Assembly (NCBI GenBank): GCA_031763025.1
Contig: JASSKH010000001.1
Coordinates: 23,871,840 to 23,935,839 of the forward strand
Length of the DNA stretch: 64,000 nucleotides
Source: Macrocystis pyrifera
Taxonomy: Eukaryota; Sar; Phaeophyceae; Laminariales; Laminariaceae
Reading direction: 5' to 3'
Numbering within the stretch: position 1 is the stretch's first letter; every line of letters begins with the position of its first letter. Below, one piece after another: positions 1-64,000 of this stretch. Below the pieces are notes generated by a model. It was not told the DNA's origin, did no database searches, and saw only the letters and a list, made by a program, of their open reading frames with translations. A program made the position numbers and the translations under genes.

Positions 1-2
1 GG

Positions 3-821
3 GGATACTTGGCTAACGCGCAAGAAGAACAGCGGCGAGAGGGGGTGTCGGTGAAGCAAGCACCCCCATTGGTGGCGAGTCAGCTGCAAAAGCTGGTCGG
101 CGACATGCGCCGTCGCGTGCCTGCCCTGCCAACGGCGGCAGAACGATTCGCGATGGTACGGGACGTGGCGATTTTCTGTGTCGCTTTCCACACGATGAAG
201 CGTGGCTTCGAATTGTCAGTAGCACTGGCGTCCCAGGTGTTGCAGATGCCTAGAGGCGAGGGGTTCATTTTCAATTTCTTATTCGGTAAAACACTGAGGG
301 AGTCGTCCCAAGCGGTAGTGGTGCGAAGGAACGTGGAATGCCGTGAAATATGTGCCGTGGCGGCCATGATCGAGTACCGGCAGGCGGCGGAGTCCATGCA
401 GTGGGCACTCGCGGAGGACTCGGGGTTCCTTTTCCCGAGCGTCCTCGAGAGCGGAGACAAGGGGAAGATGGCGCTAACGCCGGCGCAGATGACCTCGAAC
501 CTCCAGGTCCACTTGAGAGCGGCGGGTATGGAGCACAAGCGGTACTCGCTGCACTCTTTTCGGGTAGGGGGGGCGGCGAGTCACCACATGGATGGGACGG
601 CCATGGACGTCCTCATGGAATACGTTAGATGGAGGTCCGCGGCCGTAGCCAGCAGATACGTAGGGATGACAGCATCCGCGTCGGCGTCGAACGGAGCGAA
701 ACGTTCGCGAGACACGGCCTTCATCCAGGCAGACGCTTTACCACTGTCGGAGGGGTTCGGGAAATCATACGCGGTATTCCCACGGGACAGCCGGCGGTCG
801 CAGAATCCAGGGAAAGAGTAG
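3..821 (+). CDS. Tyrosine recombinase, C-terminal part, of a DIRS/Ngaro-like element
   Basis: The reading frame is open from the left edge of the window and ends at a stop at 821, so the N-terminus is cut off by the window; no ATG near the left edge defines a start. The protein has the catalytic plan of tyrosine recombinases (DNA strand exchange through a covalent Tyr intermediate). Numbering from the TTG at position 9, an Arg in MKRGFEL is near residue 65, the H-x-x-R box (HSFR) is at 182-185, a Trp stands in the usual second-His position (VRWR, 208), and a Tyr in SRYVG is at 217. The HSFR-GGA-SH pattern is typical of eukaryotic DIRS, Ngaro and Crypton recombinases. It sits directly upstream of a repeat structure expected for such elements. 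The frame is uninterrupted in the visible part, so this copy may be young. A Crypton is the main alternative; the flanking repeats argue for DIRS. Confidence 0.82.
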   Translation, partial: GYLANAQEEQRREGVSVKQAPPLVASQLQKLVGDMRRRVPALPTAAERFAMVRDVAIFCVAFHTMKRGFELSVALASQVLQMPRGEGFIFNFLFGKTLRESSQAVVVRRNVECREICAVAAMIEYRQAAESMQWALAEDSGFLFPSVLESGDKGKMALTPAQMTSNLQVHLRAAGMEHKRYSLHSFRVGGAASHHMDGTAMDVLMEYVRWRSAAVASRYVGMTASASASNGAKRSRDTAFIQADALPLSEGFGKSYAVFPRDSRRSQNPGKE

Positions 822-947
822 GCTAGAAGTTTGGGAATGATGATAAAGGAAAGGTACCCGCACGAGAAAGGATAAGAGATGATCGAGCGGCGACACTGAG
901 ATAAGAAAAGGGAAACAAGTATGGGTGTGATCTCATGCCGTAGCAGA

Positions 948-1009
948 GAGGCCTCATTGATCCCAAACTATATACGAATTAACCTACGACGCTATGTTAC
1001 AACAGTAAT
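948..1009 (+). repeat. Split direct repeat, first copy (B1-like)
   Basis: These 62 bp, from GAGGCCTCATTGATCCC to ACAACAGTAAT, are identical to 1339-1400 with an offset of 391 bp. The same pair recurs at 54582-54646 and 54976-55037. Confidence 0.85.
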
Positions 1010-1338
1010 CTCGAAGGAAGAAGAGAGGGGACGCCAGCAGGGCGAACCCCTCTTCGGAAAAAGCCTCTTGTTGTACTGGGAGGCAGTGGTTAAAGCCCAC
1101 TCCGTGGTCGACACCGCAGCTCGACAACAGCACGACAAAGTAGAAAGAGGCTAGGGAAAACAGACCATCCCGCCCGCCCGTCGTTGGTAGCGAGGTGTAC
1201 CGTCGACAACGACATCAGTTGTTTTAGTGTGTATTTTACCGGGGTAGCTACTCTCTGCGACGACGTGCCGCGTTGATTGCCAGAGAATCAACGCGGGGGT
1301 AGTAACCCCGGGTGAGAGTCTCCGGCTGATCGCAGCAG

Positions 1339-1400
1339 GAGGCCTCATTGATCCCAAACTATATACGAATTAACCTACGACGCTATGTTACAACAGTAAT
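1339..1400 (+). repeat. Split direct repeat, second copy (B2-like), element right end
   Basis: Identical over 62 bp to 948-1009. It ends exactly where unrelated LINE sequence begins, so it marks the 3' terminus of the DIRS-like element. Confidence 0.83.
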
Positions 1401-1602
1401 TTGACCATTGACCACGCATCCCTTTCGAGACGGAGCACCGTTCCCACTCCTAGTAGAGACAGCTCCAACAATTGGGCGCTCATTACGTTGTTTCCATATA
1501 TATTCCATAAAAACGTTTTGCTAATCTTATCCCCTTCCTGTTCGGCCGCCTTTGGCCACCACTAAGGAGCCCAGGTGGGGGGGGGGGGGGGGGGGGGGGG
1601 GG
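1401..1602 (-). mobile_element. LINE 3' fragment (reversed) ending at a G26 tract
   Basis: Read on the - strand, 1401-1575 matches the end of the LINE at 4914-6585 (its segment about 6345-6523), including the stretch for WKQRNERPIVG and the CGTGGTCAATGGTCA motif. The sense 3' end is missing because the DIRS-like element abuts it at 1400, so that element probably inserted into this copy. At 1577-1602 lie 26 consecutive G. Confidence 0.75.
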
Positions 1603-1899
1603 CTTGACCATTTTCAACTAAACCCCGCGTCATTTTTACCATCGGAAATAATATATATATATATATATATATTTCTTCTATCGCACCACTCTGAAATGTG
1701 TGGACAGTTTGGGGCATTCATATGATACCGAAACAACGGGCAGAGTGGTGAAGCAGTACCGGAATACTTTGGTATCTGCTATATAAGGACCACCCACGAA
1801 GGGAGTGCAGTACAACCACACCGAAAAACACGCAAGATGACACACACGCTTACAGAACCATAGGATGGATTCCCCAAGGCTTTTCACCGACCAGGGAAA
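1603..1899. other. AT-rich spacer, no gene seen
   Basis: It contains a (TA)n run near 1651-1671. No supported coding sequence or recognisable repeat is seen apart from this. Confidence 0.5.
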
Positions 1900-2090
1900 A
1901 TTTTTGAAACCTCACGGATCCAGTCGATTCGGGTCGGGTCAGGTCGTGTCGTGTCGTGTCGTGTCGGGTCGGGTCGGGTCGGGTCAAGTGGTGCTCAATC
2001 TCTCGCGGGTCGGGTTCGGGCACCCTTACCAGACCCAACCCGACCTGACCCGCGAGGTTTGGCCCCACCCGTAAACAGCCCTGGAATTTT
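1900..2090 (+). repeat. GGGTC-rich interspersed repeat
   Basis: This is a dense run of GGGTCGGGTC and GTGTC units followed by CCCGCGAGGTTTGG and AACAGCCCTGGAA. A second copy in reverse orientation at 62071-62262 shares the same flanking words, so this is a dispersed element with a satellite core. Confidence 0.65.
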
Positions 2091-2265
2091 TCTTCCAGTT
2101 TATTTCTCCCAAACAAGGAGGGTACACACAAAGATAATAATAATGCTGCCTTTGGAAGCATCTCGTCGAGAAATTGTTATCGACGCATCGCTCGGCGGTT
2201 GCGCCTTGTGGAGAAAATCGGCTTGGCAAAATCGCCCGAGGGGTGTGTGTTATCATATTGGCGTT
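2085..2265 (+). repeat. Interspersed repeat, copy 1
   Basis: It shares an ordered series of blocks with 56905-57080: CTCCCAAACAAGGAGGGT, CGACGCATCGCTCGGCG, TTGTGGAGAAAATCGGCTTG and a final ATCATAT. Spacing is similar and the two are diverged. Function unknown. Confidence 0.55.
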
Positions 2266-2945
2266 GAATATCGTATCGGGTTTTTCGATATTTTCGCTAT
2301 ATCGAAGTGTTTGGCCCTCCAACTCCCCTGGCACCCCCCCGTGTCTTTATACAGATAATGAACGAGAAGCTTCAATCTACCAGTTATCAAATATCAATAT
2401 CGTATCGATTGGTTGTTTTCGTCTATCGGTATCCTATTGAGCTCGATTATCGTTTATCATATCGAAATATCGTATCGATTACCGGGGTAGTATTTTTTGT
2501 CTATCAGTATCGTATCGACTCGATTAACGTTCATCAAATATCACTACCGCATCGATCAGTTTTTTTTTTCTGTGTCAGTATCGTATCGAACTCCACTATC
2601 GTTCACCAAACATTATCGTTCATCAAATATAAATATCGTATCGATTATTTATTCGTCTATCAGTATCGTAAGGAACTCGATTATCGTTCATAAAATGTAT
2701 TTATCGTATCCATTACTATTAGCTTTTTGTTATATCGTATTGATAAGTGTTTTTTTTTTTCTATCATCATCGTATCGAACTCGATTGTAGTCATCAAATG
2801 TAAAGATCGTATCGATTAGTGTTTTCGACTATCGGTATCGTATCGAACTCGATTATCGTTCATGAAATATCAATATCGTATCGATTAGGTTTTTTTCTAT
2901 CGGTATCGTATCGAACCCGATTCCGATATCGATATCCGATATCCA
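2266..2945 (+). repeat. Minisatellite of TATCGTATCGA units
   Basis: There are roughly nine imperfect units of about 60-100 bp, each holding TATCGGTATCGTATCGAACT, GATTATCGTTCAT and ATCAATATCGTATCGATTA, separated by T-tracts. Reading frames across it are by-products of the repeat. Confidence 0.8.
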
Positions 2946-3359
2946 ACACTAGTGTGTCAACTTGTGTGTTGGGTTATACGGTAGTCAAAAAGTTCCTGCC
3001 TAAAACAAGCCCGACCAATGGCGTGCCGCGTTTTAGAGCCGAGCGAAAAGCCCCAGTCAAAAAAAAGTTGGAGACAGGTGCACTTAACGCTTTTTCTGCT
3101 GTTGTTGTTGTTGTTGTTGGTAATTCTTTTTGGGCTTGAGTTAGCAGTTGCTTTAATTCAAGCTTATGTTTTTACAATTTTAAGTTGCATTTATATAAAC
3201 GACGCAATCGTTCTTCATTAATTTTAAGTTAAGCGTTATTTTTTTATTTGGTATAAAAATAGAGAGGTAGGAAATTTAAATAATTCTCTTTTAATTTGTT
3301 GTTGTTGTTGTTGTTGTTGTTATGAATAAAATCAGTAGTTGTTGGCGGTTCTGATATGC
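2946..3359. other. Spacer with two (TTG)n tracts
   Basis: Short (TTG)n runs lie near 3101-3118 and 3296-3321. Nothing else could be supported. Confidence 0.5.
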
Positions 3360-3830
3360 TGAAAAAAGTCACGTGAAGAATCGGCGTCATCCTCCCCGGA
3401 ACAAACCCAGCTTGACAACCAGTTTGGCAACCACTCTTTGACAACCGCTTTGACAGTCAGTTTGGCAGCTACTGTGCTTTTACAACCAGTTTGACTACCA
3501 CTTTCCACAACCACTTTCGACAATCAGTTCGACAACCATGCTGACCATATGTTTTACGACCATTTGGACAAGTCAGCATGCCAGTCAGTTAGTTTGGCAA
3601 CCAGTTTGTCAGTCATATTAACAAACAGTTTGACAACCAGCTTGACAATCAGTTTGACATCTGCAGTAAGTATTAGTTGACAACCCAATTGGCAACCAGT
3701 TTGACAGCCAATTTGACAACCAGTTGAGCAACGGCAGCCACGTTGACAACCAAATTGGCAACCAATTTGACAATCAGTTTGACATCAGTGAACAACCATA
3801 CTGACAACGTCAACCAATTTGACGAGGCTG
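3360..3830 (+). repeat. Minisatellite of TTGACAACCAGTTTG units
   Basis: Units of about 12-16 bp, variants of TTTGACAACCAG and TTTGGCAACCAG, repeat across about 0.47 kb with drift. No conserved coding frame. Confidence 0.8.
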
Positions 3831-4264
3831 TTTCGTCAAAGAACGAAAAGATATGCCCAGCGCTTCTTATAGGAACTCCTATTGAACATTTTCACCTGAA
3901 AAACAAAGACAAAACAAAAAACGTTTTTCCTTGGTGTGAATCGAGGAGAGGTACCAGGTATTGTTTTCCGCCCTCTGCTGTTTTTAAAAATGGTCGCTGA
4001 ATTTCTCGCCCAAAGCGAGATTCGAAAATGACGGCCCGAGTACGATTTTCTGCGATATATATATATATATATATTTAAATCGAATTCGTTTTATTTCAGA
4101 AATGACAAATCACTCTCTCTCTATATATGTGTATTCCTGGCAACTCTGTAGAGCTGTCCAACACCTTCGTAACACTTTCTGGTTGGTGCACACGTTTGCC
4201 ATCCGTGAAAAGAAACTGATGAAAACAGCTTTCTCAGAAAAAAAGCACGGGGTGATGAAATAAA
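3831..4264. other. Spacer, no gene seen
   Basis: It contains (TA)n at about 4055-4074 and short CT runs. No supported feature. Confidence 0.45.
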
Positions 4265-4365
4265 AGTACCCTTGGGGGCACTTTGTTAACGCCGCCCCCG
4301 ATGGCCCTTCCAAGAGCTTACTGCACGCCCCAGAATTGGGGGCAAACTGGGGTACAGCCCCCCCC
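4265..4365 (+). repeat. GGGGGCA/TGCCCCC repeat, copy 1
   Basis: It has several GGGGGCA and GCCCCC words with inverted pairing potential, and resembles 6955-7065. Possibly a structured non-coding repeat; function unknown. Confidence 0.4.
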
Positions 4366-4371
4366 CTCACC

Positions 4372-4903
4372 CGTATGGGTTGGGATGGCGTCGGTTGGCA
4401 AGGACACCGTAAAACATGCCGCTCACTACGTGAGCTAGACATCCAGGGTACCGTTTTTTTTTTTTTTTTTTTTTTTTTGGCGGTCGCCCACAGCTGGTCG
4501 TCGAGTTAGATCATTTGTGCGAGGTAAAGAACCTTTACTCTGCACAAGGGAATTGATCGTATCACGTAGTGTTCAAGGTAAGGCACCCAAGAGGCAGTTT
4601 CATAGTACTCCCATTGCTTTCTCTAGAAGTGGCCACACCGGAAATTAATCTAACCCATCGAAGCTGTCATCCATATGCAAGTCCGCCTCACAAGCGGTTC
4701 TTAGTAGGATGCAGCTCACCCTTTATGCGACTCGCCGGACACCTCACGGCGCTTCGCGCCTGGTGCAAGCAATGTCTGCCTGGTCGGTGAAAACCCGACA
4801 TGCTCCGTCCCGGCATTGTAGGGATGCGAGGGTCCATGGTCATACGACTACGGCCATGCATGAGATCGAGTACATCTCTCCTATCGAGTACACCCCCCCC
4901 CCC
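4372..4903 (+). mobile_element. SINE-like element with poly(C) tail, near full length
   Basis: The element opens with GGGTTGGGATGGCGTCGGTT, runs through a T22-24 tract (about 4456-4479), a middle part with TTGATCGTATCACGTAGTG, and a 3' part with TTAGTAGGATGCAGCTCACC and GCATTGTAGGGATGCGAGGG. It ends in GAGTACA plus poly(C). More than ten copies or pieces occur in the window. The 3' word GAGTAC plus C-tract is shared with the LINE beside it. No transposition protein is encoded, so it is probably moved in trans. I did not find a clear tRNA-type A/B box pair. Confidence 0.78.
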
Positions 4904-4913
4904 CGAAAATAGA
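4904..4913 (+). repeat. Target-site duplication, left of LINE
   Basis: CGAAAATAGA here is repeated exactly at 6586-6595, on the other side of the LINE and its poly(C) tail. Confidence 0.75.
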
Positions 4914-4915
4914 TT

Positions 4916-6546
4916 GTGCAGAAAGCCTACGACACAGTATGGAGAAATGGATTGTGGAAAAAACTGTGGGAAATAGGAATCAGAGGAAAGATGTGGAGAA
5001 TGATGAAAAATATGACGGAATGTGCGAGAAGTGCTGTGATGCTGGACGGGGAAATATCGAAGTATGTTGATATTTTACAAGGTGTTGCACAGGGATGTAC
5101 GTTGTCACCTAACTTATTCAAGATATATATTAACGACCTGATAGTAGCAGTCGAGGGAGCAAGGCAGGGAGTCACGGTAGGGGAAGATACGGTGTCGGGA
5201 TTGATGTTTGCGAATGACTTCGTGGGGATATCAGAAACACCCGAAGGATTGCAGAAACAAATAGAGAAGGCGCTAGAATACACCAGGAAATGGAGGGTGA
5301 CGGCGAACGTCAAGAAATGCGCAGTAGTTGTTTGCAACGAAGATAAGGTAAACCCGGTAAATTTCAGTTGGAAGTGGGGAGAAGAGAATTGCCGATCGTA
5401 GACCAGTATACATACCTTGGCGTAGAGATCTCAAAAGACTGCTCTTGGGATACACATATAGCAAAAGTAATAGGAAAGGGTAAGGCACAAGTAGGCAAGA
5501 TGGATGCGATCCTAACAGACCCGAACCTTGACACTGGGATCAAGAGATGTATCTTGATTAATGTGATAGTACCAAAGCTAGAATATGCAGGAGAAGTATG
5601 GGAAGGGAACGCGAAACTCGTAAAACAGTTGGAAACAGTACAAATGACAGCAGCTAAAAAAATCCTGAGATGCTCAAGTACGACTAGTAATACAGTATTA
5701 AGAGCAGAACTGGGAATGCGCCCACTCAAGACAAATAGAGACATGAGAAAGTTGAACTGGCAATACAAAGTAAGGAACATGCCAAAAAAGAGGTTGCCAG
5801 CCATAGTTGATAGAGCTGTATGGGAGAAAGTATCAAAAGGACGAGCTGGAATAAGGTGGGATGGCGTAGTTGAGATAGTATGGAAGGATCTAGGGGGAAA
5901 CCAAGTAGAGATGATGTCCGCCGGGAAGTTTGGGAGGTACAAGGCAGAAGTAGAAGAAATGATAGAAAGAAGGGAAAGGCTAGCGCTAAGAAACAAGGTG
6001 GAATCGGAAAAACACTTGGAGATATACGGGGGATTGAGGGAAGGAATAGGAATGAAAACGTACTTGCATGGCCCAAGGGACTTCGCGAAAACGCTGAAAC
6101 TGCGCTTTCGTGTAGGGGACCTGGACCTGCCAGAAAGAAGAAAGAGGTACACCAGTAGCCGGGAAGAGGAGGAAGTAGACGCACAGATGTGCCCGTGTGG
6201 CAAAGCAATAGAGACTAGAACTCACATAGTAGGAGAATGTGAAATATTGAAGGAGTAACGGGATGTGTTAGAAGAGGAGATGAGGAAAATAGACGAATGT
6301 GACATGGAGGAGTTTGATACAATGAATAGCAGCGAGAAAACGATCGCTATCCTAGGAGATAGATGGTGGCCACAGGAGGCCAAACAGGAAGGGGATGAGA
6401 TTAGCAAAAAATTTCTATATAATTTATGGAAACAACGTAATGAGCGCCCAATTGTTGGAGGTGTCTCTATTAGGAGTAGGAACGGTGCTCCGTCTCGAAA
6501 GGGATGCGTGGTCAATGGTCAAATGACTAAGGCAAGCAACAAATGA
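4916..6546 (+). pseudogene. LINE ORF2 remnant: reverse transcriptase and C-terminal zinc knuckle
   Basis: The first part (to about 5370) shows RT blocks: AYDTVWRNGL, GVAQGCTLSPNLFKIYIND and the active-site block LMFANDFVGIS. The normal (Y/F)ADD is FAND here, so the first catalytic Asp is Asn and the enzyme should be dead. A frameshift near 5368-5400 moves the protein to another frame beginning around ELPIVDQYTYLGVEI, a typical LINE post-RT block. A TAA at 6256-6258 interrupts that frame (ILKE-stop-RDVLEE), which then continues to a TGA at 6544-6546. A Cys/His motif, CPCGKAIETRTHIVGEC, lies near 6190-6240. The final stop is only a few bases before the poly(C), so there is almost no 3' UTR. RT family is certain; the clade is not resolved. 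Confidence 0.88.
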
Positions 6547-6551
6547 GTACG

Positions 6552-6578
6552 CCCCCCCCCCCCCCCCCCCCCCCCCCC
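6552..6578 (+). repeat. C27 tail of the LINE
   Basis: Twenty-seven consecutive C follow AAATGAGTACG, then GCCGCCG and the right target-site copy. Confidence 0.8.
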
Positions 6579-6585
6579 GCCGCCG

Positions 6586-6595
6586 CGAAAATAGA
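6586..6595 (+). repeat. Target-site duplication, right of LINE
   Basis: Exact copy of 4904-4913. Confidence 0.75.
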
Positions 6596-6954
6596 AACCC
6601 ATGCTATATACCACGCGCGATGACTGCGACCGTAGGACGCTACCTTTGCAAGTGTGCCTGAGAATTGTCCACGGCACCTACTGCCGTCGTGGGTCCAGGC
6701 AGCAGCCGTGCCTGGTGTGGTGTGGTCGCATGCTTCATCACATTGTCCGTATTCGGAGGTACACACTTGAGTTTTTGCTGTGCCTCCAGAAGATGCTCTT
6801 GAGAGGTGACGATTATTGAGGATGTAGATTCGGCGAGAAGAGATGACGGCCGGAAGTAGAAGTTTTCCCACGGCGGCAGTAGATGCCCGGACAACCCTCG
6901 GGCAGATCTGGCATCCTACGGTCGCCGTCATCGCGCGCGCGGCGAAAATAGCAT
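6596..6954. other. Spacer, no gene seen
   Basis: Mixed composition. Reading frames on both strands lack recognisable motifs. Confidence 0.45.
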
Positions 6955-7065
6955 ACTTCACATTCTCGGGGGCACTCTAGCCTAATGTGCCCCGAATTCC
7001 GGGGGCGCATTAAGCTAAAAGTGCCGCCGGGGGTATCGTTAGCTACTTTGCCCCCGGGGGCATTG
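6955..7065 (+). repeat. GGGGGCA/TGCCCCC repeat, copy 2
   Basis: Alternating GGGGGC and GCCCC words resemble 4265-4365; GCCCCCGGGGGC at about 7051-7062 is a perfect 12-bp palindrome. Confidence 0.45.
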
Positions 7066-7867
7066 TCATATCAGTATCGTTGCCTGGAGATGGAGCGTTT
7101 TAGTGTTTTAGTGCTTGTACGGTGTTTTCGGGCTGTGGAACAACCACCTATGCTACCCTGAGAAAAACGCAGGTTGGTGCGGAATAATCCTTGGATTTTC
7201 TCGAGAAAAGTGGTACTGGAGAAACGGTTTTTTTTCGGCGGCGTGGCCCATGGATGGAGCTATGAATAAAATAGGTGTTGCTGTTACTGTTTCTGTCGCT
7301 GTGCGTGTGGTCACAGGATGGACCCAATAATTCTGAACGTTATTGCCCCGGAGGAGCCAGGTCAGATAATCTCAATATCGTATATTACGTTGCTCTTGTC
7401 ACGGCGCATGCTCTGTTCAGTTCCGACTGAGATGCCTTCTGCACACGCATTACGACAAGCAATATATATATATATATATATATATATGGCGTCCCTCTTT
7501 TGCAAGATCAACGATGCCACTCCATTTTTTCGGTACAACAAGATGAAACTTCCCCGTCAACCATTTACTTTCGTTTCCTTGCGACCCTAATTGAATTTTG
7601 AAGGTGACAATATCGTGCCCGTTTTCGCCAACTTCGTACGGCAGTACGTAATTCACTCTATGTTTTACTGTACGTTTTCAGTGCTTGAAAATATGTATTT
7701 ACTTTCGGCGTCAACCAATACTGTTTGGTTTCTTGCGGCCACAGAGTGGTTCGAATCTCGACGTTTTGTGTGGGTTTCGTTTTGTCGTATAACTAAATTT
7801 CGTTATTCTTCCGTTTCGAGTTTCGTGTGCCCGGCGTCGAAAAAAGAAGGCGACGAGGTAAAAACCC
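7066..7867. other. Gene-free stretch
   Basis: It contains (AT)n near 7461-7486. No frame has recognisable domains or convincing splice structure. Confidence 0.45.
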
Positions 7868-8230
7868 TAGGCAAAAACGCGGTTGAAGGGATTGCCTGGC
7901 GAATCTTGGAATCTTCGAAGAAACCAGCTGGCAGAACGCGACCCGAGCGTTTTATGGTTGTTATGCGAGATGCTTATTACGGGGGTCCATAGTTAATAGG
8001 ACCTATGGTATACATAAAAAAACCTATATATTTACCTATTTTTACTAACAAAATTTGGTCCAGTTAACTATGGACCCCCGTAATAGCACGTCTTAGGGTC
8101 TTCGAACAGTCCAGCCTGCAAACGTGGGCAAAAACGGTTTCGGGGGCTGCCTGGCGGACCTCCGAATGCTCGAACAAAGCATGCGGTAGAGACGCGAAGA
8201 CCCGGACGCATTAATGGTCGTTACGCGGGA
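7868..8230 (+). repeat. Diverged direct repeat interrupted by a MITE
   Basis: A segment at 7868-7975 (GGCAAAAACG, TGCCTGGCG, TCTTCGAA, CGACCCGAGCG) recurs diverged at about 8127-8230. The MITE at 7977-8083 lies between the two copies. Confidence 0.4.
7977..8083 (+). mobile_element. MITE copy 1 (TTACGGGGG family)
   Basis: A 107-bp element starts TTACGGGGGTCCATAGTTAA and ends TTAACTATGGACCCCCGTAA. Inverted termini are about 28 bp, and TA lies on both sides (7975-7976, 8084-8085). It has no coding capacity. Such ends with TA duplication suggest Tc1/mariner-like mobilisation, but no transposase is in the window. Confidence 0.88.
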
Positions 8231-8284
8231 ATGGCCGTTACGGGTGTCCGTCTAGTTAGTAGGATCGTCGAAAAGTCACACCTG

Positions 8285-8410
8285 CGGAGCTAGACAAGAT
8301 TTTTCACCCAGCATAGAGCTTACCAGTTGCTCGAGAAAATGGTTGGCACACACTGGATACGAGATAAAGAGGCTATGTGAAGGTGATACCCACTGAGCTA
8401 TCTATTAGGG
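8285..8410 (-). repeat. tRNA-like relic, copy 1
   Basis: The - strand carries an A-box-like ATAGCTCAGTGGGTATCA, but there is no intact T-arm or acceptor stem. Probably a tRNA-derived repeat rather than a functional tRNA. Confidence 0.3.
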
Positions 8411-8527
8411 TAAAATATCGAATAAATTTCCCAGCCCAGGGTGAACCAACAGCGACAACATTCTCCCCCCCTCTGAACGGCGAGATTTTTGCGACGTAAC
8501 GGTACCGTATACGGCCAAAGAGTGACC

Positions 8528-8790
8528 TACCGGCTTCGCTTCAATACCTGGGAGACCAGGGAGGCCATTTTTTTTCAGGGACGGGAGCGGAAGCGTTTCA
8601 GCGTTTCAATAAAAGACACGTTTTTTTTTACCGGCTTCGCTTCAATACTTGGAGGACGTGTTTTTACGGGGACGCGAGCGGAAGCGTTTCAGTAAAAGAG
8701 AAGTTTTTACCGGCTTCGCTTCAATACTTGGAGGACCAGGGAGGCGTGGTTTTTTCGGGGACGCGAGCGAAAGCGTTTCGATAAAAATAA
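8528..8790 (+). repeat. Three tandem units of about 80 bp
   Basis: Each unit has ACCGGCTTCGCTTCAATAC, TTGGAGGAC or a variant, a T-tract, GGGGACG-GAGCG and AAGCGTTTCA. Copies begin near 8531, 8629 and 8709. Confidence 0.7.
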
Positions 8791-8890
8791 ACGTTTGAAG
8801 TGAGAGATTCCAACTCGTGTCCTCGACGACGTCAAAGGTGAAGGTATTACCCACCGAGCTGATAAAGGGGTAAAAAATCGATCAGGTACT
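8785..8890 (-). repeat. tRNA-like relic, copy 2
   Basis: On the - strand, CAGCTCGGTGGGTAATACC (A-box-like) and ACGAGTTGGAATCTC (degraded B-box) are spaced as in a tRNA. Stems do not close, so it is read as a tRNA-derived relic. Confidence 0.35.
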
Positions 8891-9691
8891 CAGCCCGGGG
8901 CGAGCCTTACAACAGCTAGTCTGAACCAATGGTTGATTGGGTCTGATTGATTATTAGGGTTAGTAGTTATTCGTCTCGTACACAGTGTGTGTGTCAACCA
9001 TTTCATCGGCTGCCAGGTAACGGTAAGCGGTAAGCTCCCCTTTTTTCGCTGGCGTAGGTGGCACGCAGAAAGAGGCCGTGTATCGTGCCCGCAGGTACAA
9101 AAGGTAGTGAGGGCTTCGCCTGGTGAACCTAACGCAATACGGGCACACGGTATACGTATATATGTGAGGCGGATGTCCGGCCTCTTGATACCTCCGTGTT
9201 TCGGCTGAGGATGGTTGTTGGTGCGTGTTGCTTTTGGTAGATCTTGGCGATCTTTGAGGCCAAAGAGCGCGTCCAGTATACCTGGACCTGCCCGGAACGA
9301 CAGCTTCCCCACTCTTTGACAGCTCACTCCGTCTCACAGCCCATACCTGCGACAATCTCTCTTGCCACCTTTACACCTACCTTTACCCAAGACCCTGCGT
9401 CGGAAAGCGAACGAACGTCCTCATTCACAGCAGTGGCACGACTGATAATAGTTCGTGAAGGTACCTACACGCAACGCCAAGAGCGCGGCGTGGGCGAGAG
9501 GAGGCTTGGCGTGATGGGGAAAGCGGGACAAGAGTAACGAGGGGGGCGGGTGTGTGTGCCATACCTCGCTCTAATCCCGTGGGCGTTCTTTTTTTTTTTC
9601 TTGCTTATACTCGGCATCCCCCACCCCTACCCTATTACCGTACTCTCGTTCATCCTCTCATCTCCCAAGCTTTCCACAGCTCTCCTACCAC
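8891..9691. other. Gene-free stretch
   Basis: Reading frames exist on both strands but show no domain, no consistent splice sites and overlapping shadows. Confidence 0.4.
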
Positions 9692-9958
9692 ATGAGCCCT
9701 CGTCCAAAACCGCCGCAGTACCGAACGTTAGCATTGCCAGAGAGGGAGGCTACTCTTAATCTGGTCGACGCGACGTGGGCAAGAGGGATCTCCGCGCGGG
9801 CACCGTGCGAGCAAAAAGCAGGAGGAGGCGGACGCGTATCTAGTTTTTCGTCGTTCTCCCCTCTGATGTTTTGTTCGGTGCTCGCCGCCGCTGCTTTCGT
9901 GTTTTGCCAAGAGCCCACGACATCATCCACCGAAAGTCTTTCCGACGCCGTCGATTGA
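9692..9958 (+). CDS. Possible small protein or exon, unrecognised
   Basis: An ATG at 9692 opens 88 codons to a TGA at 9956-9958. The middle is Ser-rich and the C-terminal third holds a short hydrophobic stretch (MFCSVLAAAAFVFC). No family is recognised, no splice partners were found, and the GC-richer base composition is the only support. It may be a chance frame. Confidence 0.15.
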   Translation: MSPRPKPPQYRTLALPEREATLNLVDATWARGISARAPCEQKAGGGGRVSSFSSFSPLMFCSVLAAAAFVFCQEPTTSSTESLSDAVD

Positions 9959-10645
9959 TCAACGTTGCATCCATATCGTTTCCCTCTATTGCCTAAGCTT
10001 ATTTATTCACACTCGCTCAAGTCGTTAATTGTTCAATTTCATCCATCCTTACCCCTATATGTACGACGTAGAGCGAAACCGAAGAAAAAGAAGGCTCCAA
10101 GGTACACTTAGGCTTCACGCAGTACGTGTGGGCTACCGGGGATTATATGTGTTGTCCCCGCCTCGAAATGACGCCTTACCGTCCTTGAACGCGAGGAAAT
10201 GTATTGCGTCCCTCTTTTGCGAAATTAGAAAGGCACAACCCGTCCTCAACCCAAAACCCCCACCGTTTTGATCGTTCTGCACTTTGGTGTTGTTATTCGC
10301 AACCCATCTGTGTGTATGCATCACCTCATGCAGGGCGCTCGATAACGCTGCCTGTGCTAGTTGTGGGCCTCTCTGTCTGCTAATGAGAGGCTTCTTCTCG
10401 CGGCAAAGCTAAAAACTTAAAGCATACGATGTATCAAGCATCTCGTGGGAGCAGCGACACGACCTTGGGGAGCTACAGTAGGTCAGGGGGTTGTGTTTTA
10501 GTATCTACCCACGGATGGGTATAACAACTCATCTCGGACATGTCACCGATGCCCACCTCGTAGAATGTGTATCTCGAGCCTGTCGTTTCCAGCACGATGA
10601 CATACCGCATTGCATTGTTTACTTTGCTTAATGCACAACAGCGTA
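9959..10645. other. Gene-free stretch
   Basis: No supported genes or repeats. Confidence 0.4.
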
Positions 10646-10750
10646 TTCCGGGGGTTCATAGTTAATGGGACCAAATTTTGTTAGTAAAAATAGGTATATA
10701 TATAGGTTTTTATGTATACCATAGGTTCTATTAACTACGGACCCCCGTAA
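10646..10750 (+). mobile_element. MITE copy 2
   Basis: A 105-bp element (TTCCGGGGGTTCATAGTTAA to ACGGACCCCCGTAA) flanked by TA on both sides, with the same AT-rich centre as copy 1. Confidence 0.85.
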
Positions 10751-10903
10751 TAGTATTTCTATTTCGTAGTTTTGTGACACGTAAGTTGTACCTCTCTAGG
10801 ATTGAAGAAATGGCACGGACACTTGTGGTTGTTCGACGGGTAGAAAGAGCTCTTCAATGTGAAGAACACACACACTATGGTCTACTGCTGTAGATCTTCC
10901 CAA

Positions 10904-11106
10904 TTACGGGGGAACACAGCAGTAAATAGGACCTACGGTACACACCAAATCCTATATATTTCCTTATTTTGACTATTACGGGGGTCCATAGTTAACGGGA
11001 CCAAATTTTGTTAGTAAAAATAGGTAAAGATATAGTTTTTTTATGTACATCATAGGTCCCATTAACTATGTACCCCCGTAATAATAATATTTGGTCCTAT
11101 ATATTA
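10904..11106 (+). mobile_element. MITE copy 3, split by copy 4
   Basis: The left half (TTACGGGGGAACACAG...) runs to about 10975 and the right half (ATAATATTTGGTCCTAT) resumes after 11083. Copy 4 sits between them, with TA at both junctions. The right terminus is degraded. Confidence 0.7.
10976..11081 (+). mobile_element. MITE copy 4, nested in copy 3
   Basis: A complete 106-bp element flanked by TA (10974-10975, 11082-11083). Removing it with one TA restores continuity of copy 3. Confidence 0.82.
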
Positions 11107-14100
11107 TGCCCCCCCCCCCCTTAATAGGCAGATTTATTCCCGACCTATTATGATATTTTTTTGTTGTACGTACGTATATAGCTCGTGTTGCTGAGTTTGG
11201 GACCCGTAGCGTCTTCATGATCTAATAATGAATGTAGTATAGTATAGTATAGTATAGTATAGTACACGTTTCCTGAGTTGGATCTGTTCTATTACGCAGC
11301 AGTGTAACGCCAGGTATGATAGGTGACCTACATACACAGCAGTAGTATTAATAGTAGATCATGCATGTTCTGTTTGATCGAGGTGTGCAACAATGTTTGG
11401 CATACTATCAATACTATTCTACTGCTGTGTGCTGGTAGTGTGTTATGTTGCTATATATACATATACCAGGTACCTGGTATATATTTGTTTCTTTTTCTCT
11501 TTCGATTGTCCTTGTTTTTGTTTTTTCCTCTTTTGTTTCGTTTAGTTTCTCTAGGCCATGGAATGTGTGTGTCGTGCCTGTCGCACACAGTATGATGGCA
11601 TGGCATTGCATTGCATACGTGGCAACGTAGTATCTCTGTGGCGTAGCTTTGTGACCACAAAACTTTTATCTCTCTAGGATTGAAGAATCGGCACGGACAC
11701 TGGTTGTGCTGGATATCGACGGGTAGAAAGAAAGGTTTAATGTGAAGAAAACAACAACAGTAGTGTGTGATATCCAGGTGTGATCGCAGCAGCAGTTACT
11801 AGTGTGCGTATAATAAGCTGGACAAAACGTGGATCACACGGATCACAACAGCACTGTCCAGGAGAGAGGCCTCCTCTCGTCTCGTCCCCAGCAGCCGAGT
11901 CGGTAGTGGCTTGGAATCGACTTGTGAGACGACGAGACGGAGCCAGACGTGAGCCCCGTGAGGGGGGCCCATCATACCATACTTCCTATGTCCCATAAGT
12001 AAAGTCCGTTATGCTCACACGGACCCTTAGCCGTGTCCGATGCCTTCGGCGATATATATATTTTTAAATCTTTGGTGTTGTTTTATCAAATAGTTGAAAC
12101 CCGTTTTTTTTTATTATTATTTTCCACGCACCACCCATGCGCATGGGTGAGCGGCCGAAAAAAAAAAATCAGTCGGCCCAAAAATGGCCATATTTTCCCT
12201 TTTCCTGGGGCAAAAAAGTGTTCGGAAAAAAAAAAAAAAAAAAAAAAAAAAACAGAAGAAAAAAAAATCGTCAATCGCCCGCGCTATCTCCACCGCCATG
12301 GCGTAACAGCGGCCCAACGTTACTTCGGCCCCCCGTTTACGACGGGGGGGTGTCTGGGTGTCATCGCCCATGGTAGTTGCGTGGTTGTGGTGATATTAAT
12401 AGTGGGCGCTCAAACGTCAAAACTATAAAAATTCTCAGTGCAATAAGATTCTCCAAAAAAAACTCGGAAGTATTCCCAAAATATTCCCGTATTTGACGCC
12501 CAAGTTCTCAGTAGGTTTGTGTCGGATTTTTTTTTTTGTTGTTGTACGATGGCCATCTCCGTAACTATTGAATACCTGGTAGATCTTTTCAACGAATGTA
12601 AGTATCGCATCGTACCCTACTGCGTTCAAGAGATATTATTTGCACGCCATAACGAAATTGTTACTTGCGAGACAGAGGAAGTACATGCACCGCGAGACTC
12701 GCCGGGTCGGGTCCACCGCCGCCATCGTGAGGCGGCACCGCCGTCGCGAGGGGACACGGTCGTCGTGAGGCGTACTGCTAGTTAATCAAATACCTGTAAT
12801 GAGACTTGCTGTATACCTGGTACCTAATATTAATAGACTAATGTACGTATTCGTACACATATGGCACGAGGCTGTGGACTTAAGCTCGTCATGTATTCGT
12901 ACTCGTGGGCTCGAATCCCAAGGTGGTAACCGATGTATACGCTCGCGGTTAGCCGATGAAGTCGCGGAGAAGTCGCCGTGGAGAGGCCGCGAAGCGAGGG
13001 TCCCTTGTCCGGTGGGATCTTTCACGCATGACTTTGAGAGGTATCCTTCCTTGCATTCATGATTCGAGGTCTACGGCCGATATACATCTTACCCTGTCCG
13101 TGACAAGGCACCAGGTAGGTCCTGATGATATACATCTTGATAAAATTAAAAAATTAAGCAAAAAAAAAAAACGGTACACAGCAGCTAGCTGTGAGATCGA
13201 GGAATTATTCCGTCGAAACTCAAGCCTGCAAGCTGTCTGTGTGTCTGTGTGTCTGTGTGTGTTTACCTCGATTGCGCGTACTACGACGTACGGGTTTTAT
13301 GTGGCCTCGCATCGTGCAGCAGGAGGTAAGTACATTCTGCATATTATGTAAGAAAAAGACAAAATCTGAAACCATTATTATTATTATTATATTCGCTGCA
13401 TAATTCAAGGAGTGAGGGTGTGTCTACTACTTGCCGTATATTTTGAAAATGATCAAACTCATTTTCCGAGTTTGTCCGTACAGCAGCAGCAGCAGCAGTA
13501 CTACCGCTGTAGCTTGCCACGACTGGGGATTTGAGTTTCCTATGATATCTGGTATAACCATATGTACACTGCTGTTGTTTTTTTATATATATATATATAT
13601 GTATTTGGATACAATCGTCAATATTGATACTACTGCCGAACACCATTCGATCATTAGGATAGATGGTGCACTTTGGAGAGAAGAACATTTATTTAACAAT
13701 ATTAACGGGGCGTGCGAGGACCAAATTCCACTCACGAGGCAGGTGGAGGCATGTAGTAATGATACCTTCAGTAATCGTGTGCATACCAGGTACCAGTATG
13801 ATTTACAAGTCAGACATTGAAGATAGATAGATCTGGAGATTGACCAGAAAGGAAGAGTTTCTTGAACGGTCCAGAGATACTGATATATCTGATCCGCGAC
13901 CCGCGACGAAAGTAAAAGATTTTTTACTCTTGATCACGCCCGTTTACTTGTGTCGGTACGTCGCCACGTCACTAAATAATAGTATGTGGTACAGCAGTAC
14001 ATGAGAATAGATAGAGGTCCTTTGACGCCGCCACGACGAGTGCGTGCCGTAAGTACCCTCTGGGCCGTGCTTTGCGTTGTGCGTTCTTGAACGTACGACA

Positions 14101-15864
14101 AGCTGGGTATACGTCTGAAGTCTGGAGGTCGATGTTCAGACTCGACACGTGAGCTGTGAGCTGTGTACACAGCAGCAGCACCAACAGCAACAAACAACAA
14201 GCAGTTAGTTACAAGTTAATTGCTCTGACTCGGGTACGCAGCTACGACGGCGGGCGCACCACCGCAAGAGGCCTAAAACTCTATTACCGGTCACGAGGTA
14301 CGAGGGTTCTTCTTCTTCTTCTGCTGCTGATGATGATTTAGAGCTCTGAGCCCATGACATCTATACAGCAGCTGCGGCTATGATTTTATAGCTTATTATA
14401 CGAAGGCAGTCTGAGTTGGCACCGAGCTCCAGAGCACACCGCAGCACAGCAGCAAGTAAGCCAAAACATCATCAGGCAGAGAGAGGGCAAAAAGACGACA
14501 GCGCCCTTGTTTTGCACAGCAAAAAAAAGTGCCAGCAGTAATAATACCAGCACAACAGCTGCTTAGCACAGCAGCAGCAGCAGCAGCAGCAAGACGGAGC
14601 GTGTGTGTGCTCTTTCTCGTTTTTTCATTTTTTTCATTCGCTTCAAGGCTCCGTCACGTCCCTGTGCTCCCATTGCCACTGCCACCTCATACCGCGAAAG
14701 AAATAAGCCTTCAACACTCCCAAGGGATCATTGCTGCTGTACTCGCGTGCGACCATCATCCTGTGCTATGAGACGTAGCTGTCTGTTTCTTCTGTGGGCG
14801 AAAAACACGACGACGATACCTTTTCGCTCTCGTGCTCTCACCTCTGGCAACAGCATCAAATGGTTCTTTTGCTCCCCCCTCTGACGAGCTCTGCGGTTGT
14901 ATCTCTCGCCGTCGCCCACCGCACGATTCTCGGCCTATCCACTAGACGAGGAGGCGGTCGGTGTTGCTGTAGGTCCTGCTGCACAGGGATGTGGCGGTTT
15001 GTTGGTGGCGGTGGTAGTGGGCAGCCTCTGTGCTGAGAGAGCAGAGAGGAGGAGATGAGAGAGACGGCAGGACCAGAGATTGATTGCAGCATGTTTCTTT
15101 ATACACTAAAACTAAGATGAAAGTCCCGAGTAGTTCCGCCGCCTAAAAACGGAAAAAAATATAATGCATCCCCGAACCGACACATCGGACCTTAATTCCG
15201 CCGCAATAGATTCAGTGGGGAGAACTGGACACTTGCTCGGTGACGCTGGACGCTGGACACTGGACACTCCACCTTAAAACTGACCGGGTACCAAGGCCCA
15301 CATCACCGACATACTTGGCCCGACGACACTAAGGAAGGCAGCCCGGTTCGCGCCAACCTGTTCAGGTACGCGAGTCCGCGTTTCTGGTGTTGAAGACGTT
15401 TCCCAATGGGTTCCGGGTTATTTTCGTGGGTACATGGTTGCGTGTCGGTTTGCTCCTATTCGTGTTGGATTCTGTCAGATCAAACCACTGAACTGAAACT
15501 TGTCACAGCAACGTAGTTCTAGCTGCTAGGTGAGCGCGAAACAATGGATAGAGGAGGGTACCTGCTGGCCTACCCTGGCACCCTGGCAATCTCCTGAGGA
15601 TCGTAGAACCCTGTGCAGCTCGCTTGTCGCGGCCGAAGTCGGCCTCAGCTCTGTCGATTTTGTCTCCTCTGCTGTTAATACCACCTGTTCCCTCGCCGCT
15701 CATTTCGGTCGACGATTCCTCTGAATCTGAAAACTGGACTGAAAACTGCTGTACGACAAATCATACATAGGCATTCGCTCATTGCGCAAGGCCGAAGCCG
15801 AAGACCTACCTACTGCAGTACCAGCACCTCACAGCTCACAGCGTTTTGAGAAGGACGAGAGTAG
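11107..15864. other. Gene-free upstream region with microsatellites
   Basis: Contents seen: C-run at 11109-11120; (GTATA)n at about 11235-11262; poly(A) at about 12226-12252; (ATT)n at 13374-13391; (CAG)n at 14567-14591. An upstream exon or promoter of the TAZ gene may lie in the last part, but I could not identify one. Confidence 0.4.
12840..12925 (+). repeat. tRNA-like relic
   Basis: TGGGCTCGAATCCCA at 12906-12920 is a good B-box/T-arm, preceded by GGCACGAGGCTGTGGACTTA, which only loosely resembles an A-box and an anticodon arm. Stems could not be closed, so no tRNA is called. Confidence 0.25.
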
Positions 15865-15921
15865 AGGTGGGATTCAAGACACTGCGAACACAGAAATGTA
15901 CCCTGCGTCGAAAGCAGCCAG

Positions 15922-16105
15922 GATGGCGGCGACGACGACCAACCCAGCTTGGCACCATCAGGCGCCGGCCCCCCCTCTCCCACCAGCCAGTGGACCTTCA
16001 ACTCCCCTTGCGAAACCGTGCCATCTCGAGCGGGAGGCAGAAGCCCGCCTTCCACGCCCACCAACCTTGTGTCCTCGCCGATGCCGATATCGTGCGATTT
16101 TTCAG
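15922..16105 (+). CDS. TAZ gene, exon A (5' limit uncertain)
   Basis: The frame is open from 15865 and encodes Ser/Pro-rich sequence ending PMPISCDFS. The donor G|GTATGG at 16105/16106 leaves phase 1, matching exon B. The left border shown follows an AG at 15920-15921; an ATG at 16081 could be the true start instead. Confidence 0.45.
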
Positions 16106-18402
16106 GTATGGGATGCGCGCATACCAGTGTTATTTTCGTATTTCACACGGGGGATCCGCGACGATTTTGTTTTCTCCTTCATGCTGCTCATACACGTTCG
16201 GTTGGCCTCCGGCCCGCGCCCCGCTCCGGGCCAGGCCGGGCCGGTACGGTGCGCTCAACACGCGCACGACCCCTCCTCCCTCCTCTCCTTCCCCGCTGAA
16301 ATACTCGAGAAAGCGTGTTTTCGGCGGGCTGTTTGTTCCAGCAGCCTGAGGTCTGAAGTCGGGGTTGCTGCACTGCTTGAAGCTTTGTTGTCTTTTGATT
16401 GTGCCCAATAATGCCTACATGTTATATATCAAGTAATGCGATGTCCCCAATAGCGTATATTTTCAAAAAAATGTATTGAAAAAAAATAATGACAAAATGT
16501 CAGTGCCTTGTATATATGCCCCACTTCATTTCTCAGGTGACGATGTTGGTGCGCCCGAAGCGATGGCTGCTACTACGGCTCCCGACGCTGCCATAAGGTA
16601 CCGGACGGTGGCATCTTCCAACGCTTCGTCATCACCCGCTGCACCGGCAGCAGCACTGGCGGCGCAGGAGGAGACAGCGCCTGCGCAGCAGGCATACTCT
16701 TCGGGCGCAGTAGCCTCCGCTGCCACTGTACCGGCGACGGCGGCGGCGGCGGCAGCGGCAGCGAGGGAAACTTCACAGAAATACACCACCACCGTTGCCG
16801 GGCTCGAGTCGTGGCGGACGACGTCCGCGATCTCGTCGTCATCTCCATCATCGTCTTCTCCGATTTCTGCTTGCACTCCCCAACCCCACGGCCGCGGCGT
16901 GCGTGTGACGAGCGTGGCCCCGGACATGGGCATTAGCCCTTCTTCGGCGAAGCCGCCTGACAATGACGCGGATCCCGGGCGCGATGCTCGCGGCTGCCGC
17001 CTGACAGCCGGGAGTGCAGCAGGCGGAGGCCTTGACGGAGGGGCGGCCGGAGACAAAGCCCGAGGCGAGCCAGGAGACGCGTCAAGAGGCGCAGCCGAAG
17101 GCTCAACGGAAGGCCCAACGGAAGTCGGGGGGAATGGGGGCACAGGAACCCGCCATGCCAGCGTCGGTGCCCGTCTTCTTACCTCGGATGCGGGTGGAAA
17201 ACTCACGGCGATGGAGGACGCCCTGGCGACAGCGTGGCGCGCGCGTGACTTCGCCTCTCCTGCGGTGTCGTTAGCGGGAGGACCGGAGGAGCAGTCGCCG
17301 CTGCCGCCGCCGCTGCTGCTGTCCCGGGGCCTATCGCACCCATTGGGGCTGTCCGCGGTGCCCAGTTGGTGTTGCACTACAACCGCTGCCGCGGACGCCG
17401 CCGTCGCCAGCTTGGAAGTGGATCCGATGGGCGGTGCCTCCAGCGACACCTGGAGCGTAGCCCACTCAAAAGACGGCTCTAACGTAGAGGATGGTGGACT
17501 CGACAAAGTGGCACACGGCGGAGGCAGCATCGACAACTCCCCCGCGAATAGCCGGCGCGATGACGCCGTCGGCTCCTCTCCCTCCTCCAATCCCTTATCT
17601 CTGTCCGCGCCCCCCGGCGCCGCCGGCGGCGAGCTCCGCGGTGAGACCGTGAGAGAAATAATCGACGCGGCCCCTCGTCTACCTGGCGGTAAAAAAAAAA
17701 GGCAGGCCTGCTCCCCCCCCTTCTTCTTCTTCTTCCCCCCCCTCCTCCTCCTCCTCGTCTTCCCCCACCTCTTCTTCGCCCTCTCCGGCAGTAGCGGCAG
17801 CGACGTCAGCGCGGACCACCTCCACCACCACCACCACTATCACCACCACCACCACCACCGATAATGCCATCGCTAACACCACCGTCACCCGGGCGCCCTT
17901 CCCTGCGAGGTCTGGTGCCACGAGCCCCCACCTCCTCCTCCACGAGCCACGCCCGGTAGGCTGCGGGGTGTCGATCGCCGCCGAGTGGAGCACGCGTTCT
18001 CTCTCGAGCCGGGCGGAGGTCGCGAAGCATTCGACAGAAGCATCAGCGCCCATGCGGGACGGCGACCCAGCTTCTTCTGCTGCAGCGGCGGCCGACAGGC
18101 GTTGCGGGCGATTAGGGCGTCTGCAGGGTAGACATAAGATGTCAGGCGCTACCGCGACGACGGAGTCTGTTGGACACGGTGGTGGTAGTGGCGGTGGGGG
18201 GGGTGGGGGTGGTGGCGGTAGTGGGGGAGGGGGGTCAGCCCCGTCGCTGCTAGCTGATCCATTGAAGGCGTTTCCGGGGCGGATGTTGGGCAGGGCGGCG
18301 TTCACGGGAGCACGCATCAGGTATGTGTGCGTAACGGCCAATCAATCCGCGCGATTGACGGCCACCGCGTGCGATTTGAACGGATAAGGGCATGCTGGTA
18401 CG

Positions 18403-18442
<40 letters not shown>

Positions 18443-19338
18443 CTGATGCTGCTGACACTTCTGACTTTTATTTATTTGTGCGTGATATTGGCACGCGCGG
18501 GGCCGTGTCTTGAGATCGGGTTCGTCTTCACGCCACTTCAGCTTCGCTGTAAAACACTTCTACTTGCAGTACGTACATATTGGGGCGCTATTTTGATATT
18601 TGTCATCACGTGATGAGTTTTTTTTTTTCCCTGTCTCGTTCATGTCCTCGCAAAAAAAACTAGAAAAAACAAAACGCGTCAAGAGAAGGCATATGATCGT
18701 CGATGTTTTGCCGTGATAGATTTTCTTCGAGGTGATTTGGCTCGTCGATTTTTTGCGGTTGTCACTGCTGGTGCTTTTTTTATGTCCGGCTCCGTTTCAG
18801 AATCTGCTTGTTGCGATACCGATCTCCTATTTTTGTATGTTTTTGTTGGAGGTGTTTTGCCTATTTTTTCAAGTCGATACGCCAGAAACTATGTTGCTGT
18901 GGTGCAGAAGTTTTGGGCTTTGACGTCCCCTGTGTGTACAAAATTGCAGCCTCTTTTCGATCCAGCATCCATGTATCCAGTCTCGATCAATATTGATACT
19001 TACATGTAGTATCATGTACTCGTTTTTTTTGTGTATGGTTTCTGTTTTGAGTTTTTTTTTCGTTTTTCGTTTTTTTTTTCGTTTTCGTTTTCGAGTCAGT
19101 TTTTGTTTTGTTTTATTAATAGTAATTCTTGATGTTGTTGTCTTGCACGTGTGCCGGCGCCATCACCGAAACGAAATCGGTTTCAGCCGCGCGCAGCAGG
19201 AAGAGCGGCTGAGGCAGATAAAAAGCCACAACGCCGTTCTGGAGCACGCCGTGACTTGCCAAGACCAGCATTGCCAAGTCGAGAAATGCGAAAAGATGAA
19301 GGTGAACCAGCTAAACGTACAGCAAGTGTTGCCCCCCC

Positions 19339-19379
<41 letters not shown>

Positions 19380-22300
19380 AGTTCTTAGTAGGACGCAGCT
19401 CACCCTTCATACGGCTCGCCCAACACCTCACGGCGCTTCGCGCTTGGTGCAAGCAATGTCTGCCGGGTCCGTGAAAACCCGACATGCTCCGTCCCGGCAT
19501 TGTAGGGATGCGAGGGTCTATGGTCATACGACTACGGCCATGCATGATAATGAGTACACCTCCCCCCCCCCCCCGTCGGCAGTATTGGGATGCGAGGTTC
19601 TATGATTATACTCCTACGGCCGTGCATTACAACTCCTACAGCCATGCATGACATGACTATACCCCCTTGTACATCCCCCCAACCCCTAGCAGCTTCCCCC
19701 CCCCCCCCCCCCCCTCCTTCCTTATATATCCGGTGTATATAGGTTGGGTTGGCGTCGGTTGGCGACGACGCTATAAAACACACTTCTCACTGCGTGCGCT
19801 AGACAGCCAGGGTACCGTTTTTGTTTTTTGGCGGTTACCACGGCTGGCGGTCAAGTTAGATCATTCTCGTGCGCGGAAAACCTTTGCTCCGCACAAGGGG
19901 GATGATCGTATCACGTAGTGTAAATATGGTGAGGCACCCACGAGGCAGTTAAATTGTAAACACATTGCTGTCTCTAGAAAGTGGCCACACCAGAAATTTG
20001 ATCAATTCATTGATGCTGTCATCCATATGCAAATCCGCCTCTAAAGCGATCCTTAATAAGATGCAGCTCACCCTTCATGCGACTCGCCCAACACCTTGCC
20101 GCGCTTCGCGCTGGGTGCAAGCAATGTCTGCCTGGTCGGTAAAAACCCGACGTGCTCCGTCCCGGCATTGTAGGGATGCGAGGGTCTATGGTCATATGAC
20201 TACGGCCATGCACGATAATGAGTACACCCCCCCCTCCTCCTCTGCCGGCAAACAGTTACAGCCTGCAAGACTGCGTAGTCAGCTCAGCACTGACTATATG
20301 GTCTAACAGTCAGGCTTTCCTGTCTGACTAAGATTCTATCTTTCCCTTTCATCCCCCTCCCTGCTAGTCACAAAGGATAGCCTGCAAGGCTGATTGCCCA
20401 CTTCAGCACTAAGTGGTCTAGGAAGGTCATCCTGCCCGACTGTCGTCCTTTCCCCCTCTTTCCTCTCCCTCCCCCCTCCCCACCTCTACTAGTCAGAAAG
20501 GATGACCTGCAAAACTGCCTAGCCAGTTCGGCACTGACTACGTAGTCTAGCAGGGTATCATTTCTGGCTTCCCCTCCCCCCCCTCCCCCTCTAAGCAACT
20601 ATCTTTCATGTAGTATAGAGTATGGAAAAAACGTATTGAGCGCCCGAATGTTGGAGGTGTCTATTCGGAGTATAAAAACGGCGCTCCGCCTCGAGGCGGC
20701 TGCGTGGTCAATGGTCAAATAGATGACTTAAGGCAAGCAACAAAAGAGTACCCCCCCCCCCCCCCCCCCCTCCCTCGCCTCCTCCGTTAAACCGACAACC
20801 TGAATATTATACTACATACAATATTCATAGCTGTTTTAAGTATGGTTTCGGGTTCGATTCCAATATTGACGTGTGTGACGGTAGAGGTACCACCTGTTTG
20901 CCTTCCGGGGATCCTCGCTTAAAGAGCTCTACACTATTAGTAAGTCATTAGTATTATTATTAAGTCACCCAAAAAAATATTTTTCACGAAAGAAATAGAC
21001 GCTTGACCTTTTTAGGACTGCTCTCCCGTTTTGGAGACAGTTGGGGACAAATTACTTGGGATTAGAGTTGGATGGATGTTTTCTGGACAGTGCAGTACTA
21101 AACAAGGGTTAACCTATTACGGGGGACCATACATAGTAAACAGGACCAAACATCGTTAGTAAAAAGAGGGAAATGTACAGTAGTTTTTTGTGTGTACCGT
21201 AGGCCCTAGTTGCTACTGTGTTCCCCCGCAATAGTCCTATCGTAAGTACTGTTTCGAATTGTGTTGCAAACAAAATACGGCATGTTTGCCTTATTGGGTA
21301 GTTCCTCAGTCGAGAAACCCCCGTCAGTCAGATTTTTTTTCGCCTAAAAACGGTATACCGGGATGTAGTTCGCCTCTCTCGTCGGCTAACCTGTGTTATT
21401 ATCATCATTGGTACTAAAAGATACACCTCTTCGACCTAGTCCACGCGTCGGGAATATCACCGATTCCCAAACTTCATTATCTAGATCTTTCAGGGTAGAG
21501 AGATTGGTGATCTGTATGATCTGTGTGATCTGTATGATCTAGCTTATGTTGCCGGGTGGGAGCAGTGTAACTTGCATGATATTGCACAGGTTTCCTGGGT
21601 TGGATCTGTACCGTACAGATCCTGCACAACATGTCATAACGGCAGGATATTGGGATATATCTAGATCATCTTTAGATCATTCATCTGTAGATGATCTATC
21701 TGCACATGATCTATCTAAAGATGATCTATCTGTCTGTCCTTGTGGACTATTAATAGTCTACTTACGGTCTGATGGAATGGTCTAGACCAGCATCTTGTCG
21801 TTCTACCCAACATATTCTTCCTCCCCCCCCCCCCCCCCCCCCCCCCCCCTCCCTCCTCCTTCTCTGCTAGCCAAAACATCAATGTCCTGCTATTAATAGT
21901 CTACTTGTAATAGTAGTATGAGTCCGTGCTGACTACATAAGCCGGCAGGTTATCCTTTCTGGCCAACCGGTATTTTTTCGGGTTCGATTCCAATATCGCA
22001 GGTTCGTAGCATGCACAACGGTAGTATTGAGAGATAACCCCTGCCGGACTACTCAGTCGGTGCCGACTAATAAAAGGAAGCCTACGACGGTACATAAACA
22101 GGTCATTCTTTTCTGACGAACGTCCTCTCCCCTCTGCCAGTCAGAAAGGATAGGCCCACCATCAATCGAGCACGGTGCTCGGGGCGACTTGTGTAGCAAG
22201 TTGTCCTTTGTGACTTGGAGTAATAAATATACTTCCGGGTTTGCTTTCCGGTATCGCAAGGCTACTATTAATAATAGCTTTTTGTTTCGTCAGAGGAGAG

Positions 22301-24154
22301 GACAACCTGCACCAAAATGCTTAAGTCAGCGCCGACTAAGCAGCCTTTTACGGAAGACCATAGTAAATAGGACCTGCGGTACACACAAAAACCTATATAT
22401 TTACCTATTTTTTCCAACAGTATTTGGTCCCATTTACTACGGTCCCCCGTACTAGTAGGCTATCCCTTTCGGTATGTAGAACACCTTCCCCTCCCCTCAC
22501 CCCCCCCGCCTATGTACTATATACCAAGTATATGGATACTTCTTCACTTGAGAAGCTGTCTAAAATCTGACGAAACATAAAGGCATGATGGACAATGCCA
22601 TGCCCTGATTATTACGGAGGACCATAGTTAACAGGACCAAATATTGTTAGTAAAAATAGGTAAATATATAGGTTTTTGTGTGTACCGTAAGTCCTGTTAA
22701 CTATGGTCCCGCATGTAATAGGTATGTAAGGCATGCCTTATTGTACACCATGAATATTTAGGGCTGGGCGCTGGCTGCCTCAGTCAGTAGCCACTACACT
22801 GTCGCCAAAATCGAGCAGCGTACTGTCTCTCTTCTCTCCTCTCTTCTCCCGAGTGGGTTTCCGTACTATAATATGGCGTGCTTATTGGGCGTATGTAAGA
22901 TAAAACGACTCGCGAACGTACTGGCTACGTCGATCAGTAGATTACTGCGGCCAGTACATACTGTTCCAGTGCCCAGCTCTATCAATAATGGGATTCCAAC
23001 ACTATTAGATAGTTCCTTGGTTGAATAAGCTCCGTCCGGGAGAAGTGATTTCGGCCAAAAAACGGTATACCCATGTATAACGGGTCACATTTTAGGTTGG
23101 CGTTGGTTGGCAACGACGCTGCAAAACACGACGATCACTGCGTGACCTATTTGATAAACAGTCAGAGTGACCTTGTTTTTTTTTTGTTGTAGCGGTCGAG
23201 CCATGGCTTGTGGTCGAGACTTGGGTCAGTTTTGCGGGGTGGAGAAACCAAAACTTCGCACAGAGGGGGTGACCGTATCACGTAGTGTGGGCATGGTACG
23301 GCACCGACGAGGCAGACGCATTATGCCAGGCGTACCCATTGCTGTCTCTGGAAGGAATCACACTAGAAAACAGATCAACTAATTCGACGCTTTCATCCAT
23401 ACGCAAGAAAATCCACCTCAAAATCGGTCCTTAGTAGGACCTAGCCCACCCTTCATGCGACCCGCCGGACACCTCACGGCGTTTCGCGCTTGGTACAAAC
23501 AATGTCTGCCTGGTCGGTGGAAACCCGATATGCTCCGTCCCGTCTTTTTAGGGATACGCGGGTCTATGTTCACACGACTACGGCCATGCATGACATGAGT
23601 GCACCCCCCCCCGCCGCCCCTTCCTGCATGCCTCCTTTTTTAAGTTCCTTCCTCCCCCCCCCTTCCGTAACTCGATTTTTCTCTGAGGCAACCACCCCCG
23701 CCCCGCACCCCATCCCCTTCCTTTATCCCACTTTTTTTCTCGTCCTTACTGCCCCCCCCCCCCCTCCCCCCCCTGCCCCTCCCCCTCCTTGAATTTGAGA
23801 CTCTTCTGGAGCACCACGCCAACTGCGAGACCGGCGGAGCCAGGAGAGGGTGCGGATTATGTCGGCGAATATCGGCTCTCATTCAACTCCACGCTAGAGA
23901 TTGCCGGAAAGATGGGTGGGTGGTTTTTTAGATGTTTGTGGCGCAGCCGGGGGAGGAGGGGGGGGGGGGGAGGGGTGAGTGGGTAGGTATGTCTTGGGGG
24001 GGGGGGGTTAGTGGCGGAGGGGGGGAGGCGTTTTCGGTTCTTGGTATTACGGTGTCAGTGCACGAGTGGGATGAGTAAGTGGTGTATTTGTTGTCGCTAC
24101 TGTCATAAGAATACTGCCGTCGCTTTTCGAATCGTCGGGAGCCATGCTACTACA

Positions 24155-24232
<78 letters not shown>

Positions 24233-27200
24233 ACTTATTTGTTGCTTGCCTTAGTCATTTGACCATTGACCACACATCCCTTTCGAGAGGGGGGGGGGGG
24301 GGGGGGCATTGTTGGGCCCAAACTGTTCTGCGCATCAGACATACAGATCATCTACAGATAGATCATGTAGATCATGTACTGTAGATCCTATATTTTCTGT
24401 TATGATATGTTGTACAAGGGCCGCATATGTATATCATCCAGATCTCACCGACCAAATATGCGCGCAGAAAAGCGGTGCCCCTACAGATCCCACCCAGCAC
24501 AGCATGCTGTATAGGCATGCGTATCAGGGATCCATCAGTAAGAGATACGCCCAAATCACTGAGCTACAACAGTCAGCGCTGACTGTTGGCTCAGTGGTCG
24601 GAGTGTATCTCTAGTAAAACCACGATCCGGAGTTCAAATCTCTCCAACGTCCTTCTTGCCAGGGTGTATCTCTAAGCACTACCTGCTCCCGAGAGAGTTA
24701 GATCATCGATTGGGAATCCATCTGACACGTCCTACATTGTAAAACGTTGATTGGATGCCGCCAATATATTTAGAACCCCCTTCGTGTTTTTTACTTCTGA
24801 AGATTTGCCTATACTGTAGCCCATGGGATTGTTCCACACGTCTGGTAGACGATCTACAATTCATCTCCAGATGGGTCGTCTATCGATAGATCGTCTACAG
24901 ATAGATTATCTACACATATGTCATCTACAGACATATCACCTACATATCATCTAGATAATTTCCAGATTCATCTACAGATCATCTACAGATCATCTACATA
25001 TTCATTTACAGATCATCTATAGATCCATCTACAGATCATCTACATATATATAGATCATCCGCATATAGATAGATCATGTAGAAAGCCTACAGATAGATCA
25101 TCCACATATAGATAGATCATGTAGAAAGCCTACAGATAGATCATCCACAAATAGATAGATCATGTAGAAAGCCTACAGATAGATCATCCACATATCGATA
25201 GATCGACTACAGATAGATAGATCATCTACAGATGGATCATCTACTCATTGATCATCTAGATCCTAAACTACCGTTCTGAGGTGCTGTGCGGGACCTGTAT
25301 TCGAGTAGTACCAACAGATCCGACCCAGAAAACATGGCCTACGTAGACCATGCAGATTTGTGTGGCTCCCGATGGACAACACGCGCTGTAGATCGTACGA
25401 GGTCGGGCAAGCTGTCTTTCGTGAAATATGTAGAGTGTAAAAAAAAAAAATGAAAGCCTTTTTTTTTTTCCAGTTCCAGTACTATTTCAGGTATAATTTG
25501 GACCTTTCACGGCTGTCTCGCGTGATGTCTACCTTGTTAGGACCTTCGCCACAAGACAAAGCATGGCGCCTAGCGGATTTGCATATGTTTTTTAATTGTG
25601 GTCACTGTCTGTCTCCTTCTTAGAGTTTCCTCGTTCGCCAACCCGGTTCAGCGAGCAAGCCTTTAGCACCTCCTTGGGCCCCAGACAATGGCTCCAGTAA
25701 TACCCTTGTACGTCCTTATTTTTCCTTCACTTCGGTCTTCGTTCTCTTCTTCAGCTTTCGCTTCGGTTTCTGTCTCCTTTTGCGTTCGTCTTTCTTTGTT
25801 TTCATTTTGGGTGATTTCTCCTTTCGCCTCTGCTTTGAGTTCTGTCTCTCTCTCTCCTTTAGTCTCCCTTTCAGTGGTTGTTCTCAGCGAACACCCTCTC
25901 GTCGTAGTATCTGGGTCTTATTACGAGGTATGGGGGGATCTATAGCCTCATTTCTTATGTTTCGAATAGCCGCATCTTCGACCACCTTTTTCCTGGCCGT
26001 TTGGGATGAACTTTGTCATCACCCTCCGACCATCTTGTGGTCTGCATATACGACTATTCAGGGTGGGCTAATGTTATATGAGTAGAGTACTCATGGGCCA
26101 TAGATATATATAATACGTTGCAGTCTTATAGTCTCACGAATACGAGAATAATCCAAAGAATGGATTGACCCGGCGGATATTCCGTTAGTCGAGAGTACCG
26201 TTCTTTTAGGAATGTTCCCTAGGGCGGATAGCCCGTTAGACGAGAGTAATGTTCCTTGACGCAGATAGGACTACGAGGTGAGAAGTTCTTATATTAGCCG
26301 AAGAACGATCGGTAGCCAGAAGGAAAGTTCTGTAGGCGTACATCAGATAAGAGGAATTTAGGAGAGCTTGTGGCATGGGGTGGGACGAGTATATCTGGGC
26401 GTCGAGTCCCGCCCCCTACCTCTCACTTCTCTACCAGAGCACCTCCTCAGCTCTCGCCATCAGTAAGAGGATCTAAATCAGAAGAAGCGAAGCACTGCTT
26501 TCCAGCTGCCAGAACCACCTGCGTCCCTTACCACTACCCTTACCACTACCCTAGAGCGGCCCCCGCATCACACGACTCCCTACTCTGCCGGAAACGACTA
26601 TTCTCCGGTTCTAATGCCCAAACCATCTCCCTCTCAGCAGCTTTAGACAGCGTAGGCCGTAGGCAATGTTTTTGTGGCGGACTTCGGATAGAAAAGTTCC
26701 TCCTATTAATATTACGGGGGACCATAGTAAATAGGACCTACGGTACACACAAAAACCCACATATTTACCTGTTTTACTTACAATATTTGGTCCCATTTAC
26801 TATGGTCCCCCGTAATAGAGAGACCCTAACGAACACGCTGTACGTTGGTCGGGAGATAGTCAGAGCATTAGAACTAGAGCTATGCCGTGTTTGGCAAGGA
26901 GTCATGATATGGCATAATTGTACCAGAAATGGTGTCGCTGCTTTAGAAAAGACGAAAAAACGCTTTTTTTTTCCCGAGACTCAGTACTCTTTTTTTTTTG
27001 TGTTGACCGAAGGGAGCACCGCCCCTTGAGTGGGGTTTTGGGCGTTTTTCGAAGTATCCTTTCTCTTAACGCTGGAACCACACGCGCGTACCACACCATA
27101 TTGCCCGATTTTTATCCGTTATCCTAGACAAAAAAAAGCATGAAGGCGGCACAGGCGGCTCTTTCTAGGAGGTATGGTGAGGCGTATCGCACCGGGGAAA

Positions 27201-30200
27201 CTAAAACCACCGGGTCCAAGTATCCGGCGGGAAAAAAAGGGGTACGATTCATACGAGTAGATTGGATATTGCGTACTGATACTACTACGCACTGCTCAAT
27301 TGTACAAATCATACCACACGCAACAGGAACACCGCATATATGTTGCATAACGATGGGAAATGTTAAAAAAAAAAAGAAAAAAAAAAAAAAAAACGGGAGG
27401 AGAGGAGAGAGCGAACAGTAAAACACGTGAAGGTCGCCCCGTTATCGCCACAAGATCCATGCTACGGTATTAATAGGACGGTATACTTCGTGTTACTTTT
27501 TCTCCGCTCCTTTTTTCTGCGCGCGTGTCCGCCTTAACGCCCGCGAACAGCTCTGTATGTTGTCCGGGTAACCGGGTGATGGTACCCGGGTATAAACCCG
27601 CACTACGCTGCCCGGGTATATGTGCCTGAAGAAACGGGTACACCCGGCCACGGGTACGGGTAATATAGATGGAGCAAACGTCCGGGTGCCCGTTTGAAAC
27701 GGCTGCCCCCCACGGGCTCCGAGTACATCTCTCCAATGCCTCATCCGTTTGAACTCGAAAAAATGAGCCAAAGATCCGCGCCATTCGACTTCGAAATCTC
27801 CGAACGAAAAAAAAAAAAGAATGCGTCTTTTTTATTTTACTTACGCGCCTTCTAGCTGGCACATTCCGGCGCACAACAGGTGACAACAGCTTCATACGTC
27901 GGACAGATAGATCACGTACAGATCAGATAGGTCATCTACAGATGGATCATCTAGGTCCTACGTAGCCTCTCGCTATGATACATTGTGCAGGATCCATCTG
28001 CCTTATAGGGCAGATCCAACCCAGGAAACACGTGCTACTGTAGATCATGATCTATCTATCTGATCTGTCTACAGATAGATCTATAGTTCCTCACCCGCCG
28101 TTGTGAGAGGTTGTGCAGGATCTATCTGCCTCTTCTGCCTTATAGGGCAGATCCAACCCAGGAAACATGTGCTACTGTAGATCGTGCAGATCATACGGGT
28201 CCTACCTAGCAATACAGGCTCCAGTAGATCAAACAGACCATACAGCTCAGGAATAGATTATATTTCTGCCTTGAAAGGTCTACAGTAGATCGTTGAAGAG
28301 CCACGCCGGACATATATATATATATTATTTTCGTGTTTTGGTTGTTGATTATTCGAGTGAGAAAAAAAGTAATTTTCAAGTTGCCTTTTTCAGCGGAAGG
28401 TATACTATTTCTAGTATGTATTTTTCTAGCGGTAGAATTTTTTTTGACTTACGGAAAAAAATGGCATACCTCCCGAACCGAACCTCGGTAGGCGTTGCCG
28501 TCTACCTGGTAATATGCATGAAATTTTGCATTTCACGTAACGGAAATATTTTTGGTGCTACTGCTGTCAGATCACGTCGCGATGAAATTCGGCTTCAACC
28601 CGAGAAACGCCTCGAAAACCGTCGCACTATAGAAATCATTTCGTCATCTACTTGTCAACTTGAAGAAAAAAAAAACGTTCGAGTTCTCGCGCCACCGATG
28701 CTGTTTGGCATTTTACTTTGGCGACAACGCCAAGCACTCCTATTTGCCAAGGATTCAAAAAGCTCTAGCGGAGCCCCCGAATTCCGTGAGGCACGAGCGC
28801 CGCAACATAGTTATACAGGCTTTAGGGTCTGCAGAACGACCAAAACACAGGGAATAGGTTGACGGGATTAAAACACAACGAGGCGTACTTTGTAGTGAGA
28901 CGCTGGTGCTTCAAAAAAATAGGAGAGAGGACGTAAGCTTTCTTCCAAGATCTGAGATAGACGAGCAGAGACGGAACAGGTTTGGTTCGGGAGGTATATG
29001 CCGTTTTCCCGCAAGGCGTTTTTTCACAACAGGCCATGATTTATACTGGAAATATTAATAGTACACCTGCTGCAGAAAAAATAAAATGTTACAAAACGAA
29101 ATGTAAAAAAACACATTATCTGTTTATCGTGTGTAGGCGTATAGATAGACATGGCCGGCGAGGGTCCTCAAGTGGGAATCGATTTTATCTGCCCGTAAGG
29201 TGTGCGAAGAAATTCCCCAGCGCGGGTTCCTAGCGAGGGCTTTCATGCACCATTCGCACTCTATCCTTGAAATGTACCACTCTTCTCCATATTACAATGA
29301 CAGTTTGGATAGAATAGAATAGAAAGTAGCGAGTACATCGTAAGATGTACCTGGTAGGAAGGAGCAAAGACAACAACAGAGTATCGTAGATAAATCATAA
29401 AAGGAAGTAGACATAGATGATAGATAGACCTTGTGCATAGGTTTCCTTTGTATCCGGGGATTTCTTCGTTCAGGAATGTTTTTAGATTGATCAACGGTGA
29501 AGCTCATGCTGCACATTGTCGGATGGCAAGCCTAACAATAATACTAGAAATACACAAAACGGTCCTCATATTTGTTTGGACAAAGTTGTCCTTCGTTTCC
29601 ACTATCCAGTCCACCCACCCCCGCGTGGTCACTACTGTACGTACCACCGACCGAGCTCCTCACCCCACCCCATCCACCCCATATTCACCTCCCCCCATTC
29701 CCCCTCGGCTCATCGCGTTCGTGGCGCTTTCTTTCGCAGGTGCTTAGTGCCCTACTGCGTCCGCCTGCGCCGTCGCCTGCTCGCCCTCAACAACGAGCGC
29801 CGGGACCTGGCGGCGAGCAGCGAAAAGCGCTCCGCTCCGAGCGCCTGGGATCACGACCGACAGGTGCAGCAGTACGCACACGAAAAACAAACAAACAAAA
29901 CAAACAAACAAACAAGCAAAACGAACAAAACATACATATATGCACACGCAGAGAGGAAGGGGTTCAAACGATATATATTCATATATATATATATACAATT
30001 CCGGATCGATTACGCGCGCCTTCTCGGGGTAGCGCGCCGTTCTTGGTACCAGATCGTTGGATATCCCGGTGATATATTACGGGGGTCCATAGTTAACGGG
30101 ACCAAATTTTGTTAGTAAAAATAGGTAAATATATAGGTTTTTATGTATACCATAGGTCCTATTAACTATGGACCCCCGTAGTAGTGTTTCTCGGTATAAT

Positions 30201-31079
30201 TGGGCACGTTTTTTTTTTTCGCTGGTCGAACTGAAAGAACGTGGTTGGATCGTATCAATCCGGCCGAATGTATTGAGTTCGATTTAGAAAAAACAACCAA
30301 ATGCATCGGAGGGTGTCATACACGTGGTCGTACACGCTCGGACTGTCTACTGCTGCTGCAAGGTCTGATCTCTGGAGGCGCGTTGAGATACGAGTACTAT
30401 TATTACGGAGGACCATAGTAAATAGGACCTACGGTACACACAAAAACCTATATATTTCCCTATAATTTAATAACAGAATTTGGTCCCATTTACTATGCCC
30501 CCCCGTAACGATGCTACGGGAGCAGTACAGTAGTTCAGAGGCATTCTACGAATATGTACAAAGCACAACCAAATATCCACACGTAACAAGCGCGCCAGAT
30601 GAGAGCGTGTCTGACGTATCACGCAATCACGCAGCCTCCGCAGTTGGGTTTCAACCACTCAATCGGTCGTACACAAGCAGAATTTTTTTCACTTTGAACA
30701 AAAAAAACCATGAGCAGATGCCCGGTATCGCGCTAAAGAAATGGGAGATGATACGGTCCCGCTTTTAAGATACCATCCGACGTAGGTACAAGATAAGGTG
30801 TTCGTCTTTTTACAACTATTTTCGGGTGAAAGAACGCGTCAAGTTGTTTCGGCGAGCACTATTAATATTGATACCACTGGAGGTAATCGAGGGTTCGAGA
30901 CTGCTTGGTTATTTACTGCGATTGCTGCCTGTGCTCATGGTTGAGTATTTCGTGGTGCGATAATGCGCGTACAGAATGCGTCGTACTCGATGGTGCTGCT
31001 TGCTGCTGCTTGCTGCTGTTATTGTGCTGCTGCTGGTGTTGCGGCTGCGGCTGCACAGGAGCAGCAGCAGCGATGCCTG

Positions 31080-31140
<61 letters not shown>

Positions 31141-32389
31141 TGCTGTTGTGCTGCTGCTGCTATCGCTTTCATGTGAGGGAGAGGCCATCTTTCCTGCACA
31201 AGCGCCGTTGGCAGTAGGTACAACTCGCCGTAGATAGGTGTGATACTTCGGCGTGGGTATTGGGTACTTGGCAGCTGGGCAGATAAGGGGAGGCAGTACT
31301 GTAGTAGACAAAATCCAAGTAATCTCATCTGTTCTGAGAAATGAGACGAAACCTCTCAAAACTGAGCTGATCTCTGCCCCCTCCAGGAACTGAGATCAAA
31401 AGCGCCGATGCTTTCCTGGCCAGCAATACACGGCTCTGATTTTTGGGCTTCAGATATCGCTGAAAAAGACAGAAATAGCGTCGCAAAAAAATGCCATAAA
31501 AGTTGGTCCATAATACGAGTGAGATAGATACAAAAACTGAGAACTGAAACTCGGCATTGCCTTTTTCCTGCACCACTTGGAATTAGTAAGATCAATTGTT
31601 GCAATTATGTTATTTAAGTTACTCAAGACTAATCACAAATTGGCTCCCTATCCGGAGCATGGGTGCAGGCAGGCAGGCACCCATGGGGAGACCTTATATA
31701 TTTTGTGGGAACGCGCAGAAATGGGGTAGGGAACGATGTGTCCCCTACCCCCCGTAGGATAGGATCCTCCGTGGAGGACTCGCAGTAGGGGCCCCCGTAT
31801 AGGGCTGTTCGGATCGGGGTCTCCGTACGATCGTTCGTAGGGCCCCCAGTGGGGGATCCCATAGCCCCCCCCCCCCCCCCCCCTCCATATATATTATATA
31901 TGGGTTGGGTTGGCGTCGGTTGGCATCGACACTGTAAAACATGCCGCACACTACGTGAGCTAGACATCCAGGGTACCGTTTTTTGTTTTGTTTTTTCACC
32001 CACAGCTGGTCGTCGAGTTAGATCATTTGTGCGAGGTAACCTTTACTCTGCACAAGGGAATTGATCGTATCACGTAGTGTTCAAGGTAAGGCACCCAAGA
32101 GGCAGTTACATAGTACTCCCATTGCTGTCTCTGGAAGTGGCTACACCGGAAATTAAATAACTCATTGAAGCTGTCATCCATATGCAAGTCCGCCTCACAA
32201 GCGGCTCTTAGTAGGATGCAGCTCACCCTTCATACGACTCGCCGGACGGTGCTTCGCGCTTGGTGCAAGCAATGTCTGCCTGGTCGGTGAAAACCCGACA
32301 TGCTCCGTCCCGGCATTGTAGGGATGCGAGGGTCTATGGCCATACGACTACGGCCATGCATGAGATCGAGTACATCTCTCCTATCGAGT

Positions 32390-32422
<33 letters not shown>

Positions 32423-33965
32423 TATATTATATAGGTTGGGTTTGCGTCGGTTGGCAACGACACTGTAAAACATGCCGCTCACTACGTGAACTAGACAACC
32501 AGGGTACCGTTTTTTTTTTTTTTTTTTTCACCCACAGCTGGTCGTCGAGTTAGATCATTTGTGCGAGGTAAAGAACCTTTACTCTGCACAAGGGAATTGA
32601 TCGTATCACGTAGTGTTCAAGGTAAGGCCCCCATGAGGCAGTTGCATAGTACTCCCATTGCTGTCTCTGGAAGTGGCTACACCGGAAATTAAATTAACTC
32701 ATTGAAGCTGTCATCCATATGCAAGTCCGCCTCACAAGCGGTTCTTAGTAGGATGCAGCTCACCCTTCATGCGACTCGCCGGACACCTCACGGCGCTTCG
32801 CGCTTGGTGCAAGCAATGCCTGCCTGGTCAGTCAAAACCCGACATGCTCCGTCCCGGCATTGTAGGGATGCGAGGGTCTATGGCCATACGACTACGGTCA
32901 TGCATGAGATCGAGTACATCTCTCCTATCGAGTACACCCCCCCCCCCCCCCCGAGGGGTCCCGAAAAAATATCAATTATTCGACGCTGTCATCCATATCC
33001 AAGAACATCCGCTTCAAAAGCGGTTCTTAGTAGGTTGCAGCTCACCCCTTCATGCGACTCGCCCAACATCTCACGGCGCTTCGCGCTTGGTGCAACAAGC
33101 AATGTCTGCCTGGTCGGTGAAAACCAGACGTGCTCCGTCCCGGCATTGTAGGTATGCGAGGGTCTATGGTCATACGACTACGACCGTGCATGGTAATGAG
33201 CACCCCCCCCGCCCCCCCCAGGGGTCCCGTATGTACATATAGGTTCGGTTGGCGTCGGTTGCTAGCGACGCTGCAGAATGTGCCGCTCACTACGTACCTG
33301 AGCTAGACAATCAGGGTGCACACCGTTTAATATTTTATTTTATTTTGTTGTTGGCGGCCAGTCGCGGCTGCCGATCGAGCTTGTAGATCATTTCGTGCGG
33401 GGTGGAGAACCTTCACTCCCGCCCAAGGTGGAATGATCGCATCACGCAGTGTTCTATGGTATGGCATCCGCGAGGAAAGTCACAAAGTACTCCCCTTGCC
33501 GTCGCTGGAAGCGTTTTTCATTGCCGTTTTTTTGTAAGTCTTAATCTGGTTCCGAAGTGTATCAAAATAATGCCTGGCACGTTTTCGATCTTTTCCGTTT
33601 TTTTTTTCGTGTGTGTTTGAAGAACATGGTTTAATAAGTGTGATTTTCTTTCTTGCCGTTTTTCTACTGCGAACGGGTTCTCTCTGGTTTCCGGTGTCCG
33701 CCGGGGACAAAAAAAAAGTGCAACCTTCACAGGAAGAGAGTCCTGCGGCCCTGGAAGGCGGTCGGTTCCACGTGCGCTTTTACCGTATAGAACAACCACG
33801 CAAAGGTGCCTCCATTCCTACGTGAGTGCCTGGTTGTTTGTTTTTGTCCGGCAACTCCCCTCGATGCCGTCAGCGGCCCCAAGCGGTCGTTCGCTAAATG
33901 TTTGTTTCAGGCGAGCCTTCGTTCTCTCGCACGCGGCTTATCCGCTCTTCATTCTCGCCCCCTGA
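15922..33965 (+). CDS. TAZ zinc-finger protein (transcriptional cofactor-like), multi-exon
   Basis: Exons proposed: A about 15922-16105, B 16537-18320, C 19187-19301, D 23800-23915, E 29740-29863, F 33733-33821, G 33911-33965. Every junction has GT..AG and matching phases (1, 2, 0, 2, 0, 2). Exons C-D-E join into one full TAZ domain with three H-x3-C zinc sites: HAVTC-x4-C-x4-C; HHANC with CGLC; HARDC-x4-C-x4-C (LVPYC). TAZ domains of CBP/p300-type proteins bind transactivation peptides in the nucleus; that role here is inferred from family. The N-terminal 600 residues are Ala/Ser/Gly-rich low complexity. Exon B changes frame at an A10 tract (17691-17700). The start is unresolved (the first in-frame ATG is at 16081) and more exons may lie between E and F. 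No HAT, KIX, ZZ or BTB domain was seen. Confidence 0.75.
16537..18320 (+). CDS. TAZ gene, exon B, low-complexity region
   Basis: The acceptor TTTCTCAG precedes 16537 and the donor CATCAG|GTATGT follows 18320. The first part, to about 17690, is one frame (starting GDDVGAPEAMAATT, with Ala and Ser tracts). After the A10 tract the sensible frame is shifted by one, giving Ser and Thr tracts, a Gly run and finally LKAFPGRMLGRAAFTGAR. That second frame ends in phase 2 and continues correctly into exon C. The frame switch may be a sequencing error, a length-variable A-tract, or a missed intron. Base composition is much GC-richer than its surroundings, as expected for coding DNA here. Confidence 0.6.
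17691..17700 (+). repeat. A10 homopolymer at the frame switch
   Basis: The coding frame before this run and the frame leading into the TAZ exon differ by one base. A change of two deleted or one inserted A here would join them. Confidence 0.55.
18405..18452 (+). repeat. (CTG)n microsatellite in TAZ intron
   Basis: About fifteen CTG/TTG units just downstream of the exon B donor. Confidence 0.85.
19187..19301 (+). CDS. TAZ gene, exon C (first zinc site)
   Basis: The acceptor GGTTTCAG precedes 19187 and the donor AAG|GTGAAC follows 19301. After one base completing a Ser codon, 38 codons include LEHAVTCQDQHCQVEKC and end EKMK. The H-x3-C-x4-C-x4-C-x2-MK pattern is the TAZ signature. A 57-bp C-tract starts about 20 bp into the following intron. 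Confidence 0.85.
19323..19379 (+). repeat. C-tract of about 57 bp
   Basis: Almost pure C with one T near its start. It directly precedes a truncated SINE-like copy. Confidence 0.8.
19380..19575 (+). mobile_element. SINE-like element, 5'-truncated, C-tailed
   Basis: It begins at GTTCTTAGTAGGACGCAGC, matching the 3' third of the 4372-4903 copy, and ends GATAATGAGTACACCT plus C-tract. It lies between two C-tracts. Confidence 0.8.
19576..19714 (+). mobile_element. SINE-like tail fragments between C-tracts
   Basis: GGCAGTATTGGGATGCGAGG and GCCATGCATGACATGACTA are diverged SINE tail words; the piece ends in another C-run (about 19699-19714). Confidence 0.6.
19728..20233 (+). mobile_element. SINE-like element, near full length
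   Basis: It starts GTATATAGGTTGGGTTGGCG, has a shortened T-tract, and ends GATAATGAGTACACCCCCCC. Diverged but colinear with 4372-4903. Confidence 0.8.
20255..20575 (+). repeat. Tandem units with CTGACTA..TAGTC words
   Basis: Three diverged units of about 100 bp, each with CCTGCAA-ACTGC, TCAGCACTGACTA or a variant, GTCTA-CAG, and a C/T-rich spacer. Related units recur at 21880-22345. Confidence 0.55.
20612..20770 (+). mobile_element. LINE 3' tail with C20
   Basis: It matches the last 130 bp of the 4914-6585 LINE (GAGCGCCCGAATGTTGGAGG, GTGGTCAATGGTCAAAT, GGCAAGCAACAAAAGAGTAC) and ends in C20 (20751-20770). Confidence 0.82.
20771..21116. other. TAZ intron spacer
   Basis: GGGTTCGATTCC at about 20848-20859 resembles a B-box; otherwise nothing supported. 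Confidence 0.35.
21117..21231 (+). mobile_element. MITE copy 5
   Basis: TTACGGGGGACCATACATAG to CTGTGTTCCCCCGCAA, 115 bp, TA on both sides; more diverged than other copies. Confidence 0.75.
21492..21735 (+). repeat. AGATC-rich interspersed repeat, + copy
   Basis: GATCTGTATGATCT units are followed by TTTCCTGGGTTGGATCTGT, ACAGATCCTGCACAACAT, an ACGGCAGG word and further GATC units. The same ordered words recur at about eight sites on both strands. Confidence 0.7.
21823..21849 (+). repeat. C27 tract
   Basis: Pure C run, with no obvious LINE or SINE tail directly upstream. Confidence 0.85.
21880..22345 (+). repeat. CTGACTA/TAGTC repeat units, second cluster
   Basis: Diverged copies of the 20255-20575 units, on both strands, with B-box-like TCGGGTTCGATTCC at about 21978-21991. 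Confidence 0.45.
22348..22452 (+). mobile_element. MITE copy 6
   Basis: TTACGGAAGACCATAGTAAA to TTTACTACGGTCCCCCGTAC. It belongs to the GTAAATAGG subtype. Confidence 0.82.
22612..22718 (+). mobile_element. MITE copy 7
   Basis: TTACGGAGGACCATAGTTAA to TTAACTATGGTCCCGCATGTAA, TA on both sides. Confidence 0.84.
22719..23084. other. TAZ intron spacer
   Basis: CT-rich run at about 22827-22850; no supported feature. Confidence 0.35.
23085..23613 (+). mobile_element. SINE-like element, diverged, near full length
   Basis: GGTTGGCGTTGGTTGGCAAC at the left, T9 tract, GTGACCGTATCACGTAGTG, and the tail GCATGACATGAGTGCACC plus C9. Confidence 0.75.
23800..23915 (+). CDS. TAZ gene, exon D (second zinc site)
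   Basis: The acceptor AATTTGAG precedes 23800 (preceded by a long C/T tract) and the donor GG|GTGGGT follows 23915. In phase 0 it reads TLLEHHANCETGG, GCGLCRRISALIQLHAR and DCRKD, ending with two bases of a Gly codon completed by exon E. H-x3-C, C-x2-C and H-x3-C are in the order expected for the middle of a TAZ domain. Confidence 0.85.
24155..24231 (+). repeat. G77 homopolymer
   Basis: Seventy-seven consecutive G. On the - strand it is the poly(C) tail of the LINE tail at 24232-24288. Confidence 0.9.
24232..24306 (-). mobile_element. LINE 3' tail (reversed) between two G-tracts
   Basis: TACTTATTTGTTGCTTGCC and TTTGACCATTGACCACAC match the reversed LINE tail. It is only 57 bp long and is followed by a second G-run (about 24289-24306). 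In sense orientation it is C-tract, tail, C77. Confidence 0.82.
24480..24660. repeat. Two head-to-head tRNA-like relics around a perfect palindrome
   Basis: CAACAGTCAGC|GCTGACTGTTG (24567-24588) is a perfect 22-bp palindrome. To the right, TTGGCTCAGTGGTCGGAGTG and GGAGTTCAAATCTC resemble A and B boxes. To the left, the - strand has TGTAGCTCAGTGATTTGGGC. Acceptor stems do not close. Confidence 0.45.
24840..25265 (+). repeat. GATC/ATCTACAGATAGATC minisatellite
   Basis: Tandem words TCATCTACAGATAGATC and a higher-order unit of about 60 bp (GATCATCCACATATAGATAG, ATCATGTAGAAAGCCTACAG) repeated about four times at 25060-25200. It is the expanded core of the AGATC repeat. Confidence 0.8.
25266..26711. 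other. TAZ intron, no gene seen
   Basis: It contains an A-tract then T-tract near 25440-25470, a frame (25688-25945) rich in Ser and Phe without features, and variant TAG-CGAGAGTA repeats near 26190-26250. Confidence 0.35.
26712..26815 (+). mobile_element. MITE copy 8
   Basis: TTACGGGGGACCATAGTAAA to TTTACTATGGTCCCCCGTAA, 104 bp, TA on both sides; termini are perfect inverted repeats over about 20 bp. Confidence 0.88.
26816..27539. other. TAZ intron spacer
   Basis: A-rich run at about 27366-27393. A frame at 27140-27360 has no recognised domain and is not called. Confidence 0.35.
27540..27690 (+). repeat. CGGGTACCCGG-rich repeat, copy 1
   Basis: Many CGGGTA, GTACCCGGG and CCGGGT words with inverted complementarity. 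The same vocabulary fills 63536-63770. Confidence 0.6.
27897..28290 (-). repeat. AGATC-rich interspersed repeat, two - copies
   Basis: Two successive reversed copies contain TTGTGCAGGATC, GCAGATCCAACCCAGGAAAC and CATGTGCTACTGTAGATC or ACGTGCTACTGTAGATC. Confidence 0.7.
28565..28860 (+). pseudogene. Possible decayed coding fragment, family unknown
   Basis: One frame reads protein-like text with an internal TAG (DHVAMKFGFNPRNASKTVAL, stop, then FEFSRHRCCLAFYFGDNAK and SYLPRIQKALAEPPNSVRHE). Composition is more coding-like than the surrounding intron. I do not recognise the family; it could be a transposon or retrogene relic inside the TAZ intron. Confidence 0.25.
29740..29863 (+). CDS. TAZ gene, exon E (third zinc site)
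   Basis: The acceptor CTTTCGCAG precedes 29740 and the donor CAG|GTGCAG follows 29863. After one base completing a Gly codon, CLVPYCVRLRRRLLAL closes the third H-C-C-C site and forms the basic last helix of the domain. It continues as polar sequence NNERRDLAASSEKR to DHDRQ in phase 0. Confidence 0.83.
29884..29935 (+). repeat. (AAAC)n microsatellite
   Basis: Runs of AAACAAAC just downstream of the exon E donor. Confidence 0.75.
30077..30181 (+). mobile_element. MITE copy 9
   Basis: TTACGGGGGTCCATAGTTAA to TTAACTATGGACCCCCGTAG; TA on both sides. Very close to copies 1 and 4. Confidence 0.86.
30403..30508 (+). mobile_element. MITE copy 10
   Basis: TTACGGAGGACCATAGTAAA to TATGCCCCCCCGTAA; TA on the left, changed on the right. 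Confidence 0.82.
30509..31082. other. TAZ intron spacer
   Basis: A frame at 30511-30768 lacks any recognised motif. Scattered GCTGCTG leads into the CTG tract. Confidence 0.3.
31083..31138 (+). repeat. (CTG)18 microsatellite
   Basis: About 18 uninterrupted CTG units with further imperfect units on both sides. Confidence 0.9.
31139..31864. other. TAZ intron spacer
   Basis: GGGGCCCCC-type words with inverted complementarity near 31780-31860; no gene. Confidence 0.3.
31885..32422 (+). mobile_element. SINE-like element A, full length, C32 tail
   Basis: It begins after a C19 run with TATATATTATATATGGGTTGGG, and ends CTATCGAGTA plus C32 (32391-32422). It lacks about 14 bp of the 3' part (GACACCTCACG) present in other copies. 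Confidence 0.85.
32423..32952 (+). mobile_element. SINE-like element B, full length
   Basis: It starts directly after element A's C32 tail, is highly similar to it, and ends GAGTACA plus C-tract. Confidence 0.85.
32964..33219 (+). mobile_element. SINE-like element C, 5'-truncated, with 10-bp target duplication
   Basis: The fragment starts AAAAAATATCAATTATTCGACG and ends GGTAATGAGCACC plus C/G run. AGGGGTCCCG flanks it exactly at 32954-32963 and 33220-33229, the same duplication length as for the LINE. Confidence 0.82.
33230..33510 (+). mobile_element. SINE-like element D, 5' half only
   Basis: TATAGGTTCGGTTGGCGTCG, the T-rich middle and ATCGCATCACGCAGTG match the 5' half of the family; it breaks off after the GTCGCTGGAAG word. 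Confidence 0.7.
33733..33821 (+). CDS. TAZ gene, probable exon F
   Basis: The acceptor CCTTCACAG precedes 33733 and the donor CCTAC|GTGAGT follows 33821. Phase 0 in, phase 2 out; it reads EESPAALEGGRFHVRFYRIE then QPRKGASIP. The strong splice sites and fitting phases support it. No domain is recognised. Confidence 0.55.
33911..33965 (+). CDS. TAZ gene, probable last exon G
   Basis: After an 89-bp intron ending TTTGTTTCAG, one base completes a Thr codon and the frame reads RAFVLSHAAYPLFILAP to a TGA at 33963-33965. Confidence 0.45.
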
Positions 33966-34528
33966 TATAGCGGTATGGCCTTACAAGGCGCTTCGCTTCG
34001 AGCGGCGGGCTTCCGTCCCCTTCGCTAGCTCACGAGGAGGAAATAGAACAGCAAAAAGTGAACATGAATGAATCAGACAGAGGTCGACAACTATTGTACC
34101 AGGTAGGTGAAAACTGACGACTTGCGGATGAATGCCAAGAACTTCATGCTCCACGAGGGGAACAGAACAGCCCGGACGCCGCAGACCGCCCGTAGTTGCG
34201 GTGAGCTTCTTATTGGGCACCGCCGACAACAAACGGTCCAACCCCCACCTCTGCCACCAGCAGAGCCCTGCTCCCTATGGTTCTGTGCAGTGGGTTCGGC
34301 TTTCTTGGCTGGAGAACCACCGTTGTATTGCTCGGCGGCATGTTTCTGCCTCTCAGGCACTCCGAGTTGTGGGCTGTTTGCGTCGTGCGTCAGGAAAAAA
34401 AATGCAGGGGCTCGTCACTGCTCGTGTGTATATGCGTGCGAAAGGGAAAAGAAGGGCAGCGGCCCAAAAACACGTACACCAACTGTAGTCCGTTTGGGGC
34501 CAGAAACAGGTGCATACCAGTGCTAGTA

Positions 34529-34635
34529 TAACGCAGGACCATAGTAAATAGGACCTACGTTACACACAAAAACCTATATATTTCACTATTTTTACCAACA
34601 ATATTTGGTCCTATTTATTATGGTCCCCCCCGTAA
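34529..34635 (+). mobile_element. MITE copy 11
   Basis: Left end degraded (TAACGCAGGACCATAGTAAA), right end TATGGTCCCCCCCGTAA; TA on both sides. Confidence 0.8.
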
Positions 34636-35370
34636 TAGTATAAAATCAAGTCAAAAGCGCACCCCACGAGCCCCGCCATTGGTCCAAAAACGCAACGCAC
34701 CTGTTTTTTTGGCGGATGAAACTCAGGTACACCCAATTCTGTCTGCTATGCTTGACTTTGAACTGTTGTTCGTTATTCGTTCCAGTGATGTTGTCTAGTC
34801 ACTGGGCTCTGGCACGGCTTTTATTTCAATCCTCGAACCCCTTTTACTTTTCAACTCTATTTCGAGGTATCATTCCATTTTTTTTAGTAATGCCCTCCCC
34901 TGCTTATGGTCCAAGTCGAAACACGATTTGGCTCTGCAGCCCATTTATATCAGTCGTCTACTCGGCATTTCATCGGGTAGATGAAATCTGGCCCTGCGGC
35001 TTTCCCATCGCCAATGACTTGTCAGTTCGATACTCCACCTGACTTACTCAACTCTGCTCTGGCTCGCGTCAATTTTTTGTTTTGTTTCGCTCGAGACCAA
35101 GACCCTGCTTCAGTTTCAATATCCTGTACCGGTAAAAGATGTTGAAATTAGTATGGATATTTTTATCATGATGCCAGGGTGGGTTCTTGTGTTGAATTTA
35201 GTGTGGTAAATTTCATCTTGAAGTCAATACAGGGTTAAAGAAAGCACGAGACGAACCATCTTATGGAGGTCGTCGTACACGCCGTGATCCTATGTCGTAG
35301 GCTCTCTGAGAATGCGAGCGAGGCCTTGTGATCAAGGTAAGAAAAAAAAGACAAATTTGAGTATACATCC
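34636..35370. other. Gene-free stretch
   Basis: No supported gene. Two loosely repeated TTGAAATTAGTATGG or TTGAATTTAGTGTGG segments lie near 35134-35220. Confidence 0.35.
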
Positions 35371-35374
35371 AGCG

Positions 35375-35770
35375 CGGGCGTACCCCCCCCCTCCCTCACC
35401 TCCCTCCACCGCCGACCCCCATCCCCACCCCTCCCCCTCACCTCCACCCCGACCCCGACCCCGACCCATCCCCCCCCCCCCACTAACCCCCACCCCTATT
35501 CCGAGTTAAACCCTCAACCCCCACTCCCACCCCGACCCCACCCCGACCCCGACTCCGACCCCCCCCCCCCCCAACCCCTACCCCTATTCCGACCCAAACC
35601 CTCACCCTCACCCCGACACCGACCCCGACCCCGTACCCCCCCCTTACCCCGATCGTAGTCCCCACCCCTATTTCTACGCAAAACCTCCGCCCTCACCCCT
35701 ACCCCCACCTCCGCTCCCGTCCCGACCCGATCCCCATCCTCACCTGACCCCCTGCTTCACCCCCCCACCC
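35375..35770 (-). repeat. ACCCCG/CCCCCAC tract (G-rich on - strand)
   Basis: About 0.4 kb of CCCCACCCC, CCCCGACCCCGACC and long C-runs. The - strand has many GGGG runs suited to quadruplex formation. Confidence 0.8.
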
Positions 35771-37490
35771 CTACTCCTACCACAGACGCGTTACTAAACC
35801 GCGGCTTGACCTCTTGACTGAACGCCTCCCCCGCCTTGAAATCAGCACAAGTGCTACAGTAGCTCAGGAAAGGCCTTGACGTGCACAAGAAGACCGGTCT
35901 CCTGTGTGTACCACTCTGACCGGCAATATAAGCTGCGTTTGATCTTCACATCAGGGTCTAAGCGGGTACTATACTATCGGACAGGGTCGTAGGATATTCG
36001 ACCCCGACCCCTGTCTCTCGTGTAATTTTCTCGCGCTGTTACTCTCTTGCAGTTCCTGCGCTGTCTCCGTGCCGTTTCCATGCTGTTCCTTCCCACCACG
36101 CTGCTCTCATGCTGTCCCCACGTTGTTTCACACGCTGTGTATCATGCCCCTGATGTATGCTTACGCTGTTCCCACCACGCTGCTTCATGCCGTCTTCATG
36201 CCGTTCCCATGCTGTGTCAACCGTATCGCAAAGGGGGGTGGCACGAGCTGAAAAAACACAAACAAAAACAAAAAACTACGAGGATCGGAGACACGCGCAC
36301 AGACGTATTATCGGAGAGGGTTGGAGCTTATACATATACGCGCCCACGATAAGCGTAGCGGTGAAAGCGGTGGTGGTGATGGCGGCGGTAGTTAGGGGGG
36401 GGCGGGGGAGGGTGGCGAAATAGGCGACTGCCAGTATACCGGCCCCTCGAAAATCAGGATTGGCGGTGTTAATACTACTGTTTGTTGGATTTGTTTTGGT
36501 GGCTGTGGCAGTGATGTTGGGGTTTGGGGGCGAAGCGGGGGGGTTGGGGGGTGGGAATGGGAGTGGTGATGGTGGTGGTGGTGATGGTGCTGATATTAAT
36601 AGTGATGGTCCTGGCGGGGCTGTCGGTGTGTTCTTGATAGTGCTGCTGGTGCTCCTGCTGTCACTGTTTCTGCTATGCTGTGCTGTGCTGTGCTGCTGCC
36701 ACGGCCACTACCTCTGCTGCTGATGTTGCTGCTACTGGCGGCTACTGGCTGCTGTGATCACCACTGCCACTGCTGCAGTGCTACTACTGCTGCGCACGCC
36801 TATGCAGCTCAGAAGTCGGAGACCAGTCAGCTGACACAAGCTTTCACGTCTCCTAAGCAGACGAGGGAGTGGCTGAAGAATTGCCAGAGAGTCGCGACGC
36901 TGCGGATGATGGCGAAGATACGTGATCAGAGATGTGACTTTCGGAGCTCAATGTACCGGGATGTGGATTCTGAGTGCCCGAAAACATGCCAGAATTCCAT
37001 CTATCAACCAAACAATGCTCTCGGAAAATGACACGTGTATTGTTGAAATACGCTTGTGAAATGTTCAAATTATCTTCAAGATCGAATCTTCGCTTGTGGA
37101 GAGGAGCATTTTCTATGCGGGGCGGGGGGGGCGGGGAGGGCAAGCTGCGACTGCGAGCAGCTGGCTGGGTATACAGGCGCCAAAGGAAAGGGCCAAATTC
37201 GGTTTATATAAGTATCACGCGGTAGACTGGCCGATTTGGTAAATTTTTCCTTTTTTTGGGTGTGGAGATGAGGCGTGTCTAGCGTATTTAGCGGGGGGGG
37301 GGGGGGGAGACGGGACGGGGGGACGCAGGGACGGAGGCACGGAAGGAAACTGTTTTTTATCGGTATATAGGTGCCATCTTGAAGGGAAAATTTCGGTTTA
37401 TGTAGGTGTTTCACAAGGTACACCGGCCGGTTAAGGTCGCAGGCTTTTGGCTTCATTTTGGGGTATGGGAGAGAGTCTTTTCTGGAAAGG
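35771..37490. other. Gene-free stretch
   Basis: CATGCTGT and CCATGCTGTTCC words at 36080-36220, G/T-rich runs at 36360-36590, and CTGCTG runs at 36645-36790. A frame at 36790-37031 shows no known domain. Confidence 0.35.
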
Positions 37491-37700
37491 GGGGGGGGGG
37501 GGGGGGGTGTACTCATGTCATGCATGGCTGCAGTCGTATGACCATAAACCCTCGCACTCCCACATACAATGCCGGGATGGAGCACGTCGGGTTTTCACCG
37601 ACCAGGCAGACATTGCTTGGTTGCACCAAGCGCGGAGCGCCGTGAGGTGTTCGGCGAGTCGCATGAAGGGTGAGCTGCCTCCGACTGGGAACCGCTTGTG
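37491..37700 (-). mobile_element. SINE-like element, reversed, 5'-truncated
   Basis: G17 (its C-tail) is followed by TGTACTCATGTCATGCATGG and the reversed 3' third, ending near GGGAACCGCTTGTGAAGCGG. Confidence 0.8.
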
Positions 37701-37924
37701 AAGCGGAGCGGGGAAGGGGGGAGGAAGAGACTTATTTCCTTAATGGGCAACTGGGTAGGGTCCAGGTGCCTAAGAAAAAAGAGGCCAACAGTATACAGGC
37801 GCTAAAGAAGTCGGTTTTATATACTGGTATATTATTGGTACCTGGTACCAGTATGCATCATGCGGTAAGCTGACTGACGATGGCTGGTCGCAAGCTTGCA
37901 CACCTCGGGTAGATCACCGATTTC

Positions 37925-38165
37925 TATATACCTCATGATCTAGATCTTTCAGGGTAGGTAAATCCCTGATCTGTGTGATCTGTATGATCTATATGATCTG
38001 GCTCGTTGTCGGGTGGCCGCCGTATTAACCTGCGCGATCTAGCACATGTTTCCTGGGTTGGATACGTACTGCTGTATGCAGATCCTGTCCAACCTTTCAC
38101 AACGGCAGTCGAGGAACTAGATGATCTACAGTAGACAGATAGATCATGACCTATCTGTCCAAGGT
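37925..38165 (+). repeat. AGATC-rich interspersed repeat, + copy
   Basis: GATCTGTATGATCT units, TTTCCTGGGTTGGATACGTA, CAGATCCTGTCCAACCT and ACAGATAGATCATGACC. Confidence 0.7.
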
Positions 38166-38920
38166 ATGCAAGCTTTTCATTATATATATTATGTTTTATA
38201 GTATGGAGGGGAGGCGTTTCTAGCGTAGCAGGGGGGGAAAAGAGAGTCATATCGGTGTTGTGGGTATCCAGGCGCCAAAGAAAAGCGGCCTGAAACTCGG
38301 TTTTGTTTTATGTACTGTGGTATCACACAGTAGAGACTGCTGGCCGATTGGTCGCTCGCGTGTATAGCCTCTACTGCTGCTGTGGGAATGTCCGAATTGT
38401 AGTTTGCGACGCCTGCTGTGGTTGGGGTTGTGGCTCTGGTGGTGTTGGTGGTGCTGGTGGTGGTGGCTGTGCGAGCGAAGAGATTGGCTCACTGAACGTA
38501 GGAAAAAACGGGACTTGAACACCGTACAGCTGTCGCTATTAATAGGAACTCACGCAGCTTTATATCTGTAGCTGTCGTCGTCGTCAATCGTGTTGTGTGC
38601 GCCTATATATGCGGCGTACGGCGTACGATCCAGGAAACTCCAAAAGGGTCCCCATATTATCGGCGCCTTCATCAAGATTATAATCTCGCATTCGCTCGTA
38701 ATTCATACGACGATACGACGCAACTGCTGTTGCTGGTGTGCGTGGTGTTTGTGTGGGTGTATGTACCACTGGACGCAAATGTAAGAACCGTTTGGGTCTT
38801 AAAAGTAATGCCTAGACGAGCCCCGTATTTTTCCGCCCAGACTGGTACAAGTACGTGTGTATTTTGGTGCACACCGCACGCGAGTGACGACGACAACGAC
38901 TACTGCTGTACAGATTCTGC
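38166..38920. other. Gene-free stretch
   Basis: GGTGGTG run near 38437-38465; no supported gene. Confidence 0.35.
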
Positions 38921-38924
38921 TCTG

Positions 38925-39215
38925 ACTGTCTATCTGTCTGTATATCCGTCTGTCTGCCTGCCTGGGGCTTTGTCGTTGCGCTAGAATAAGTGGTAGGTGC
39001 AGAGACTGCTGTGCCTCTGCGTGGGTGTGGGCGGGGTTTTCTGTGTGGTTTGGCTCGCACCGCACGAGCACCAGCAACTTCAACTTTCCTCCGTAGTGCT
39101 ACCTGTACTCGTCTGTCTCGTCTGCCTGTCTTGTCTGTATGCCTGTCTGCCTGCCTGTGTGTCTGTGTGTCTGTCAGTCTGTCTGTCCATCTGTCTGTCT
39201 GTCTGCTCATCTGTG
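38925..39215 (+). repeat. (TCTG)n / (CTGC)n repeats
   Basis: Two blocks of CTGTCTGTCTG and TGCCTGCCTG, about 38925-38965 and 39105-39210. Confidence 0.8.
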
Positions 39216-39895
39216 TTGCGATTGAGCTGCAGAATACAATCAATCGCGCTCGGGGGGCTAGGATATGGGCAGAACGTCAGCAATTACGCGGGAGGGAGGG
39301 AGGGTGGGAGGGTCCGTGGGTCCATGGGTAGAGATCCCCTGTGGAGGCATGGTGGCGGCCATGGCACCGCTGTAAGTATAAATACCACTCACAAATGAAG
39401 ACAAGTATAACGCCTTCAAGCACCGTCGTATCAACCTTCTTGGAAGTCGGTAGAAGTTCATGGAGAAAACACATGAAGGCTAGTGGAGTTTGATGACAGT
39501 CGTTGCTTGTTACTGGGAGGCCAGAAACTTGTGTAAGTTTATGGAAGTCTCGTAGATGGAAACTCGTAGAAGGAGTGAAAGTCGGTGGACTCTTCCTTGT
39601 TTTAATAATTCTTTTGTACCAGGTATGTATTTACTTTTTCGCATATTGTTTTTTTCATCCCGTTCATTTTTTCTCACTTCTTTGTATCTCTCCGCCCTGG
39701 TCGTAACTCAGTTCCGGGGGCACAAAGTGGACACTTTTCCCCCCTCCCCACTTCGGGTCGTGCCTTGCATTTGTTATCGGGAGAAAAATCTCAGCCCTTT
39801 CTTCCCTCGTCGACTCGCGTCTACTCTTACGGGGGGCTACTGGAAGTTTCTGAAACTTGTGGGGGTAGGTGAAAGTCTTTCGGGGTATATGAAAT

Positions 39896-40073
39896 TTCCA
39901 TCTGCTTCCAAGGCGGAAGCTTCCATCTACTTCCATGGAAGATTCCATCTACTTCCATGGAAGCTTCCATCTACTTCCATAGAAGAAGTTTCCATCTACA
40001 TCCATGGAAGCCTCTGCCTAGTCCCGCGAAGGAAGCTTCCATCTACTTCCTTGGAAGCTTCCATGGACGTGAA
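39896..40073 (+). repeat. Palindromic GGAAGCTTCCATCTACTTCC tandem repeat
   Basis: About seven imperfect units of 24-30 bp. TGGAAGCTTCCA and TTCCATGGAA inside the units are themselves palindromes. Confidence 0.85.
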
Positions 40074-40714
40074 TCGCAAACGTGAAATACTGCTGTGGTG
40101 GACCAACGCTGATCAATTAACCAGCTCTAGATAGTCGAGACCTTCGATCTCGACAGGGAATAAACCCACAGTCAACCGGCTTCATGCCGGACAAGGCCAT
40201 AGGGTGGAGATGGCGGTATCCATTGCAAAACAAATATTATGTCTGCGGCCATACTACTGCTTTGAAGTCGCATGGTGTTTGTTGCTGTAGTTGCTGCTGA
40301 TACGTTATGGTGTGATCTATAGTCTGCTTGTCTTTTTTTGTGTGAAGTCAATCGTAGTTGGAGTTGGTGAGAGTGACGAGAGAGGCAAGTCGGTACCGGC
40401 ACACACGGTACCCCAGCAGGCGGGGTTTGGCTCAAACTGAGCGATGCGTGCTGGCTATCGGTACTACTCGTCGTGGTCGTAGTTTGTGTTTGTTGATACT
40501 ACGGCTGCGGTGTTGGTTGTGCAAAGAAAAACATGTAACACGCACGACGGTTACAAAGCAATAGACAGACGAGGAGAAGAGATATCTGTATCACACAGAG
40601 GATCGAAAAAACGAAAAAAAAACGAAACAGGGGGTCGTGGGTCGTGGTCAAGAGTCGTGGTCCCCAATCGATTGCACAGCAACACTGCGGGGTTTCTTGA
40701 TACTTGGCTGCGGC

Positions 40715-41165
40715 GTATCGGTCCGGGTCGTGATCTTCAACAAGCAGTTCCGCAACAACACCTTTTCCGACGTATTCTCTGTTTGTTACACACAATTTAG
40801 ACCTGCCAAAAAGAAGAATAAGACCATCGAATGCTTGACGTAATAGAGCCGCATGTCTCGCAATGTCTAAACCTCAGCATCGTGGGTTATTTCGGGCAGA
40901 AACATCGATGAACAAGTGATTTAATAACTTGGAATTAGAGACTGCGGTTTTCTTGATCAACAGCATACAAGAGAAGAAATTTCGTGATCCCCAACAAGCA
41001 GTTCCGCAATAGCAGCATTTCCGACGTTTTTGTTTGTTTGTCAGACATACAGTAATTAACACTCTCTACTCATGCGCCATGTCCTTCCAACAAGAACAAT
41101 AAGGCCATCGAACATTTGACAGAACAGAGAATAGAGCCGCAGGTATCGCAATGTCTAAAATAGAG
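40715..41165 (+). repeat. Tandem duplication of about 265 bp
   Basis: AACAAGCAGTTCCGCAA, TTTCCGACGT, GACCATCGAA or GCCATCGAA, TAGAGCCGCA and CGCAATGTCTAA appear in the same order at 40738-40868 and 40993-41158. Confidence 0.7.
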
Positions 41166-41224
41166 TTGACGAACAAATTTCCCCTTGTACGTGCGAGGTA
41201 CAAGGTGCCAGGGAGGGTACAAGA

Positions 41225-41395
41225 CAGCAAGGATGGAGGGGCTGCACGCAGGGAGGGGGAGGAGAGAGACAGGCAGGCAGGCAGGGGAGGGGGGGAAGGA
41301 GGGAGTGAGGAAGGAAGGAAGAGAGGGAGGGGGAAAGGGAGGGAGGGGGGGGGGGGAGGGAGGGACGGAAAGAAGCGGGGAGGAAGAGAAGCCTT
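41225..41395 (+). repeat. GGGAGGGA purine tract
   Basis: About 170 bp, nearly all G and A on the + strand (GGGAGGGAGG, GGAAGGAAGG). Confidence 0.8.
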
Positions 41396-41544
41396 TGTCA
41401 CTGCTCTGCCGCTGATCGCTCGTAACACAGCTCCAGTTCCACGAGTGGTACTCATTTTATTCCACTTGAAACTTGAGTTGACAAACAAATGGCCTCGGGT
41501 GAGCGAATACTGCTGCTCATTCCGTCACCCCGTTTGGGGATCGC

Positions 41545-42000
41545 GCGCTTGCCCTTCCTGCTCTGTCGCCCTGAAGGCATGCTCTTGCGCACTTGTGGTG
41601 TTGGTACAGCAGTATGCGGTCAGAGAGCTGACGCTCTACCATCGCTCGTCACGCGCTTGCATGCTCTTGTGCATTTGTGGTGTTGGTACAGCAGTATGGT
41701 ATCTATACTCGCTCCTGCTGCTCTGTCGTCCTGAAGGCATGGTCTTGTACACTTGACGCTCTGTCATCGCTCGCCGCGCGTTCGCATGCTCTTGTGTACT
41801 TGTGGTGTTGGCACAGCAGTGGGGTATCTGTACTCGCTCCTGCTCGCATGTTCTTGTGTACTTGTGGTGTCGGTACAGCAGTATGGCATCTATCCTCGCT
41901 CCTCCTGCTCTGTCACCCTGAAGGCATGCTCTTGTGCACTTACTTCTGTGGTGTTTCTTGTTACAATAGTATGATGGTGTCTATAATCCTTCAGTCCTCA
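41545..42000 (+). repeat. Minisatellite, units of about 70-120 bp
   Basis: About five units with CGCTCCTGCTGCTCTGTC, CTGAAGGCATG, CTCTTGTGCACTTGTGGTGT and ACAGCAGTATGG. Confidence 0.8.
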
Positions 42001-42009
42001 TATGGTTGA

Positions 42010-42240
42010 GCCCCTCGGGTGGTGATGGTACAGTGTGGGTATGGTATGGTACGTGGTACGGTACGGTGTGGCATGGTGTGCGGTGTGGTACGGTGTTTGA
42101 AATCGTACGCTGGTATGGTATGATGATACGGTTTGATATACTATATGGAAAAATCACGGTATGTGATATGGTATGATGGTACGGTGTGGTGGATGTATCA
42201 TGTGGCTAAACATTGCCTGGTGGTATGGTATGTTTCAGTA
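42010..42240 (+). repeat. GGTATGGTACGGT-type repeat
   Basis: Dense GGTATGG, GGTACGGT and GTGTGG words over 230 bp. Confidence 0.75.
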
Positions 42241-42424
42241 TGTAAGGTCCGAAAGAGTCGAATACGTCGTACGAATATCATCTGTAACCTTATATATCGA
42301 TCTTTGTAACGTACTATTGAATATTAATAATATAACTTCGAAAATATAAGGCATGCGGACAGACGGACAGACAGACAGGCACATTTGCCATTACAAAAAA
42401 AGAGACTCGGTTTACAAACTGAGA

Positions 42425-42625
42425 GTAATTTCCTGATTTGTGCGATCTACCGCTGTAGCAGCTCATGTTGCCGGGTGGAACCCGCATATTCGGCATGATC
42501 TATGTTCGTACAGCACATGTGTACTGGGTTTGACCTGTACTATTAACAGATCATGCGCAGATTCTATTAATAGTAACGATAGGCTACAATCCAGATGACC
42601 TACCTGTAGATTGTGATCTGTCCGA
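42425..42625 (+). repeat. AGATC-rich interspersed repeat, diverged + copy
   Basis: GTGCGATCTACC, CATGTTGCCGGGTGGAA, TGTACTGGGTTTGACCTGTA and ACAGATCATGCGCAGAT. Confidence 0.55.
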
Positions 42626-43144
42626 GATGTAGAACGATTCTTCCCCCTGAACTCCAAAGGGGTGACTAGACCGTGCTCGCAAGACAAGCTCGGCCGTTCT
42701 GGAAGGAAACTCCCAGGCGGAGTATACTCTGGGGTCTCTGCAGCCAGAATCTAAGAGTCGTGTTCGCTACTTGGGCCAGTAAGCGCTCTCGAAGTCACTT
42801 CATTTCAGCGTACGATACAAAATCAGTATGCCGTGGTTCAAGCAATTCACACCTCCGACAGGTAATCGATTCCCATTTGACGATCAAGAACTTTCAAAGG
42901 AGATATCCCTGATCTGTACCCAGGGGCGTCCGTGAAGAAGAGAAAACGACACACCACACCCCCACAGGTCGGAATGGCAAACCGTTGCAACCGTTGTAAC
43001 CATATGATGAAATAAGAAAAATGATATATTTTTTCATTTTTTTCATTATTTTTTACTTGGTTGTGGTAACCCCCCCCCACTCCTTTTTGGCGAAAAAAAA
43101 AATCTGTGACGGCTCACACTTTTTTTCCGGGCGCCCTTGCTGTA
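42626..43144. other. Gene-free stretch
   Basis: No supported gene between the peptidase and TAZ genes here. Confidence 0.35.
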
Positions 43145-43325
43145 CTGTACCAGGTATGATTTAGCTCACGTTGCTGGGTTGGAATTCTAAAACCTGTGCA
43201 TGATCTACAGTATGACCTATTTCCTTGGTTAGATCTGTGCTATACAGATCGTGCACAACATATCCCAACGGCAGGTTATGATCTGTGGATGATCTATTGT
43301 ATCTGTAGATACATCGTGGTATGTC
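43145..43325 (+). repeat. AGATC-rich interspersed repeat, + copy
   Basis: CTCACGTTGCTGGGTTGGAA, TTTCCTTGGTTAGATCTGT, ACAGATCGTGCACAACAT and ATCTGTGGATGATCTAT. Confidence 0.6.
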
Positions 43326-43769
43326 CGAGCTGTGGCATATTGGGTGCTACGTATTTACCTGTTGGTCAAGAGAAGTTTCCTGGCGTGCTGATCGCGTGAC
43401 GAATACTCCCACTACACTAACGAAAACGCGTGAAGTATTCTTCCATTTGCGCAAGTGTTATGCGTTTGTTTTGTGCTGCTCACCTGTGTGGCCTTGGCCC
43501 CACCCAACGAAACCCATGAAACAGCTCTCCCCCATAGCCTCATTACCTATCCCCCCTGCTTCCCCTCAACCCCAGCGTTTTCATCTCAGCTCTCTCCAAA
43601 AACAGATTTTCTTCCCAAGCCTCCTCGCCGCCCCCGCCCCCGTCTCCTTCACCAACTTCTCAATTCTGCAAGGCGAGGACCATCACAGTGGCACTTTGAC
43701 TTCCCGTAGCAGCCCTCTCCCTATGACATGTTCTCCATCTGAGCCACCCCCCCCCGCGCCTAGTGTTTA

Positions 43770-44100
43770 TGGTAAGGAACCCAAGAGGCAGTTACAAAGT
43801 ACTCCTATCGCTGTCTCTGGAAGTGGCTGTACCGGAAATTAAATCAATTCATTGATGCTGTCATCCATATCCAAGAAAACCCGCCTTTAAAGCGGTTCTT
43901 AGTAGGATGCAGCTCACCCTTCATGCGACTCGCCCAATACCTCACGGCGCTTCGCGCTTGGTGCAAGCAATGTCTGCCTGGTCGGTGAAAACCCGACATG
44001 CTCCGTCCCGGCATTGTAGGGATGCGAGGGTCTATGGTCATACGACTACAGCCATGCACGAGATCGAGCACATCTCTCCTATTGAATACACCCCCCCCGC
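43770..44100 (+). mobile_element. SINE-like element, 3' part, C-tailed
   Basis: It begins near GGTAAGGAACCCAAGAGGC, just after a C-run, and ends TATTGAATACACC plus C-tract. Confidence 0.8.
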
Positions 44101-44254
44101 CTAGACAGTGTAAATCAAATATGCTACTGATAGGAGACGTGTCTTCGTGGGCGCGCCAAGGCCGTCTCTTTTGGCCTTAGTACACCAAGTTTAGTGTAGG
44201 GGGCGGTCAGTCAAGGCGGTCAAACCGCGGTCTTCTATCGAAAACTAATTGGTT
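44101..44254. other. Short spacer downstream of the peptidase gene
   Basis: GTCTCTTTTGGCCTTAG and flanks; no supported feature. Confidence 0.3.
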
Positions 44255-44312
44255 AAGATAGGAGTTTGGTCTCCTCGCACGCCATGCCAAGCAGGGTGTC
44301 GAGAACCTTCTC
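44255..44312 (-). pseudogene. Decayed copy 4 of the peptidase last exon
   Basis: On the - strand it reads EKVLDTLLGMACEETKLLS then TAA, matching the end of the true last exon (EKVFDTLLGMTRGEIELPS). Only the 3' end is kept. Confidence 0.75.
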
Positions 44313-44361
44313 CCCCCCCCCCCCCTCCTCAAACCCGCCAACTCCCCAAAATAAACATTTA

Positions 44362-44468
44362 GGATGACAGTTCCATTTTCCCGCGTGCCAGGCCAAGAAG
44401 CTTTTCGAGAACCTTCTCCACGTTACCCGCTGCCGCCAGTGTTGGTATCGGTTGCCCCCACCCATCCT
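44362..44468 (-). pseudogene. Decayed copy 3 of the peptidase last exon
   Basis: On the - strand it keeps ATGGGTG, NRYQH and, after a one-base loss, EKVLEKLLGLARGKMELSS with TAA. The frameshift between the two parts makes it non-coding as it stands. Confidence 0.75.
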
Positions 44469-44489
44469 CAAGTCACCAACTCCCCTCGT

Positions 44490-44556
44490 AGGCAGTTACG
44501 ATGGGATTCCGATCTCCCCCCGCATGTGTGATATCATGCGAACCAGGGTGTCGAGA
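44490..44556 (-). pseudogene. Decayed copy 2 of the peptidase last exon
   Basis: On the - strand, RVLDTLVRMISHMRGEIGIPS with TAA: the exon end with three extra residues. It is cut upstream by the LINE tail at 44562-44640. Confidence 0.72.
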
Positions 44557-44561
44557 ACCCT

Positions 44562-44640
44562 CGCTGCTCCGCCTCGAAAGGAGTGCTTGGTCAATGGTCA
44601 AACAACTAAGGCAAGCAACATGAGTGCGCCCCACTCCCCC
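44562..44640 (+). mobile_element. LINE 3' tail between last-exon copies
   Basis: GCTCCGCCTCGAAAGGAGTG, TTGGTCAATGGTCAAACAAC, AAGGCAAGCAACATGAGTGC, then C-rich sequence. Confidence 0.75.
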
Positions 44641-44671
44641 CCCCTTCTCAACCCACTAACTCCTCATAAAA

Positions 44672-61502
<16,831 letters not shown>

Positions 61503-61617
61503 GCGTTGTAATGTACCCACGGCCCCCTTGCTCGCCCCGCAGCCGAAAGTGCGAGAAAAAAAAAACTCCTCCGCCGGAGAGCAGCATGCCAAAAAAAAAA
61601 AGTGCATACTATACATA

Positions 61618-61655
61618 TACAGATATATATTTATATATATATAATATATATTGAC
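61618..61655 (-). promoter_or_regulatory. AT-only tract upstream of the predicted peptidase start
   Basis: About 35 bp of TATATAT lie about 115 bp upstream of the proposed ATG at 61502. It may include a TATA element or be a simple microsatellite. Confidence 0.2.
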
Positions 61656-61699
61656 TATCTCGATCTGTCGAGGCAGAACTATTCTTCATCTTTATCTAT

Positions 61700-61775
61700 C
61701 CTCGTATCTCTACAAGATCTATGCACTGTAGATCATAAGCTTTGCCGGGTGGGATCTGTGCAGGCATGACAAGTG
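61700..61775 (+). repeat. AGATC-rich interspersed repeat, degraded copy
   Basis: AAGATCTATGCACTGTAGATC and GCCGGGTGGGATCTGTGCA resemble the family core. Confidence 0.4.
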
Positions 61776-62070
61776 GCACCTACACAAAACCTAACCCACC
61801 ACGGAATTCATATAGAGATCTCTACATGATATACTATCAATAGCATATCGGGATCAGTCCGATGCATGAGCTATATACTCTACTGCTCGGGAATCTGTGT
61901 GCGATATTTTTAGAAATATCTATTCAACACTTTTTTGTTTTTGGGGACGAACGGTTCATAATTAGTGTGCGCTACAAACAGAGCAGTACGTAGGGAATGG
62001 GTTATTCTTGCGTACTAGTTTTCTGGTTTATAAAGACGAAAAAAACTACCTGGAAGTAGTTGTGCGATAT
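61776..62070. other. Spacer, no gene seen
   Basis: No supported feature. Confidence 0.3.
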
Positions 62071-62262
62071 TTCCAGGGCTGTTCACGGATGGGGTCAAAC
62101 CTCGCGGGTCAAGTCAAGTCGGCGGGTCGGGTAAGAGTGACCCGACCCGACTCGTGAGAGTTTGAAAACCTCCTGACCCAAACCGACCCGTGAAATTTCA
62201 AAACTTCCTGACCCGACCCAACTGGGCCGCGTCCTGACTCGTGAAGAGCCCTCGATATTCTT
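62071..62262 (-). repeat. GGGTC-rich interspersed repeat, reversed copy
   Basis: TTCCAGGGCTGTTCACGGAT, CAAACCTCGCGGGTCAAGTC, then GACCCGACCCGACTC units: the reverse complement order of 1900-2090. Confidence 0.65.
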
Positions 62263-63535
62263 ACACTATTCAATGGGTGAAAATAACTTTGCCTGGTACC
62301 CTAGATATATAAACAATGTATGGTACTCGTACATACGCTTTACCTCTGCGTGTGCTCCCGTCATACACAGGCCGCGACTTTTCCCCCTTGATAATCGGGC
62401 CGTCCTCGCCACCGCCCCCGCTGCAGATGTTCCGGAGTAGTAGGGGTTCGCACGGAGCGCGCCGGAAGACTACTCATGATAAAAGGAAGACGCACACCCC
62501 CGCGCCGGCGTTGAAGGGTAGGATGGGGAGGAACGAGGCAAAAAATGGACGAGACGAGGGGGGGCGGAGGGAGAGGTTAACGTAGATGCATCACCTAGCT
62601 ATTCCATTGCTGCGACTCGACGAGGAAAGAAAGGGTTACAGATTTCTCGCGATAAAAACGCAGGGCACCAGCCGCAGTGAGGTTTGGGGAATACGAGCCT
62701 ACTTACTGTAGTAAACCCCGGACCTGATATACGACTACGATGGGGAGAAAAAGAAGGACGAAGACGATAAAATGCTATGGGAGAAAAATAACAAAAGAAA
62801 AAATAACTACGAGTACACTAATGAAAAGTGACAAGCGACCCGTTCTCACGAACAACGTCGGTGCAGCACCCTCCTCTTGAGGGGTTGGCATGAAGAACAC
62901 GAGGGAACGCGATAATCTGAACCAAATAAGGTCCGTAAACACACGAGGTGGTACCTGATTTTCGGGCCCATCGTGGGTTCTAATTTATATGGCGTCTACT
63001 TGCACGATACTTGTACACAATTATGGTCGTCCATGTTTGTGTGGACCGGTCTCGCGGGTGTAGTTGTACTCCTGTGCTACGTATTGTGATATGGGATACC
63101 ATACGATCAGTTCCTTGCCGTGTGCACCAGCCACTTTTTCTTCTGCTTCTGGTGCGGCTGCTGCGTAGAAACAACGCGAGTGACGCGAACGCAAACGGGT
63201 TTTGCCCATCATAACATGGCGACGACACCCGACTAACTTTTAAGTCTGCAGGCTTGTCTTCCTGCACAGCAGAACCAAAGCCTAATGTGGACGCTTCGAC
63301 ATGATACGCGCGAGTTCGATTCTCGGCGATCACGTTCATTTTTACTGATGTGTGTGGAAGAAAGGGGAAGGTGGGTTCCTGTATGCCATTGAACTTTTGT
63401 CGAGTGGGGAGGAGTTTCGAACTTTATATACCCCCACGTCGTGACTTGGTGTTGTTAATCGTGGTTCCCCGGTGGCTCGCGGTTCGGCCCTCACCAGGCA
63501 ACACATTGGTGTGGTGGAGGTGTTAATCTTTTGTC
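62263..63535. other. Gene-free stretch
   Basis: A B-box-like GAGTTCGATTCTC at about 63311-63323 without a full tRNA; a short frame at 62316-62585 has no recognised domain. Confidence 0.35.
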
Positions 63536-63770
63536 AATTACCCGGACACTCACGAGTAATATCCGGCTTGCTACTACCCGTCACGGGTACGAGAAACAGC
63601 TCATACCCATCGAGTATTTGGGCCCCGGGTACCCGAGTACCAGGCGGTAAACGGGTACCCGGGTGCCCGGCCAAAATAGCCGTAAATACTGCCGAGTACC
63701 ACGGGTGTTTTTTTCCAACAGTTGGCAGGTACCCGTTCAAGACGGATACTCGCCGGGTGACACGTCTAGG
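63536..63770 (+). repeat. CGGGTACCCGG-rich repeat, copy 2
   Basis: GGGTACCCGAGTACC, AAACGGGTACCCGGGTGCC and GGTACCCGTTC words, like 27540-27690. Confidence 0.6.
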
Positions 63771-64000
63771 GTATGCGCTTTGCGGCATTGGGTAATCTAC
63801 CCGCGGCTATAACCTACCAACGAGTATACACGAAGAAAATAACTATAAGTAATTTTGAAGTCATTTGGACTGGTCGGTGCAATTTGCCGGCTACTTGCCC
63901 GGTGGCTGCTGTTGTAGTTGTTTTTCCTTCAGCTTTCACTTTCTTTTTTCTTCTACATTCTTCGTTCTTGCCCGATGGCTACGTGCGAGTAGATGGTACG
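63771..64000. other. Right edge, no gene seen
   Basis: T/C-rich sequence; nothing supported. Confidence 0.3.

Follow-up and report, generated by a model that had tools for sequence, protein, structure and literature searches.

The LINE and SINE-Like Copies in the Window

The window, that is, the whole stretch of 64,000 nt analyzed here (G000, contig C189, positions 23871840-23935839), contains a near full-length, non-autonomous SINE-like element and, downstream of it on the same strand, a 5'-truncated LINE copy (Table 1). The SINE-like element has a length of about 520 nt, and its 3' half gave 14 more BLAST matches in the window. The sequence-only reading had described a LINE that ends in a C27 tract between exact 10-bp duplications, and a SINE-like family that ends in ATCGAGTACA plus a C-tract. 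The latter is borne out by the C12 tract of the copy in the window. As for the LINE, its C27 end and both copies of the duplication are exact, as had been described, but 7 nt precede the 3' copy of the duplication and a third, near-identical copy lies at 6943.

Table 1. Positions of the LINE, the SINE-like elements and their flanking features in the window (position 1 is the first nucleotide of the window).
Feature	Position	Strand	Remarks
C9 tract, putative target C-run	4358..4366	+	7 nt 5' of the start of the SINE-like element
SINE-like non-autonomous element, near full length	4374..4892	+	3' end motif present twice: 4861-4874 and 4879-4892
Internal T25 tract of the SINE-like element	4454..4478	+	T-rich tracts likewise placed in other long copies
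3' domain common with the LINE	4820..4874	+	From alignment of majority sequences
C12 tail of the SINE-like element	4893..4904	+	Follows ATCGAGTACA; apparently also the LINE insertion target
Target duplication CGAAAATAGA, 5' copy	4904..4913	+	Its first C also ends the C12
5'-truncated LINE copy	4915..6551	+	Covers the RT and the C-terminal part of ORF2; reading frames disrupted
LINE 3' domain common to the SINE-like family	6500..6550	+	Codes for the last ORF2 residues (GCVVNGQMTKASNK)
ORF2 stop codon TGA	6544..6546	+	5 nt (GTACG) ahead of the C-run
LINE C27 tail	6552..6578	+	Directly after CAAATGAGTACG, which ends at 6551
GCCGCCG spacer between tail and 3' target duplication	6579..6585	+
Target duplication CGAAAATAGA, 3' copy	6586..6595	+
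5'-truncated LINE copy with C20 tail	20621..20770	+
LINE piece (~60 nt) with C77 tail	24155..24306	-	Starts directly after a C18 tract
Head-to-tail chain: C19, SINE-like copy, C32, SINE-like copy, C16	31865..32952	+
SINE-like copy between C9-GCGCCTAG and C8-GCCTAG	43747..44104	+	Possible, weaker duplication over the C-run; score 4.9

The duplicated sequence occurs window-wide only at 4904-4913 and 6586-6595, and at least two matches to it were found in 1 of 100 dinucleotide shuffles. The near-copy at 6943, CGAAAATAG, agrees in 9 of 10 letters and lies beside a neighboring foldback element (approximately 6595-6937, in the region 6581-6951), the arms of which, 6614-6649 and 6902-6937, are 83% complementary. 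This foldback element sits between 14-nt direct repeats ending in CGAAAATAG, which explains why the LINE duplication has a third copy. Judging from these sequences, part of the CGAAAATAGA repeat may predate the LINE; since the near-copy flanks the foldback element, the simplest reading is a nested duplication, with the foldback element coming earlier and the LINE afterwards. At 2240-2950 of the window, degenerate repeats of TATCGTATCGA-like units were seen by eye.

The reverse transcriptase domain RVT_1 (PF00078) was matched on positions 4913-5398 of the window with an E-value of 2.9e-15 and 57 bits (cut-off 29.6). The Ectocarpus relative P0022 matched the same domain with 91 bits (8e-26), and a LINE piece in the sampled locus L014 did so with 26 bits, under the cut-off. 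P0022 also matches by sequence the R2 and LINE-1 reverse transcriptases of known structure, and it has MFADDF where the window copy reads MFANDF. Copies longer than that of the window, also broken, are present in L029 (minus strand) and L014. Pieces of the L029 copy matched Exo_endo_phos_2 (PF14529; E-value 3.9e-6, 27.2 bits, curated cut-off 27.4) and Exo_endo_phos (PF03372; E-value 2.4e-4, 21.4 bits, curated cut-off 24.5), and an endonuclease-like piece in L014 reached 25.3 bits; all endonuclease matches come from broken copies and fall slightly below the cut-offs. Taken together, these endonuclease-like and RT domain matches support the assignment to an APE-type LINE. The starts of the copies are scattered over many points, indicating 5' truncation, which L1 copies show as well. 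In RTE elements the 3' UTR is very short and consists of a simple repeat, and the same is seen in the LINE, the stop codon of which lies 5 nt from the C-run.

Among the named protein relatives of the LINE are entries from Ectocarpus (P0003, P0022) and Sphacelaria, on the strength of which we take the host to be a brown alga; one near relative, P0002, is catalogued under a bacterial MAG. Membership in the RTE-X group is inferred from the Ectocarpus relatives and from a published survey of Ectocarpus (PMC12477816). No relatives were found in the genome-contig collection, either by protein search or by DNA pattern. The viral-contig collection likewise gave no relatives by protein and none by the SINE pattern, apart from one chance match on a phage-like contig (L009).

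Poly(C) Tails across the Genome

We found 9,021 exact matches (4,465 + 4,556) to AATGAGTAC-N-C8 (AATGAGTACNC8; AATGAGTACNCCCCCCCC) in the host genome of 537,376,219 bases and 223 contigs, as compared with a single match (0 + 1) to the reversed pattern in the same 537 Mb. Copies were then called in two sets of loci. The fixed-step set consists of the window and 20 stretches of 10 kb (L010-L029) taken at 1.2-Mb steps along the same contig C189, so that all of its copies come from one contig of 26.5 Mb. The motif-picked set consists of 47 loci (L001-L007, L030-L069) from the approximately 100 listed among the 9,021 motif matches; L008 was dropped for its overlap with L007, and L009 is the phage contig. 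Calling yielded 127 copies whose 3' end could be aligned. Both flanks were available for 115 of them, and a k-mer rule left 88 non-redundant copies; the fixed-step set, window included, supplied 46 of these. Pieces with no 3' end to align were excluded from the tail counts, for example the LINE piece at 1395-1561 of the window (minus strand), which has other sequence at its end and no C-run there.

When the 40 nt that follow the 3' end were compared across the fixed-step set, C formed the longest homopolymer in 45 of 46 copies and A in the remaining one, so that an A-rich tail is not what this family carries. A C-run of at least 4 was present within 16 nt of the 3' end in all 46 copies and a run of at least 6 in 37, with a median of 9 and a maximum of 76. 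A profile scan run separately over these stretches yielded 49 ends, of which three (window 1390, window 19633 and L011 394) had no C-run directly after them, as judged by eye. The tail that had been claimed from the sequence alone is therefore seen at the same 3' border family-wide in the copies examined; the opposite outcome, most copies lacking a C-run there, had been named beforehand as fatal to the claim and was not observed. An old LINE copy in L010, approximately 79% identical to the window copy, retains a C-rich end, and the poly(C) tail is thus not a recent novelty of a single subfamily.

C-rich borders were also seen in other assemblies. Among the 120 homologues of the SINE-derived frame listed out of 395 found, 98 translations go on for 20 residues or more beyond the 3'-end peptide. 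Since poly(C) encodes proline in every frame, proline-rich translations can be read as C-rich ends, and proline made up 30% of residues 4-13 past the peptide, as compared with 4.5% over the preceding segment of up to 60 residues. The Laminaria digitata record P0171 (...DDEYTSLPPPP) is one such end. Runs of at least 4 prolines within 20 residues were present in only 17 of 98 translations, so that these data support a C-rich border and not long runs; assemblies from short reads would probably be interrupted at such runs.

Duplicated loci on small contigs differed in the length of the C-run (24 vs 5 in L038/L040, 65 vs 38 in L032/L053 and 34 vs 50 in L033/L057), suggesting that the lengths may reflect very unstable tracts or include assembly noise. 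We rejected an assembly artefact as the source of the runs themselves, as duplicated loci keep the run and C-rich borders recur in other assemblies. In the 200 kb of L010-L029, 49 of 71 tracts of at least C10 were not at a scored copy (tracts of at least A10 numbered 50); possible sources of such C-tracts are other C-tailed families, decayed copies or empty targets.

A 3' End Common to the LINE and the SINE-Like Family

Alignment of the majority sequences of 62 SINE-like and 29 LINE 3' ends, which were not de-duplicated, showed a common stretch of about 54 positions with a score of 47, as compared with 25 for the best of 2,000 shuffles. The common end is thus real and longer than the last 10 nucleotides originally pointed out. 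On the LINE side it corresponds to the C-terminus of ORF2 (...GAPSRKGCVVNGQMTKASNK, stop), and the Ectocarpus relative P0021 ends similarly (...GAPSRKGRVVNGQK). Since the common stretch codes for the ORF2 C-terminus, the SINE-like partner appears to have, as its recognition tail, a fragment of the LINE coding region. A hairpin with a GGUC/GACU stem, spotted by eye in this domain, was dropped, as RNAalifold on 35 sequences gave no consensus pair. Several loci contain tiny copies with a BLAST extent of approximately 38 nt (L011 8080, L031 1272, L041 1255, L064 1255 and L038 1403), which reach barely beyond the common 3' domain and in several cases stand directly after a C-tract; these may show the minimum needed for retrotransposition.

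The label "SINE" is supported by the 3' end shared with a LINE, but in the strict sense of the term it is unproven, because no tRNA-, 5S- or 7SL-derived head was found and a T-tract lies inside full-length copies. ARAGORN detected no tRNA in the window, Rfam gave no match at the gathering score, and the one SINE-like copy tested at E ≤ 5 showed no credible match; these searches thus gave no hit for a tRNA, 5S or 7SL origin of the head. An internal T-tract would be expected to stop Pol III, and its position about 80 nt into the long SINE-like copies is unusual for a transcript of this polymerase. It may be that the head is a separate short RNA gene fused to the LINE-derived 3' part.

C-Tracts at the Insertion Site

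The insertion site is also C-rich, which the sequence-only reading had overlooked; as tail and target agree, the finding goes further than the original claim. In the fixed-step set, 36 of 46 copies had a C-run of at least 5 on the same strand within 45 nt 5' of the junction, and a G-run of this length was present in only 5 of 46, so that the association is strand-specific. Random positions had a C-run in 6.2% and a G-run in 5.6% of cases (copies versus random, binomial p = 6e-35), and the boundaries of other repeats in the same stretches had them in 14 (2.8%) and 10 of 492 cases, respectively. Together with the reversed-pattern control, these comparisons led us to reject chance as the source of the tail and target pattern.

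Both families showed the upstream C-run, with 10 of 12 LINE and 26 of 34 SINE-like copies in the fixed-step set, including 8 of 11 near-full SINE-like copies, and 12 of 14 and 22 of 28, respectively, in the motif-picked loci. It was present in 70 of the 88 non-redundant copies and for 64 of these 70 its end lay no more than 14 nt from the junction; for 30 of the 64 the distance was 0-3 nt. With an upstream run of 5 in 36 of 46 copies and none in the other 10, C-tract targeting is a strong preference but not exclusive insertion at a defined simple repeat. A search for empty sites among the sampled loci returned self-matches, nested copies and repeats, and no usable empty site.

In some cases the C-run 5' of a copy trails the end of another copy, as does that of the window LINE. 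This was true of 22 of the 70 upstream runs (10 of 36 in the fixed-step set) by annotation or motif, and of 10 of 64 by the motif criterion alone. Tandem SINE-like units with the same C-rich spacer (C9-TCCCCACACTAG) were seen in L022 at 1176-2232, and look like tandem amplification as opposed to separate insertions.

Target Duplications and the Origin of the C-Tail

In some copies, the nucleotides between the C-run and the 5' junction reappear past the tail. Duplication scores of at least 7 were obtained for 5 of 88 copies, as compared with 0.75% of shuffled pairs, and scores of at least 6 for 11 of 88 (12.5%) as compared with 1.9%; the excess at scores of 4-5 was only about twofold, and the test is blind to duplications of C alone. 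Six of the 11 duplications scoring at least 6 (L022, L035, L002, L062, window 20621 and window 31892) are to be discounted, because they lie in tandem or simple sequence or distant from the tail. Approximately five are convincing, namely GTCTTTCCT and CCTCCGTC in two copies of L049, CCGGACAAC in L024, AGGGGTCCCG at window 32960 and CGAAAATAGA at window 4904; GCCTAG at window 43761 is a weaker case. A few of the target duplications cover the C-run plus about 10 nt.

One explanation of these data is that the RNA has no C-tail, and that the element is specific for C-tracts, the apparent tail being no more than a target C-run that was duplicated along with the rest of the site and now stands on the 3' side. 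The upstream C-runs at 36 of 46 sites agree with this, as do the C-runs on the two sides, which are on average equal in length (64 pairs, medians 9.5 and 11.5, p = 0.85), so that target-derived and RNA-derived C are inseparable in most copies. However, 18 of 88 copies lack an upstream C-run of at least 5, and yet C-runs border their 3' ends, with a median of 8 and including runs of 17, 21, 27, 33, 34 and 56 nt. For seven of these 18, a C4 is present in the 40 nt upstream, as judged by eye; the other 11 have none, and among them are 3' runs of 17 (a LINE, L045), 21 (L035) and 27 (L015). As long 3' C-runs occur where there is no run upstream, the element seems to bring or make its own C, and an RNA lacking a C-tail is in our view unlikely.

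Alternatively, retrotransposition may be ordinary, and a short 3' C-stretch may have been lengthened after insertion by replication slippage or by assembly error. The differences in run length between duplicated loci speak for such changes, and C-homopolymers are common in this genome, including the tracts away from scored copies noted above (49 of 71). Lengthening at the 3' end would nevertheless leave unexplained the C-runs on the 5' side, which are rare at the boundaries of other repeats (14 of 492), and the duplications over the C-run. C-rich ends are moreover found in other assemblies, including that of L. digitata (P0171). We thus consider this explanation improbable. Element-C(n)-element chains could also arise, in place of targeting, when units are duplicated in tandem, when C-tracts recombine with one another or when the RT jumps between templates. 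Such chains are found at window 31865-32952 and in L022, with one spacer recurring from unit to unit, but as only 22 of 70 upstream C-runs trail another copy, the others having no annotated copy before the run, and as truncation points vary, these processes stand as a minor contributor and are very improbable as the general explanation.

Discussion

We consider it likely that an abundant RTE-like LINE of the APE type and its SINE-like partner (about 520 nt), which have in common an end of about 54 nt plus poly(C), prime on the ends of G-tracts. In this mechanism, the LINE protein would recognize the common 3' domain in the RNA of the LINE or of its partner, and the LINE endonuclease would nick the G-strand at or beside a C-tract. 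The 3' end of the G-run would then pair with a C-tail carried by the RNA and prime reverse transcription, by analogy with L1 at T-tracts, and this pairing would drive the choice of target. A second-strand cut up to about 10 nt past the C-run would produce the duplication of the C-run plus 0-10 nt that is seen in a few copies. Each insertion would deposit a C-tract that is itself a new target, so that copies would nest. The broader proposition, that the tail homopolymer sets the target and that the family, by creating its landing sites itself, spreads in nests, we would give an even chance.

The pair of a LINE and a non-autonomous partner with a common 3' end is already known, whereas the C-tail and the preference for C-tracts appear to be new. 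In Ectocarpus, RTE-X is the LINE group with the most copies, and RTEX-N1_Ec32, an element of approximately 600 bp with a head of undetermined origin, has its 3' end in common with RTEX-1/2 (PMC12477816). As far as that text goes, the similarity extends to the host being a brown alga, to the abundance of the LINE and to a non-autonomous partner with a LINE 3' end, and the two may well be the same kind of pair. In contrast to our data, however, the passages of PMC12477816 on RTE-X and RTEX-N1_Ec32 describe no tail or target for them, and its main text contains neither "poly" as a whole word nor "homopolymer".

Another LINE/SINE pair with simple-repeat tails is Bov-B, of the RTE clade, and Sauria, whose 3' ends are microsatellite-like. 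The first nucleotide of the target duplication is described there as matching the tail run, A with (CAA)n, one species excepted, and T with (ACCTTT)n (PMC13295347). Unlike this pair, with its A or T tails and targets, the present one would be a C case, with longer target runs. L1 is described as priming at imperfect T-tracts (PMC3649969), and Alu as mobilized in trans by L1 through a relaxed recognition that needs no common 3' sequence (PMC3747384). The present pair would resemble L1 and Alu in its homopolymer tail, the matching homopolymer at the nick, the partner mobilized in trans and the 5' truncation, but differs from their poly(A) and T-tracts in base, and from their lack of a common 3' sequence in having about 54 nt in common. 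Insertion into simple repeats is also reported for Togen, which inserts in (TG)n, such microsatellite-targeting elements being related to the RLE-encoding NeSL (PMC4640811). By comparison with that account, the present LINE has an APE-like endonuclease, its target is a mononucleotide C-tract, and the targeting is a preference only.

The tails named in PMC3747384 include poly(A), TAA, TGTAA and TTG repeats and poly(T). Neither a poly(C) retrotransposon tail nor C-tract targeting was found in the literature searched, the scope of which ended short of the bracketed spelling "poly(C)", subscription papers, Repbase and supplements. The spelling "poly-C" occurred there for the end of a ciliate DNA transposon.

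In L1, the role of the tail and that of the endonuclease in choosing the landing site are hard to tell apart, because the A-tail and the T-rich nick site occur together. A high-copy family in which tail and target are both apparently C/G offers a natural test of tail-target pairing and, if the proposed mechanism is true, would be a natural "recoding" of the poly(A)/T-tract rule of L1 into a poly(C)/G-tract rule. The pair also illustrates how a LINE domain, the end of the coding region, is borrowed by a non-autonomous partner. Finally, some of the C-homopolymers in this genome are explained by the family; such tracts are troublesome for assembly and for short-read work on brown algae.
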